48,440 bases of DNA, taken from NCBI GenBank assembly GCA_025355245.1, contig JANXZZ010000267.1, positions 1 to 48,440 on the forward strand, in the 5' to 3' direction. The notes under the pieces are model-generated. The model worked only from the letters and a program-made list of their open reading frames with translations, was not told the DNA's origin and searched no databases. Origin of the DNA: Pseudomonadota bacterium (GTDB lineage: Bacteria > Pseudomonadota > Gammaproteobacteria > Steroidobacterales > Steroidobacteraceae). A program made the position numbers and the translations under genes. Shown piece by piece: positions 1 to 48,440 of this stretch (position 1 is the stretch's first letter; each line of letters begins with the position of its first letter).

Positions 1-542
1 CTCTCGCCGAGCGCGCCCGCGCGAATCCAGACGGCGTAGGCGGCCGAGGCAGCGGCCGCGCCGAACGCGAACAGATACGCGAGCGCGCGATCGCTGCCGA
101 CGGTGACGCCGGGAGCCAGGAACAGGACGAGCCCCGCGACGGCTACGACGGCACCAACCAGCTGTTGGCGCACCGGGCGAATACCACGAGTGCGCTCGAG
201 GACAACGGCGATCACCGGCGCCGACCCGACGATGAGCGTGACTTCGACCACCGGGGCTCGCGCAAAGGCTTCGGTCGCGAGAATGTAGTAAGCGCCCATC
301 ACGGCCGCAAGCGCTGCGTTGAAGGGCCGACGCGCCTCGCGACCGCGAACCCAGAGCCATGGCCCGAGCACTAATGCGGCGATCAGCAGCCGCCCCGTAA
401 CAATTGCCAGCGTCGGTGCACCGTGCAACAGACGCACGAACACGCCCGTCAGCCCCCACGTGAGAGGCGCGATCATCCCCGCCGCCATTGCGAACGAATC
501 CACGCGACGCGTCGTGGGCGCTGGTCGGACAGAATCTTCCAT
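1..542 (-). CDS. EamA/DMT-family inner-membrane transporter (5' part, runs off window)
   Basis: Reverse-strand frame open from an ATG at 542 to the window edge, giving about 180 residues of an EamA (drug/metabolite transporter) permease. The start reads MEDSVRPAPTTRRVDSFAMA. Several hydrophobic segments follow, including a first-repeat helix around GMIAPLTWGLTGVFVRLL and a YYILATEAFARAPVVEV region typical of the EamA repeat. Full members have about 290-300 residues and ten helices, so the C-terminal repeat lies outside. Substrate cannot be told. A TATAAT box on the same strand (585-580) lies about 38 bases upstream of the start. Confidence 0.8.
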   Translation of the reverse strand, partial: MEDSVRPAPTTRRVDSFAMAAGMIAPLTWGLTGVFVRLLHGAPTLAIVTGRLLIAALVLGPWLWVRGREARRPFNAALAAVMGAYYILATEAFARAPVVEVTLIVGSAPVIAVVLERTRGIRPVRQQLVGAVVAVAGLVLFLAPGVTVGSDRALAYLFAFGAAAASAAYAVWIRAGALGE

Positions 543-574
543 TTGGGGCCCTTGCCTCGATCGACTGTCGCGGT

Positions 575-593
575 CGTACATTATATAAGTACG
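575..593 (-). promoter_or_regulatory. Dyad CGTAC-N9-GTACG containing a TATAAT box
   Basis: Perfect 5-base arms CGTAC (575-579) and GTACG (589-593) flank an all-A/T nonamer in otherwise GC-rich DNA. Read on the minus strand the spacer contains TATAAT (585-580), placing a -10 box 38 bases before the transporter start. No good -35 hexamer is visible. Position suggests an operator overlapping the transporter promoter; no regulator is identified. Confidence 0.4.
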
Positions 594-689
594 GGTCGGA
601 CCCGCGTCGGCAGCGCTGGATGAGCATCCGCTGCCGCGCGGATCCCGCCAAACTGCCGGGGACATCGCGATGACAGCGATCGCGGCTCG

Positions 690-1190
690 CGATCCGCGGG
701 GGAAAGTGTCCGCTGGGCCGGGTTTTGAAGGCCGCGCTGTTGCTCGAATCGCCGCTTGCGGAACTGGGACTGGCCGGCTTTGTGATGGCGAGCGGCGGGG
801 AAGGCATTCACGTTGTCCTGCCGCTGACGCGCAGGCACTCGTGGGCCGCCGCGAAGGACTTTTCGACGCGGCCGCGCGTGACCTGGCAACGATTGTCCCA
901 GGACGCGTCGTCGCGAAATCCGGCGCTGCCAACCGGGTCAGCGTGATTTTCATCGACTAGCTACGCAACGGCCGCGACTCGACTATCGGCTCGCCCCGGT
1001 CGGTCCACGCGCGACGGCGCTTCGGCGTCTCCGTACCAATCTCGTTGAGTCAGCTTAGCGAGACTCGCGCGGCCGATCAGTGGACCTTCTCGAGCGAGCG
1101 GGAACTTCTCGACCGCGGCAACGGTCCTCGGGCGAATTACGCGCACAGCGCGCGACCGTTGACCGATGCCTTGAAGGGGTTGACACACGA
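690..1190 (+). pseudogene. ligD: Decayed polymerase (primase-like) domain of the multifunctional DNA ligase LigD
   Basis: Two plus-strand frames together spell the C-terminal half of a bacterial NHEJ LigD polymerase domain. From about 725 one frame reads ALLLESPLAELGLAGFV, then SGGEGIHVVLPLTRRHSW, matching the conserved SGGKGLHVVVPL block. Near 870-890 homology jumps to a second frame reading DLATIVPGRVVAKSG and then FID, a TAG stop (958-960), and LRNGR. The family has FIDYLRNGR here, so Tyr became TAG. The second frame goes on with GVSVPIS, ADQWT and a LDRGN segment that fit the domain's end. One frameshift, one nonsense codon and a missing N-terminus make this a remnant. Exact ends are uncertain. 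Confidence 0.8.
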
Positions 1191-1350
1191 GCGTGCGCCG
1201 AGCGCGCCCTCAATCGCAGCATTGGCGCCAGCGGGCGCAGAGCCGACCCTATCCTTGTGCAGGCATCTGGAGCTCGGTCGCGGCCGAAGTCCACCACCTC
1301 GCTACGTCACGCCTACCGACCTGACACGGGATCGCGAGACCATCGGCCAA

Positions 1351-3510
1351 TCACGTGAGCGTCGAAACGCCGCTGTTCGACAGCGGTTCCGCGGAGCCGA
1401 GAAGCTCCAGGACCGCCTCGGGCGCGACAGGTTTCGTCAGGTGATGGTCGAATCCCGCATCGATCGCGCGACGTCGGTCCTCGGCCTGCCCCCAGCCCGT
1501 GATAGCGACGAGCGTCGGCTCATGCCCCCACGGCGTGGCCCGAATTTCCGTCGCCAACTCGTATCCGTTCATGTCCGGAAGCCCGATGTCGAGAAGCAGA
1601 ACGTGCGGCCGAAAAGCCTCAGCGACCGCAATGCCTTGGCGCCCAGAGTACGCGCATTGCACCGTGTGTCCGGAGAGCGCGAGCAGCGCCGCGCACATGT
1701 CTGCGGCGTCACGGCTGTCATCAACAACCAGGATCCTGAGCGCCGGACCGCGATGACCGTCGGTAGACGTCGCGGCCGTGCCCCTGTGTTCGGAAGTTTC
1801 CGCGCCGACGGGCAGATGCACCAGAAATTCACTCCCGTGGCCCCGTCCGACGCTGCGGGCCTCGACGTGCCCGCCGTGGAGAAGCACGAGTCCCCGGACA
1901 AGCGCGAGGCCGACCCCCAGGCCACCCTCCGAGCGAGCGAGAGCGGACTGCTCCTGGGCAAACAACGTAAAGAGTCTCGGCATCGTCTCCGGCGAAATGC
2001 CGATTCCGTTGTCGCGGACTGTCACAACGACCTCGGTGCCCTTCTCGGCGACCATCAATTCAATCCTGCCACCCGGGTCGGTGTACTTGGCGGCGTTGAT
2101 CAGCAGATTCGAGAACACCTGAGCGAGCCGCACCGCGTCTGCTTCGATCGCGATCGCGTGCTTTGGCAGATTCAGGGAAAGGTCGTGGTGCTTTGCATCC
2201 AATATAGGGCGGGCTGACTCGATCGCCGTGCCGAGGACCGTCATCAGTTCGGTGCGCGTCTTCTTGAGATCGAGAGTCCCGCGCGTGATGCGCGACACTT
2301 CGAGAAGGTCGTCGAGCAACCGACTCATGTGCGCCACCTGGCGTTCGATGACCTCCTCGCCGAGGCGCTGCTGCTCCGGAGTTCGACCGGCTTTCTTGGC
2401 GACGGCGAGTGCGTAGCGGATCGGCGCCAGCGGATTGCGAAGTTCGTGCGCCAACAGCGCCAGGAACTCGTCCTTCCGCTTGTCGGCGTCCCGTAGCGCC
2501 TCCTCGCGTTCGTGAAGCGCGCGCTCCGTTGCACAACGCTGAATGAACTCACCGGCTTGTCGAGTGCACATTTCGAGTCGACGAAGCTCTTGCTCGGTGG
2601 ATTTGAGGGGCGTGGGAAAGTAAACCGAGAGAACCCCGAGCATCGCACCGTCGGCCCGCAGCAAGCGCGTTGCAATTAGCCCACGGAAACCTAGGAGTCG
2701 CGCGCACGCCGTCATCGGCTCGCAGTTGGAGTCCGATTCGATGTCCTCTACGATGAGCCGGGGTCCCAAGTCGAACGCGGCACCGAATCCGCACCCGGCG
2801 TCGGCGGTGGCCGCGCGCAGGGCATCAAGCCCCGATGATTCGAAGCCGCGCTGAGCGCCCACTGAAAGCGCGCGCGTGCTCTCGTCGTACAGCTCGATCG
2901 TGCCCTTGTCAGCACCGGAGAGATCGATGACCGACGCGAGGATTTCCCGCAACCCGGCTTCCAGATTGCGACACCGCCAGAGCCGTGTGCTGAAGTCATT
3001 GAGCTTACCGAGGGCAGCGGCCTCGGCGGCTAGCTCCGCTTCGCTTTGGCGACGGAGCTGTTCAATGCGTATGCGCTCGGAGATATCGCGCGCAACCTTG
3101 GACGCTCCAACGATGCGTCCGGTGGAGTCACAGACCGGAGAGATGGTCAACGAGATCGGAATCCGTCGACCGTCCTTGGTAAGCCGAATCGTGTCGAAGT
3201 GATCGATCCGTTCGCCGCGCTTAAGTTTCGCAATGAAGCCGAGTTCCTCGTCGCGAAGCTCCTCGGGGATTATCACCGTTATCGGCCGACCGACGATTTC
3301 ATCCGCCGTATAGCCGAAAAGCCGGGCGGCACCCGCGTTCCACGAGCAAATGCGCCCGTCAAGAGTCTTGCTTACGATTGCATCGTCCGAAGACTCGACA
3401 ATGGCCGCCAGCAGGGCGATCTGGATAGACGCGTCGCCGGCGCCCGCCGATCCCGGCACCAGCCCGAGCGCCGGCCTAAATCGAGCGACCGGCGGCTTCG
3501 TAGGGCTCAT
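1351..3510 (-). CDS. Hybrid sensor histidine kinase (PAS-GAF-HisKA-HATPase-REC)
   Basis: Soluble two-component hybrid kinase of 719 residues. A PAS domain (about 35-145; WNAGAARLFGYTADEIVG, with a PAC tail) is followed by GAF (about 162-325). HisKA carries the H-box LLAHELRNPLAP (His about 355). The ATPase domain has NLLINAAKY (about 468), DNGIGIS (about 500) and GGLGVGLAL (about 529). The C-terminal receiver (about 591-707) has phosphoacceptor Asp in LLLDIGLPDMNGYE (about 641) and Lys in LTKPV (about 693). No membrane segment is seen. I chose ATG 3510 because GGAG lies just upstream; an in-frame start at 3549 would add 13 residues. No partner regulator is adjacent. Confidence 0.93.
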   Translation of the reverse strand: MSPTKPPVARFRPALGLVPGSAGAGDASIQIALLAAIVESSDDAIVSKTLDGRICSWNAGAARLFGYTADEIVGRPITVIIPEELRDEELGFIAKLKRGERIDHFDTIRLTKDGRRIPISLTISPVCDSTGRIVGASKVARDISERIRIEQLRRQSEAELAAEAAALGKLNDFSTRLWRCRNLEAGLREILASVIDLSGADKGTIELYDESTRALSVGAQRGFESSGLDALRAATADAGCGFGAAFDLGPRLIVEDIESDSNCEPMTACARLLGFRGLIATRLLRADGAMLGVLSVYFPTPLKSTEQELRRLEMCTRQAGEFIQRCATERALHEREEALRDADKRKDEFLALLAHELRNPLAPIRYALAVAKKAGRTPEQQRLGEEVIERQVAHMSRLLDDLLEVSRITRGTLDLKKTRTELMTVLGTAIESARPILDAKHHDLSLNLPKHAIAIEADAVRLAQVFSNLLINAAKYTDPGGRIELMVAEKGTEVVVTVRDNGIGISPETMPRLFTLFAQEQSALARSEGGLGVGLALVRGLVLLHGGHVEARSVGRGHGSEFLVHLPVGAETSEHRGTAATSTDGHRGPALRILVVDDSRDAADMCAALLALSGHTVQCAYSGRQGIAVAEAFRPHVLLLDIGLPDMNGYELATEIRATPWGHEPTLVAITGWGQAEDRRRAIDAGFDHHLTKPVAPEAVLELLGSAEPLSNSGVSTLT

Positions 3511-3549
3511 CCCGTTTCTCCGTTCAGCAAGCACGCATTCTCCGACCAA

Positions 3550-3996
3550 TTGATCCGGTGCCGTGTCGGCCAGAGCGGCGAGCTTTGTCAGAAATCCCCT
3601 ACAGCCCCCTTGAATCGAGCGTCAGTGACCGTGGCGGGAGGCCCCCGCCTGGCCAGGGCCCGACGAGCGGCGGCATCCCCGTCTTACGGATGCGTGCTTG
3701 CATCCCTGCCTCTGCGAAGACGACAGCGATCGAACACGACGCGAAGCGCTCCGCTCATGCTCTCGGCGCGGTAGCGCGAACAAGTCGCCCTCGATCGGCG
3801 CGACTCTACAGCGCCACGGTGAACCAGGTCCGGCCGATCAACGCTGCGCCCAAGCAGGAGCTCTCGCGACGTTTATCGGCAGAGAATCACGGCCGACGGC
3901 GCGCGCACTCTACCGACCGGTGGTCGTTTCCGCCCGACCGTTCGACCCTGGCTCATACCGCCGACCGGACTTTGCCTCGCGCTCGCGGCGCTGAAC
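3550..3996. other. 447-base stretch with no recognisable gene
   Basis: Apart from the dyad at 3586-3603, I see no frame here with recognisable protein similarity on either strand. Open frames exist but look like the chance open frames expected in GC-rich DNA. It probably includes the promoter of the hybrid kinase. Confidence 0.5.
3586..3603. promoter_or_regulatory. Imperfect dyad TGTCAGAAATCCCCTACA upstream of the hybrid kinase
   Basis: An 18-base imperfect palindrome with TGT/ACA ends and a G...C core, 76-93 bases upstream of the kinase start. It is of the type bound by dimeric NarL/LuxR-family regulators, but a single copy with several mismatches is weak evidence. Confidence 0.2.
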
Positions 3997-4077
3997 CTAG
4001 TGATTGAAGACCAGATAGACTACGACCAGAACGACTGCCGGTATCCCAAGCAGCCAGCCGAGAAAGTATTTGCCCAT
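3997..4077 (-). CDS. 26-residue single-helix membrane peptide
   Basis: Very short reverse-strand ORF from ATG 4077 to TAG. The product starts MGKYFLGWLLG, continues with a hydrophobic run IPAVVLVVVYLVF and ends NH, so it is nearly all one transmembrane helix with a positive N-terminus (N-in expected). A good Shine-Dalgarno sequence (AGGAGCG) sits six to seven bases before the ATG, which is the main reason to believe the gene. It lies alone between two regions without clear genes. Small hydrophobic peptides of this layout are common in proteobacteria as complex subunits or regulators; no function can be assigned. Confidence 0.65.
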   Translation of the reverse strand: MGKYFLGWLLGIPAVVLVVVYLVFNH

Positions 4078-4238
4078 TGCTCGCTCCTAGATTTCGAACC
4101 CTATGAAACCTTGGCCATTCAACAGCTGACCCTGAATCCGCGCCATCGGCCAATCGGCGCCTCACTCCGTCAGGCTGCGCCTACCGCCGCGCTGCGCTGA
4201 ACGGGTAGCGGACCGCAGGCCCGATCGGGCCGCTGCGC

Positions 4239-4601
4239 TTAGTAGTTGCGCCGGACGCGCGTATTGCACAGGACGCGAGTTCCGGCGAACGTGTTGCCGG
4301 TCGCGGCGCCCATCCCACCCCGGGTGAAGGCATTCGCCTGGACGGCCTCGAGGTCCCACCTGCGGGCGAGATGGTTGAGGCGGGCGTAGGTGATCGACCG
4401 CGACCGCCCGTCGACGCCGCTCGCCGAATCCAGGCACAGGGTGAAACAGCAGTCGCTGGCGGCGCCCCGGCAGCACGCATCCAGGGTTGCGCGAGAGTGC
4501 GCTTTCGTCGGCGAGTCGGGGCCTCCCGGTTGCGAGTCCGCAGGTCGCCGTGCTCGCGGCACCCAGCGTCGACGCGCAGGCCACCAGGGGTCCCTGCGCA
4601 C
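4239..4601 (-). CDS. Possible small cysteine-rich protein, perhaps frameshifted
   Basis: Unrecognised reverse-strand frame of up to 120 codons. The last 70 codons have the strong third-position G/C of local genes and encode CC, CCFTLCLD and a final VLCNTRV stretch. The upstream part of this frame looks poor. A neighbouring frame at about 4500-4640 instead encodes a hydrophobic stretch beginning MLVPGAQGPLVACAST that could be an export signal. A real secreted Cys-rich gene with one frameshift would explain both frames. It may also be chance; the start at 4601 is not supported. Confidence 0.3.
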   Translation of the reverse strand: MRRDPWWPARRRWVPRARRPADSQPGGPDSPTKAHSRATLDACCRGAASDCCFTLCLDSASGVDGRSRSITYARLNHLARRWDLEAVQANAFTRGGMGAATGNTFAGTRVLCNTRVRRNY

Positions 4602-4676
4602 CCGGGACGAGCATCGGGAAGAGGGCAGGAGCTCCGGCTTTCGGCGCCGCGCCAGCCTTAAGCTCCCCCAAGTCTG

Positions 4677-4883
4677 CTAACAGCAGACAGACTTATCGCC
4701 TGCCTGCTTCGGCGGGCACATCACCGAGCCATACGAGCAGAACACGCAACAGTCGCCATGCTTCGGGCGAAGCAGCACCCGGCAGCCCGTGCACTCGTAG
4801 AAGTACTGGCACGCGTCGCTCGGCATCGTCTCCATCGATTGACGCCCGCAGTGGGGACACGTCAGGATCGATTGAAGGATCAT
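4677..4883 (-). CDS. GDCCVxC domain small cysteine-rich protein
   Basis: 68-residue protein with CPHC (9-12), CTGC (31-34) and the diagnostic GDCCVFCSYG block (43-52), then CPP and a terminal CC; eleven Cys in all. It belongs to the GDCCVxC (seleno)protein family, whose members often sit beside heavy-metal resistance genes. Some relatives carry selenocysteine in the CCVxC motif; here position 49 is an ordinary Cys. The CxxC pairs suggest zinc or thiophilic-metal binding (inference). It is transcribed divergently from arsR across 81 bases, so the two probably share regulation. Stop is TAG. Confidence 0.85.
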   Translation of the reverse strand: MILQSILTCPHCGRQSMETMPSDACQYFYECTGCRVLLRPKHGDCCVFCSYGSVMCPPKQAGDKSVCC

Positions 4884-4928
4884 CGGTGTGCCTTACTGAC
4901 CCCGCCACGCGCCGCTTGCGAGATCAAG

Positions 4929-4964
4929 TTAACGTTTATCCAATATTTCTATAATACTCGAATC
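4929..4964 (+). promoter_or_regulatory. arsR promoter with overlapping operator-like dyad
   Basis: A perfect TATAAT (4950-4955) lies 15 bases after a TTAACG hexamer (4929-4934, weak -35). The -10 sits inside an imperfect inverted repeat AATATT-N5-AATACT (4942-4958), as expected for an autorepressed ArsR-family promoter. The arsR ATG begins ten bases after the -10 and no Shine-Dalgarno fits between, so the transcript may be leaderless. Confidence 0.55.
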
Positions 4965-5321
4965 ATGAAATCACCGGATGCCGTGACGAGCCTGGCCGCC
5001 CTGGCCCAGGAGTCGCAATTGGCGATCATTCGGATGCTCGTGAAGCGCGGGCCCGAGGGGTATACGCCAACCGCGCTCGGAGAGAGGTTGAGTGTCGCCC
5101 CGGCGACTCCGTCTTTTCATCCGAAGGAGCTGCAACGCGCCGGCCTGATTGCGGTCCGGCAGGACGGTCGATTCTTGTTCTACCGGCCGACTTTTTCGCA
5201 CATGACCACGCTGATCGAATTCTTCAGCGCTCAATGCTGCAGCCTGGCCGGTAGGGACTGCGGCCCGAACTGCCTGCCGGCGACCGCCGAGGCGCCGACC
5301 CTCAAGCGGCGACGCGCATGA
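4965..5321 (+). CDS. arsR: ArsR/SmtB-family metalloregulator
   Basis: 118-residue winged-helix repressor of an arsenic operon. ATG 4965 starts MKSPDAVTSLAALAQESQ, the normal ArsR N-terminus. Recognition-helix region reads VAPATPSFHPKELQRAGL; relatives have Leu where both Pro occur (T-L-S-F-H-L-K-E-L). These two Leu-to-Pro changes lie in the DNA-reading helix and could cripple binding. Thiols for As(III) or similar ions are available in the C-terminal QCCSLAGRDCGPNC. Its stop overlaps the next start (ATGA). It should control this operon and perhaps the divergent GDCCVxC gene. Confidence 0.92.
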   Translation: MKSPDAVTSLAALAQESQLAIIRMLVKRGPEGYTPTALGERLSVAPATPSFHPKELQRAGLIAVRQDGRFLFYRPTFSHMTTLIEFFSAQCCSLAGRDCGPNCLPATAEAPTLKRRRA

Positions 5322-5791
5322 AACGCTTCCACGTCAATAAATCAGTGAACGACCTGTCGGAAAGTATCCGCTTCTACGCGGCGCTGTTCGCGACGGAGCG
5401 CACCGTCCGAAAGGATGACTGCGCGAAGTGGATGCTCGAGGACCCGCGGATCAATTTCGCAAACTCCCGGCGCGGCTACGCTGTCGGCGTCAATCACCTT
5501 GGCATCCTGGTCGACTCGGGGGTCGAACTGCCCTCCATGCGCAACCAGCTCACGCGGACGGACAGCGCACTGGTCGAGCAAGTAAGCGCGGCGTGCTGCT
5601 ACGCCCACTCCGACAAATATTGGATCACGGATCCGTCGGGCATTGCGTAGGAGACATTCCACACGCTCGATTCGATCCCGATCTACGGGGTCGACCGCCC
5701 GAAAGCGAGCCCGTGCTGCGACGCCGTCGAGGCCATTCCGGACGCTCCTTGTTGCGCGCTGGCCGAGAAATCCGCGGCATGCTGCGCGTGA
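5318..5791 (+). pseudogene. arsI: ArsI/CadI-type VOC metalloenzyme interrupted by in-frame TAG
   Basis: VOC-fold protein of the ArsI/CadI family; ArsI cleaves the C-As bond of trivalent organoarsenicals. The frame begins MKRFHVNKSV with metal ligand His5. It has His60 in VNHLGI and the vicinal Cys93-Cys94 of AACCYAHSDK that bind trivalent arsenic. At codon 111 (5648-5650) the family's Trp of GIAWETF is TAG. The same frame then continues ETFHTLDSIPIYG and a Cys-rich tail to TGA at 5789-5791. The truncated 110-residue product lacks the third metal ligand Glu (codon 112), so it should be inactive unless the stop is read through. It overlaps arsR by 4 bases. Confidence 0.85.
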
Positions 5792-6255
5792 GTGAGTCGG
5801 CCGATGTCCGGCAGGCGGCTCCGGCCGATGCCCGTGAGATTCGGGAACTGCTGACGGGCGCGCAGCTGCCGATCGACGATCTTGATCGCGCCGACGTGCA
5901 GTTCTGGGTGGCGGAGCGGGGGAGTCCGATCATCGGGGCAATAGGCCTCGAGCGCGCGGGTGCAGCGGGACGGCTCCGGTCGTTCGTCGTAGCGCGGTCA
6001 GCCAGAAGACACGGAATCGGACGCGCACTCCTCGGCACGCTCGAGCGCGAGGCGCGCGAGACTGGAGTCGAGCAGCTCGTGCTGCTGACCCAGACCGCCG
6101 AGTCGTTTTTCCGATGCGCCGGATATGGAATCGTTGGTCGAGTCCGCGTGCCCGAGGGCATCCGGGCGCTTGAGGAATTCCGGATGCTGTGTCCGGCATC
6201 CGCGGTGTGCACGAGCAAGCGGCGGGGGGGCGCTGAGCGGGGAGTCGATGACTGA
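5779..6255 (+). CDS. arsN2: GNAT-family acetyltransferase, ArsN2-like
   Basis: About 158 residues with a GNAT acetyl-CoA site: RLRSFVVARSARRHGIGRALL (shown in parts as SFVVA and RRHGIGRALL), then QLVLLTQTAESFFRCAGYG. Position between arsI and arsC and the LLTxTAExFF segment fit ArsN2, a presumed N-acetyltransferase of arsenic operons. Two starts are possible: ATG 5779 inside the arsI tail, or GTG 5788, which overlaps the original arsI stop as GTGA. The latter is the usual coupling arrangement. Translation may be reduced because the upstream TAG stops ribosomes about 130 bases earlier. Confidence 0.82.
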   Translation: MLRVSESADVRQAAPADAREIRELLTGAQLPIDDLDRADVQFWVAERGSPIIGAIGLERAGAAGRLRSFVVARSARRHGIGRALLGTLEREARETGVEQLVLLTQTAESFFRCAGYGIVGRVRVPEGIRALEEFRMLCPASAVCTSKRRGGAERGVDD

Positions 6256-6742
6256 GCGCATCTACTACGTGCTGTTCCTGTGCACCGGCAACTCGGCACG
6301 GAGCATCCTCGCGGAAGCAATACTGAATCACCGCGGTAAGGGCCGGTTCAAGGCCTACAGCGCGGGGAGTCACCCTAACGGGACCGTCAACCCGCGCGCC
6401 CTGCAGCTGCTCGAGCGGACGGGAATCTCGACCGAAGGACTCAGGAGCAAAGCGTGGGACGAGTTCGCGCAACCGGGGGCGCCGAAGCTCGATTTCGTTT
6501 TTACGGTCTGCGACAGCGCGGCCGGGGAGATGTGCCCCATCTGGCCCGGCCAGCCGATGACGGCGCACTGGGGACAACCCGATCCGGCGGCGGTTGAGGG
6601 GACCGAGCTCGACAAAACGAATGCGTTCCACGAGGCACTGCGGATGCTCGAACGACGCATCACCCTGTTCACGAGTCTGCCGCTCGCCAGTCTCGACCGA
6701 CTTGCGGTCGGCGCCCAGATCCGCGACATCGGTAGGACCTGA
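6248..6742 (+). CDS. arsC: Thioredoxin-linked-type arsenate reductase
   Basis: 164 residues of the low-molecular-weight phosphatase fold. The P-loop CTGNSAR has catalytic Cys12 and Arg18. Two further Cys, 88 and 96 in VCDSAAGEMC, are placed like the redox relay pair of ArsC enzymes. The protein reduces arsenate to arsenite using a thiol cascade. ATG 6248 overlaps the end of arsN2 by 8 bases. Both phosphatase and relay motifs are complete, so it should be active. Confidence 0.93.
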   Translation: MTERIYYVLFLCTGNSARSILAEAILNHRGKGRFKAYSAGSHPNGTVNPRALQLLERTGISTEGLRSKAWDEFAQPGAPKLDFVFTVCDSAAGEMCPIWPGQPMTAHWGQPDPAAVEGTELDKTNAFHEALRMLERRITLFTSLPLASLDRLAVGAQIRDIGRT

Positions 6743-6743
6743 C

Positions 6744-7442
6744 GTGGCCGGCGCCGCAGTGTCGCTTCCGCGGCGGCTGAGCGCCGAGAGCCTCGGCGCA
6801 ATGTTGCTCGCCGCGACCGTCGTCGGTTCCGGCATCATGGCCGAGCGCCTGGCCGACGGTAACCAGGCGGTTGCGCTGCTAGCAAACACGGTCGCGACGG
6901 TTGCGGTACTCGCCACGTTGATCGCGCTCTTCGGACCCTTGAGCGGCGCCCATTTCAATCCGGCCGTGTCGTGCGTCGAGGCACTGCGCGGTCGGCTCAC
7001 CCGGCGCGATGCAGTCACGTATCCTCTCGTCCAGATCGCAGGCTGCTGGGCGGGCGCGGTGTTCGCGAATCTCATGTTCGACCTTCCGGCGTGGCAAGCG
7101 TCTACCCACGTTCGAGCCGGCAGCGCGCAGATTCTCGCGGAATGTGTCGCGACGTTCGGCCTGCTGCTGGTCGTCATCGGCCATCGGCGACCGCACGGTG
7201 CGTCGTGGATGGTTGCCGCGTGGATCGGAGCCGCGTACTGGTTCACGGCGTCGACGTCGTTCGCGAGCCCGGCCATAACGATCGCGCGATCGCTGACCGA
7301 CACCTTTGCGGGAATACGTCCCGTCGACGTGCCCGGGTGCATCGCGGCCCGGGGCGTCGGCGCGCTCGTCGCCTTCGGAATCGCGCGTTTAGTTCTCTGG
7401 TCGGATCGCAGCGCTCGGCGCGGCACCACCGAACCCCGCTGA
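6744..7442 (+). CDS. MIP/aquaporin-family channel of the ars operon (AqpS-like)
   Basis: 232 residues with about six membrane helices and the two half-helix boxes of aquaglyceroporins: SGAHFNPAVS (NPA intact) and TSFASPAITIAR (Asn of the second NPA replaced by Ser). The ending of the second box, SLTDTFAGI, is typical of channels linked to arsenic operons. The start is GTG 6744, one base after the arsC stop. In Sinorhizobium an aquaporin (AqpS) next to ArsC lets arsenite leave the cell down its gradient. With no ArsB or Acr3 pump in view, the same role is likely here. Confidence 0.85.
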   Translation: MAGAAVSLPRRLSAESLGAMLLAATVVGSGIMAERLADGNQAVALLANTVATVAVLATLIALFGPLSGAHFNPAVSCVEALRGRLTRRDAVTYPLVQIAGCWAGAVFANLMFDLPAWQASTHVRAGSAQILAECVATFGLLLVVIGHRRPHGASWMVAAWIGAAYWFTASTSFASPAITIARSLTDTFAGIRPVDVPGCIAARGVGALVAFGIARLVLWSDRSARRGTTEPR

Positions 7443-7449
7443 CCCGGAC

Positions 7450-8625
7450 ATGCTCCCGCCGCTCGAAGTCCTTGTCGCGTTTCTACGGCTCGGCCTCACG
7501 AGTTTTGGCGGCCCGATCGCGCACCTGGGATATTTCCGGACGGAGTTCGTCGTGCGGCGCGGCTGGCTCGACGATCACGCGTATTCGGACCTGGTAGCGC
7601 TCTGCCAATTTCTGCCCGGCCCCGCAAGCAGCCAGGTCGGGTATTCGATTGGCCTGCTCCGCGCAGGGTATTGGGGCGGGCTTGCCGCGTGGCTTGGCTT
7701 CACGCTTCCCTCGGCCATCGCCATGGTGTGCTTTGCCTACGGTTCGCGGGCGCTCGCGGGGCCGCTCGCGCTCGGCGCACTTCACGGCCTCATGCTCGTC
7801 GCCGTCGCGGTCGTTGCGCAAGCGGTCATTGGAATGGCGCGCTCGCTCTGCCCGGACCTACCGCGCGCCGGCATCGCCGTCGTCGCCGCGCTTTTTGCGC
7901 TTGCGGGTATCGGATCGGCGCGCCAACTCGGTGCGATTGCGCTCGGCGCGCTCGCTGGCGCCTTGCTCCGCGGTGGCGCGACGTCGGCCCCCGCGTGGAG
8001 CGTGACCGTGCCGGTGTCGCGGCGCGTCGGACTCCTCGCGCTGGCCGCGTTCTTCGGGCTGCTCGTCGGCTTGCCGATCCTCCGGCAGTTCACCGATTCG
8101 GCCCGGATCGCGCTGTTCGATGCATTTTTTCGCTCGGGTGCGTTCGTCTTTGGCGGCGGCCACATTGTGCTGCCGCTGCTTCGGGAAGCAGTCGTCGTTC
8201 CGGGCTGGACGTCCGATTCGACTTTTCTCGCGGGATACGGCGCGGCGCAAGCGGTCCCCGGTCCGCTCTTTACGTTCGCTGCGTACCTCGGTGCCGTGGC
8301 CGGGATCCCGCCGAACGGGTTGCTCGGCGCCGGACTCGGCCTGTTGGGGCTGTCCCTACCCGGCCTTCTGCTCGTAACGGGGGTCCTGCCGTTCTGGCAT
8401 ACGTACCGACACCGGCCGGGGGTGCGGGCGGCGATGCGCGGCGCCGGGGCAGCCGTCGTGGGGCTCCTTGCAGCGGCGCTCTACGATCCCGTCTGGACCC
8501 GCTCGATCCGGTCGCCCGCGGACATTGGCATCGCGCTTGCGGGATTCGTGCTGTTGACCGTCGGCCGTGCACCCCCTCTCGCGGTCTGCGTGCTGAGCGC
8601 TGTCGCCGGCGCCGCGTTGGCGTAG
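7450..8625 (+). CDS. chrA: Chromate transporter, two-domain CHR family
   Basis: 391 residues with two homologous CHR halves. The first has LGLTSFGGPIAHLGYFR and LCQFLPGPASSQVGY. The second has SGAFVFGGGHIVLPLL and AAQAVPGPLFTFAAYLG. This is the usual length and architecture of long-chain ChrA, which exports chromate across the inner membrane in exchange for protons. It starts seven bases after the aquaporin stop and closes the operon, linking chromate and arsenic resistance. Confidence 0.93.
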   Translation: MLPPLEVLVAFLRLGLTSFGGPIAHLGYFRTEFVVRRGWLDDHAYSDLVALCQFLPGPASSQVGYSIGLLRAGYWGGLAAWLGFTLPSAIAMVCFAYGSRALAGPLALGALHGLMLVAVAVVAQAVIGMARSLCPDLPRAGIAVVAALFALAGIGSARQLGAIALGALAGALLRGGATSAPAWSVTVPVSRRVGLLALAAFFGLLVGLPILRQFTDSARIALFDAFFRSGAFVFGGGHIVLPLLREAVVVPGWTSDSTFLAGYGAAQAVPGPLFTFAAYLGAVAGIPPNGLLGAGLGLLGLSLPGLLLVTGVLPFWHTYRHRPGVRAAMRGAGAAVVGLLAAALYDPVWTRSIRSPADIGIALAGFVLLTVGRAPPLAVCVLSAVAGAALA

Positions 8626-8812
8626 CGCCCGACGAACCCTCGGCGCTGCGGGCGGACCGACCGACGCCCGGAGTCGCGGCCCCCGTCGCGCCGATCCGCA
8701 CGTCGCTGGCCGCGTCGAGGATTGCGAGGAAATCCTTGTCCCGCACGGATTCCGGCCGGCAGGCGCGCACAGCGTCCGGATGGGTTCGAGCTACGCGCCC
8801 GCCCGACATTCA

Positions 8813-8995
8813 CCGCGCCGACGCGCGCGTCTGATCCATCGCGAACTTGGCAACTTCCAAGGCTTTCAGGGACTTCACGTGCACGCGAGGCCGGACGCCG
8901 AGCGCTTGTGCGCGCTGGCGAATGCGCTCGGCATTTGCGGTGAGCCGGGCACGAACGAACAGCAGGGCGGCGTCGACACAGCCTCGAGGCGCACG
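8813..8995 (-). pseudogene. N-terminal remnant of a D-threonine aldolase/DSD1-type PLP enzyme
   Basis: Immediately after the cyclodeaminase stop, in the same frame, about 60 codons read VDAALLFVRARLTANAERIR, then QALGVRPRVHVKSLKALEVAKFAMD, before a TGA. This matches the start of the alanine-racemase-N fold shared by D-threonine aldolase and D-serine dehydratase DSD1. There the text is close to PALLVDRARLxANIxRM followed by LRPHVKTHKSLEVA, whose first Lys binds PLP. The rest of the gene is missing or unrecognisable. A further reverse frame below 8809 containing VRIGATGAATPG might be a later piece, but that is weak. Confidence 0.55.
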
Positions 8996-9994
8996 CTAGA
9001 ACTCCACGACCTGACCGACGCCGAGCCGTTCGGCTTCCTCGAGCACGAACCGCGCCGACACGAGATCCTCGCAGACCATGCCGAGGGACTTGAACATCGT
9101 GATGTCATTTGCGTCGCGGCGCCCAACCGCGCGGCCACCCAGCACGTCGCCGATGCTGCCGAGGATGTGCGCGTCGGTCACGATGCCCGCATCCCGCGCC
9201 CGGCGGAATTCCCCGGCAAGCGCCAGCGCGCTGTCGAGGAAGTCGACATAGAAGCGGCTGCGCAGCACCGCCTCAGAGTCGACTTCCGCGGTCGTCGGGA
9301 TGCTGGACCCGACGACGTTGAGGTGCTGGCCCGCGTGCAGCCACCGGCCCAGAAGATAGGGTTCCGGCGCCGCGGTCGTCGTGCACAACACGTCGGCGCG
9401 CTCCATGGCTGACTCGATCGTCGCTGCCGGCTCCACCGCGACACCAAAGCGCGCCCGGGAGGCGGTGCAAAAGGCGTGTACCCGGACAGCGTCCCGTCCC
9501 CACACCAGCACGGTTCTGAACGCGCGCACCTTGAGCAGCGCCTCGATATGCACCGTCGCCTGTTCGCCATAACCGAACACGGCCATCACGCTGACATCGG
9601 AGCGCGCGAGAGCGTCGGTCGCGACCGCGGACGCCGCCGCCGTCCGGATCGCGGTGATCTCGCGCGCCTCGACGATGCCGACCGGCCGACCGGTGAGGGC
9701 GTCGAACATCAGCACCATTCCCTGATGCGAGCCAAGCTCTGTCCCAAAATTGCCCGGAAACACGGTGACCACCTTGATGCCGAGCTGCGCCGCAGTCCCG
9801 TCGGCCTGGCCCGGAATGAAGCCCGGCATCATGCCAAGGAGGTTCCGCCCCTCGGGGACCTTGAGCGCCGTGCGGATGGGCTGGAGCGCGCCGCCGGGAC
9901 CGGGATACCTCATGGCCTTGCGCATGAGGCCGATGCAGGCGGACATCGGCAGCAGGCGATTGACCTCGTGGGCGTTGATCAGGCGAAGCGACAT
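8996..9994 (-). CDS. Ornithine cyclodeaminase/mu-crystallin family protein
   Basis: 332 residues, the family's normal length. Early motifs include MMPGFIPG and LGIKVVTVFPGN with the substrate-binding Lys. REITAIRTAAASAVAT and the Rossmann loop VFGYGEQATVHIEAL (NAD(P)-binding) follow, then VVGSSIPTTAEVD. Members cyclise ornithine, reduce cyclic imines or oxidise amino acids, and sequence alone does not decide which. A remnant of a D-amino-acid PLP enzyme lies directly behind it, so the pair may once have handled a beta-hydroxy or D-amino acid. Confidence 0.88.
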   Translation of the reverse strand: MSLRLINAHEVNRLLPMSACIGLMRKAMRYPGPGGALQPIRTALKVPEGRNLLGMMPGFIPGQADGTAAQLGIKVVTVFPGNFGTELGSHQGMVLMFDALTGRPVGIVEAREITAIRTAAASAVATDALARSDVSVMAVFGYGEQATVHIEALLKVRAFRTVLVWGRDAVRVHAFCTASRARFGVAVEPAATIESAMERADVLCTTTAAPEPYLLGRWLHAGQHLNVVGSSIPTTAEVDSEAVLRSRFYVDFLDSALALAGEFRRARDAGIVTDAHILGSIGDVLGGRAVGRRDANDITMFKSLGMVCEDLVSARFVLEEAERLGVGQVVEF

Positions 9995-10389
9995 GGCGGG
10001 GGTCCTGCTGGCGTTGGCAAACGGAAGCGGCGTCTAAAGGCGACTGCGGACAGTTTAGAAGTCATCCACCGAATTTACATGTCGCGACCGCGCCCGGAGG
10101 GCGCGTGAAGTGACTGAAGGTGCTGCTAAAGATCGGCTGCCGTGACGAAAACGGGACCACGCACCAACGCTGCCTCCGCCTGCGCCGCCGCTTGCAGGAA
10201 CCGCGCAGCAGGCCTGGCCCGGCTGCGATGTCGGTTCGCCCGCGGGTCCGCCGTTTGCAGAACCGAGCGCGGTGTACCGCGCAGGATCACCGCCGTCCGC
10301 GGCCGGCGCGCGCTGAGTGCACAAGCCAGCTCTGTGCCGCAGCGGCAAAATTGACTGCTCGATCCGCTGCAGTCGTTCGCTCATCCGCT
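9995..10389. other. 395 bases without a recognisable gene
   Basis: Only short low-quality frames on both strands. It holds the upstream region of the cyclodeaminase gene (minus strand, start 9994) and the 3' flank of the repeat protein. No terminator with a T-run was seen. Confidence 0.5.
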
Positions 10390-11352
10390 CTACTTCGACG
10401 CGAACTGACAGGTAACGCCCCGGTCCAGAGCGGCCGGACAATCGACCGCTTCAAACTTGTTGACGTTGTCATCAAGCGGAATGAACGCGACAAGACCGGC
10501 AGGTCGCTCAGAACATTGCACTTCGACAACGTAACGCCTGTCGACGCTTTCCCGCCCCACCACGCGCATTTGACTCGGTTCGCAATCGACGCCGTTATGC
10601 TTGAGCGCGTCGCGAAAAGCCTGCATCGAGACGGGCGTCGATACCGGGCCGCCGTCCGTCAGGTGACACTTCAGCCCGCGCGCCGCCGCGTCGCGGCAGC
10701 CGATAGCGGATAGCTGCCCGGACGCCGAAGTTCGCGGCACCTTGAGCAGATAGCCCCTGCCGTCGTCGCACGAGACTTCGGTGTAATCGATCTCGCGTGA
10801 CGTACTGAGCCCAAACCAGCGCACGCCCTTGATCGCGCACGGCGTGCCGACCGCGGACATGAGACCGCCCGCCATCGCCTTGATGTCCTTGTTCGCCGGA
10901 AGTTGGCAGTACAGGTCCGACTTCCGACCCTCGACGAGGTCGGCCGCGTGGGTCGCATCCGCTGCGAAGCAGGACGTCGCGACAGGACTCTGGCCGCCCG
11001 ACTGCAGCAGGTAACCGGTCCCGTTCCTGCACGCGACCTCGTACAGCTTCGCTTCGATTGCCTTGCCTCCCTCGGTAACGTGACCGCGGCCGATCGATTC
11101 TGCGTCGGTGATCTCGCACGGAAGCCCCAAGGCACCGACCAGCGTGCCGCTCTCCGCCTTAGCCAGCGCCAACGAGCGATCGTCGGCCTTGCGCAGCTTT
11201 TCGATATCGTCGGGGTTCATCAGGCCGCCGGGCATGCCAGGCGTGTTCATTTTCGAGGCGGGGTCGGCGCGCGTGTTTTGTGCGTGGGCAACGCTCGGAT
11301 AGAGGCCGGTCACCGGGAGCAAAAGGGCGAATGAAATGACTACGGATCGCAC
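10390..11352 (-). CDS. Periplasmic protein with three four-cysteine repeats
   Basis: Unrecognised 320-residue exported protein. The start is GTG 11352, with GAGG about eight bases upstream and a clear signal peptide MRSVVISFALLLPVTG...AHA cleaved near residue 24. The mature part has three tandem repeats of roughly 60-90 residues, each with four Cys: 79/108/128/149, 172/195/219/229 and 257/280/305/315. No other Cys is present. Shared pattern: GxxC, about 22-28 residues, then an EV.C motif (YEVAC, TEVSC, VEVQC), GxGYLL in repeats 1 and 2, and a closing Cys pair. Two disulfides per repeat are likely in the oxidising periplasm. Function unknown. Confidence 0.75.
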   Translation of the reverse strand: MRSVVISFALLLPVTGLYPSVAHAQNTRADPASKMNTPGMPGGLMNPDDIEKLRKADDRSLALAKAESGTLVGALGLPCEITDAESIGRGHVTEGGKAIEAKLYEVACRNGTGYLLQSGGQSPVATSCFAADATHAADLVEGRKSDLYCQLPANKDIKAMAGGLMSAVGTPCAIKGVRWFGLSTSREIDYTEVSCDDGRGYLLKVPRTSASGQLSAIGCRDAAARGLKCHLTDGGPVSTPVSMQAFRDALKHNGVDCEPSQMRVVGRESVDRRYVVEVQCSERPAGLVAFIPLDDNVNKFEAVDCPAALDRGVTCQFASK

Positions 11353-11439
11353 TAGGATTGCCTCGCCAAGGGGTGTCGGTGCTGTGCGAACGAGCTTAGG
11401 CCTTTGAATATCGCCGGTCCAAGCCAATCGTCGGTTCGG

Positions 11440-11780
11440 GACGGTGGCCGGATCGGGGACCTCGCGAGCGGCGCCGTCTTCGTCTGCCGTGGCTTCTCTC
11501 CTTATATACAGAAGGTCGTGGACCTTGGCGGGTACGCCGAGGCGAACGATGCGCACGTGGTCGCGATCACCGATTCGGCGGCCTCCCCGCTGGCTGGCAA
11601 GGAGAGGACGTGGTTCTTATTCCCGCAGCGAGCCCGTGGGCTTTCGACTCGATGTCCACGGGAACGGCTGTCGCTCAGAGCATCATCGCGCAGATGCCTG
11701 CGATCGGCGGAATCGCGGTCCCTAACTGCCTCACCGCACGGGAGCGGGCGCTGAACGAGCGGAAGACGTTCACCCGGTAG
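11440..11780 (+). pseudogene. Frameshifted SIS-domain remnant of a MurR/RpiR-type regulator
   Basis: One frame encodes GAVFVCRGFSPYIQKVVDLG, then DAHVVAITDSAASPLAG, matching the sugar-phosphate (SIS) domain of RpiR regulators (VVAISFSxYTRxTVE, VIAITDSPLSPLA). Near 11617-11622 homology passes to another frame by a single missing base. That frame reads IPAASPWAFDSMSTGTAVAQ and goes to TAG at 11778-11780, like the family's SPxxFDSxxAALALAE ending. The N-terminal helix-turn-helix domain is absent. Truncated and frameshifted, it is a dead gene fragment. Confidence 0.65.
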
Positions 11781-11960
11781 GGCCTGTTGGGCGGGCCGAT
11801 TTCCGGCACGTTCCCGATCGTTCGTCGCCACGCGGGTCGCGAGGGCACCGACGAACGGAGCGCACGCCACCGGTCATGGCGTGGACGACCCGGGCACCCC
11901 GCCGATCGAAAGCCCAACCGGACGCCCGCAGGGCCGTGTCGATCCGGTCATCACATCGCG

Positions 11961-11966
11961 TATGAT
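11961..11966 (+). promoter_or_regulatory. Candidate -10 box TATGAT before the TonB receptor gene
   Basis: TATGAT in GC-rich DNA, about 117 bases upstream of the receptor's GTG. No convincing -35. The rest of 11781-12082 shows no gene. Confidence 0.25.
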
Positions 11967-12082
11967 CCGTAGACGCGTACCCGCTGGCGCCGGCCACCGC
12001 CGACGGCACGGACGCACTCCCGACGTCGCGCGCGGTCAGTGATGCGGGAAAACACAAGAGATCGACCGGGGAGGGGATCGCC

Positions 12083-14731
12083 GTGAAGACGAAATTGGCC
12101 TATGCCATTGCCTGCGTGCTCGCCGGGACCACCGCCGCGTCGGCGGCTGAACGCACCACCTCTGCGCCCGACAGCGCCGACTCCCTCGCCGAGGTGGTCG
12201 TGACGGCACAGCGCCGCACGGAAAATATCCAGGACGTACCGATCTCGATCCAGGCGTTGACCGCGACCACGCTTGCGCAACTCAACGTCACGACGTTCGA
12301 CGACTACATCAAGTTCCTGCCGAACGTCACGAGCGCAGCCAACGGCCCCGGCCAGAGCGAAGTGTTCATGCGCGGCCTGAGCGCCGGCTCGCAAGCGAGC
12401 CAGGGAAGCGCCGCGACCGGACTGTGGCCCAACGTCGCAATCTACCTCGACAACCAGTCGGGCCAGATGCCGAATCGCAACCTCGACGTCTTCGCGGCCG
12501 ACCTCAACCGCATCGAGGTCCTCGAGGGCCCGCAAGGCACGCTGTTCGGCTCGGGTGCCGAGGCGGGCGTCATCCGTTACATCACGAACGAGCCCAAGCT
12601 CAATACCACCGAGGGCTCGTTCAAGGCGGGCTACGGTATCACCGCGCACGGCGATCCCAACTCCTCGCTCGAGGCGGTGCTCAACCTGCCGCTCGTCGCG
12701 GACCATCTCGCCCTACGCGGCGTGATTTACAACGACCAGCGCGGCGGTTACATCAACAACGTGCCGGCGACGTTCACCCGCAAGAACACCGACATCGGCA
12801 TCCACTACGCGAACTACCCCGCCGTGAACGGCAACTGCCCCGACGGCCTGCCGAATGCGGGCTCCTGCGTTCCGCCGGGAAGCCCGACGCTGTCCAACAA
12901 TGCGATCACCAAGAACGCGATCAATCCGGTCAGTTACCAGGGCCTGCGCGCCGAGCTTCTCTACAAGATCAACGACGACTGGAACGTGCTGCTGTCACAA
13001 TCTTTCCAGACGATGAACTCGGCAGGTGTGTTTTACCAGCAGCCGCTTTCGTCGAACGGGGCGCCGCTCAACCCGCTCGAGGTGACGCTGTTCAACGACT
13101 CGCACAACAATGACCGCTTCGAAAGCACGGCGTGGACCGTGAACGGCAAGGTGGGCCCGCTGGCCGCCGTGTACACGGGCGGCTACCTAGTGCGCAAGGT
13201 CGACCAGACCGGCGACTATACGAACTATGCTCGTGGCGTCTACTCCGACTACTACCAGTGCTTCGGCCCCGGTTCCGGCGGCGACAACACGCTCACCTCG
13301 ACCTGCAAGTCCCCGACCGCCTACTGGATCTCGATCGAGCGCAACGAACACCAGCAGCACGAGTTTCGTCTGAGCACGCCGGACGATTGGCGGGTTCGCG
13401 GCATTGTCGGTGCGTTCTGGGAGAACAATACGCTTTATGACCTGACCAGCTGGCACTACAAGTCCATCCCGGCTTGCACGGCGACCGCGAACGTCGGTTG
13501 CTTGACCGACATCGGCACGATCGCCGGCACCACAGTGCAGGTACCCGGCGTGACGAGCGACAACACCTCTTTCAACCAGGACGAGAAGCACGTCACCAAG
13601 CAGACGGCGTTTTTTATGTCGTTCGACTTCGACCTGGTCCCGAAGACGCTGACGTTGACTGTCGGTACGCGCCACTTCAAATTCGACAACACGTTCGTCG
13701 GCAGCGTCGGCGGCAGCTTCGGCTGCTTCGCGCAAGGCGCACCACCGTGCCCGAACTACCCGACCTACGCTTACAGCCTGGACGCGCAGAACCTGAATGG
13801 CTCGGAAGCGGGCTGGAAAAGCCGCGTCAACCTGACCTGGCACGTCACGCCCGATGCGATGCTCTACTAGACGCTGTCGCAGGGATTCCGGCCCGGCGGC
13901 TTCAACCAGAACGGCTTGTCACAACATACGCCCGGGCCCGACGGCCAGGCGCAGTACCTGATTCCGCGCTCGTACTCGTCCGATAAGCTGACCAACAACG
14001 AGATCGGCTGGAAGACGGAATTCCTGAACCACCGCCTGCAGTGGAACGGCGCGATCTACCAGGAGAATTGGAACAACGTGCAGATCGAGTTCTTCAATCC
14101 CGGGCTCGTGGGCAACCTTTTCTACAACACGAACGGGCAGAACTTCGTGGTGAAAGGCCTCGAGACCTCCCTGGTCGCGCGGCCGATCACCGGGGTCACG
14201 CTGCAGGGCGCGGCTTCCTGGAACCACAGCCGCCAGACGAATTCGCCTGCACTCATCGACAACAACCCGTCGAGCGCCAACTACGGCCAGCCGATCACGC
14301 AGATCTGCAGCTCCTTGCCCTGCTCCGCAGTCACCAATCCGTTCGGCCCGGTCGGCGCACCGAGCGCGGATGCGCCGCCGCTCCAGTTCAGCCTGCGCGC
14401 GCGCTACGACTGGGTCCTCGGCAGCGGTTTGCTGCCGTTCGCGCAGCTGGCGGCCCACCACACCGCGCATTCGTACACGCAGGCGGGCGCCAACCCCAAC
14501 TATGCGATTGGCGGCGCAGTCGGTACGTCGCGTGGCCGCTTCGAGAACCCCGCCTACTCTACGTTCGATGCGTCCTTCGGCGTCGCGAAGGACACCTGGC
14601 TGTTAAGCGTGTTCGCCGAAAACCTGTCCAACTCGAACGCGAGCACGTTCGTCAGCACGGATCAGTTCATCGTCGCGCAGACGCCGCTACGGCCGCGCGT
14701 GATCGGCGCGTCGTTCTCGTATTCGTTCTAG
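12083..14731 (+). pseudogene. TonB-dependent outer-membrane receptor with one in-frame TAG
   Basis: A single frame of 882 codons. GTG 12083 follows a strong GGGGAGGGG ribosome site. Signal peptide to about residue 22, then a TonB-box-like/plug start AEVVVTAQRRTENIQDVP, plug motifs including LEGPQGTLFGSG, and a 22-stranded-type barrel ending in aromatic Phe (SFSYSF). Codon 596 (13868-13870) is TAG where relatives have Tyr (LYYTLSQGFRPGGFN). After it the frame runs on cleanly through GFRPGGFNQNG to the true C-terminus. Without readthrough the barrel loses about its last third and could not insert. Its 3' end resembles the receptor at the right end of the window. Substrate unknown. Confidence 0.88.
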
Positions 14732-14836
14732 CGCGGCCTGGGCCCAGTCGGTCGAGACGCACGCGTTACGCCGCAACGTGAAGCACGAAGGAACGGATGA
14801 TCTGGCGGCGTCGCGCGTTCGATCGACCCAATTGCC

Positions 14837-15292
14837 GTGGATTTGATGCTCAACGAAGTACCCGAGCTTGACGACGTCGACATTTCGATCGGCGGCGACC
14901 TGTTCATGGCGCGCTGGGAGACGGCTTCGTCGCCGCGTACCTGCGCGGCGTTCCAGCGCCTACTTCCGTACACGCAGAAGATCATTCACGCGCGCTGGAG
15001 CGGCGAGGCCTGCTGGGTTCCGCTCGGCGGGCTCGATTTGGGGGTCGCGCCGGAGCATCCGGTCGCGCGACCGGCGCCGGGCCAAATCCTGTTCTATCCG
15101 GGCGGCATCAGCGAGACCGAGATTCTCGTCCCGTACGGCAGAGCGCGATTCAACAGCGTCGCCGGCGAACTCGCCGGCAATCATTTCCTGACCATCGTCG
15201 GCGGTCTTGAACGCCTGGCAGAGCTCGGCCGCGAAATTCTCTGGAACGGCAGTCGCGATATCCGCTTCGAGTCCGCACGCTCCAGCCGCTAG
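14837..15292 (+). CDS. DUF3830 family protein (cyclophilin-like)
   Basis: 151 residues with the family's signature stretches: PRTCAAFQRLLPY, IIHARWSGEACWVPLG, ILFYPGGISETEIL and ELAGNHFLTIVGGLE, ending LWNGSRDI. DUF3830 proteins adopt a cyclophilin-like beta barrel and often sit beside catabolic amidohydrolases or racemases. Their biochemical role is not established. GTG 14837 is used; ATG 14846 would lose three residues. It follows the broken TonB receptor on the same strand after 105 bases. Confidence 0.88.
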   Translation: MDLMLNEVPELDDVDISIGGDLFMARWETASSPRTCAAFQRLLPYTQKIIHARWSGEACWVPLGGLDLGVAPEHPVARPAPGQILFYPGGISETEILVPYGRARFNSVAGELAGNHFLTIVGGLERLAELGREILWNGSRDIRFESARSSR

Positions 15293-15418
15293 CCACGCCA
15301 ACGCACTTGGGCCCGAGTGGCGAGCCCGAGCCGGTGGCCAGATTACTTCGATCCCGCGCGCTCCGGGCGAAATGCGGGGCGGCGCTCCTCGCGCAGCGGC
15401 CGCTGCGCGCGGAACCGA

Positions 15419-18400
15419 TCAACGACCCTGCACCGCACCGAGCGCAGCAGCGCCGTGCGCCTTCAGGAGCGCATCGAACGCCGGCACGTCCGCGGCGACG
15501 ATACTCTGCCACCTCGTGACCTCGCGGCCGAGCTCGCCGTGCAGGTACTCGAACACCTGCCGCTGCGGCTCCGTGGGACCGAAGTCACCGAAGTCGAGAG
15601 TCCCTGCGAACGTGTCGTACTGCTCGTTCAGCATGTTCGGATAGCGCAGGTTGTCCTCGGATGCCGCCATCTTCACCTGCACGAGGCGCGCCTCAATCGG
15701 CGCGAGCTTCGCGACCAGCGCGACGGCAGCCTCGACGAGGGGCTTCGCCGGCGCGGAGGAACCGTGCCACTTGCCGATCAGCTCGAGGCGTGAGCGCACG
15801 TCGCGCAGCTGGTTCACCGTTCGGTGCAGTGTCTCGATGTCGGCCTCGGTCTTGAGCTCGAGCTCCGTCAGCGCGGCGAGCTCGCCGTCCGACACCTGCC
15901 CCTTGAGCCGAGGATCGAGCACGACGTCGAGCGGGGCGGTCTGGCTGGCGCCGCTCACGGTCAGTCGGACCTGGTAGTGACCCGGCGCCACGATCGGCCC
16001 GCGCGGTCCGTCGTCGCTGTAGAACGCGCCCGGAATCTTGACCGGGTCGTCGTAGCGGAAGTCCCACGCGAAGCGATTGGCGCCGGCCTCGTCGGGGATC
16101 TCGTCGGCGGGCTTCTCGCGGTCGGTCCACTCGGCCGGCTGCTCGAATTGATCCTTGGGCTTGTGGTTCGAGAAGTGCCGGATGAGCTTGCCGTCCGCGC
16201 TGAGGAAATCGAGCGTGATCTCCTCGTGTTCGGCGGGCTTCTTCGCCAGCACGTAGTCGATGACGGCACCGGGCGGCGGGTTGTCGCCGACCGGCAAGCG
16301 CCGCTCGACCTGCTGCGGAATGTGCAGGCGAATGGCGCTCGCCGGACGAAACAGGTGGAAGTCGCCCGTCGCAATGCCGTCGGCCGCCTGCCGCAGCGGC
16401 GACAGGTCGTCGAGGATCCAGAACGAGCGCCCGTGCGTCGCGGCGACGAGGTCGTTGTCCTTGATGGCGAGATCGTGTACCGGCACTGTCGGCAGATTCA
16501 GCTGCAGCGGTTGCCAGTGCGCGCCGTCGTCGACCGACACGTAGACGCCCAGCTCGGTGCCCGCGTAAAGGAGCCCCTTGCGCGTCGGATCCTCGCGCAC
16601 CGCGCGCACGTAGGCGCCGTCCGGGATGCCGGTCACGATGCGCGTCCACGTCTTGCCCGAATCGTGGGTCCGGTAGATGAGCGGCTTCACGTCATCAAGC
16701 TTGTGACGATCGATGGCCGCGTAGGCGGAGGCGGCATCGTGAGGCGAAGCCTCGATCAGGCTCACCATGCTCCACGCCGGCATGTCCTTCGGCGTCACGT
16801 TGTCCCAGTGGCCACCGTCATCGTGCGTTAAATGGATGAGGCCATCGTCGGTTCCCGCCCACAGCAGCCCCTGCTGCTTCGGCGACTCGGCAAGCGTGAA
16901 CACGGTGTCGTAGTACTCGACCGCCGTGATGTCGAGCGTGATCGGGCCGCCGGAGGGCGCCTGCTTGCTCTTGTCGTTCTTCGTGAGGTCCGGGCTGATG
17001 CGCTTCCAGCTCTTGCCCTGATCGATGCTGCGCAGCACAAACTGCGCGGCCGTGTACAGCACGTTCGAATCGTGGTGCGACACGAACAGGGGCTCGGTCC
17101 ATTGCAGGCGGTACTCGAGGTGCTCGGCACCGTTGCCGGAAACGTCGAGCGGATAGACCGACACGTCCCGGAAGTTGTTGGTGCGGTGGTCGTAGCGGGT
17201 CATCTGGCCGCTGTCGGAGTTCGCGTAGATGATCTCCGGATCCTTGGGATCGGGCGCAATGTAGCCGCTCTCGCCGCCGCCGACCGGAAACCAGGCCTGG
17301 CGGCCGATCACGCCGTCGTCGTCGCGGCTCGCGATGCCGATCGTCGAGTTGTCCTGCTGGGCACCGTACACCCGGTACGGCCAGTGGTTGTCGACGGCGA
17401 CGTGGTAGAACTGCGCCGTCGGCTGGTTGTAGGGCGCCGTCCACGCCTTGCCGCCGTCCATCGAGATGCTGGCGCCGCCATCGCTGCCGTTGATCAGGCG
17501 CTTCGGATTCCTAGGGTCGATCCACAGCGCATGGTGGTCGCCGTGCGGCGCCGGCATCAGCTCGAATGACTTGCCACCGTCGGCGGAGCGGAACGCGCCC
17601 GTGTTCATGATGTAGACGACGTCCGGCGAGACTGGGTCGGCGAACACGTGGCTGTAGTACCAGGCGCGCTGCCGGAAGCGGTGGTCGGAGTTGACCCGCG
17701 ACCAGGAGCCACCACCGTCGTCCGAGCGAAACAGGCCGCCTTCCTCCGCCTCGATCATCGCGTAGACGCGCCCGGAGCCGCCGCCGGCAACCGAGACACC
17801 GATGCGACCGAGGATCCCCGCCGGCAAGCCGTGGCCCTCGAGGTGCGTCCAGGTGAGTCCCGCGTCGGTCGACCGGTAGAGGCCGGAGCCGGGGCCGCCG
17901 CTCGAGAAGTACCAGGGCTGGCGCCGCATCTGCCAGAGCGATGCGTACACGACGTTCGGATTGTCCGGATCGAAGACGACGTCGATGGCGCCCGTGTCGC
18001 GATCCTTGAACAGGACCCGGCTCCAGGTGCGGCCGCCGTCCGCCGTGCGGAACACGCCGCGCTCGTCGTTGGGGCCGAAGGCGTGGCCGAGTGCCGCGAC
18101 GAGCGCGATGTCCGGGTTCTTCGGATGGACGATGACCGCGCCGATGTGGCGAGTGTCCTTGAGGCCGACGTTCGTCCAGGTACGGCCCGCATCGACCGAC
18201 TTGTAGACGCCGTCACCGTAGGTGATGTTGCCGCGCGTGCAGGCTTCGCCCGTGCCGACGTAGAGGACGTTGTGGTCGGAGTCCGCGACCGCGATCGCGC
18301 CGATCGAGGCGATCTTCTGTCCGTCGAAGACCGGCTTCCAGAGGTTGCCGGCGTCGGTGCTCTTCCAGACGCCGCCCGCGACGCCACCGAAGTACCAGGT

Positions 18401-18574
18401 CGCCGCGTCGCCGGGGACGCCGCTCACCGCGATCACGCGTCCGCCGCGGAACGGGCCGATCTGCCGCCATTTCATGCCCCCGAGCAGGGCAGGATTCACT
18501 TCGGCGAGCGCCGGGGTGACGCCGAGGAGCACGAGCGGCAGCAGCAGCGCGAACAGTCGGCTACGGGAAATCAT
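15419..18574 (-). CDS. Large secreted BNR/Asp-box (sortilin-VPS10-like) beta-propeller protein
   Basis: 1051 residues. ATG 18574 gives a clean signal peptide, MISRSRLFALLLPLVLLGV...ALA; an upstream in-frame start at 18655 would bury it. The mature protein begins with MKWRQIGPFRGGRV. It carries many Asp-box repeats of the form S-x-D-x-G-x-T-W (for example SVDAGRTWTNV, TADGGRTWSRV, SVDDGAHWQPL), forming one or two propellers over residues of about 30-720. A beta-sandwich-like segment and a helical C-terminal region follow. Such proteins are annotated as exo-alpha-sialidase/glycosyl hydrolase-like, but the catalytic activity is unproven. It converges on the DUF3830 gene. Confidence 0.88.
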   Translation of the reverse strand: MISRSRLFALLLPLVLLGVTPALAEVNPALLGGMKWRQIGPFRGGRVIAVSGVPGDAATWYFGGVAGGVWKSTDAGNLWKPVFDGQKIASIGAIAVADSDHNVLYVGTGEACTRGNITYGDGVYKSVDAGRTWTNVGLKDTRHIGAVIVHPKNPDIALVAALGHAFGPNDERGVFRTADGGRTWSRVLFKDRDTGAIDVVFDPDNPNVVYASLWQMRRQPWYFSSGGPGSGLYRSTDAGLTWTHLEGHGLPAGILGRIGVSVAGGGSGRVYAMIEAEEGGLFRSDDGGGSWSRVNSDHRFRQRAWYYSHVFADPVSPDVVYIMNTGAFRSADGGKSFELMPAPHGDHHALWIDPRNPKRLINGSDGGASISMDGGKAWTAPYNQPTAQFYHVAVDNHWPYRVYGAQQDNSTIGIASRDDDGVIGRQAWFPVGGGESGYIAPDPKDPEIIYANSDSGQMTRYDHRTNNFRDVSVYPLDVSGNGAEHLEYRLQWTEPLFVSHHDSNVLYTAAQFVLRSIDQGKSWKRISPDLTKNDKSKQAPSGGPITLDITAVEYYDTVFTLAESPKQQGLLWAGTDDGLIHLTHDDGGHWDNVTPKDMPAWSMVSLIEASPHDAASAYAAIDRHKLDDVKPLIYRTHDSGKTWTRIVTGIPDGAYVRAVREDPTRKGLLYAGTELGVYVSVDDGAHWQPLQLNLPTVPVHDLAIKDNDLVAATHGRSFWILDDLSPLRQAADGIATGDFHLFRPASAIRLHIPQQVERRLPVGDNPPPGAVIDYVLAKKPAEHEEITLDFLSADGKLIRHFSNHKPKDQFEQPAEWTDREKPADEIPDEAGANRFAWDFRYDDPVKIPGAFYSDDGPRGPIVAPGHYQVRLTVSGASQTAPLDVVLDPRLKGQVSDGELAALTELELKTEADIETLHRTVNQLRDVRSRLELIGKWHGSSAPAKPLVEAAVALVAKLAPIEARLVQVKMAASEDNLRYPNMLNEQYDTFAGTLDFGDFGPTEPQRQVFEYLHGELGREVTRWQSIVAADVPAFDALLKAHGAAALGAVQGR

Positions 18575-18976
18575 AAGTCGCGTCCTTCGGGTGCCGGATT
18601 CGGAGACCGCGAAGTCTACGACAACCCGGGCAACATGCCACGGCACCCGAGCCAAGCTCCCGATGCGGCGAGGTACCGTGTTTGGGCGAGCCGAGGGCGC
18701 CGGGGAGCGTGCAGCGGAACTGCCGGAAAGCCCTAACGACGAACCTGCGTTGCGAGCCGGTCGATCGAACGGTTGCGATGCGCTGACGCGGGACGGCTCT
18801 GCCTGCGAGACGCCCGGATCGCGCCGCGGCGGCCCCGGATCTTCGCGATTCGACCGTCGGCCGACCCCGGAGCCACTGGGGCTTGGTTCGAGTCGCCCTC
18901 GTGTGCCAAAGTACCGCGGTCATCGATGAGACTGTGGGTCCGTAATTTCTAATGTTTCTCAAGGACTTACGATCGG
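18575..18976. other. About 400 bases without a recognisable gene
   Basis: Divergent intergenic region between the BNR protein and the ABC-importer operon. No frame resembles a known protein. The only clear signals are the -10-like TATACT just to its right and an A/T-richer patch at about 18940-18985. Confidence 0.5.
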
Positions 18977-18982
18977 TATACT
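18977..18982 (+). promoter_or_regulatory. Candidate -10 box TATACT of the ABC-importer operon
   Basis: TATACT (five of six to TATAAT) ends 54 bases before the start of the substrate-binding protein. It lies in the only A/T-rich patch of this intergenic region. The -35 is unclear. Confidence 0.35.
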
Positions 18983-19036
18983 CAGGCAAGCCCGCCGCGA
19001 CTCGCCAATGCCTTGAACCCTGCCGAACCGGTCGCC

Positions 19037-20083
19037 ATGATGCCTCGCCCTGACCCCCGTCACTTCCTCCGACGCCGGCTACTGCTTAAAGGTGTTCTCG
19101 GCGCGGCGCTGCCCGGGACCCTGCTGTCGTGCTCGTCGGAATCGAAGCACGCGGCGCTCGTCGTCGGTGGCCTGCCGGTTACCTGCAATTTGACGCTCCC
19201 GATCGCCTGCGTTGCGCGAGCCGCTGCCAACAACGCGGGCCCTGCCGCGGGCCCGCGCTTCGACTACGAGTACAGCAAGTACAACGGCTGGCCGGAGGTC
19301 AAGGAATCACTGATGACCGGACGAATCCAGGCCGCGTTCATGCTGGCGCCGCTCGTCATGGACCTGTCCGACCGCAAGATTCCGATCAAGATCGTCTCAC
19401 TCGGCCACCGCTCGGGCGCCGTGATCATGGTCCGCAGCGACTCCCCTTACGAGCACTTCCGCCAGCTCGAAGGGAAGCGAATCGCGATCCCGAGCCGTTT
19501 CGCCGTGGATTTTCTGTTTCTGAGGAAGATGCTGGCCCAAGAGGGCATGACGCCGGCCGACGTCACGATCGTGGAGATGGCGCCTCCCGACATGCCGGCG
19601 GCGCTCTATGCCAAAGCTGTCGACGCCTACTGTACGGGCGAGCCATTCGGAGCCGCCGCCCAGAGCGCCGGCTACGCGCGCACTCTGCGCATGACTCGCG
19701 ACGAATGGCGAAACTACATCTGTTGCGTGCTAACCGTGCGCGAGGAACTCATCCGGGACAACCGGCCTCTCGTTCAGGATCTCGTGAATCACGTGATGGG
19801 CGCCGGCGTCTGGCTTGATGCGGACAGGGAAAACCGCAAGAAGGCGGTCGCCATTGCCGCCGGGAAGAGGTTCTTCAACCAGGACCCCAACATCATCCAG
19901 TTCGTGATGGACCACCCGACCGATCGCGTGACCTATGGCGACCTGCGCATGATTCGCGGCGAATTCGACGAGCTCATGCAGCTGTCCGTCGAGGCCGGGA
20001 CCATCAAGCACCCGATCGCATTCGAGAGTTACGTGGATGAGAGCTTCGCGAAGGTCGCCAAGCCCGCTACTATCTTGCTCTGA
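19037..20083 (+). CDS. ABC importer substrate-binding lipoprotein, NrtA/TauA-like
   Basis: About 348 residues. ATG 19037 (or 19040) gives a twin-arginine-like signal FLRRRLLLKGVLG ending in a lipobox LLSC (Cys32), so the protein is probably exported folded and lipid-anchored. The body is of the NMT1/NrtA class: GWPEVKESLMTGRIQAAFM, LEGKRIAIPSRFAVDFLFLR, AVDAYCTGEPFGAAAQ and NYICCVLTVREE. Relatives bind nitrate, bicarbonate, taurine, sulfonates or pyrimidine precursors. It opens a co-directional set with SCO1, cupredoxin, permease and ATPase genes, and the next gene follows after 14 bases. The ligand is unknown. Confidence 0.88.
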   Translation: MMPRPDPRHFLRRRLLLKGVLGAALPGTLLSCSSESKHAALVVGGLPVTCNLTLPIACVARAAANNAGPAAGPRFDYEYSKYNGWPEVKESLMTGRIQAAFMLAPLVMDLSDRKIPIKIVSLGHRSGAVIMVRSDSPYEHFRQLEGKRIAIPSRFAVDFLFLRKMLAQEGMTPADVTIVEMAPPDMPAALYAKAVDAYCTGEPFGAAAQSAGYARTLRMTRDEWRNYICCVLTVREELIRDNRPLVQDLVNHVMGAGVWLDADRENRKKAVAIAAGKRFFNQDPNIIQFVMDHPTDRVTYGDLRMIRGEFDELMQLSVEAGTIKHPIAFESYVDESFAKVAKPATILL

Positions 20084-20097
20084 CCGGGGAGCCGATC

Positions 20098-20679
20098 GTG
20101 CTTCGTCCACTCGTGCTTTCGATATCGCTGCTTCTCTCAGGAAGCCTGAGCGCGGCTTCGCAAAGCACGGACCTCATCGCCGGCGTATTCGAACCGGCAC
20201 GGCTTGCACCCGACTTCTCCCTGCGCGGATCGGACGGCGCCGAACTCAAGCTAAGCCACTATCGCGGCAAGGTCGTCCTGCTGGCATTCGGCTACACGTC
20301 CTGCACCGAGGTCTGTCCGATAACGCTCGCGGTGCTGGCGGCGGCGCGCAAGAAGCTCGGGCCCAGTGCTGATGGAATGCAGGTCGTTTACGTCACCGTC
20401 GATCCCAAACGGGATACGGTGGAGCGCATGCGGACCTACATGTCGGCCTTCGATCCGAGCTTTGTCGGCGGTACGGGCACCGCGACGGAGCTGGCTGCCG
20501 TGCGCACGAACTACGGGATATCGGTCAGCAAGGAAATGCCGTTTCCGGGTGGCTACGCGCTCAGTCATTCCTCGTACATCTACCTTGTCGATCGGCACGG
20601 GGCGCTGCGCGCCCTGATGCCGTACGGGCACAGCGCGGATGATTTCGCGCACGACGTGCGCATCCTGCTAAACCAGTAG
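20098..20679 (+). CDS. SCO1/SenC-family thioredoxin-fold copper protein
   Basis: 193 residues from GTG 20098, with a signal peptide (MLRPLVLSISLLLSGSLSAA). Copper ligands of the family are all present: Cys69 and Cys73 in GYTSCTEVCP and His157 in YALSHSSY, plus the VTVDPKRDT segment. SCO proteins deliver copper to the CuA site of cytochrome oxidase or act as periplasmic thiol-redox proteins. Here no oxidase gene is nearby; the gene lies between an ABC substrate-binding protein and a cupredoxin. A role in loading that cupredoxin is a reasonable inference. Confidence 0.93.
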   Translation: MLRPLVLSISLLLSGSLSAASQSTDLIAGVFEPARLAPDFSLRGSDGAELKLSHYRGKVVLLAFGYTSCTEVCPITLAVLAAARKKLGPSADGMQVVYVTVDPKRDTVERMRTYMSAFDPSFVGGTGTATELAAVRTNYGISVSKEMPFPGGYALSHSSYIYLVDRHGALRALMPYGHSADDFAHDVRILLNQ

Positions 20680-20686
20680 GTGTCCA

Positions 20687-21142
20687 TTGCGTTCCCGGCA
20701 ATCGGGCCTGCTGGCCGCACGATGCATTCGTTGGGCAGGCACTGTGCTCGCGGTCGGCGCCGCCGCCGTGACCCTGTGGGCGGCGTTCGCGCCGATCCGG
20801 TCGGCGTCGCGGGACGTGGTTTTCGAGATTCCGCGGGGTACGTGGGCGCGCCGGATGGCGGGGAACAAGCTCGAGATCCTGCCGTCGCAGATCCGCCTCA
20901 CGCTCGGACTCAGCGACATCCTGGTGCTCCGGAACCAGGACGACGTGCCACAGGTGTTCGGACCGACGCTGATGATGCCGGGGCAGAGTTTTCGGTTACC
21001 CTTCGCGGTCGCCTCGGAATATCAGTTCGCGTGCACGGCACACGCGAGCGGGCAGATGACGGTGATCGTTGACCCGCGGCCGGAAACCGCGTGGACGAGA
21101 TTGATATGGCGCCTAAGAGCGGCCAAGGAGCACATCGGGTGA
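20687..21142 (+). CDS. Membrane-anchored cupredoxin-like protein
   Basis: 151 residues from TTG 20687, seven bases after the SCO stop with GTAGGTG upstream. One N-terminal helix (about 15-35) anchors it with the domain in the periplasm. The cupredoxin end is clear: QFACTAHASGQMTVIV gives Cys116, His119 and Met124 of a type-1 copper loop. The upstream position that usually supplies the first His reads NQDDVPQVFG, with Gln89. The site may therefore be altered or copper-free. Its stop overlaps the permease start as GTGA. Resembles the periplasmic domain of oxidase subunit II only in fold. Confidence 0.75.
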   Translation: MRSRQSGLLAARCIRWAGTVLAVGAAAVTLWAAFAPIRSASRDVVFEIPRGTWARRMAGNKLEILPSQIRLTLGLSDILVLRNQDDVPQVFGPTLMMPGQSFRLPFAVASEYQFACTAHASGQMTVIVDPRPETAWTRLIWRLRAAKEHIG

Positions 21143-21918
21143 CGACGAGACGCGCGACCGGGTCGATCCTGCGGCAAGTGGTGCCGGCTGTGATCGTAAT
21201 TCTCACGCTGGTTGCGGTCTGGTGGCTGCTGGTCGTGGTTACGAACAGCGTGATATTCCCGACGCCGTGGCAGGTCGTGACGGGCACCGTGGAACTCGCC
21301 GAAGATGGCACGCTCTGGTCGGATATCGCGGCCTCGCTGATGCGCGTGGGCGTCGGCTTCGGCCTGGCGGTCGCGGTGGCGGTACCGCTCGGACTCTGGA
21401 TGGGGTGGGTGAAAGGCGCGTTCACGACGTTCAACCCGATCTTCCAGATGCTTAGGCCTATTTCCCCGATCGCGTGGATTCCGATCGCGATCCTCTGGTT
21501 CGGCGTCGGCGATGCCTCGCCGATATTCCTTATCTTCATGGCGTCAGTGTTCCCGATGGTCGTGCAGACGACCGCTGGCGTGCATACGATCGAGCGGCGC
21601 TATCTGCGCGCGGCCGCGAACTTCGGCGTCTCGCGCGCGACCTTGTTCCGCCGGGTCGTCATTCCGGCGGTCTTGCCGCAGATCATCGTCGGCATGCGGA
21701 TTGGCCTGGGTGTCGCGTGGCTCGTGGTGGTGGCGGCCGAGATGATCGCGCTGCGCTCGGGACTCGGGTATCTGATCATCGACTCCCGGAACGCCGGCAA
21801 CCGCTACGACCTCGTCATCGGCGGGATGGTGATCATCGGCCTGATCGGTCTTGCCCTGGACGGCGCGATGCGGCTCCTCGAGGGACTGCGAATGGTCCGG
21901 TGGCGCTATGCCCGCTAA
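21139..21918 (+). CDS. ABC transporter permease, NitT/TauT type
   Basis: 259 residues from GTG 21139, which overlaps the cupredoxin stop (GTGA). An upstream in-frame ATG at 21091 would overlap that gene by 52 bases and is less likely. About six helices, with the BPD_transp_1 EAA loop as YLRAAANFGVSRATLFRRVV. The motif SPIAWIPIAILWFGVGDASPIF is typical of SsuC/TauC/NrtB permeases. It forms the inner-membrane channel for the adjacent ATPase and binding lipoprotein. Confidence 0.93.
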   Translation: MTTRRATGSILRQVVPAVIVILTLVAVWWLLVVVTNSVIFPTPWQVVTGTVELAEDGTLWSDIAASLMRVGVGFGLAVAVAVPLGLWMGWVKGAFTTFNPIFQMLRPISPIAWIPIAILWFGVGDASPIFLIFMASVFPMVVQTTAGVHTIERRYLRAAANFGVSRATLFRRVVIPAVLPQIIVGMRIGLGVAWLVVVAAEMIALRSGLGYLIIDSRNAGNRYDLVIGGMVIIGLIGLALDGAMRLLEGLRMVRWRYAR

Positions 21919-22648
21919 AATCACAGTACGAGACCTCAAGAAGAGTTTCGACACAGACCAGGCACCTCTTCGCGTCGTCGACGGCGTGAGCTTCGAAGTT
22001 GCGGACGGAGAATTCGTCGCAATCGTCGGTCCTTCCGGTTGCGGCAAGACGACGCTGATGAACATTCTCGCGGGCTTCGATCCGCCCGACGAAGGGTACG
22101 TGTTAGTCGACGGCGCGCCGCGTCTTGGGCCGAACCCCAGGGGCGTACTGATCTCGCAACACGGCTCGGTGTTCCCGTGGCTGACGGTGCAGCAAAACCT
22201 GATGTTCGGCCTCAGCGGTCGCGACGTGCCGGACCGCGAGAAGCTCGCCGACCACTACGCCGCGATCGTCGGCTTGAATGGCTTCGAGCAGAGCTATCCC
22301 CACGAACTTTCGGGTGGCATGCTGAAGCGTGCGGAACTGGCGCGCGCGCTGGTCGTGAAGCCGGAGATTTTGTTCATGGACGAGCCGTTCTCCGCGCTCG
22401 ATGCGCTCACGAGTCTGCGCATGCGCAAGGAACTCCTGCGAATTCTGGTCGAGGAGCGTCACACGGTCGTGCTCATCACCCACGACGTGGAAGAGGCCAT
22501 CCACCTCGCCGATCGAATTTTCGTGTTGTCGGACCGGCCTACCAAGATTCGAGCGACGTTCGATGTCCCGGTCGCGCACCCGCGTAAGTTGTCGAGTGCG
22601 CCCTTGCAGGACCTCAAGGAAGCCATTCTTCGCGAGCTCGGTGTCTAG
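21908..22648 (+). CDS. ABC transporter ATP-binding protein, NitT/TauT type
   Basis: 246 residues from ATG 21908, overlapping the permease end by 11 bases. Walker A GPSGCGKTT (41-49), Q-loop ISQHGSVFPW, signature LSGGM (134-138; Met in place of the common Gln), Walker B ILFMDEP and switch His in LITHDVEEAIHLADR. It powers import with the permease and substrate-binding lipoprotein upstream. All catalytic motifs are intact. Confidence 0.94.
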   Translation: MPAKITVRDLKKSFDTDQAPLRVVDGVSFEVADGEFVAIVGPSGCGKTTLMNILAGFDPPDEGYVLVDGAPRLGPNPRGVLISQHGSVFPWLTVQQNLMFGLSGRDVPDREKLADHYAAIVGLNGFEQSYPHELSGGMLKRAELARALVVKPEILFMDEPFSALDALTSLRMRKELLRILVEERHTVVLITHDVEEAIHLADRIFVLSDRPTKIRATFDVPVAHPRKLSSAPLQDLKEAILRELGV

Positions 22649-22784
22649 TCGCAGGTCGCCAGATTCGCCGCGCGACCGGACGTCGTGGAGAGAAGCGCAC
22701 AGCGACCGCCGGTCGCTGCCCGATGTCTCCCCCACGGCCCACGGCAGGAACGCTTCGTATACCCAAACCGCGGCGGAGAGCACG

Positions 22785-24026
22785 ATGACTGCCACCGAAC
22801 ATCAACCTGGACGCTCCGCACCCGCGGTTGACTTGGAGGGCCTCGTCCGCCGCCATTCCGTGGGCCATGCACTCGCGCGTGAATTCTATTCGGATCCGCA
22901 GATCTTCGAGCACGACATGGATCGAGTCTTGCTCCGGCACTGGTTCTGCGCCGGGCACGCCAGCAGTCTGCCGACGCCGGGCGACTTCCTGGTCGTCGAG
23001 CTCGGTTCGGAATCGGTGATCATCGTTCGCACCCAGGACGAAACGATCAGGGCGCTCGTGAACGTGTGCCGACACCGCGGATCGCGCATCTGCACGACGC
23101 GGTCGGGGCGGGTGCCCGCCGGTCGCCTCACGTGTCCCTACCATGCGTGGTCATACGACCTGGATGGGCGGCTCAGGGTCGCCCGACAGATGCCCGAGTC
23201 GTTCGAGCACGATCGGGTCGGGTTGAGGTCACTCGCGGTGCGAGTCGTGGAAGGCCTGGTGTTCACGACGTTTGCCGAGCATCCGCTCGATTTCACGCCG
23301 GCGGAGCAAGCACTGTCGCGGGCCGCGCGCGTGCACGGCTGGGCCAAGGCCAAGGTTGTGCACCGCGAACTGTATTCGATCAAGGCCAACTGGAAGCTCG
23401 CCGTCGAGAACTACATGGAGTGCTATCACTGTCAGCCTGCTCACCCGGACTTCTCGAGACAGCACGTCTACGCGCGCCCGGCGCGGCAGGCCGAGGCTCT
23501 CGAGCGGGCGGGTCGGTGTCGGGCGGAAGCGCTTGGCATATTCTTGGCCGACGTCGACCTTTACGGTTGCGCCGCGAACCCCGGCAGCGAATCGGTATCC
23601 GTATTTCGCAGCGCCCTGCACGAAGGCGTCGCCAGCGCGACGCCCGACGGCAGGCCGATCGCACGGCTGATGGGCGACTTCTCCGATCATGACGGGAATT
23701 CGACTTACTTCGACATCGGCCCGCTCAGCGATTTTCTCGCGTATGCGGACCACGGCATCATCTATCGCTTCGTTCCCAGAGCCGCGCAGCACACGGAAAT
23801 GGAGGTGCTCTGGCTCGTGCACGAAGACGCCGTGGAGGGGACGGATTACGACGTTGAGCGACTGACGTGGCTCTGGAAGACCACCAGCATCCAGGACAAA
23901 AGGATCGTCGAGTTGAACCAGGCCGGGGTGAATTCGCGCTTCTTTGAACCGGGGCCCTATTCCCTGCAGGAAGCCTATGCGAGACGATTCGTCGATTGGT
24001 ATTTAAGCGAGATGGCGGCGGCGTGA
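22785..24026 (+). CDS. Rieske non-haem iron oxygenase, alpha subunit
   Basis: 413 residues. The Rieske [2Fe-2S] site is Cys95-x-His97 (CRHRGS) and Cys117-x2-His120 (CPYHAW). The mononuclear iron site is His215 and His220 in NYMECYHCQPAHPDF with Asp371 in SIQDKRIVE as third ligand. It is of the aromatic ring-hydroxylating/quaternary-amine (GbcA-, CntA-like) class and needs a separate reductase, not seen nearby. ATG 22785 is 136 bases after the ATPase stop on the same strand. The oxygenase could act on whatever the importer brings in; that link is inference. Confidence 0.9.
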   Translation: MTATEHQPGRSAPAVDLEGLVRRHSVGHALAREFYSDPQIFEHDMDRVLLRHWFCAGHASSLPTPGDFLVVELGSESVIIVRTQDETIRALVNVCRHRGSRICTTRSGRVPAGRLTCPYHAWSYDLDGRLRVARQMPESFEHDRVGLRSLAVRVVEGLVFTTFAEHPLDFTPAEQALSRAARVHGWAKAKVVHRELYSIKANWKLAVENYMECYHCQPAHPDFSRQHVYARPARQAEALERAGRCRAEALGIFLADVDLYGCAANPGSESVSVFRSALHEGVASATPDGRPIARLMGDFSDHDGNSTYFDIGPLSDFLAYADHGIIYRFVPRAAQHTEMEVLWLVHEDAVEGTDYDVERLTWLWKTTSIQDKRIVELNQAGVNSRFFEPGPYSLQEAYARRFVDWYLSEMAAA

Positions 24027-24044
24027 GGCAGACCAGCCGCTGGG

Positions 24045-24081
24045 TCCTCCGGGCGTTGTCGCGTTCGCCGTACCGGGAGGA
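24045..24081. terminator. Imperfect hairpin between convergent genes
   Basis: TCCTCCGGG (24045-24053) and CCGGGAGGA (24073-24081) can pair with one mismatch around a 19-base loop, between the convergent Rieske and adaptor genes. No T-run follows, so terminator function is doubtful. Confidence 0.25.
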
Positions 24082-24135
24082 CTCCTAGATGTACGGAGGC
24101 TGTTTAACCGGCGGCGCCGCGGACGGGTCAACAGT

Positions 24136-25080
24136 TCAGGACTGCCGGGGTTGGCCGGTTTCGCCTCGCTTCAGAAACTTGATCAGCACTCGCTGGCCGA
24201 TCAAGAACGGCGTGCCATCCGCCGAAACCACTACTTCGACGACCCGTTCGTCGGTCGCCTCGTTGCCACGATCGGATTTCAGTTTGCGCAGCCCGAATGT
24301 CGCCGCGATGCGCAGCACGCGTCCGGTCGCGATTTTCGCGGGATCGGCCTCCGGAATGATCTCCGCCACCTGACCGACGTAAACGCTGGACAGCGCGCTC
24401 TCAACGATCTCCGCACGGACGATGTGCGGGCTGGCCGGCTCCAGATCGAACATGTCGGACACGTTGAGAGTCGAAGCGCCGGCGCCGGGGTTGGCGTAGC
24501 GCCGGATGATCTTGCCGTCCATTGGGGCACGAATGATGGTCAAGTCCTCGCTGTACTCGGCTTGCGCCACCTGCGCGCGCGCAGTGCGAACGTTTGCCTG
24601 TTGGACTTCGAGTTGTGCTTGCGCCGTTGCGACGGCATCCCGCGCCTGATCGAGTTGCTGCTTGGGCACGAGGTTCGACGCCACGAGATTCTGCAACCGT
24701 TCCAGCTCGCGTCGGGTGGTCGCGATGTTGAGTTGGGTGAGCGCCAACTGGCTGTCGGATTGAGCCAGCGCGGCTTTGGCACTGCCGACGGCGAGCCTTG
24801 AGTCGTCGTCCTCTTGCCGGGCGAGGACTTGACCTTTGCGCACGACGTCGCCCTCCTGGACGACCACCTCCTTGATGATGCCGGGCCGACGCGCCGCGAC
24901 CTCGACGATGCCTCCTTCGACATCGACTTTGCCGTTGGCGATCGTGCTGTAGCGCGACGGCGGAACACGGGAATCGACCTTGTCGCTCGCCCCACCCTGG
25001 CTGCAACCCCCGAGGCCGAGCGTCAGCGACACGACGGCGGCCAGCAGTAGGGGTGACGCAACGACTGCGATGCGGCTCAT
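24136..25080 (-). CDS. HlyD/DevB-like periplasmic adaptor lipoprotein
   Basis: 314 residues with a lipoprotein signal ending LGLGGC (Cys26). Biotinyl-lipoyl half-motifs (GIIKEVVVQEGDVVRKGQVL; APMDGKIIRRYANPG) flank a long helical hairpin of about residues 100-180 rich in Gln/Ala/Leu, and a beta-barrel part contains VGQVAEIIPEADP. This is the membrane-fusion protein of a DevBCA/MacAB-type exporter. It is last in the operon and overlaps the ATPase stop (ATGA). An outer-membrane TolC partner is not in the window. Confidence 0.9.
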   Translation of the reverse strand: MSRIAVVASPLLLAAVVSLTLGLGGCSQGGASDKVDSRVPPSRYSTIANGKVDVEGGIVEVAARRPGIIKEVVVQEGDVVRKGQVLARQEDDDSRLAVGSAKAALAQSDSQLALTQLNIATTRRELERLQNLVASNLVPKQQLDQARDAVATAQAQLEVQQANVRTARAQVAQAEYSEDLTIIRAPMDGKIIRRYANPGAGASTLNVSDMFDLEPASPHIVRAEIVESALSSVYVGQVAEIIPEADPAKIATGRVLRIAATFGLRKLKSDRGNEATDERVVEVVVSADGTPFLIGQRVLIKFLKRGETGQPRQS

Positions 25081-25814
25081 ACGCGGCTCCCGTTGGCTCG
25101 CTGGGGGTCGAAGGCCGGAGGCGGGCCGATCATGCGATCGCTCAGAATCTTGCCGTCCTCCATCTGGATGATCCGGTCAGCGTGGGCTTCGAGGCGCGGA
25201 TCGTGCGTCACAACCACGATCGCGGCGCCACGCTCCTTCGCCGCCTGATGGAGCAGTTGGATCATGATTTGACCGTTGGCTGAGTCAAGCGCTGACGTCG
25301 GTTCGTCGGCAAAAACCAGCGACGGCGATTTCGCCAAAGCGCGCGCGATGGCGACACGTTGCTTTTCCCCACCTGAGAGTTCCGCTGGCTTTTGTAGCAG
25401 GCGTTCGCCGAGCCCGACGGACTTGAGGACCGCCGTCGCACGCGCGCGTGATTCGCGCCTGGCGACGCCGCAGTACTTCAGCACCTGTTCGACCTGCTCG
25501 GTCGCATTCAATGACGGGAACAGATTGAATCCCTGGAATATGAATCCGCAGTGGTCGAGCCTGAAGCGGTCGACCTCGCCGGCCCGCTTCGACCAGAGGT
25601 CCTCGCCGAGCGCAACCACCGCACCCTCGTCGGGTCTCATCAGGCCCGACAGCGCCGCGATCAGCGTCGATTTTCCGGAGCCCGACGGACCCATGATCAT
25701 AGTCACCTGACCGTGGTACGCGTTGAAGTCGATGTTCTTCAGAACCGTCTGCCGCGTCTTGCCAATCTTGTAGGCCTTGCTGAGGCCCCTGGCTTCGATG
25801 GCCAACCGACTCAC
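25077..25814 (-). CDS. ABC exporter ATP-binding protein, MacB/LolD/DevA type
   Basis: 245 residues from GTG 25814, which overlaps the permease stop (GTGA); much longer upstream open frame is antisense to nothing useful and inside the permease. Walker A GPSGSGKST, Q-loop FIFQGFNLFPSLNATEQ, signature LSGGEKQR, Walker B LVFADEPTSALD, switch His in VVTHDPR. The LSGGEKQRVAIARAL and NLFPSLNA segments are characteristic of the MacB/LolD branch that works with FtsX-type permeases. Drives export with its two neighbours. Confidence 0.93.
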   Translation of the reverse strand: MSRLAIEARGLSKAYKIGKTRQTVLKNIDFNAYHGQVTMIMGPSGSGKSTLIAALSGLMRPDEGAVVALGEDLWSKRAGEVDRFRLDHCGFIFQGFNLFPSLNATEQVEQVLKYCGVARRESRARATAVLKSVGLGERLLQKPAELSGGEKQRVAIARALAKSPSLVFADEPTSALDSANGQIMIQLLHQAAKERGAAIVVVTHDPRLEAHADRIIQMEDGKILSDRMIGPPPAFDPQRANGSRV

Positions 25815-26950
25815 CGCAGCAGATCCGCGGGTTGGCTCTTCTTCAGCACGCGCAGCGACAATACTCCCGACAGCAGCGCGACCAGAAGCAGCGTCACCGC
25901 GACCGGAATGTCGATGAATATCGGAAAGTCGAGCGGGACCCCGAAGGCTTTTGCGATCGACCAGACCGCGGCCGTGGACAACGCCGTGAGCACGAGCCCG
26001 GCGAGTCCGACCCACGCACTCAATTCCATGACCACGAGCCGCAGACTGTTCATCGAAACACCGAGCGCCCGCAGGCTCGCGAACTCCTTGATGTTGGCGA
26101 GCAGGGCTCCCTGCAAGGTTTGCCAGGTGATGACGATGCCGATGAAGCTGCCGATGACCACGGCAAAGCCGATGATCACGACGATTCCACCTTCTTTGAG
26201 CATCGACTTCTGGCTCGCGCTGGATAGCTCCTCGCGCGACCACGCTTTGTATTGGCCGTGACCCATGACGTTGAGTTCCGCGGCGACCCGCCTCGATTGC
26301 GTGGGATCCTTTATCTTAACGACCAGCGCGCCGACTCGCGGGCCGTCGTTGTACTGGTGCAGCAGCTTCGCGGTCTGCGGCGAGACGAACGTGATGGCAT
26401 TGAACATCGTCGGATAGCCGGACGTGACCCCGCGTACCCGGACGGAATAGCCGTTCATCTTGGCCTTGTCGCCGACTTGCACCCCGAGTTTGCCGAGGCT
26501 TGAGCGGTCGACTATGACTGCGAAGGGCTCCTGCAGGTCTTCGATGAGAGCATCCGTGAAGTCGCTCGGCAGCGTTACTGCGCCTTTGATGGGGTCGACG
26601 ATGACGAGCTGGACGCCGCTGTCCTTGGCCGGTTGGCCGTCGGTCGGGAAGTTTGACCACGAGACGAATCCAATGTTGAGTGGCTGGACTTCGACAACCG
26701 AGGGGTGCTCGTAGATCTCCGGAATGATACGGCGCGGCTGTCCCGCGCCCGTATCGAAGACACTGTCGGACTCGGGCGGCAACACCATGACGTCTGCGGG
26801 CGATCGATCGACGGTCGCCGTCCACGACTTGCTCATGCCCATAAACATGCCAGTCATGGCGAGGACGAGGAGGCCCGCCACCGCGAGCGCGATCACGGCG
26901 GCGAGGTAGCGCCGCCATTCGTAGAGCAGAGTGGAGAGGGCCAGTGACAT
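25811..26950 (-). CDS. FtsX/MacB-type ABC permease (DevC-like)
   Basis: 379 residues. An N-terminal helix (about 17-40, RRYLAAVIALAVAGLLVLAM) is followed by a large periplasmic domain (about 45-260). Three C-terminal helices are then seen around VVIIGFAVVIGSFIGIVITW, LSAWVGLAGLVLTALSTAA and IPVAVTLLLVALLSGVLSL. This four-helix layout is the type VII ABC (mechanotransmission) fold. The conserved cytoplasmic segment KEFASLRALGVS is present. It heads the three-gene operon permease-ATPase-adaptor. Substrate may be a lipid, glycolipid, peptide or drug. Confidence 0.92.
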   Translation of the reverse strand: MSLALSTLLYEWRRYLAAVIALAVAGLLVLAMTGMFMGMSKSWTATVDRSPADVMVLPPESDSVFDTGAGQPRRIIPEIYEHPSVVEVQPLNIGFVSWSNFPTDGQPAKDSGVQLVIVDPIKGAVTLPSDFTDALIEDLQEPFAVIVDRSSLGKLGVQVGDKAKMNGYSVRVRGVTSGYPTMFNAITFVSPQTAKLLHQYNDGPRVGALVVKIKDPTQSRRVAAELNVMGHGQYKAWSREELSSASQKSMLKEGGIVVIIGFAVVIGSFIGIVITWQTLQGALLANIKEFASLRALGVSMNSLRLVVMELSAWVGLAGLVLTALSTAAVWSIAKAFGVPLDFPIFIDIPVAVTLLLVALLSGVLSLRVLKKSQPADLLR

Positions 26951-27732
26951 ATGGCGGATCGGCGAACCTTGACTCAGCGTTTAAGCGTTAGGGCCGTTCG
27001 CAGGCATCTAGTTCCGGCGCGGACCGCGGCAAGCGGTAGAGCCGAGCGGGTCGACTGCTGCGGTCGCTTTGTCGGCGCCGCCGCAACGACTTGGGCGACG
27101 TGCGGACCGCCGCGCGCGAAGGAGAGCGGAGGATCTACCCGGCGGCCAAATCCGGCGCCGAACAAATTTAACATAACTATCAAGTAATCCATCTATTTAT
27201 CAATAGCTTACCTCACGTAACTGTGCGGTCAGGATTCTATTCGGTCTCCATCCACCGCTGCACGTTTCATAGCTCAGCTTGCACCGTTGACTCGCGTGAG
27301 TTCGGCTGTCGCGTGCAAACCGTTCCATCGATCCAGGCTCAGGGCGGCGGGTGAACCGCGCTGGCAGATCCATCCTTGACGCGGCCGACATCTTCTAACG
27401 GAGATCGCGATCCAGGGTACCGCCTCGCACCCAGAGCACCCAAGAATCCCATCATTCTTCGAGTCCGGTACGGCTTTCGGTCGCGCTCGCCTTTGCACAC
27501 GATTCTTTGATCGCGGGACGGCCCGGACGCCCCGCCGGTGGTGGGGGTGACGCTGGGAATAGATCGGCCGAGCCGGCGCTGCGGTGGGGCCCGCGGTACG
27601 CTCTGGCAGCGGGTGCCTCGATGGTGGCCAGTATGCGCTTGCCGAGGCGGACGATGCCCGCACGAGCATCGCGGGTGGATCGAGATGGCGAGAACTTGCC
27701 GTGCGCGCCGGTGGTGCAGAGAAAGAGGTCCG
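26951..27732. other. 782-base region without a recognisable gene; A/T-rich island inside
   Basis: No frame on either strand resembles a known protein. The stretch 27155-27250 is markedly A/T-rich compared with the window and lies upstream of the export operon (minus) and the cysteine synthase (plus), so it probably holds their promoters. On the minus strand a TTGATA occurs (27203-27198) but no -10 box sits at a normal distance. Confidence 0.5.
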
Positions 27733-28785
27733 ATGAACGTGAAATCGAACGACATACGCGATGGGGCGATCCCGGCGATCGGGAATACGCCGCTCATCCG
27801 GCTGCGACATCTGTCGGAAATCACCGGCTGCGAGATCCTGGCGAAGGCGGAGTTTATGAACCCGGGTGGCTCCGTCAAGGACCGCGCGGCGCTCTCGATC
27901 GTGTTGGACGCCGAGCGGCGGCAGCTGCTCCGGCCCGGAGGCACGATCGTCGAGGGCACCGCCGGCAACACCGGCATCGGACTTTCGGTCGTCGCCAACG
28001 CGCGCGGCTACCGAGTCGTCATCGTGATTCCCGATACGCAGTCGAAGGAGAAGAAGGACACGTTGAAACTCTTCGGTGCGACGCTTCACGAAGTGCCGGC
28101 GGTGCCTTACAAGAATCCGAATCAGTACGTGCACGTTGCCGAACGGCTGGCGGCGAGTCTCGCGCGTTCCGAACCGGGCGGCGCAATCTGGGCCCGGCAA
28201 TTCGACAACCTCGCCAATCGCGCGGGTCATTATTCGACCACTGGACCCGAGATCTGGTCGCAGACCGGCGGCACGATCGACGGCTTCGTCAGCGTGGTCG
28301 GCACCGGTGGCACGCTCTCCGGCGTTGCGATGGCCCTGCGGGAGCGCAAGCCCGGCATCAAGATTGCGCTCGCCGACCCGCCCGGCGCTGCGCTCTACAA
28401 CTACTACACGCGCGGCGAGCTCAGCAGTACCGGTTCGTCAATCACCGAGGGTATCGGCCAGGGCCGGATCACCGGCAACCTAGCGGATCTCGCCGTGGAT
28501 TTCGCCTACCAGGTTCCGGACGAGGAAACCGTGCAGGCAGTGTTCGACCTGCTGCAACACGAGGGACTCTGCGTCGGCGCGTCGACGGGCGTCAACCTGG
28601 TGGGGGCCGCGCGCCTTGCGCGCGAGCTCGGCCCCGGGCATACGATCGTCACGATGCTGACCGATTCGGGACTTCGCTATCAGTCGCGCCTGTTCAATCC
28701 CGACTTTCTGCGTTCGCGCAACCTGCCGGTGCCGCCGTGGCTGGCGCGTGAACCGGGAACGTTGCCCACCGGGACGCTCACCTGA
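27733..28785 (+). CDS. Cysteine synthase (O-acetylserine sulfhydrylase family, PLP)
   Basis: 350 residues from ATG 27733, preceded by AAAGAGG. PLP-binding Lys lies in NPGGSVKDRAAL; substrate loop EGTAGNTGIGLSVVA; phosphate-binding GTGGTLSGVA; and a late AGASTG-equivalent VGASTGVNLV. The C-terminal LRYQSRLFNPDFLRSRNL matches the longer CysK-like subgroup rather than compact CysM. Catalyses formation of cysteine from O-acetylserine and sulfide; related enzymes make other beta-substituted alanines. It stands alone. Confidence 0.9.
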   Translation: MNVKSNDIRDGAIPAIGNTPLIRLRHLSEITGCEILAKAEFMNPGGSVKDRAALSIVLDAERRQLLRPGGTIVEGTAGNTGIGLSVVANARGYRVVIVIPDTQSKEKKDTLKLFGATLHEVPAVPYKNPNQYVHVAERLAASLARSEPGGAIWARQFDNLANRAGHYSTTGPEIWSQTGGTIDGFVSVVGTGGTLSGVAMALRERKPGIKIALADPPGAALYNYYTRGELSSTGSSITEGIGQGRITGNLADLAVDFAYQVPDEETVQAVFDLLQHEGLCVGASTGVNLVGAARLARELGPGHTIVTMLTDSGLRYQSRLFNPDFLRSRNLPVPPWLAREPGTLPTGTLT

Positions 28786-29034
28786 ACGCCGATCGTGTAC
28801 CTCACCGGTCAGCGACGCACCGTCCTGGATTCTCGGTAGCGGCGGGAACGCGAGTTTCCGCGGTGCCACCAACAGGAACTTTGGGGAACAGCTTGCCGGC
28901 CAATGCGGCCCGCGTGCGCTGCTATCGCCGACTCGAGCCGTCGACGAGCGATTGCGACACAGAGTTCGAGTGCCGGTGAACGTATATCATGTTCATGAAT
29001 CAACTCTGTTCGATCGTCTGCGGGGATTTCCGAA

Positions 29035-30291
29035 GTGCCGTTGACAACGATGGCGACCGCCTGGCCGCTGCTCCTCGGTATGGGTGTATTGATGCTGGGT
29101 GCGGGCCTTCAGGCGACGCTCCTCGGCGTTCGCGCAACGCTCGAGGAGTTTCCGACGGCGGTCACCGGCATCGTGATGTCCTGCTACTACGTGGGCTATC
29201 TCGTCGGAACCCTCGCCGCGCCGCAGCTGATACGTAGCGTCGGACACATCCGCGTGTTTGCGGCGCTCGCGGCGATCGCCTCGGCCGCCACTCTCGTCCA
29301 AGGGGCGTTTGTGCACCCGGTGCCGTGGGCCGCCATGCGCATGGTGTCCGGACTATGTTTCGCCGGCATCTACGTGGTCGCTGAGAGCTGGCTCAACGCG
29401 CGTGCCACCCGCAGCAACCGCTCGAGAATGCTGGCCGTCTACATGGTGGTCCTCTACGTCGGTCTTGGCGCCGCCCAGTTCCTGCTGACGCTCTCGAACC
29501 CCCGGACCTCCGCCCCGTTCATGCTGGTCTCGGCCCTGATTTCGCTGGCGCTGGTTCCGCTCGTCTTGGCCCCTCAGCCAACGCCCGCCGTCGACGTACC
29601 AAGCACGGTCCGCTACCGCGACCTCTACCGCTTTTCGCCTCTCGGCGTCGTCGCGGTCACGGTGGCGGGCGTACTCACGTCCATTATCTTCTCGATGGGC
29701 CCTGTGTACGCGCGGCTGAGCGGACTCGACACGACAGGTATCGCGACGTTCATGGCCGTGAGCATCCTCGCCGGGGTCGCAACCCAATACCCCATCGGCA
29801 CGCTTGCCGATCGCATGGACCGTCGCGCGGTGATCGCCGGCGTATGCACGGCCGCGACGGTGCTCGCTGCAAGCATCGTCGCGTTCGAGGAGATGCCGAG
29901 TCTGCTGTTTCTGACAGTGTCGGGTCTCTTCAGCGGCCTTGTCTTGACGATCTATTCCCTCGGCATCTCGCACGTCAACGACCGGCTCGAGCCCTCGCAA
30001 ATGGTCGCTGCAAGCGGCGCTTTGCTTCTCATGAATGGCGCCGGAGCCATCGCCGGCCCGGTGCTCGTCAGCAGCCTGATGACGGCTTTCGGAGCCCGTG
30101 CATATTTTGCGACGCTCGCCCTGCTGTGCGGCGGTCTGACGCTTCATTGCTTGTGGCGCAGGATTCGACGGGAGCCGGTACCGGTCGAGCGGAGAGGTCC
30201 GTTCATCAACGCGCAGCCGCAGCCGTGCGGCTCAATCGACGGCTCGCACTGGGCTGAATCGGCCCTTCCGCCAAAACCTCCAGCACATTGA
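29035..30291 (+). CDS. MFS transporter, YcaD-like
   Basis: 418 residues, about twelve helices, with the loop-2/3 region YVGYLVGTLAAPQLIRSVGHIRVFA and the RMVSGLCFAGIYVVAESWLN stretch of YcaD-type permeases. ESWLN and the later GISHVNDRL are well conserved in that subgroup. GTG 29035 is used; ATG 29050 is an equally good start. Substrate unknown. Its C-terminal 35 residues are hydrophilic. Confidence 0.88.
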   Translation: MPLTTMATAWPLLLGMGVLMLGAGLQATLLGVRATLEEFPTAVTGIVMSCYYVGYLVGTLAAPQLIRSVGHIRVFAALAAIASAATLVQGAFVHPVPWAAMRMVSGLCFAGIYVVAESWLNARATRSNRSRMLAVYMVVLYVGLGAAQFLLTLSNPRTSAPFMLVSALISLALVPLVLAPQPTPAVDVPSTVRYRDLYRFSPLGVVAVTVAGVLTSIIFSMGPVYARLSGLDTTGIATFMAVSILAGVATQYPIGTLADRMDRRAVIAGVCTAATVLAASIVAFEEMPSLLFLTVSGLFSGLVLTIYSLGISHVNDRLEPSQMVAASGALLLMNGAGAIAGPVLVSSLMTAFGARAYFATLALLCGGLTLHCLWRRIRREPVPVERRGPFINAQPQPCGSIDGSHWAESALPPKPPAH

Positions 30292-30394
30292 CTCGGCCAC
30301 CCCTCCCTCGATCATCGCGGGTGGATCGCGAGAGGCGACCACGAACCTGGCCTGCTATTTGGGCGCCTGACCGGAATCCGGCGCGGGGATCCCC

Positions 30395-31324
30395 TTAGAC
30401 TCGATTCGTCGGCTCGAGCCGCACCTGCTCGTACCAGCGAAGCACGCGCAGTGCCCTGAGCGTGTTCCATCGGCTCGCCTGGCCCACCGACTCGCCGAGA
30501 GACAGCGCAAGCGCCTCGTCGTGCGAGCGATCGAGGAGCCATCGACCGTCGGGCTGCCGCCGGCTCTCGACGACGCGCAGGGCATCCCGCAGGCGCGCAT
30601 CCGGCGCGATGCCCGCGTCCCGGAAATAGTCGAGCGCGCGGAGCACGTCGTAGTGGTAGCGGGGCGGGTACGCGAAATTCAGGAACGCCGGATCCGCAAC
30701 CTCGCCGGTTGAGCGGCGACGAAAGAGTCCGCGCTCGAGCAGGTAGTCAGCGCCGCGCCGTCGGGCCGCCGCGACCTCGGGCACGGACCCGACCGCACGT
30801 TCGTATTCATGCAAGCCTTCCAGCACGCAGATGGTGGTGTGGTACGACGAGCGCACGCTCTTCGGGCTGTCGCAGTTCCATCCACCGTCGTCGAGTTGTT
30901 CGCCCACGAGTCGCTGCGCGAGGCTCTCGGTCGGATGCCCGAAGTACGCGCCGAGCGCGAGCGTGCCGCCGTTGATGCAGGGCTCGACCTCACCCTCGAA
31001 GAACGGCTTCTTGCCGAACTCCTCATCCCAGCGAAAGCCCGTCTGGAGACGTTCAACGGCCGAGCCGACGCTCGGGTCGGCGCGATCGACGCCGGTCGCA
31101 CGAAGCAGGAGCATCGTGAACAGCGTTGGCAACCAGACGGGGGTGCCGGTGCGGTGCCACGAGCCGTCAGAAGCTTGACGGGCGAGAATTTCAGCGCCGA
31201 CCCCTTCGTGAGGCACGCGCGCGCGCTCCGCGGCGACCTCCGCCGGTGGGGCGTCCGTGAGGTCTCGCAGCGCCTGCCAGCGGATCGCCGGGTCGGAGTC
31301 GAGCAACCAGTCGATGGAATCCAC
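30395..31324 (-). CDS. Squalene-cyclase/prenyltransferase alpha-alpha barrel-like protein
   Basis: 309 residues from GTG 31324. Repeats resemble QW motifs of the terpenoid cyclase/prenyltransferase fold: QASDGSWHRTGTPVW, LDDGGWNCDSP, SRRQPDGRWLLDR. The SSYHTTICVLEGLHEYERA and YHYDVLRALDYFRDAG stretches fit helical hairpins. It lacks the DXDD acid motif of class II cyclases, is about half their length and has no signal peptide, so a true cyclase activity is unlikely. It is divergent from the sensor kinase across 139 bases. Confidence 0.78.
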   Translation of the reverse strand: MDSIDWLLDSDPAIRWQALRDLTDAPPAEVAAERARVPHEGVGAEILARQASDGSWHRTGTPVWLPTLFTMLLLRATGVDRADPSVGSAVERLQTGFRWDEEFGKKPFFEGEVEPCINGGTLALGAYFGHPTESLAQRLVGEQLDDGGWNCDSPKSVRSSYHTTICVLEGLHEYERAVGSVPEVAAARRRGADYLLERGLFRRRSTGEVADPAFLNFAYPPRYHYDVLRALDYFRDAGIAPDARLRDALRVVESRRQPDGRWLLDRSHDEALALSLGESVGQASRWNTLRALRVLRWYEQVRLEPTNRV

Positions 31325-31463
31325 GGCGCGATTTTACGCCCGAAAGTGGTGAGGATGCGGCGCAGCACCTGCCGGCCGTCGCACTTGCCTTGGGACTGGT
31401 GGCCGCGTATAGCGGATAGGGCTTCGGCCTTCGCAAAAGGTCGCCGTCGACTCGGAGGGCAGG

Positions 31464-33869
31464 ATGCGCACCGGCGCAGAGCACAAAGACTGGGTCGCCG
31501 CCGTCGAGGCGATCGTGAGCGGCGCGCCCGCGTCGGGCGCGGAGCCGAATGCACTCGGCGCCCAGGTCCGGCTGCTCGCCTTGCTGGGTTCCGCGGCACC
31601 CCTCGACGTGCTGCTCGACGGGCTCGCTACGTACGTCGAAAGCTGGACCGAGGGCCTGAACTGCACGGTAATGATCGTCGATCCGACCGGCAAGCTGTTG
31701 CTGCCGAGCGCCGCCCCGAGCCTACCGCCCTCCTATGCACAGGCCATCGGGCCGGTAACCATCAAGGCAGGGCAGGGCTGCTGTGGCACCGCCGCGGCGA
31801 CCCGCGAAACGGTCGTTGTCGACGACGTCGAGCAATCGGAGCTTTGGGTCGGATACGCGCCGATTGCGATCGCTCACGGCCTGCGTGCCTGCTGGTCGGT
31901 CCCGATAGTTGACGACGCGCGCGCATTGCTCGGCACGCTCGCCCTCTACTACCGAGAAAGGCGAACGCCCTCGACGCGGGAGCTGGACCTCATTCAGTTC
32001 GCGGCCTCTCTCGCCGCGTTCGTCATCCGGCGGCACCGGGACACTGAGAAGGTGCGGGCGAGCGAGGCCCGAGTTGAGGCCGCCGTCCGGGGGACCGCCA
32101 TCGGCCTGTGGGAGGCCAACCGCAGGGGCGAATTCCGATGGTTCGACAACTGGTGCGAGCGCTTCGACGTCGACCCCTGCACCGGTGACGACGGGTACAC
32201 GCGGTGGTGCGCGCGCGTGCATCCCGACGATCTTCAGCGCTACCTGGCTCCGGACGACGGCTTCTGGCTTGGCGTCGGCGACCACTACACGGTCGAGTAC
32301 CGGATCCGGACCAACAGCGGCGGTTGGCGATGGCTACACGAACGCGGAAAGGTGACGGCCCGCGGCGGCGACGGCGCGCCACTCGATTTTGTCGGTGTGT
32401 GCTTCGACATCGAAAATCGCAAGCAGATGGAAGACGCGCTAAGAAAAGCCGAGGACCGCTACGACGTCGCGGTCCACGCTGCGCGACTGCCGGTCTGGGA
32501 ATACGACATTGCGAGCGACACTGTCAGCGGCAACGTCTATTGGCACGAAGCGCTCGGCTATCGCGCCACCGAGAAGGACTCCGCGCCGCGACTGGAGAGC
32601 TGGTTGAGCGACGTCCACCCGGACGATATCGCGGCACAGGGCCGCCACTTCGCCGGGGGAATGGTCGACGGCGCGGGGTACTACGAATCGGAGCTCCGCA
32701 TACGCACGGCGCGCGGGGACTACAAGTGGCTTCTGGACCGCGGCCGCGTGGTTGAACGCAATGCTGACGGAACGCCGCGCAGGGTGGTCGGCGTTTCGGT
32801 CGATATCGATGCGCAAAAGCAAATGGAACACACCTTGCGCCAGAGCGAGCTTCGCCTAGAGACGGCGCTGTGGAGTTCTAAGGCGGCGTACTGGACGATC
32901 GACGTGGGTGCGGATCGTGCGGAAATGAGTTCGCAGTTTTTTGAGCTCACCGGCATCGATCGGCGAGCCTGGGAAAGCGAACGGCACGCCTGGAACTCCC
33001 GCATGCACCCCGACGACCGCGTCACCGCGCGGCGCGTCTACGAGGACTACGTTTCGGGCCGCATCGATTTCTACGAGTGTGAGTACCGGCTTCGGACGCC
33101 GCGCGGCTGGGTCTGGATGCACGACCGCGGACACGTGATCGAGCGGGACACCGCGGGACGTCCGCGGGTGATCGCCGGAACGACCCAGGATGCGGGCGCA
33201 CGCAAGTCACTCGAGCGCGCGATCGTCGAGGCGACGAGGACGGAGCAGCGCCGACTGAGCCACGAGCTCCATGACGGCCTAGGGCAGGAGCTGTCCGGCA
33301 TCCATTTTATGCTCTCAAGCCTCGTAAAGCGCCTGCACAGCGAAGGATCCGCGGTTGCAGACGAGCTGGAGCAGGCGGCTGCCCTCGTCCGTCAGTCGGT
33401 TGCGACGACGCGCTCGATTGCACACGGGCTAGCGCCAGCGAGCCTGACGCGGGGCGGCCTACGGGTGGCGCTGCAGGAGCTCGCGCAGAATGTGTCGAAG
33501 ACGTACGGAATTAGCATCGAGTGCGTAAGCAATGAGTGGAACGCGATGGCGATCTCGGAGACGGCGGCTCAGAACCTGTACCGGATGTCGCAGGAGGCGC
33601 TGACGAACGCGCGCCGACACGGTGCAGCCACCGCCATCACGATCGCGACCCACCTTGTCGGGGGAGTACTCGAAGTCTCGATCACCGATAACGGCTCCGG
33701 AATGCCACCGTCACCGCCGCAGGCGACGGGCATGGGCCTCAGAATCATGGCCCACCGTGCGCAAACGATCGGCGCGGTGCTCTCGATCGACGGCGGGCCC
33801 GGCGGCGGAACCCGGGTTGTCGTCCGCTATCCGCTCGTCCAGGTCGAGACCCCGTCCTGCGGCAACTGA
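31464..33869 (+). CDS. Soluble sensor histidine kinase: GAF, three PAS, HisKA_3, HATPase
   Basis: 801 residues from ATG 31464 with GGAGGGCAGG just upstream. A GAF-like domain (about 40-190) is followed by three PAS_3/PAC units (about 205-320, 330-455, 465-585), each with an HPDD or similar (VHPDDLQRY, VHPDDIAAQ, MHPDDRVTA) and W-x-W-L/M-H/D-x-R-G. HisKA_3 has SHELHDGLGQEL (phospho-His about 603). The ATPase domain has NLYRMSQEALTNARRHG, DNGSGMP and GMGLRIMAHRA. It should signal to a NarL/LuxR-type regulator; none is adjacent. No membrane helix: cytoplasmic sensing. Confidence 0.93.
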   Translation: MRTGAEHKDWVAAVEAIVSGAPASGAEPNALGAQVRLLALLGSAAPLDVLLDGLATYVESWTEGLNCTVMIVDPTGKLLLPSAAPSLPPSYAQAIGPVTIKAGQGCCGTAAATRETVVVDDVEQSELWVGYAPIAIAHGLRACWSVPIVDDARALLGTLALYYRERRTPSTRELDLIQFAASLAAFVIRRHRDTEKVRASEARVEAAVRGTAIGLWEANRRGEFRWFDNWCERFDVDPCTGDDGYTRWCARVHPDDLQRYLAPDDGFWLGVGDHYTVEYRIRTNSGGWRWLHERGKVTARGGDGAPLDFVGVCFDIENRKQMEDALRKAEDRYDVAVHAARLPVWEYDIASDTVSGNVYWHEALGYRATEKDSAPRLESWLSDVHPDDIAAQGRHFAGGMVDGAGYYESELRIRTARGDYKWLLDRGRVVERNADGTPRRVVGVSVDIDAQKQMEHTLRQSELRLETALWSSKAAYWTIDVGADRAEMSSQFFELTGIDRRAWESERHAWNSRMHPDDRVTARRVYEDYVSGRIDFYECEYRLRTPRGWVWMHDRGHVIERDTAGRPRVIAGTTQDAGARKSLERAIVEATRTEQRRLSHELHDGLGQELSGIHFMLSSLVKRLHSEGSAVADELEQAAALVRQSVATTRSIAHGLAPASLTRGGLRVALQELAQNVSKTYGISIECVSNEWNAMAISETAAQNLYRMSQEALTNARRHGAATAITIATHLVGGVLEVSITDNGSGMPPSPPQATGMGLRIMAHRAQTIGAVLSIDGGPGGGTRVVVRYPLVQVETPSCGN

Positions 33870-33879
33870 GCCCACGACG

Positions 33880-33917
33880 CGATTGCCCCGGCCAGAGAGG
33901 CCCGGGCGGGGCAATCG
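33880..33917 (+). terminator. Strong GC-rich hairpin after the sensor kinase gene
   Basis: A 14-base arm CGATTGCCCCGGCC (33880-33893) pairs with GGGCGGGGCAATCG (33904-33917) with one mismatch around a 10-base loop, starting 11 bases after the kinase stop. Location fits a terminator or 3' stabiliser, although no T-run follows. The remaining 33918-34316 shows no recognisable gene. Confidence 0.5.
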
Positions 33918-34316
33918 AGCTGTGGCCGTCGCGGGTTTGCGAGGCCCGGCGACTGGCTCGCGGTGGCACTCCACTGAGATTGCGAACGTCACGGTGACCG
34001 AGGGCGTCCACATCGCCGGAGATGCATCGTCAGCAGACGCGCTTCTCGGGCGTTGGGCGGAACGCGTGGATCGCCGAGGCGAGACGGTCCCGGCTCACGA
34101 CGCTGCGCACGGCCAACGTGAGTTGAAGAACACCGGTTGTGTCGCCCGCTTGTCGAGCGTTCGCCGCGCGCTTCGCGGTAGCGCCCGTTCAGCGTGAAGC
34201 CGGTCGCCGTCAATCCCGCGGAGCGCCATCGATTCTCTGAAGACCCAAATTCCGTGGACTAACGCGCGGATGCCGGCCGACGTGAGCAGCGCCGCTGGTG
34301 CGGGGCGTCGCGTACG

Positions 34317-34326
34317 TTGCTATGCT
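34317..34326 (+). promoter_or_regulatory. TTGCTATGCT motif (candidate -10 element), copy 1
   Basis: One of three exact intergenic copies on the plus strand, here 83 bases before the esterase start. TATGCT (34321-34326) could serve as a -10 box; no clear -35. Confidence 0.4.
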
Positions 34327-34409
34327 GGGCCGCATTCGTGAATCGCGCGCACTGATGGCACCGAACGACCGGCCACGTCCGCCGCATCGCGCGATTTTCA
34401 GGGGATTCT

Positions 34410-35372
34410 ATGCAGGGCACTCGACGCACGCGTATTGTCCGCCTCGCCCTGACGGTGCTTATCGCGCTGGTTGCCCTGGCGCCGTCCCACCCGGCCGAAT
34501 CGGCTGCCGGTCCGCCGTGCAGATCGACAGTGACCGGCGATGTTCGCTTCCACACGCTCGACAGCAAAATATTTGCCAATTCGCGCACCCTGCGTGTGCT
34601 GGTGCCGCCCGGATATGACGCGCCGGAGAATGCAGGCCGACGGTACCCGGTGCTGTACCTTCTCGACGGCCAGAACCTGTTCGACGCCTGCCTGTCGGAA
34701 TACAGCCATCGCGAGTGGGGTGTCGACGAGACCGTCGATCGGCTGATCGCCGCGCACGCGCTCCCACCTTTGATCGTCGTCGGCATCGACCACGCGGGCA
34801 AGGACCGCGCGCATGAGTTCCTGCCCTACAAGGACTATGTCGGCAACCCGACGATGGCTCAACCGGCCGGGCAGCGCTTCCCCGATTTCCTGACCGAAGA
34901 GGTGATGCCGTTCGTCGGCGCGCGCTACCGGACGCTCACGGGCCACGACAACACCGGCGTCGGTGGCTCGTCCTACGGCGGCGTCGCGGCGCTCTACGCG
35001 CTGCTCGCGAAACCGATGGAGTTCGGCTACGGGCTGATCGAGAGCCCGACCCTCTGGGTCGGGATGGGGCAGCTGGTCCGGGACACCGGTCCGCTGGCAG
35101 CGCTTCCCAAGAAAGTGTTTTTCGGCTTCGGCGGTCGCGAAGCCGATGATCCGCGGGAAAGTGCCCTGATGAGCCGGATGATGCAGACGGTAGAGTCCAA
35201 TTTCCACGCGGCCGGCTACGATGACACGAACTTTCGCTACCTCGTCGACGCCGAGGCCGCGCACAACGAAGACGCGTGGGCGAAACGGTTGCCCGACGCG
35301 CTGATGTTCCTGTTCGGTGACTGGCGCGATCCCGCCACGTCCAAAGCGGGGTCTCGCCCGCACGGACCGTGA
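34410..35372 (+). CDS. Secreted alpha/beta-hydrolase, Fes/IroE-type esterase
   Basis: 320 residues with a signal peptide (arginine-rich start then LALTVLIALVALAPS, cleavage about residue 30). The esterase-D-like fold shows RTLRVLVPPGYD, YPVLYLLDGQNLFD, the nucleophile elbow GGSSYGG (Ser188) and a C-terminal His in AAHNEDAWAKRLPDAL. Family members include enterobactin esterases and acetyl-xylan/feruloyl esterases; no siderophore genes are nearby, so the substrate is open. Cytoplasmic export to the periplasm is expected. Confidence 0.9.
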   Translation: MQGTRRTRIVRLALTVLIALVALAPSHPAESAAGPPCRSTVTGDVRFHTLDSKIFANSRTLRVLVPPGYDAPENAGRRYPVLYLLDGQNLFDACLSEYSHREWGVDETVDRLIAAHALPPLIVVGIDHAGKDRAHEFLPYKDYVGNPTMAQPAGQRFPDFLTEEVMPFVGARYRTLTGHDNTGVGGSSYGGVAALYALLAKPMEFGYGLIESPTLWVGMGQLVRDTGPLAALPKKVFFGFGGREADDPRESALMSRMMQTVESNFHAAGYDDTNFRYLVDAEAAHNEDAWAKRLPDALMFLFGDWRDPATSKAGSRPHGP

Positions 35373-35545
35373 TCGCGATGGGCTAAATATCGGGTGAGCA
35401 CCCCGTCGGAGCTTCCTCGAAGTGCGCCGCCACGAGCATCAGCTGTCAAATCGATCTCACTAACGGTACGCGCTGCCGCTCGGGGTACCGCGCGACGTAC
35501 TCGGGAGGCAGCCAATTGCGGTGCTCGTCCGGCGCCGGATCGTTC

Positions 35546-36826
35546 TCAGTCGATTGCCCGCCGGCGCGCCGCGGTCACTTCACGCGCCGTTACGGTGGAC
35601 GCAGCGTTTCCCCAGCACCGACGAACATAAGTGACCGCCGCCGAAATTTCTCCATCGGTGAGTGTCCATCCAAAAGGCGGCATCGACGCGCCGGTTGGAG
35701 CGCGATCAGTTGCTGCATTCTGAGTGCCGTGCAGCACGACCCGTATTAGCGACGCCGGATCTTCCGATTGTGCGATGGGACTCCCTTTCATCGGTGGAAA
35801 CAGGTGCGCTATACCCACCCCGTCACGGCCGTGACAGGAGGCACAAGCGTCGACATAGACGGCCTCGCCCATCGCGATCACATCTGCGGCAGGGGCTCCG
35901 TCAGTTCGGGTGTCGCCGCGGAGGGTAGGACGCGATTTGAGGTAGAGCGCGACAGCATCGATGTCCGATCGCGACATCCTCGACGTCGAATTGGCAACAA
36001 CCTCCGCCATCGGGCCTGAAGCAGCGTACGAATTGCTGCCAGCCAATAGGTACTCAGAAACCTGCTCGATGGACCACGCGCCGAGTCCCGTGCGGCGGTC
36101 GTCGCGCAGATTGGAGGAGAACCATCCTTCGAGTTCGCCTCCCGCGAGCAGGCGCTTGGAGTCGTCGCCTCCCAGGCGGCTCTTCGGCGTGCGGCAGCCG
36201 CCACAGTGGCCGGGGCCTTCAACGAGGTAAGCGCCGCGATTCCACTCTGCGGAGCGATTCGGCCGTGATGCGAATTCGCTCGGACGGAAATGGAGTTTGT
36301 TCCACGCAGCGACCAGCGATCGGATGCGCAACGGGAACGGTAGCTGGTCCTCGTCGACGGGATTGGCGACGGGAACGACCGTCGTGAGGTGGGCGCGAAT
36401 CGCGATAACGTCGGCGACAGGCATCCGGGTGTAGTACGCGTAGGGCATCGCGGGATCCAGATGCTCCCCGCGTCGGCCGATACCCTCCCTCACGGCGCGC
36501 ACGAACTCCGCGTCCGTCCACACACCGATTCCGGTCTTCGCGTCAGGAGTGATGTTCGACGCGCGAAGCGTGCCAAACGGGGTCGACAGTGGCTTCCCTC
36601 CGGCGTAAGGATCGCCCGAACTGCCGGTGTGACACGGCGCGCAATCGGCAATCGTCGCGAGGCAGTGACCACGCTCGACTACTGCTGTTTACCCCGAGTT
36701 CGCTGCGGTCGCGACGGTCGAGCGCTGCTCACCCGGCGCCGCACCGGCGCAGCCGCCAATCAGGGCAAGCAGGGCGAGGAGAAGGGCGCGGCGCACGCCG
36801 GAAATCGCTCGGATGAAAGAAGCCAC
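35546..36826 (-). pseudogene. Decayed multihaem cytochrome c lipoprotein (alcohol-dehydrogenase cytochrome-subunit type)
   Basis: A frame of 426 codons from GTG 36826 encodes a lipoprotein signal (LALLALIGGC, Cys26) and three haem-c segments. These are ADCAPCHTG, GHCGGCRTPKS and ACASCHGRDG. Codon 46 (36691-36689) is TAA, separating the signal peptide from the first haem site. The second site has Arg in place of the haem-ligating His (CGGCR for CxxCH). The portion from GTG 36523 is open but lacks signal and first haem. Relatives pass electrons from quinoprotein or flavin dehydrogenases to the respiratory chain. Two independent lesions argue for a dead gene; no dehydrogenase gene is adjacent. 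Confidence 0.82.
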
Positions 36827-37063
36827 CCGGCGGAAACCGGATCCGTGGCAGTAGCTGTGCGAGGCTTCTCGGCTTCAGCGGTCGCAAAACCGCCGACTCG
36901 CCGGGACGCGCCCTGACGACCCGGACGATGCACGCCAAGGCGACGGCCGGATCTCGCGGCGATAGCCTCTGAGAGCCGACGCCAGAGTGCCGCGAGTCGT
37001 GGCGATTGTGTGCATCACGGCGGCGTGGGACGATTCCACGAATACGAGAGGGGGAGCGGACCA

Positions 37064-37810
37064 ATGGTCGAGCGGGTAGCGCTGGTGACGGGCGGCGGTC
37101 GGGGCATCGGGCGCGAAGCGGCGCTGTTGCTGTCGGCATCCGGTGTGCGCGTGATGATCGCGGCGCGCAGCGCGACGGAACTCGCGGGCGTCGGCCTCGA
37201 GTACGTATCGGCCGATCTTGGCACCGCGGAGGGCTGCGCCCTGGCCGTTGCCGAAACCGAGCGACGACTCGGACCGGTCGACCTTCTCGTCGTGAACCAC
37301 GGCATCGGCTCGGCCCACGAGCGTCTGGTTTGGGAGCAGGACCCGGCCGTCTGGCGCGAGACGATGCGCATTAATCTCGACGGCCCGTTCGAACTCGCGC
37401 GGCTCGCGGTCGGTGGCATGTGCAAGCGCGGCTTCGGCCGCGTCGTGTTCACGAGCTCGACGGCCGGCGAGAAAGCGGAGCGCTCCGGAAGCGCATACAC
37501 CGCCTCCAAGCACGGCGTCATCGGGCTTGCACGCGCGATTGCGCAGGACGCGGGGCCCTTCGGCGTCACCTCGAACGCGGTACTGCCGGGCTGGGTGAAG
37601 ACTGCGATGGCCGAGCGGTCCGCGAAGGCGGAGGCCGAACGGCGTGCGATCACCGTCGAGCAGGTGTGGAGCGAGCGTGCGGCGATTTACCCGCAGAAGC
37701 GCGTTCTGGAACCGCGCGAAGTCGCACAGGTAATCGCATTCCTGTGCAGCGACGCTGCTGGGGGCGTGAACGGGGAGGCGATCACCGTGGCGCTCGGCGG
37801 CATTTGGTAG
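37064..37810 (+). CDS. Short-chain dehydrogenase/reductase
   Basis: 248 residues from ATG 37064, preceded by GAGAGGGGGAGCG. NAD(P) loop TGGGRGIG, NHG in place of the usual NNAG, catalytic Ser in FTSSTAG and YTASK (Tyr-x3-Lys), and a PGWVKTAMAE segment after the active site. C-terminal GEAITVALGGIW is the normal SDR end. Resembles FabG-like/3-oxoacyl or hydroxysteroid reductases, but the substrate cannot be read from sequence. It starts divergently from the decayed cytochrome gene. Confidence 0.92.
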   Translation: MVERVALVTGGGRGIGREAALLLSASGVRVMIAARSATELAGVGLEYVSADLGTAEGCALAVAETERRLGPVDLLVVNHGIGSAHERLVWEQDPAVWRETMRINLDGPFELARLAVGGMCKRGFGRVVFTSSTAGEKAERSGSAYTASKHGVIGLARAIAQDAGPFGVTSNAVLPGWVKTAMAERSAKAEAERRAITVEQVWSERAAIYPQKRVLEPREVAQVIAFLCSDAAGGVNGEAITVALGGIW

Positions 37811-37925
37811 GCGTCCCGGGCCGCCAGCCGCAAACGCCGGACGGCCGCAGGCGTCGAATTCGGGGCGCGGCTCTGGCTCCGCCATCCCACGAACGGGCGC
37901 TATCGTCCATCGGCGCGTCGACGCC

Positions 37926-37935
37926 TTGCTATGCT
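37926..37935 (+). promoter_or_regulatory. TTGCTATGCT motif, copy 2
   Basis: Second exact copy; TATGCT at 37930-37935. A candidate start codon (ATG 37943) lies only eight bases after it, so a transcript from this box would be essentially leaderless. Confidence 0.4.
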
Positions 37936-37942
37936 GGGTGAA

Positions 37943-38062
37943 ATGAACGTCGAGGCCGGCGCGCGTGGCGGAAGGCCCGCCGACCGGCCGCCCGGCTCTG
38001 CCTGGCGGGATGACTCGGAGCGGCTCGCGGGCGACTCCCCGAACAAAAGGTACGGACGATGA
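37943..38062 (+). CDS. Possible 39-residue leader peptide coupled to the next gene
   Basis: Small ORF from ATG 37943 to TGA whose stop overlaps the next gene's start as ATGA (38059-38062). The product begins MNVEAGARGG, is rich in Arg, Gly, Asp and Pro and has no membrane segment. Its position right after a TATGCT box and its exact overlap suggest a leader that couples translation. The composition gives no independent support, and chance is possible. Confidence 0.35.
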   Translation: MNVEAGARGGRPADRPPGSAWRDDSERLAGDSPNKRYGR

Positions 38063-38448
38063 CTCAGGCTTCCTCGGCGGAGTGGGAAGTGGCGCTAGTC
38101 CTTCCATTGGGTGCGGTCGTCAATCAATTGCGCAGAATCGAAGCGCAGTTGCGACTTCTCAACATGAAGGCGCTGGATCTCGCACGAGAGCGCGACAACG
38201 CGGCGCTGCAACTGCAGGTCCAGTCTCGACTCGAGCAGATAGGCGAAACGCTGGGTTCCGTCGCCGGACTCGTCTCGGACATCCAGGCGGATATCTCGCC
38301 GGGTTACGCAAAAGTGACCCGACTGCCCGTCGATGAGGAGACGGCGTCGCGCCCGCTCGAGGGTTCCGGCGACGATTTGCGGCCGTCTCGCGAGACGGGT
38401 CGCTCGGCACCTGCGGCTTACAAGCCCTACCCCGACCGCGACGATTGA
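38059..38448 (+). CDS. Hypothetical protein with coiled-coil segment
   Basis: 129 residues, unrecognised. The N-terminal half (about 18-75) is helical with heptad-like leucines: NQLRRIEAQLRLLNMKALDL and LQVQSRLEQIGETLGSV. The C-terminal 45 residues are polar and probably disordered. No signal peptide or membrane helix. ATG 38059 has AAAGG nearby and overlaps the small upstream ORF. A dimerising cytoplasmic protein is likely; function unknown. Confidence 0.6.
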   Translation: MTQASSAEWEVALVLPLGAVVNQLRRIEAQLRLLNMKALDLARERDNAALQLQVQSRLEQIGETLGSVAGLVSDIQADISPGYAKVTRLPVDEETASRPLEGSGDDLRPSRETGRSAPAAYKPYPDRDD

Positions 38449-38642
38449 CTCCGACGCGGGAGGGCGTCTCCGTGCGCCCTATATTAAGAGTGCACAGTCG
38501 AGCAGCGCCCCAGGCCGCGAGCACCGGTTGGCGATCGGGCATCGCGCGGCCGCGACGCCGCTCCGCTGTCGGCGGAACGGTCTGAGAGCGGCGCGCGCGA
38601 CGTCCGGGCCGCGCGGGGCTTGCGGGCGGAGGGCCTGGGGTT

Positions 38643-39569
38643 CTAGGCGCGCGCCTGCGCCGATGGCCCGACACCGCGTGTCCGCACCGAATCTCGCATC
38701 GATTCGCTCGTCGCGCCGGATGGCCGGAACATGCGCAAGGCCCGCGGCCAGTCCCGGATGAGGCCCGGAGCCGACGCGTCAATCCCGCCGAGCGCGTACG
38801 TGCGACAGCAGAGTTCGTTCGAGAGGGCCGCACGGTCGAGATCGCGTGGAAGTTTCGCAAACGGAACGGGGGCGCCGACGACCATCGGAATCGAACGCCC
38901 GCGCCGGCGCACGTTCTCGCCGATCAGGAGTCCCCACCGCGCGGCACGGCTGAGGTGGCTCGCCATCTGGAACAGCCGACTGTTCTGACCTTTGAACCAG
39001 ACCGGCAGCACCGGACACTGGGCTCGCACCAATAACTGGGCCGCGAACGGGTGCCACGAGACATCCATCGCGGGTACACGGCCCCAACGGTCCGGCGACG
39101 TCGAGACGCCGCCGGCCGGAAAGATCAGCAGCGCACCGCCCGTCTCGAGGGTGCGGCGCGCCTCGGCCCGGGCCGCGACGTTGATCTTCTGCCCCTGCTT
39201 CGTTCCCGAGGAGTCGACCGGAATCGCGTGACCGCCCATTTCCGGTACGTAGCGGCCGTCATTGATCATTATCTTGAAGTCGCGGCGCACCTGGCTGACG
39301 AGCCAGCACAGCAGCAGGCCGTCGATGATCCCGAACGGATGGTTCGCCACGACCATCAAGGCGCCTCGGTCTGGGACGTGGTCCCACGCCGATGGATCGA
39401 CATCCGCCTTCAGGCCGAATAGTCGAACGCCGTCGTCCCAGAACGCCGTCGGCACGCCGCTCCGGGACCGGTAGGAATCGTAGGCCGCCTGCAGCCGCTG
39501 CTGACCCGAGAGCAGTTCCAGAATTCGGATCACCGTCCGGGTCGGCCGGTCGAGCGTGGCATCGGACAT
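38643..39569 (-). CDS. PlsC-like lysophospholipid acyltransferase family protein
   Basis: 308 residues from ATG 39569 (in-frame GTG 39584 and 39677 are alternatives). The acyltransferase block has [15 protein letters not shown], an H-x5-D spacing seen in the ornithine-lipid/hemolysin-like branch rather than the H-x4-D of PlsC. Further conserved text: [17 protein letters not shown] (block III-like) and [18 protein letters not shown]. No long membrane helix, so peripheral membrane association is expected. It probably acylates a lipid or amino-lipid acceptor. Confidence 0.85.
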
Positions 39570-39698
39570 TGAGTACGGCTTCACGTGCGTCACGGTCCTT
39601 TCACTGTGCGGGAGCGCGTTCAGGCCATTAGGCACGAGAATTGCTAAGGCTTTATGAAGGCTGCGCGCACCAAGCAATCACCGCGCTCTCGCACAACG

Positions 39699-39708
39699 TT
39701 GCTATGCT
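39699..39708 (+). promoter_or_regulatory. TTGCTATGCT motif, copy 3
   Basis: Third exact copy; TATGCT at 39703-39708, 51 bases before the DUF3455 lipoprotein start, which itself has a GAGGAG ribosome site. A -10 role is plausible. Confidence 0.45.
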
Positions 39709-39759
39709 CAATCGTACGGCTGGGGGTAGGACCGGGTAGATCCCGAGGAGCTGTCGCAA

Positions 39760-40317
39760 ATGAGCGACCGCACAAATCAATGGCGCGCGAGCGTATTTAG
39801 TTTGGCGGGCGTCGTGTCGCTCCTGGGGGGATGTGTCACCTCCGGTGGCGGTGCGCTTCCTGACGTACCTGCTTCATTGAAGGTTCCGGCGTCGCAGACG
39901 GTCTCGCGTTGGGTTCGGGCCTCCGGCGTGCAAATCTACGATTGCAAACCGGGCAAGGACGATCCTGCGCAGTTCGCGTGGGTCTTCCGTGCGCCGGAGG
40001 CTGAGCTGCGCGACCGCGCAGGCAAACCGATCGGCAAGCACTACGCGGGCCCCACCTGGGAGGCGAACGACGGCAGCAGGGTCGTCGGCGAAGCCGTGGC
40101 GCGAGATAGCGGGCCGGATGCGACGGCCATACCCTGGTTGCTGCTGCGCGTCGCCTCCGTCACCGGCGATGGCATCTTCAGTCGGACGCAAAGCATCCAG
40201 CGGCTGCACACCGCCGGCGGCAAGGCGCCCGCGGATGGGTGCGGTCAAGCTCAGAACGGCCAGGAGACACGCGTCGCATACACCGCCGACTACGTCTTCT
40301 ACGTCGACCGACGCTGA
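39760..40317 (+). CDS. DUF3455 lipoprotein
   Basis: 185 residues with lipobox LLGGC (Cys25). DUF3455 signatures in order: GVQIYDCKPG, FAWVFRAPEAELRD, GKHYAGPTWEANDGS, IPWLLLRVASV, IQRLHTAGGKAP and VAYTADYVFYVDRR. The family is found in secreted proteins of bacteria and fungi and has no established function. GAGGAG precedes ATG 39760. Confidence 0.9.
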   Translation: MSDRTNQWRASVFSLAGVVSLLGGCVTSGGGALPDVPASLKVPASQTVSRWVRASGVQIYDCKPGKDDPAQFAWVFRAPEAELRDRAGKPIGKHYAGPTWEANDGSRVVGEAVARDSGPDATAIPWLLLRVASVTGDGIFSRTQSIQRLHTAGGKAPADGCGQAQNGQETRVAYTADYVFYVDRR

Positions 40318-40602
40318 CGACCGGTCGGGTTGGCGCCGCAAAAGCGCGGCACGCGGCCGCCGAGTCGGGGGGGCCGACTCACGCGACACCGGCGGCGTCG
40401 ATCACCCGCTGGGCGCCGCCGTCTGTCGTCAGGTCGATGCTGGCTTCGGAGCGGAGGAGGTTCGCCTCAAGGGGTCGCCGCGGCCGCGATGCGCAGCGGG
40501 GTCCCTTCACGGCGATGTCGCGCTCGCGTCTTCGGACGACGATCACGATCGTTCGAAAATCATGGAACGTTGCCGGCGCTACTCCGGCCCGCCGGAACGC
40601 CG

Positions 40603-40773
40603 GTGTACTTCGGCGACGGGGAGTGGGACCCGGCAGCCGCCGGCGGCTTGGGCTGGCGGTTCATCGGCGCGGGACAGCGTCTCAAGGGCAAATTCGCAGA
40701 GTGGATTCCGGACTTCGCATCCACCCGTTCAATCCCCGACCTCCAGGTCTTCCCCGTCGATAGCGATGGCTAG
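40603..40773 (+). pseudogene. Unrecognised coding-like C-terminal fragment
   Basis: About 57 codons with gene-like third-position G/C encode GDGEWDPAAAGGLGWRFIG, then LKGKFAEWIPDFASTRS and IPDLQVFPVDSDG before TAG. The stretch reads like the end of a real protein, but the frame upstream loses that character and I do not recognise a family. A GTG at 40603 could start it. Either a small gene or the tail of a decayed one. Confidence 0.3.
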
Positions 40774-40794
40774 ACGTGGCACGCACGCGCAATT

Positions 40795-41337
40795 TCACGG
40801 TTTGGGCGGCGAAGTCGGATCGCTCCCGTTCTTGATGCTGTTCCAGACAGCAACGTCCCAGGCGTTGTGGATGCCCGTGAACAGCAGCACGACCGATACC
40901 GTCGCGACTCCGTACAGGCTGAAGGCGAGGTCGTGCCAGCCGATGACGGCCATCGCAAGCAAGCCGACGTAGGCGAGCCCCGGGACGACGGCGTTCCAGA
41001 TCCAGTCCTCGTGAACGGGCACGTAGGTCTTGGCGACCGAGCGCATCGCTGCCGTAATCGCCGCTATATAGAGAATCCCCGCGACTGCTCCCACCCCGAG
41101 TCCGGCGCACAGGCTCGTGACCGTCTGGTGGGGTACGCTCAGGTAGGCTGACAGCGCGAGCACCGCTCCAAAGTGGACGATTGTCGGGGTCACGAACGTG
41201 CGCAGCCCGAGCAGGCTCACGCGCTTCACGTCGGCCGCCAGCGCGATGACCACGAAGGTCAATCCGGTCAGGCCGCCGGCGGCCGAACCGACGATGACGT
41301 AGAAATTATCCCATTCGGCAAGCGGTGACGCAGACAC
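40795..41337 (-). CDS. Small multi-helix membrane protein, unknown function
   Basis: 180 residues from GTG 41337 (the open frame extends to 41433 but that part looks non-coding). MSASPLAEWDNFYVIVGSAA is followed by four to five hydrophobic segments: GLTGLTFVVIALAAD, TIVHFGAVLALSAYL, GLGVGAVAGILYIAAIT, VVPGLAYVGLLAMAVIG and YGVATVSVVLLFTGI. C-terminal NAWDVAVWN is hydrophilic. It follows the catabolic operon after 132 bases on the same strand. No family recognised beyond general membrane-protein features. Confidence 0.7.
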   Translation of the reverse strand: MSASPLAEWDNFYVIVGSAAGGLTGLTFVVIALAADVKRVSLLGLRTFVTPTIVHFGAVLALSAYLSVPHQTVTSLCAGLGVGAVAGILYIAAITAAMRSVAKTYVPVHEDWIWNAVVPGLAYVGLLAMAVIGWHDLAFSLYGVATVSVVLLFTGIHNAWDVAVWNSIKNGSDPTSPPKP

Positions 41338-41469
41338 GACCGACCTCGCTGGACTCAAGCTTGAGCGGACAGGCGGGCGGCGACCCTGGGGCACCGGCGC
41401 GTCGTGCGTGGCACACCCCTTGCGCGCGGCCACGCGACTCGCGACGCACCGAAGTGCGCGACCCCCGCT

Positions 41470-42390
41470 TCAGCGCGCCGTGGGCGGATGGTGCTGCAGC
41501 CAATGCTCCGCGATCGCCGAGCGATTGCAGAGCCACGCGGCCTCGTGCTGCCGAACATGCTCGAGCAGACGCGCGAGCGCCCCGATGCGCCCCGGCCGGC
41601 CAATGATCCGGCCGTGCAGGCTGATCGTCATCATCCGTGGGTGCCCCGTGCCACCCTTCCGGTAAAGCCAGTCGAACGCATCCCGGCAGTAGACGAAGAA
41701 TTCCTCGCCGGTCGCGAAGTCGCCGCCCCGCTGCAGACGGCTGTCATTGGTATCGAAGCTGTGGGGAATGACGAGGTGCGCCCGGCCTGACACCTCCGTC
41801 CAGTACGGCAGGTCGTCGTTGTACGCATCACTGTCGTAGAGGAATCCACCGGTCTCCACGACCAGTCGACGCGTGTTGGGACTCGGCCTCCCGGTATACC
41901 AGCCGCGCGGGCGCCGGCCGGTCAGCCGCGTGACGACCTCAATGTTGCGCAAAATGTCGGCGCGTTCCACGTGCTCCGGCACGAACTGGTAATCGATCCA
42001 CCGTTGCCCGTGGCAGGCGACCTCGAATCCGCTGCGCACGATCTCGGCCGCGGCCTCGGGGTTGCGTTCCAGAGCCATGCCGACGGCGTAGACCGTCGCA
42101 TCGACGCCATGCTCGCGGAGCAGGCGCACGATCTCGTAGAATCCCACCCGGCTGCCGTACTCGAAATTCGACTCGACATTGAGGTTCCGGGCGTTCGGGA
42201 GCGGCTCGCCGCCGACGTCGGTCAGCACCGATTCGGAGTGGGTGTCCCCGTGCAGCACGCAGGATTCGCCACCCTCCTCGTAGTTGAGCACCACCGAAAC
42301 GGCGAGCTTCGCGTCGTTTGGCCACCGGGGATGGGGCGGCCGCCCGCGGTAGCCAATCAGGTCGCGCGGGTACGAGCCCGGCGGATTCAT
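41470..42390 (-). CDS. Polysaccharide-deacetylase-fold hydrolase, PuuE allantoinase-like
   Basis: 306 residues from ATG 42390. PuuE-type marks: DLIGYRGRPPHPRWPND, VVLNYEEGGE, SRVGFYEIVRLLREHG, CHGQRWIDY and a WYTGRPSPNTRRLV region, then DAYNDDLPYWTEV. PuuE enzymes hydrolyse allantoin without metal; other members of this clade act as amide/imide deacetylases. It is the last of seven co-directional genes, 20 bases after the epimerase, and may open a ring or remove an acyl group from the operon's substrate. Confidence 0.88.
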   Translation of the reverse strand: MNPPGSYPRDLIGYRGRPPHPRWPNDAKLAVSVVLNYEEGGESCVLHGDTHSESVLTDVGGEPLPNARNLNVESNFEYGSRVGFYEIVRLLREHGVDATVYAVGMALERNPEAAAEIVRSGFEVACHGQRWIDYQFVPEHVERADILRNIEVVTRLTGRRPRGWYTGRPSPNTRRLVVETGGFLYDSDAYNDDLPYWTEVSGRAHLVIPHSFDTNDSRLQRGGDFATGEEFFVYCRDAFDWLYRKGGTGHPRMMTISLHGRIIGRPGRIGALARLLEHVRQHEAAWLCNRSAIAEHWLQHHPPTAR

Positions 42391-42410
42391 GGCCAGCGAT
42401 CCGCGGTCAT

Positions 42411-43445
42411 TCAGTGCCCCGAGCGGCGCTCGGCCGCAATCCAGTCCATGTACGCGTGCAGCGCATCGCGCACGGGCCGCGGCGACCACCCGGTCTCGGC
42501 ATGAATGCGCGAGATGTCATAGGCACCCCACATGCCACCACTCAGGGACGCATCCTGCAGGATGTCTGCCTGTCCCGGCGCGGTGAGCTCGGCGTGGAAA
42601 CCGGGCACTTTCTCGGCGACCCACCCGACCAGGTCCGCGATGGATGCGGTCGCACCGGCCGCGAGGTTGTAGGCACTGTAGCGCAGCGGCGGCGCGTGGA
42701 GGAGCGCAACGATGCCGGCCGCCGCGTCCTCCGCATGGAGGTAGTCCCCGACGGCATCCACGGTGTTGACCCGAACGCGCCCTGTCCCGTCGAGCGCCAG
42801 GTGCGCAAGGCGATTCGGAACGTGGCGAAAGTTCCGGCTCGCGGTGACCCGGTCCATCGTCCCGTACACCGACGACGGGCGAACCGAGGCGGTGGACAGG
42901 CCGAACAGGTCGCCGTAGCGCTCCGTGATCAGTTCCGAGGCGAGCTTCGATATGCCGTACAACCGTCGCGGCATCACGTAGCCGTCCTCGGGCAGTGGCT
43001 CGCCGGGCCGGTCCGGCCCGTGATGCTTGTACACCGCGCCCGAGCTCACGTAGATGAACCGTTTGAGGCGCGGCAGCGTCCGCGCCCAGTCGAGGACGGC
43101 GACCGTACCCATGATATTGACGTCGATGATGCGCCCGGGATTCTCGGCCTCCGGTTCCCGCTTCGCTTCGAGCACGGTGCCTCGCGACAGCGGCGTCACC
43201 GTGGCGCCGTGGACGATGTGCGTGACGTCGGCGGCGCCGAGCGCGTCGCGCCAGGTCTCCGGCCGGGTGACGTCCGCAACAACGACCGAGAGCCGCGTGG
43301 CCACCGGCGCAAAGTAGCGCACCGCCGCTGCATCGAGCGGTGCCGCGTCGAGGACCACCAGCCGGGCCGCGGGGTCGGCGTCCAGCCAGTGCCGCCCGAG
43401 CACACTCATCACGAACCCCGTGCCGCCGGTCACGAGCAGTTTCAC
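42411..43445 (-). CDS. NAD-dependent epimerase/dehydratase (extended SDR)
   Basis: 344 residues. N-terminal NAD loop LVTGGTGFVMS (GxxGxxG), ADVTRPETW, HGATVTPLSRG, catalytic YVSSGAVY and YGISK (Tyr-x3-Lys), SVRPSSVYG, and a DYLHAEDAAAGIV segment. Typical extended SDR such as sugar-nucleotide 4-epimerases or hydroxy-sugar dehydrogenases. As part of a catabolic operon it more likely oxidises a sugar or polyol-like intermediate than builds surface sugars (inference). Confidence 0.9.
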   Translation of the reverse strand: MKLLVTGGTGFVMSVLGRHWLDADPAARLVVLDAAPLDAAAVRYFAPVATRLSVVVADVTRPETWRDALGAADVTHIVHGATVTPLSRGTVLEAKREPEAENPGRIIDVNIMGTVAVLDWARTLPRLKRFIYVSSGAVYKHHGPDRPGEPLPEDGYVMPRRLYGISKLASELITERYGDLFGLSTASVRPSSVYGTMDRVTASRNFRHVPNRLAHLALDGTGRVRVNTVDAVGDYLHAEDAAAGIVALLHAPPLRYSAYNLAAGATASIADLVGWVAEKVPGFHAELTAPGQADILQDASLSGGMWGAYDISRIHAETGWSPRPVRDALHAYMDWIAAERRSGH

Positions 43446-43470
43446 CGGGCGGACTCCGCGGGCAGTCGCC

Positions 43471-44739
43471 TCACAGTGGGAAGTCCAGGAGGAGACGCAG
43501 GAGCGCCTGCGTACCGATCGCGAAGTCCTCGATTGCCATGGCCTCGTCCGGGTTGTGGCTGCCGAAGTCGTTGCGCACGAAAATCATGGCCGTCGGGATC
43601 CCCACCTTGGCGAACACCGCCGCGTCGTGCCCGGCACCGCTCGGCATCTCGAAGGGCTGCTCGAGCAGGCTCATCAGGCGCGCGCGCAGCCGCGCATCCA
43701 TGACCGCGGGCGGCGAATCGCTGGTGCTGCCGAGATCGAAGTTTACGCGGTACTCGGCGCCGATACGCGCCGCCGCCGCCCGCGCCTCGTCCGCGACGAG
43801 GTCCATCGTGGCGTCTGACACGCTGCGCAGGTCGAGCACGAAGCGCGTCTCGCCGGCGATCTTGCTGGGGCCGTGCATCGCAGGGTCGGTGTAGAGCTCG
43901 CCCGAGGTGAACACCAGGTCCGCTCCCGCCGCCTCCTCGCGGATCCACACGGATTCGAGGTGGTGGAGGAGGGCCACGGTCGCCGCCACCGCGTCGTGCC
44001 GAAAAGGGCGGTTTACCGCACCGGAGTGGGCGTAGCTGCCGGTGCAGCGCGCATTCCGGAACCGCTTGCAGCCGCGGATCCCGGTCACGACGGCGGCGGG
44101 GAGACCGCGGGCCGTCAGCGTCGGGCCCTGCTCGATGTGCAGCTCAAGGTAGGCGCGGATCCGCGAGGGATCGAGCAGCCGGCGGCGCTCGCGAATCGCC
44201 CCCGGGTCGAATCCGCGCTCGAGCAGCGTCGATTCGAGGCTGCGCCCGTTGTCCGAACGCCGAATCGACAGGCAGCCGGGGTCGAGGAGGCCGAAAACAG
44301 CGCCGCTGCCGAGGTAAGCGATGTCGAACCACGCGGATTCTTCCGCGCGGATGGCCATCACCGAGACGTCGCAGGGCGGCGCGACATCGGCCTGCCTGAG
44401 CGCCGATACGGCGCTGAGGCCCGCGACCACGCCCGCCGCGCCGTCGTAGTTGCCACCCTGCGGGACGCTGTCAAGGTGGGAGCCGATCAGGATGCGCGGC
44501 ACGCTGCGGTCCCGCCCTGGCAGCGTCATCATCAGGTTGCCGATGGCATCGACCGAGATCTCGAGGCCCACGTTCTCGGCCACGCCGCGAACAAGGTCGT
44601 GCGCCGCCTGCTCACCCGCACCGTAGCTGTCGCGAACGATTCCCCGCCCCTGGCGGGTTTCGCGCCCGAGGCGGTCAAAGAGCGACGCGGCGAGTCCGAG
44701 GTCGGGCGTCACGCGGGCGGGTGTCGAGGGCTTGCTCAC
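43471..44739 (-). CDS. M20-family amidohydrolase (N-carbamoyl-amino acid/allantoate hydrolase type)
   Basis: 422 residues. Binuclear metal ligands are visible: His88 in GSHLDSVPQGG, Asp99 in GGNYDGAAG, Glu133/134 in RAEESAWF, then ELHIEQGPTL and a final SGAGHDAAVF. This set defines the hydantoinase/carbamoylase branch (AllC, HyuC, beta-ureidopropionase). It removes carbamoyl or ureido groups from substrates. GTG 44739 overlaps the upstream SDR stop (GTGA). Together with the PuuE-like gene it points to a ureide- or hydantoin-like substrate. Confidence 0.92.
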   Translation of the reverse strand: MSKPSTPARVTPDLGLAASLFDRLGRETRQGRGIVRDSYGAGEQAAHDLVRGVAENVGLEISVDAIGNLMMTLPGRDRSVPRILIGSHLDSVPQGGNYDGAAGVVAGLSAVSALRQADVAPPCDVSVMAIRAEESAWFDIAYLGSGAVFGLLDPGCLSIRRSDNGRSLESTLLERGFDPGAIRERRRLLDPSRIRAYLELHIEQGPTLTARGLPAAVVTGIRGCKRFRNARCTGSYAHSGAVNRPFRHDAVAATVALLHHLESVWIREEAAGADLVFTSGELYTDPAMHGPSKIAGETRFVLDLRSVSDATMDLVADEARAAAARIGAEYRVNFDLGSTSDSPPAVMDARLRARLMSLLEQPFEMPSGAGHDAAVFAKVGIPTAMIFVRNDFGSHNPDEAMAIEDFAIGTQALLRLLLDFPL

Positions 44740-45512
44740 GCCGCCAGCCAGCCCCCGTCGACTACGAGGTTCGCACCCGTGATGTAGGTCGCGCGGTCGC
44801 TCGCGAGGAACACGGCCGCGTTAGCGACGTCCTCCGGACGCCCCAACCGGGGCCACGGGGTCCGCTGGCGAGCGTGTTCGAGCCCCGCCGGATTCATCGC
44901 GAGGCCGGGCTTGCCGGTCACGATCTTTCCGGGCGAGATGCAATTGCAGACTATGAGATCCTTGGCGTAGTCGACGGCGATCTGCTTCGTGAGGTAAATC
45001 GCGGCCGCCTTGCTGACGCCGTACGGCGAATCGCGGCGCGCCGCGACGATGCCGTGCTGCGAGCCCAGGTTGATCAGCCGTCCGCGGACCTCGTTGACCG
45101 GCTCCTGCGAGATCATCTGCTGGATGGCGCGCTTGCAGCCGTTGAACATGCCCGTGAGGTTGACCGCCAGAACCCGTTGCCACTCCGCGGCGTCTGTGTC
45201 GATGAGCGCAGTCCCGGAATAGGTCGCGGCGTTATTGACCATGATGTCGAGCCGCCCGAGCCGGGCGACCGTCCGGCCGATCAGGCCATCAATGTCGTCC
45301 CAGCGACCGACGTCGACGGTTTCGAACGAGGCATCGCCCCCGGCGAGGCGGATGATGTCGACGGTCGGGTCCCCGCCTTCTTTCGCCGTCGCCGTCACGT
45401 CCGCGATCACGACGCGAGCGCCTTCAGCCGCAAAGCTGGTCGCGATCGCGCGGCCGATCCCGGAGCTCGCGCCCGTGATCACGGCGGTTTTTCCGGCGAG
45501 CAGGTTCGACAT
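44736..45512 (-). CDS. Short-chain dehydrogenase/reductase of the catabolic operon
   Basis: 258 residues. TGASSGIG NAD(P) loop, VNNAATYSG, Ser in INLGSQHG, YGVSK catalytic Tyr/Lys, and C-terminal ITGANLVVDGGWLAA. Classical SDR similar to sugar or cyclitol dehydrogenases. The active site Ser lies in LGSQHG as in gluconate/sorbitol-type enzymes, but that does not fix the substrate. It sits 27 bases after the SMP-30 gene. Confidence 0.92.
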   Translation of the reverse strand: MSNLLAGKTAVITGASSGIGRAIATSFAAEGARVVIADVTATAKEGGDPTVDIIRLAGGDASFETVDVGRWDDIDGLIGRTVARLGRLDIMVNNAATYSGTALIDTDAAEWQRVLAVNLTGMFNGCKRAIQQMISQEPVNEVRGRLINLGSQHGIVAARRDSPYGVSKAAAIYLTKQIAVDYAKDLIVCNCISPGKIVTGKPGLAMNPAGLEHARQRTPWPRLGRPEDVANAAVFLASDRATYITGANLVVDGGWLAA

Positions 45513-45539
45513 CGACCAGCAGCTCCCGAGTGTCGCGCG

Positions 45540-46445
45540 TCAGTTGTTCGGAATCGAGTAAAGCTTACCCTGATACGGCGATTTCTCTATCTGGTCGAGC
45601 GCCGTCACGTAGACGGTCTTTTCGTCGGGGCTGAAAGCAAGGTTCGGCACGCCGGGCGAGGGGAGCGTCAACTTGCGCAGCAGCTTCGCTTCCGCATTCA
45701 CGACGAAAATCGTGCCGGCGAGCGGCGCCTTCACGTCGTGCGGGTTCTGGCCGATGTAGATCTGCCCCTTCGAATCGATCTTGACGCCGTCCGGGTACAG
45801 GTGCGCCGCGTTGCGGGTCAGGTCGTCGAGGTCGACGAACACGCGCCGGTCGGAGAGCGACCCGCCTTTGCCGATCTTGAACTGCAGCAGGCGGTGTCCC
45901 TCGGTTTCGACCACGTAGAGGATCTTGCCGTCATTCGACACGACGAGGCCGTTGGCGCTGTGCACGTCGGCAGCCTGCTGCGTGATCGTGTCATCCGCCG
46001 CGAGATAAAATACCTTGCCGTCGATTACCGGTCCCGGCGTACCCGATGCCGTGAAATAGATGCCGCCGTGAGCGTCGGGTGCGAAGTCATTCGGGCCGAC
46101 GAAGCGATGACCCGCCTTGTCGCGCGTGTAGGGCGGGAGGGTCTTTCCGTCCGCCGCGACCCGGCCGATCGTGCCGTTGTCGTAGCAGGTCACGAGGAAC
46201 TCACCGCGTGCCGTCGGGATCACTGCCGACGGTCCACAGCCCTTCTGCGTCCAGAAGATCGCGTTCTTCTCGCCGTCCCAGGTCGTGATCGTGTTCCGGT
46301 CGTATTCCACGTAGTAGAGCTTGGCGTGATACCAGATGGGCCCCTCAGGGAAGTGCACGTCGGGATTCAGGATCCTTACACCGTCCGCTTGGGCCTCAAA
46401 GGCGATAACGAGGGCAGCGATCACGCTGAGCAGTGCAGTCTTCAC
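45540..46445 (-). CDS. Exported SMP-30/gluconolactonase-like beta-propeller
   Basis: 301 residues from GTG 46445 with a textbook AGGAGG site seven bases upstream; the longer frame to 46514 is rejected. Signal peptide MKTALLSVIAALVIAFEAQA. SMP-30 motifs: FPEGPIWYHAKLYYVEY with metal-binding Glu, GPNDFAPDAHGGIYFTAS (Asn/Asp ligands), HSANGLVVSNDGKILYVVET, LYPDGVKIDSKGQIYIG. Relatives are lactonases needing a divalent metal. It would open a lactone in the periplasm before or after uptake. Confidence 0.9.
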   Translation of the reverse strand: MKTALLSVIAALVIAFEAQADGVRILNPDVHFPEGPIWYHAKLYYVEYDRNTITTWDGEKNAIFWTQKGCGPSAVIPTARGEFLVTCYDNGTIGRVAADGKTLPPYTRDKAGHRFVGPNDFAPDAHGGIYFTASGTPGPVIDGKVFYLAADDTITQQAADVHSANGLVVSNDGKILYVVETEGHRLLQFKIGKGGSLSDRRVFVDLDDLTRNAAHLYPDGVKIDSKGQIYIGQNPHDVKAPLAGTIFVVNAEAKLLRKLTLPSPGVPNLAFSPDEKTVYVTALDQIEKSPYQGKLYSIPNN

Positions 46446-46494
46446 AGGCAATCCTCCTGGGGTATTGTCCCCGTTGCGCCGCCCGAGCCCGGTG

Positions 46495-47805
46495 TCACGG
46501 CGTCGCGTAGCCAATCGCGCGCTTCTGATCCTCGACGACCGTCCTGGCGGCGGCTACGAAATGCCACGTTGCCCAGAACCCCGTCGGCGCGAGCACCAAC
46601 AGCGCGGTGCGCAGCGAAGCGGCGTCCGTGCCGTGTCCTCCGGCTACCAGGTCGCTGAGGGCTCCCACTCCAACCGTCGCGACCATCAGGTTGAGCACGT
46701 TGCCAACAAGCACCGACCACGCCGTGAATATCGAGCGCATGTTGCTCGGCGCGAGGTTGAGCACGAGTGCCATGCACGGCCCGATGAAAAAATAGATCGC
46801 CGGAATGTACATCCACAGCATCAGCTTCGTGACCCAGAGGGTGTGGGTCCAATACGCGATGATCGACGGCACGGTCGACAGGCCGATCACGATCGCGAGC
46901 GCCCAGAGGACGCGGCGCGGTCTGACCATGAACGGGCGACCCATGAACCAGGCCGCGCCGACCGACGCCGCGATGCCGCCGACCAGGTGGACATTGCCGG
47001 TGATCGCCCCCGCCTGCGCCACGTTGAGGCCGTGGCTACGCATCAGAAATGCCGACGTCCAGAACGCGAGGCCCCAGCCCCACAGGCTGCAGACCCCGCT
47101 CGCCATGATGACGTGGAACGCTGCCTTCTGCCGCCACAGAAACCGGGCTGACTCCACGAATGAGGGCTTGCCTTCGCCCCCTGCCGCATCGAGCCTGCCG
47201 CGCTTCGGCTCGCGAATCGTCAGGAAGACGAGGAGCCCCAACAGCACTCCGGGGATTCCGAGCGCGACAAACGCCGCGCGCCAACCGTAGGCCTGGGCGA
47301 CGGCGCCGGCGAAGTCGGCGCCAAGCCAGGCACCGAGCGGTGCGCCGAGCGCAAAGACCGACAAGGCCATCGGCCGCCGGTCCGCCGGGAAGCAATCCGA
47401 CACGATCGATGTCGACGGTGGAGTACCGCCCGCCTCGCCGACGCCGACGCCGATGCGCGACAGCAGGAACGGAAAGTAGGTCTGCGACAGGCCGCACAGC
47501 ATCGTGAAGCCGGACCAGACGACCAACGCGGCGGCCACGATGTTGCGTCGATTCGCGCGGTCGGCGAGCCACGCGATCGGGATGCCGAAGGCCACGTAGA
47601 AGAACGCCAACGGAATGCCGGTCAGAAATGCTGCGCCGCCGTCCGTGAGGTGAAGCTCGAGGCGCAAGGGCTCGAACACCGTCGTCACGACGTAGCGCGC
47701 CGCGATGTTGAGCGCGTAGACGAGGCACATCACGATCAGTACGTACCAGCGAACGATGACCGACGGTGCCTCGGAGCCTGGAATCGCAATTGCGTTGGCG
47801 CTCAC
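46495..47805 (-). CDS. MFS transporter, spinster-like/organic-anion type
   Basis: 436 residues, about twelve helices. Conserved loop motif AWLADRANRRNIVAAALVVW and the ARIG-equivalent SRIGVGVGEAGGTPPSTSIV, typical of spinster-family and related MFS permeases common in catabolic clusters with TonB receptors. The start is GTG 47805. It lies between the receptor gene and the lactonase, so it probably carries the same compound across the inner membrane. Confidence 0.92.
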   Translation of the reverse strand: MSANAIAIPGSEAPSVIVRWYVLIVMCLVYALNIAARYVVTTVFEPLRLELHLTDGGAAFLTGIPLAFFYVAFGIPIAWLADRANRRNIVAAALVVWSGFTMLCGLSQTYFPFLLSRIGVGVGEAGGTPPSTSIVSDCFPADRRPMALSVFALGAPLGAWLGADFAGAVAQAYGWRAAFVALGIPGVLLGLLVFLTIREPKRGRLDAAGGEGKPSFVESARFLWRQKAAFHVIMASGVCSLWGWGLAFWTSAFLMRSHGLNVAQAGAITGNVHLVGGIAASVGAAWFMGRPFMVRPRRVLWALAIVIGLSTVPSIIAYWTHTLWVTKLMLWMYIPAIYFFIGPCMALVLNLAPSNMRSIFTAWSVLVGNVLNLMVATVGVGALSDLVAGGHGTDAASLRTALLVLAPTGFWATWHFVAAARTVVEDQKRAIGYATP

Positions 47806-47945
47806 GGGGTACCCCTTTGGGAGTGATTCGTGGGCCTACGGCCCAGGGGTAGGCCGCTGGCCTGCTCGAGAGGATCTCCCGGACGGCGGGCGGGACATCC
47901 GTCACCCGGGAGGCCGATCGATACGAGGTCAGTCTCGAGTTGCAC

Positions 47946-48440
47946 TCAGAACTTGTAACCGACGCGGACGCCAAGCACCCGCGGCCGGGTGATGGCCTCC
48001 GCGGGAACGAACTGCGTCGTCGAGGTGAATACGCTGGTCACCACGTTCGTCAGGTTCTCGGCATAGAGCTGCGCGGTCCAGGCGTCCTTGGCGACGCCAA
48101 AGGTCGCGTCGAACTGCGAATACGCGGGATTCTCGAATCGCAGCAGCGTCGTGCTCACGTTCGCGCCCGCGGACAGCGTCGGGTTGTTGCTTGACTGGGT
48201 GTAGGAATGCCCGGTGTGGGTCATCCCGGCCTGCGCGAAGGCATTGAATGAATTGACCGTCCATTCGTAGCGCAGTCGCATGTTGAACTGGATTGGCGGC
48301 GCATTGGCGGCCGGACTTCCCGGCGGCCCGTACGGATTCTGGACACTCAGGATAGGCTGCCCGAACTCCGCTGCGCTCCCGGCGTTCGGCAGCAGCGCCG
48401 GATTGTTGGCGATCAGGTAGGGCGAGTTCGTCTGCTTGCT
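47946..48440 (-). CDS. TonB-dependent receptor, C-terminal part (runs off window)
   Basis: The minus-strand frame is open to the edge; about 164 residues of a barrel end: QTNSPYLIANNPALLPN, NAPPIQFNMRLRYEW, TGHSYTQSSNN, RFENPAYSQFDATFGVAKDAW and a terminal GVRVGYKF with aromatic last residue. The same order of motifs occurs in the receptor broken by TAG at 12083-14731 (QTNSPALIDNNP, RFENPAYSTFDASFGVAKD), so the two are paralogues. It heads the seven-gene operon; outer-membrane uptake of the operon's substrate is the natural role. Confidence 0.9.
   Translation of the reverse strand, partial: SKQTNSPYLIANNPALLPNAGSAAEFGQPILSVQNPYGPPGSPAANAPPIQFNMRLRYEWTVNSFNAFAQAGMTHTGHSYTQSSNNPTLSAGANVSTTLLRFENPAYSQFDATFGVAKDAWTAQLYAENLTNVVTSVFTSTTQFVPAEAITRPRVLGVRVGYKF

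Follow-up and report, generated by a model that had tools for sequence, protein, structure and literature searches.

What an ABC importer would do with two proteins of copper families is the question raised by this locus. The window, the whole stretch of 48,440 nucleotides that was analysed, contains genes for an SCO protein and a cupredoxin between those for a substrate-binding protein (SBP) and its permease. SCO proteins and cupredoxins with Cys-His-Met ligands are copper families. An earlier note on this DNA suggested that the imported molecule undergoes copper or redox chemistry, or that the cargo is itself a copper-binding small molecule, with a later oxygenation by a Rieske enzyme. The genes concerned are as follows.

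19037..20083, + strand, SBP of the NMT1_2/NrtA-CmpA-SsuA superfamily (Pfam NMT1_2, E 1.8e-29)
20098..20679, + strand, SCO1/SenC protein, GTG start (Pfam SCO1-SenC, E 1.6e-37)
20687..21142, + strand, membrane-anchored cupredoxin, TTG start (fold of the AF2 model)
21139..21918, + strand, ABC permease (BPD_transp_1)
21908..22648, + strand, ABC ATPase of the NitT/TauT type (ABC_tran)
22785..24026, + strand, Rieske oxygenase alpha subunit, GbcA-like, adjoining the module but outside the unit

Five genes form a conserved module

The SBP and SCO genes are separated by 14 bases, and the SCO and cupredoxin genes by 7 bases. The cupredoxin and permease genes overlap by 4 bases (GTGA), the permease and ATPase genes by 11. 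Coordinates and domain searches confirmed the tight same-strand packing of the five importer and copper genes over 19037-22648. A search for terminator-like sites from 22648 to 22785 found none, and 18660-24200 gave no consensus sigma-70 promoter; neither result was counted for or against the unit.

We compared 81 loci, the window's own and the best 80 of 95 homologues, with start codons in the relatives picked by script. Seventy of them have room for the module, with at least 2.9 kb downstream of the SBP. The complete five-gene order is present in 69 of these 70 (68 by script, plus L075 with a mis-called start), and the single exception, L032, is disrupted. This frequency indicates that the arrangement is not due to chance. 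In one Massilia genus, 25 of 62 genomes carry the operon. In all 25 carriers, SCO and cupredoxin are next to the SBP (adjacency counted by script): the distance is 96-159 bases between the SBP match and SCO, and 69-100 bases between SCO and the cupredoxin. The five genes are one conserved module. SCO and cupredoxin are conserved partners of the importer, and a lack of their conservation beside the importer in related genomes, which the earlier note had named as a refuting result, did not appear.

Searched with the cupredoxin, 369 genomes of the class gave a match at E 1e-5 in the window's own genome only, and plasmids gave none. Viral contigs also gave no match. Among the genes flanking the module none is general; when 83 loci were clustered, the sense-looking cluster that came next in frequency occurred in 16.

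The Rieske gene lies outside the module

The Rieske gene follows the ATPase on the same strand after 136 bases. This position, with no terminator-like site in between, would fit a single pathway in which a ligand is imported and then oxygenated. However, none of the other 80 loci has a Rieske match at E 1e-20, and among the 65 informative loci, those with at least 1.5 kb beyond the ATPase, the gene is present in 0 of 65. L022-L024 have none at E 1e-5. Among 60 relatives, the only orthologues at 70% or above (70-80%) are found in G011, G016 and G019, all without the operon. Of the operon carriers, G003 and G024 gave nothing at E 1e-60 and G023 a 42% paralogue only. In G011, the Rieske gene and an SBP remnant are on separate contigs, C66 and C60. 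A single pathway is thus very improbable. The Rieske gene looks like an unrelated neighbour, the proposed later oxygenation finds no support, and the unit drawn earlier as 19037-24026 is corrected to one whose conserved part stops at 22648. The Rieske protein scores 299.4 bits against the GbcA model NF058607, for which the cut-off is 670, and is not classed as a glycine betaine monooxygenase.

The transporter belongs to the NitT/TauT family

An NMT1-type SBP, a BPD_transp_1 permease and an ABC ATPase in one operon identify a NitT/TauT importer. The same three components are found in the cyanobacterial nitrate/bicarbonate importers NrtABCD/CmpABCD and in SsuABC/TauABC. Unlike these systems, the module has SCO and cupredoxin genes inserted. 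The SBP, permease and ATPase score under every listed cut-off of substrate-defined members (nitrate, taurine, sulfonate and Sao), the ATPase comparison covering the best 25 of 192 matches. In the permease, no Cys reaches 90% conservation.

The best NCBIfam matches of the permease and ATPase are in SAO, the Sec-assisted organometallic system (PMC13188914), which uses a transporter of the same family. SAO also has a thioredoxin-like protein, SaoT, as the module has the thioredoxin-like SCO. However, the scores against SaoX, SaoP and SaoA are 43.5, 183.5 and 196.6 bits, far below the equivalog cut-offs of 300, 295 and 360, which places the module outside SAO.

The SBP has lost the basic residues of a nitrate-type cleft

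Cys50, Cys199, Cys229, Cys230, His124 and Asp158 are invariant in all 81 SBPs, and Cys58 is present in 79 of 81. The six invariant residues would be close together in the cleft, judging from a deduced pocket geometry. Structure models drew on 65 of the 81 SBPs and 61 of the 78 cupredoxins. All 81 SBPs have an Arg-Arg pair in the signal region. The label of lipoprotein given in the earlier note stands for the window's SBP and fails for the family, in which a lipobox-like Cys is found in just 25 of 81.

The nearest solved relative is 3un6, by sequence (E 1.5e-30) and by structure (Foldseek rank 1). It is a binding protein from S. aureus solved with zinc. The two proteins share Trp75, His114 and the Cys220-Cys221 pair. 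His46, His149 and Ser190 of 3UN6 are replaced by Cys50, Asp158 and Cys199 in the module SBP.

In NrtA, the anion is balanced by K269 and H196, according to PMC8786288. The equivalent positions in the module SBP are Cys230 and Asp158. Both basic residues are gone, and the SBP does not qualify as a nitrate-binding protein of the NrtA type. Asp is found at the place of Asp158 in none of the 32 distant homologues whose sequences span the pocket; every one has His there (script count). Other residues are less distinctive. NrtA has a Cys at the place of Cys199 (C209 in the 2g29 chain), as do two partial rows of NrtA type, L016 and L020, so Cys199 alone is no mark of copper. The CC pair is retained in 24 of the 32 distant SBPs, which have no SCO or cupredoxin nearby. 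The search for these genes around the distant homologues, which mostly extended to about 1.5 kb, found none. Some of the distant SBPs with the CC pair were seen by eye to adjoin acyl-CoA dehydrogenase- and OsmC-like genes.

SCO and the cupredoxin retain candidate copper ligands

The SCO protein scores 128.9 bits against the SCO1-SenC model (cut-off 22.8). Its CxxxC motif (Cys69, Cys73) is present in 79 of 79 sequences and the distal His157 in 78 of 79, as in the SCO1/SenC family. A signal peptide is apparent by eye.

The cupredoxin has no match in Pfam or NCBIfam up to E 0.01. Its AF2 model (pLDDT 93.5) has an N-terminal helix (residues 3-34) followed by a beta barrel of the cupredoxin fold. 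The model matches 4f2e (E 7.4e-4), which by its title is the copper chaperone CupA with Cu(I). CupA of Streptococcus pneumoniae, a Cu(I)-chaperone cupredoxin, is also membrane-anchored, and its role is in copper export. Unlike CupA, the module cupredoxin partners an ABC importer and has the motif Cys-x2-His-x4-Met. Cys116, His119 and Met97 are present in 78 of 78 sequences, and Met124 in 75 of 78. The usual position of the first His is Gln89 in 77 of 78 and His in one (L097). The cupredoxin therefore has Cys, His and Met ligands but not the full type 1 His-Cys-His-Met set.

Massilia also has lone cupredoxins at a site that the operon once occupied and, in some genomes, still does. In all eight of the lone copies examined, His119, Met124 and Met97 are lost. 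Three of the eight sit in genomes with the operon elsewhere, and a lone cupredoxin may be an ancient paralogue and not what remains of an operon.

A cupredoxin beside SCO is also seen in a Haloferax operon. Table 4 of PMC11218638 gives it genes for a protein with a cupredoxin domain, for SCO, for thioredoxin and for cytochrome c biogenesis, and lists no ABC transporter genes in it.

A proposed model for copper import

We propose that the five genes encode an ABC importer that takes up copper or a small complex of it and is served by a periplasmic relay of its own. We assign this reading a probability of about 0.4. SCO, with its thioredoxin-like CxxxC and His, and the cupredoxin, with Cys, His and Met, would gather periplasmic copper and hold it reduced. 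They may also maintain the SBP cysteines in the reduced state. Copper would then be handed over to the SBP and loaded into the thiolate-rich cleft formed by Cys50, Cys199, Cys229/230, His124 and Asp158. The loaded SBP would dock on the permease, and the ATPase would power the entry of Cu(I) or of copper in a small complex. The direction of transport is predicted from that of the transporter family.

Several observations argue for copper as the cargo. The five-gene order is conserved and the copper ligands of SCO and the cupredoxin are kept, with which the copper-related part of the earlier proposal is compatible. The nearest solved SBP relative contains zinc, and the residues that balance the anion in NrtA are replaced by Cys230 and Asp158. 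Asp158 is invariant in the module SBPs and absent from the distant homologues, and the lone cupredoxins have lost three conserved residues. In addition, 3UN6-like NitT/TauT transporters beside clade B Ni-CODH genes were proposed as nickel or metal importers (PMC6344411). The argument is weakened by the match of Cys199 in NrtA, by the possible old paralogy of the lone cupredoxins, by the CC pair in distant SBPs and by the variable permease cysteines.

The cargo may instead be a small sulfur-, cyanide- or other soft-metal-loving molecule. SCO would then act as a thiol reductase for the SBP cysteines, and the cupredoxin would handle electrons or stray copper. The four invariant cysteines behind an Arg-Arg signal, which suggest Tat export and protection from oxidation, are consistent with this, as are the matches of SCO to the AhpC-TSA and Redoxin models. 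In nine Duganella/Rugamonas loci, the genes immediately upstream, on the strand of the module, encode MsrB, a membrane protein with a thioredoxin domain, and MsrA (domains verified only in L082). However, these loci are one group of close relatives, and other groups have unrelated neighbours. Judged by structure titles, solved members of the SBP superfamily mostly bind small organic or inorganic ligands, and the SAO transporters of the same family are tied to organometals. On the other hand, a plain thiol reductase would need no additional cupredoxin with conserved Cys-His-Met, and both anion-balancing basic residues are gone. We regard a non-copper cargo of this kind as rather unlikely.

Another metal (zinc or nickel) or an organometal, with copper handling merely protective, is an improbable cargo. 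The zinc in 3un6, the nickel proposed for transporters near clade B Ni-CODH and the organometallic designation of SAO favor it. However, His46 and His149 of 3un6 are not kept in the module SBP. The presence of SCO and a Cys-His-Met cupredoxin, both of copper families, also disfavors it.

We suggest tentatively that the module represents an undescribed class of copper-dedicated ABC importers. It would combine a Cys/Asp/His site derived from a nitrate-type cleft, a relay of SCO and a Gln-variant cupredoxin, and a five-gene cassette found through Burkholderiales and other Gammaproteobacteria. No description of the five-gene set was found in the literature searched, which covered few subscription journals. 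According to the accessible text of PMC7558416, copper entry across the bacterial inner membrane has been analysed in few cases. That text describes no ABC system among copper importers; ABC transporters are named among copper exporters and in NosZ assembly. It describes CcoA as a copper importer of the MFS. CcoA with SCO/SenC delivery and the module share a proposed outcome, copper entry and SCO-type handling, but the module uses an ABC transporter. The self-contained cassette and the named candidate ligands make copper import directly testable. If correct, the model bears on the occurrence of 3UN6-like SBPs beside metalloenzyme systems and suggests a possible SCO role beyond oxidase assembly.

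Regulation and copper enzymes

Simple copper-regulator patterns upstream of the module gave nothing above control, which weakens the copper reading. No promoter motif is general in 80 upstream regions, and a palindrome is found mostly in one group. A search of six of the 80 loci for riboswitches and other RNA found just one tRNA.

SCO normally serves oxidase assembly. The module may be an accessory that delivers copper for the assembly of a copper enzyme in the periplasm or membrane, for example a cbb3 or aa3 oxidase or the nitrous oxide reductase. The role of SCO in oxidase assembly is treated in PMC9240420, and nitrous oxide reductase needs the ABC transporter NosFY together with NosD for its CuZ centre (PMC7558416). 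In the Massilia genus, 23 of the 25 carriers have ccoN of cbb3 over the cut-off, against 21 of the 37 non-carriers (Fisher p 0.0037). However, the association is not significant in a Pagel-type test on a tree (p 0.10), the trend is reversed among the window's relatives (over the cut-off in 1/4 carriers, 35/56 others), and the link was rejected. A link to nosZ was also rejected. The gene is present in 6 of 24 carriers examined from the 80 loci and in four of the 62 Massilia genomes, of which one is among the 25 carriers and three are among the 37 others. The lack of a copper-enzyme link counts against the copper import model as well. No oxidase genes were seen next to the module in the window. 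We consider an accessory role improbable. All 62 genomes of the Massilia genus have a separate SCO outside the module.

A conserved five-gene cassette

Five plus-strand genes lie at positions 19037-22648 of the window, which is contig C293 in a genome of 348 contigs. They encode a substrate-binding protein (SBP), an SCO protein, a cupredoxin, a permease and an ATPase, in that order. The first two gaps are 14 and 7 bases; the cupredoxin and permease genes then overlap at GTGA, and the permease and ATPase genes by 11 bases. Pfam matches are NMT1_2, SCO1-SenC, BPD_transp_1 and ABC_tran. The cupredoxin has no match in Pfam or NCBIfam. Its AF2 model (pLDDT 93.5) shows a beta barrel flanked by a single long helix at the N-terminus and a short one at the C-terminus, and its fold matches include amicyanin, purple cupredoxin, CuA domains and the Cu(I) chaperone CupA. 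The neighboring features are:

15419-18574 (-), large sortilin/BNR-repeat protein
22785-24026, Rieske oxygenase; the best NCBIfam match, glycine betaine monooxygenase, is far below cut-off
24136-26950 (-), HlyD/ABC/MacB-FtsX efflux set (ABC ATPase assigned by eye)
27538-28785 (+), PALP-family (cysteine-synthase-like) gene

Among 60 relatives, own genome included, the SBP is found at a level of at least 75% in four (G000, G003, G023 and G024). The five genes are complete and in the same order in G003, G023 and G024. An alignment of four SBP sequences was also searched against one genome per species, covering 84,980 species. This detected 95 relatives, and the best 80 of these (69-82% identity) were retained. 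They come from Massilia, Duganella, Rugamonas, Roseateles/Pelomonas, Rhizobacter, Steroidobacter, Cellvibrio, Panacagrimonas and others, with many MAGs. Together with the window this gives 81 loci, 70 of which extend at least 2.9 kb past the SBP. By script count, 68 of these 70 have the five genes in order within 4.2 kb. The remaining two are L075, where all five are present in order and the cupredoxin start was misplaced in the count, and L032, where a MAG contig is interrupted by a 2 kb gap and the SCO reading frame is broken.

No general flanking family was found beyond the five genes, the next commonest sense-looking cluster occurring in 16 of 83 loci, and the cassette therefore stands alone. 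An independent sample was provided by 62 genomes from the genus of the L098 genome (Massilia phyllostachyos). The SBP is present in 25. In all 25 carriers the SBP has an SCO match at a distance of 96-159 bases, and a close cupredoxin lies 69-100 bases from that SCO. All 62 genomes have an SCO outside the module, so the module SCO is an extra copy. The core observation of the earlier note, an importer operon containing copper proteins, is right and stronger than stated: these genes form a conserved, self-contained cassette. The parts of the literature searched contained no description of this set.

Copper ligands of the SCO protein and the cupredoxin

Residues are numbered as in the window proteins. 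SCO Cys69 and Cys73 are present in 79/79 sequences and His157 in 78/79. In the cupredoxin, Met97, Cys116 and His119 are each found in 78/78 sequences and Met124 in 75/78. The spacing Cys-x2-His-x4-Met is that of a type 1 site. The usual place of the first His is occupied by Gln89 in 77/78, with His in L097. Because one His is missing, a modified copper site is expected rather than a classic blue one.

The cleft of the substrate-binding protein

Cys50, Cys199, Cys229, Cys230, His124, Asp158 and Trp85 of the SBP are invariant in all 81 loci, and Cys58 is found in 79. The signal region has an Arg-Arg pair in 81/81 and a lipobox-like Cys in 25/81. The closest solved relative by sequence (E 1.5e-30), 3un6, is also the top fold match (E 1.2e-26, TM 0.72/0.85). 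This SBP is from S. aureus, and its structure was determined with zinc.

A review (PMC8786288) describes an anion balanced by K269 and H196 in NrtA, and a coordinated calcium in the balancing role in CmpA. A phmmer alignment to the 2g29 chain placed Cys230 opposite K240 and Asp158 opposite H167. We take K240 and H167 to be NrtA K269 and H196, since both numbers are offset by 29. These places are Cys230 and Asp158 in the module SBP, and therefore both basic residues are gone. NrtA shares Cys199 (C209 in the 2g29 chain).

Distant SBP homologues were compared in 40 alignment rows, 32 covering the pocket and 8 partial. His158 is found in 32 of the 32 pocket rows, the CC pair in 24, His124 in 21, Cys50 in 3, and Asp158 and Cys199 in none. 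Cys199 appears in 2 of the 8 partial rows, the NrtA-type L016 and L020. No SCO or cupredoxin was seen near the distant homologues, mostly within 1.5 kb flanks. From the 32-row comparison, the CC pair is general, and Asp158, by itself and in combination with Cys50 and Cys199, marks the clade linked to copper proteins. Cys199 is common to NrtA too.

Three distant CC-pair homologues (L137:2327-3916, L138 and L139) have no permease or ATPase match nearby. By eye, the SBP neighbors in L137 resemble chemotaxis receptors, a hint that this SBP may serve in sensing. In L140 and L141, a CC-type SBP, permease and ATPase lie beside acyl-CoA dehydrogenase-, OsmC- and rhodanese-like genes (by eye). These two loci are a separate NitT/TauT subgroup.

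Proposed function

The transporter family points to import as the likely direction. Cu(I) or a small copper complex would enter through the SBP-fed importer, and the SCO and cupredoxin would act as its dedicated periplasmic relay and reductant. Both the copper cargo and the hand-over steps are what we infer. Metal precedents for this SBP group come from two papers: 3UN6-like SBP transporters beside clade B Ni-CODH genes are proposed metal importers (PMC6344411), and the SAO system is named Sec-assisted organometallic (PMC13188914). A Haloferax operon in PMC11218638 has a cupredoxin-domain gene beside SCO; unlike the module, it is listed without ABC genes.

The strongest rival is import of a soft non-copper ligand, with the SCO as a thiol guardian. 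It draws support from the genes immediately upstream, in the same orientation, at nine Duganella/Rugamonas loci, although this arrangement is limited to one group of loci:

L082:3744-6860, MsrB, thioredoxin-domain membrane protein and MsrA (domain assignments checked for L082 alone); likewise L076, L077, L079, L080, L085, L086, L088 and L093

Lying 42-70 bases before the start of the SBP gene, a near-palindrome, TGTAGTACAATTACAG, is conserved in L076, L077, L079, L080, L082, L085, L086, L088, L093 and L100, with looser forms in L078, L090 and L091. It is possibly an operator for a regulator.

Links to copper enzymes and to the Rieske oxygenase

nosZ is found in 6 of the 24 carriers given, with no tie to the module, and in 4 of the 62 Massilia-genus genomes, one of the four being a carrier. 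In the same genus cbb3 (ccoN over cut-off) is present in 23/25 carriers vs 21/37 others (Fisher p 0.0037). The cbb3 link was rejected: p was 0.10 in a Pagel-type test that used a tree built from three linked proteins, and among the window's own relatives cbb3 is found in 1/4 carriers vs 35/56 others.

The Rieske gene starts 136 bases past the ATPase, and the earlier note had extended the module to it, as an oxygenase acting on the imported ligand. This extension is not supported. No match at E 1e-20 was found in the other 80 loci, 65 of which extend at least 1.5 kb past the ATPase, and none at E 1e-5 around the operons of G003, G023 and G024. Orthologues of at least 70% identity among the 60 relatives occur in G011, G016 and G019, all without the operon. 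At E 1e-60 nothing matched in the carriers G003 and G024, and the only match in G023 is a 42% paralogue. In G011 the Rieske gene and an SBP remnant are on separate contigs. The Rieske gene is a bystander to the cassette.

Probable operon loss and lone cupredoxins

At least one cupredoxin profile match was found in 60 of the 62 Massilia-genus genomes. Close matches adjoin the 25 SBPs and also occur in G826 and G850; most genomes have a more distant one. In the genome G880 (L222), the complete five genes are flanked by a CHASE histidine kinase gene on one side and a LON-domain gene on the other. At the equivalent site, G826 (L213:7692-9022) has a cut-down SCO without CxxxC, an intact cupredoxin, and permease and ATPase pieces, and in G850 (L214:7621-8127) the cupredoxin alone was found. 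Both cupredoxins retain Gln89, Met97, Cys116, His119 and Met124. Eight other genomes read (L215-L221 and L224) have a lone cupredoxin of 34-44% identity at this site, and three of them (G821, G841 and G863) carry the operon elsewhere. His119, Met124 and Met97 are missing in 8/8 lone cupredoxins, and Cys116 is kept in 7/8.

We read these sequences as probable loss of the operon from the CHASE/LON site; the cupredoxin left behind would then no longer have kept its metal site. Possibly, the lone cupredoxin is instead an old paralogue that occupies this site. Under either reading, the complete set of cupredoxin ligands accompanies the transporter genes, the exceptions being the decaying G826 and G850 copies. 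The lone cupredoxins without His/Met ligands may be decaying or may have a new non-copper role.

G011, of the same genus as the window genome, has no operon. Its contig C60 carries a short N-terminal SBP remnant (L025:4095-4685), which shares a 9 kb stretch with a gene that has 89% identity to the PALP-family gene of the window. This proximity suggests that the operon was lost in place.
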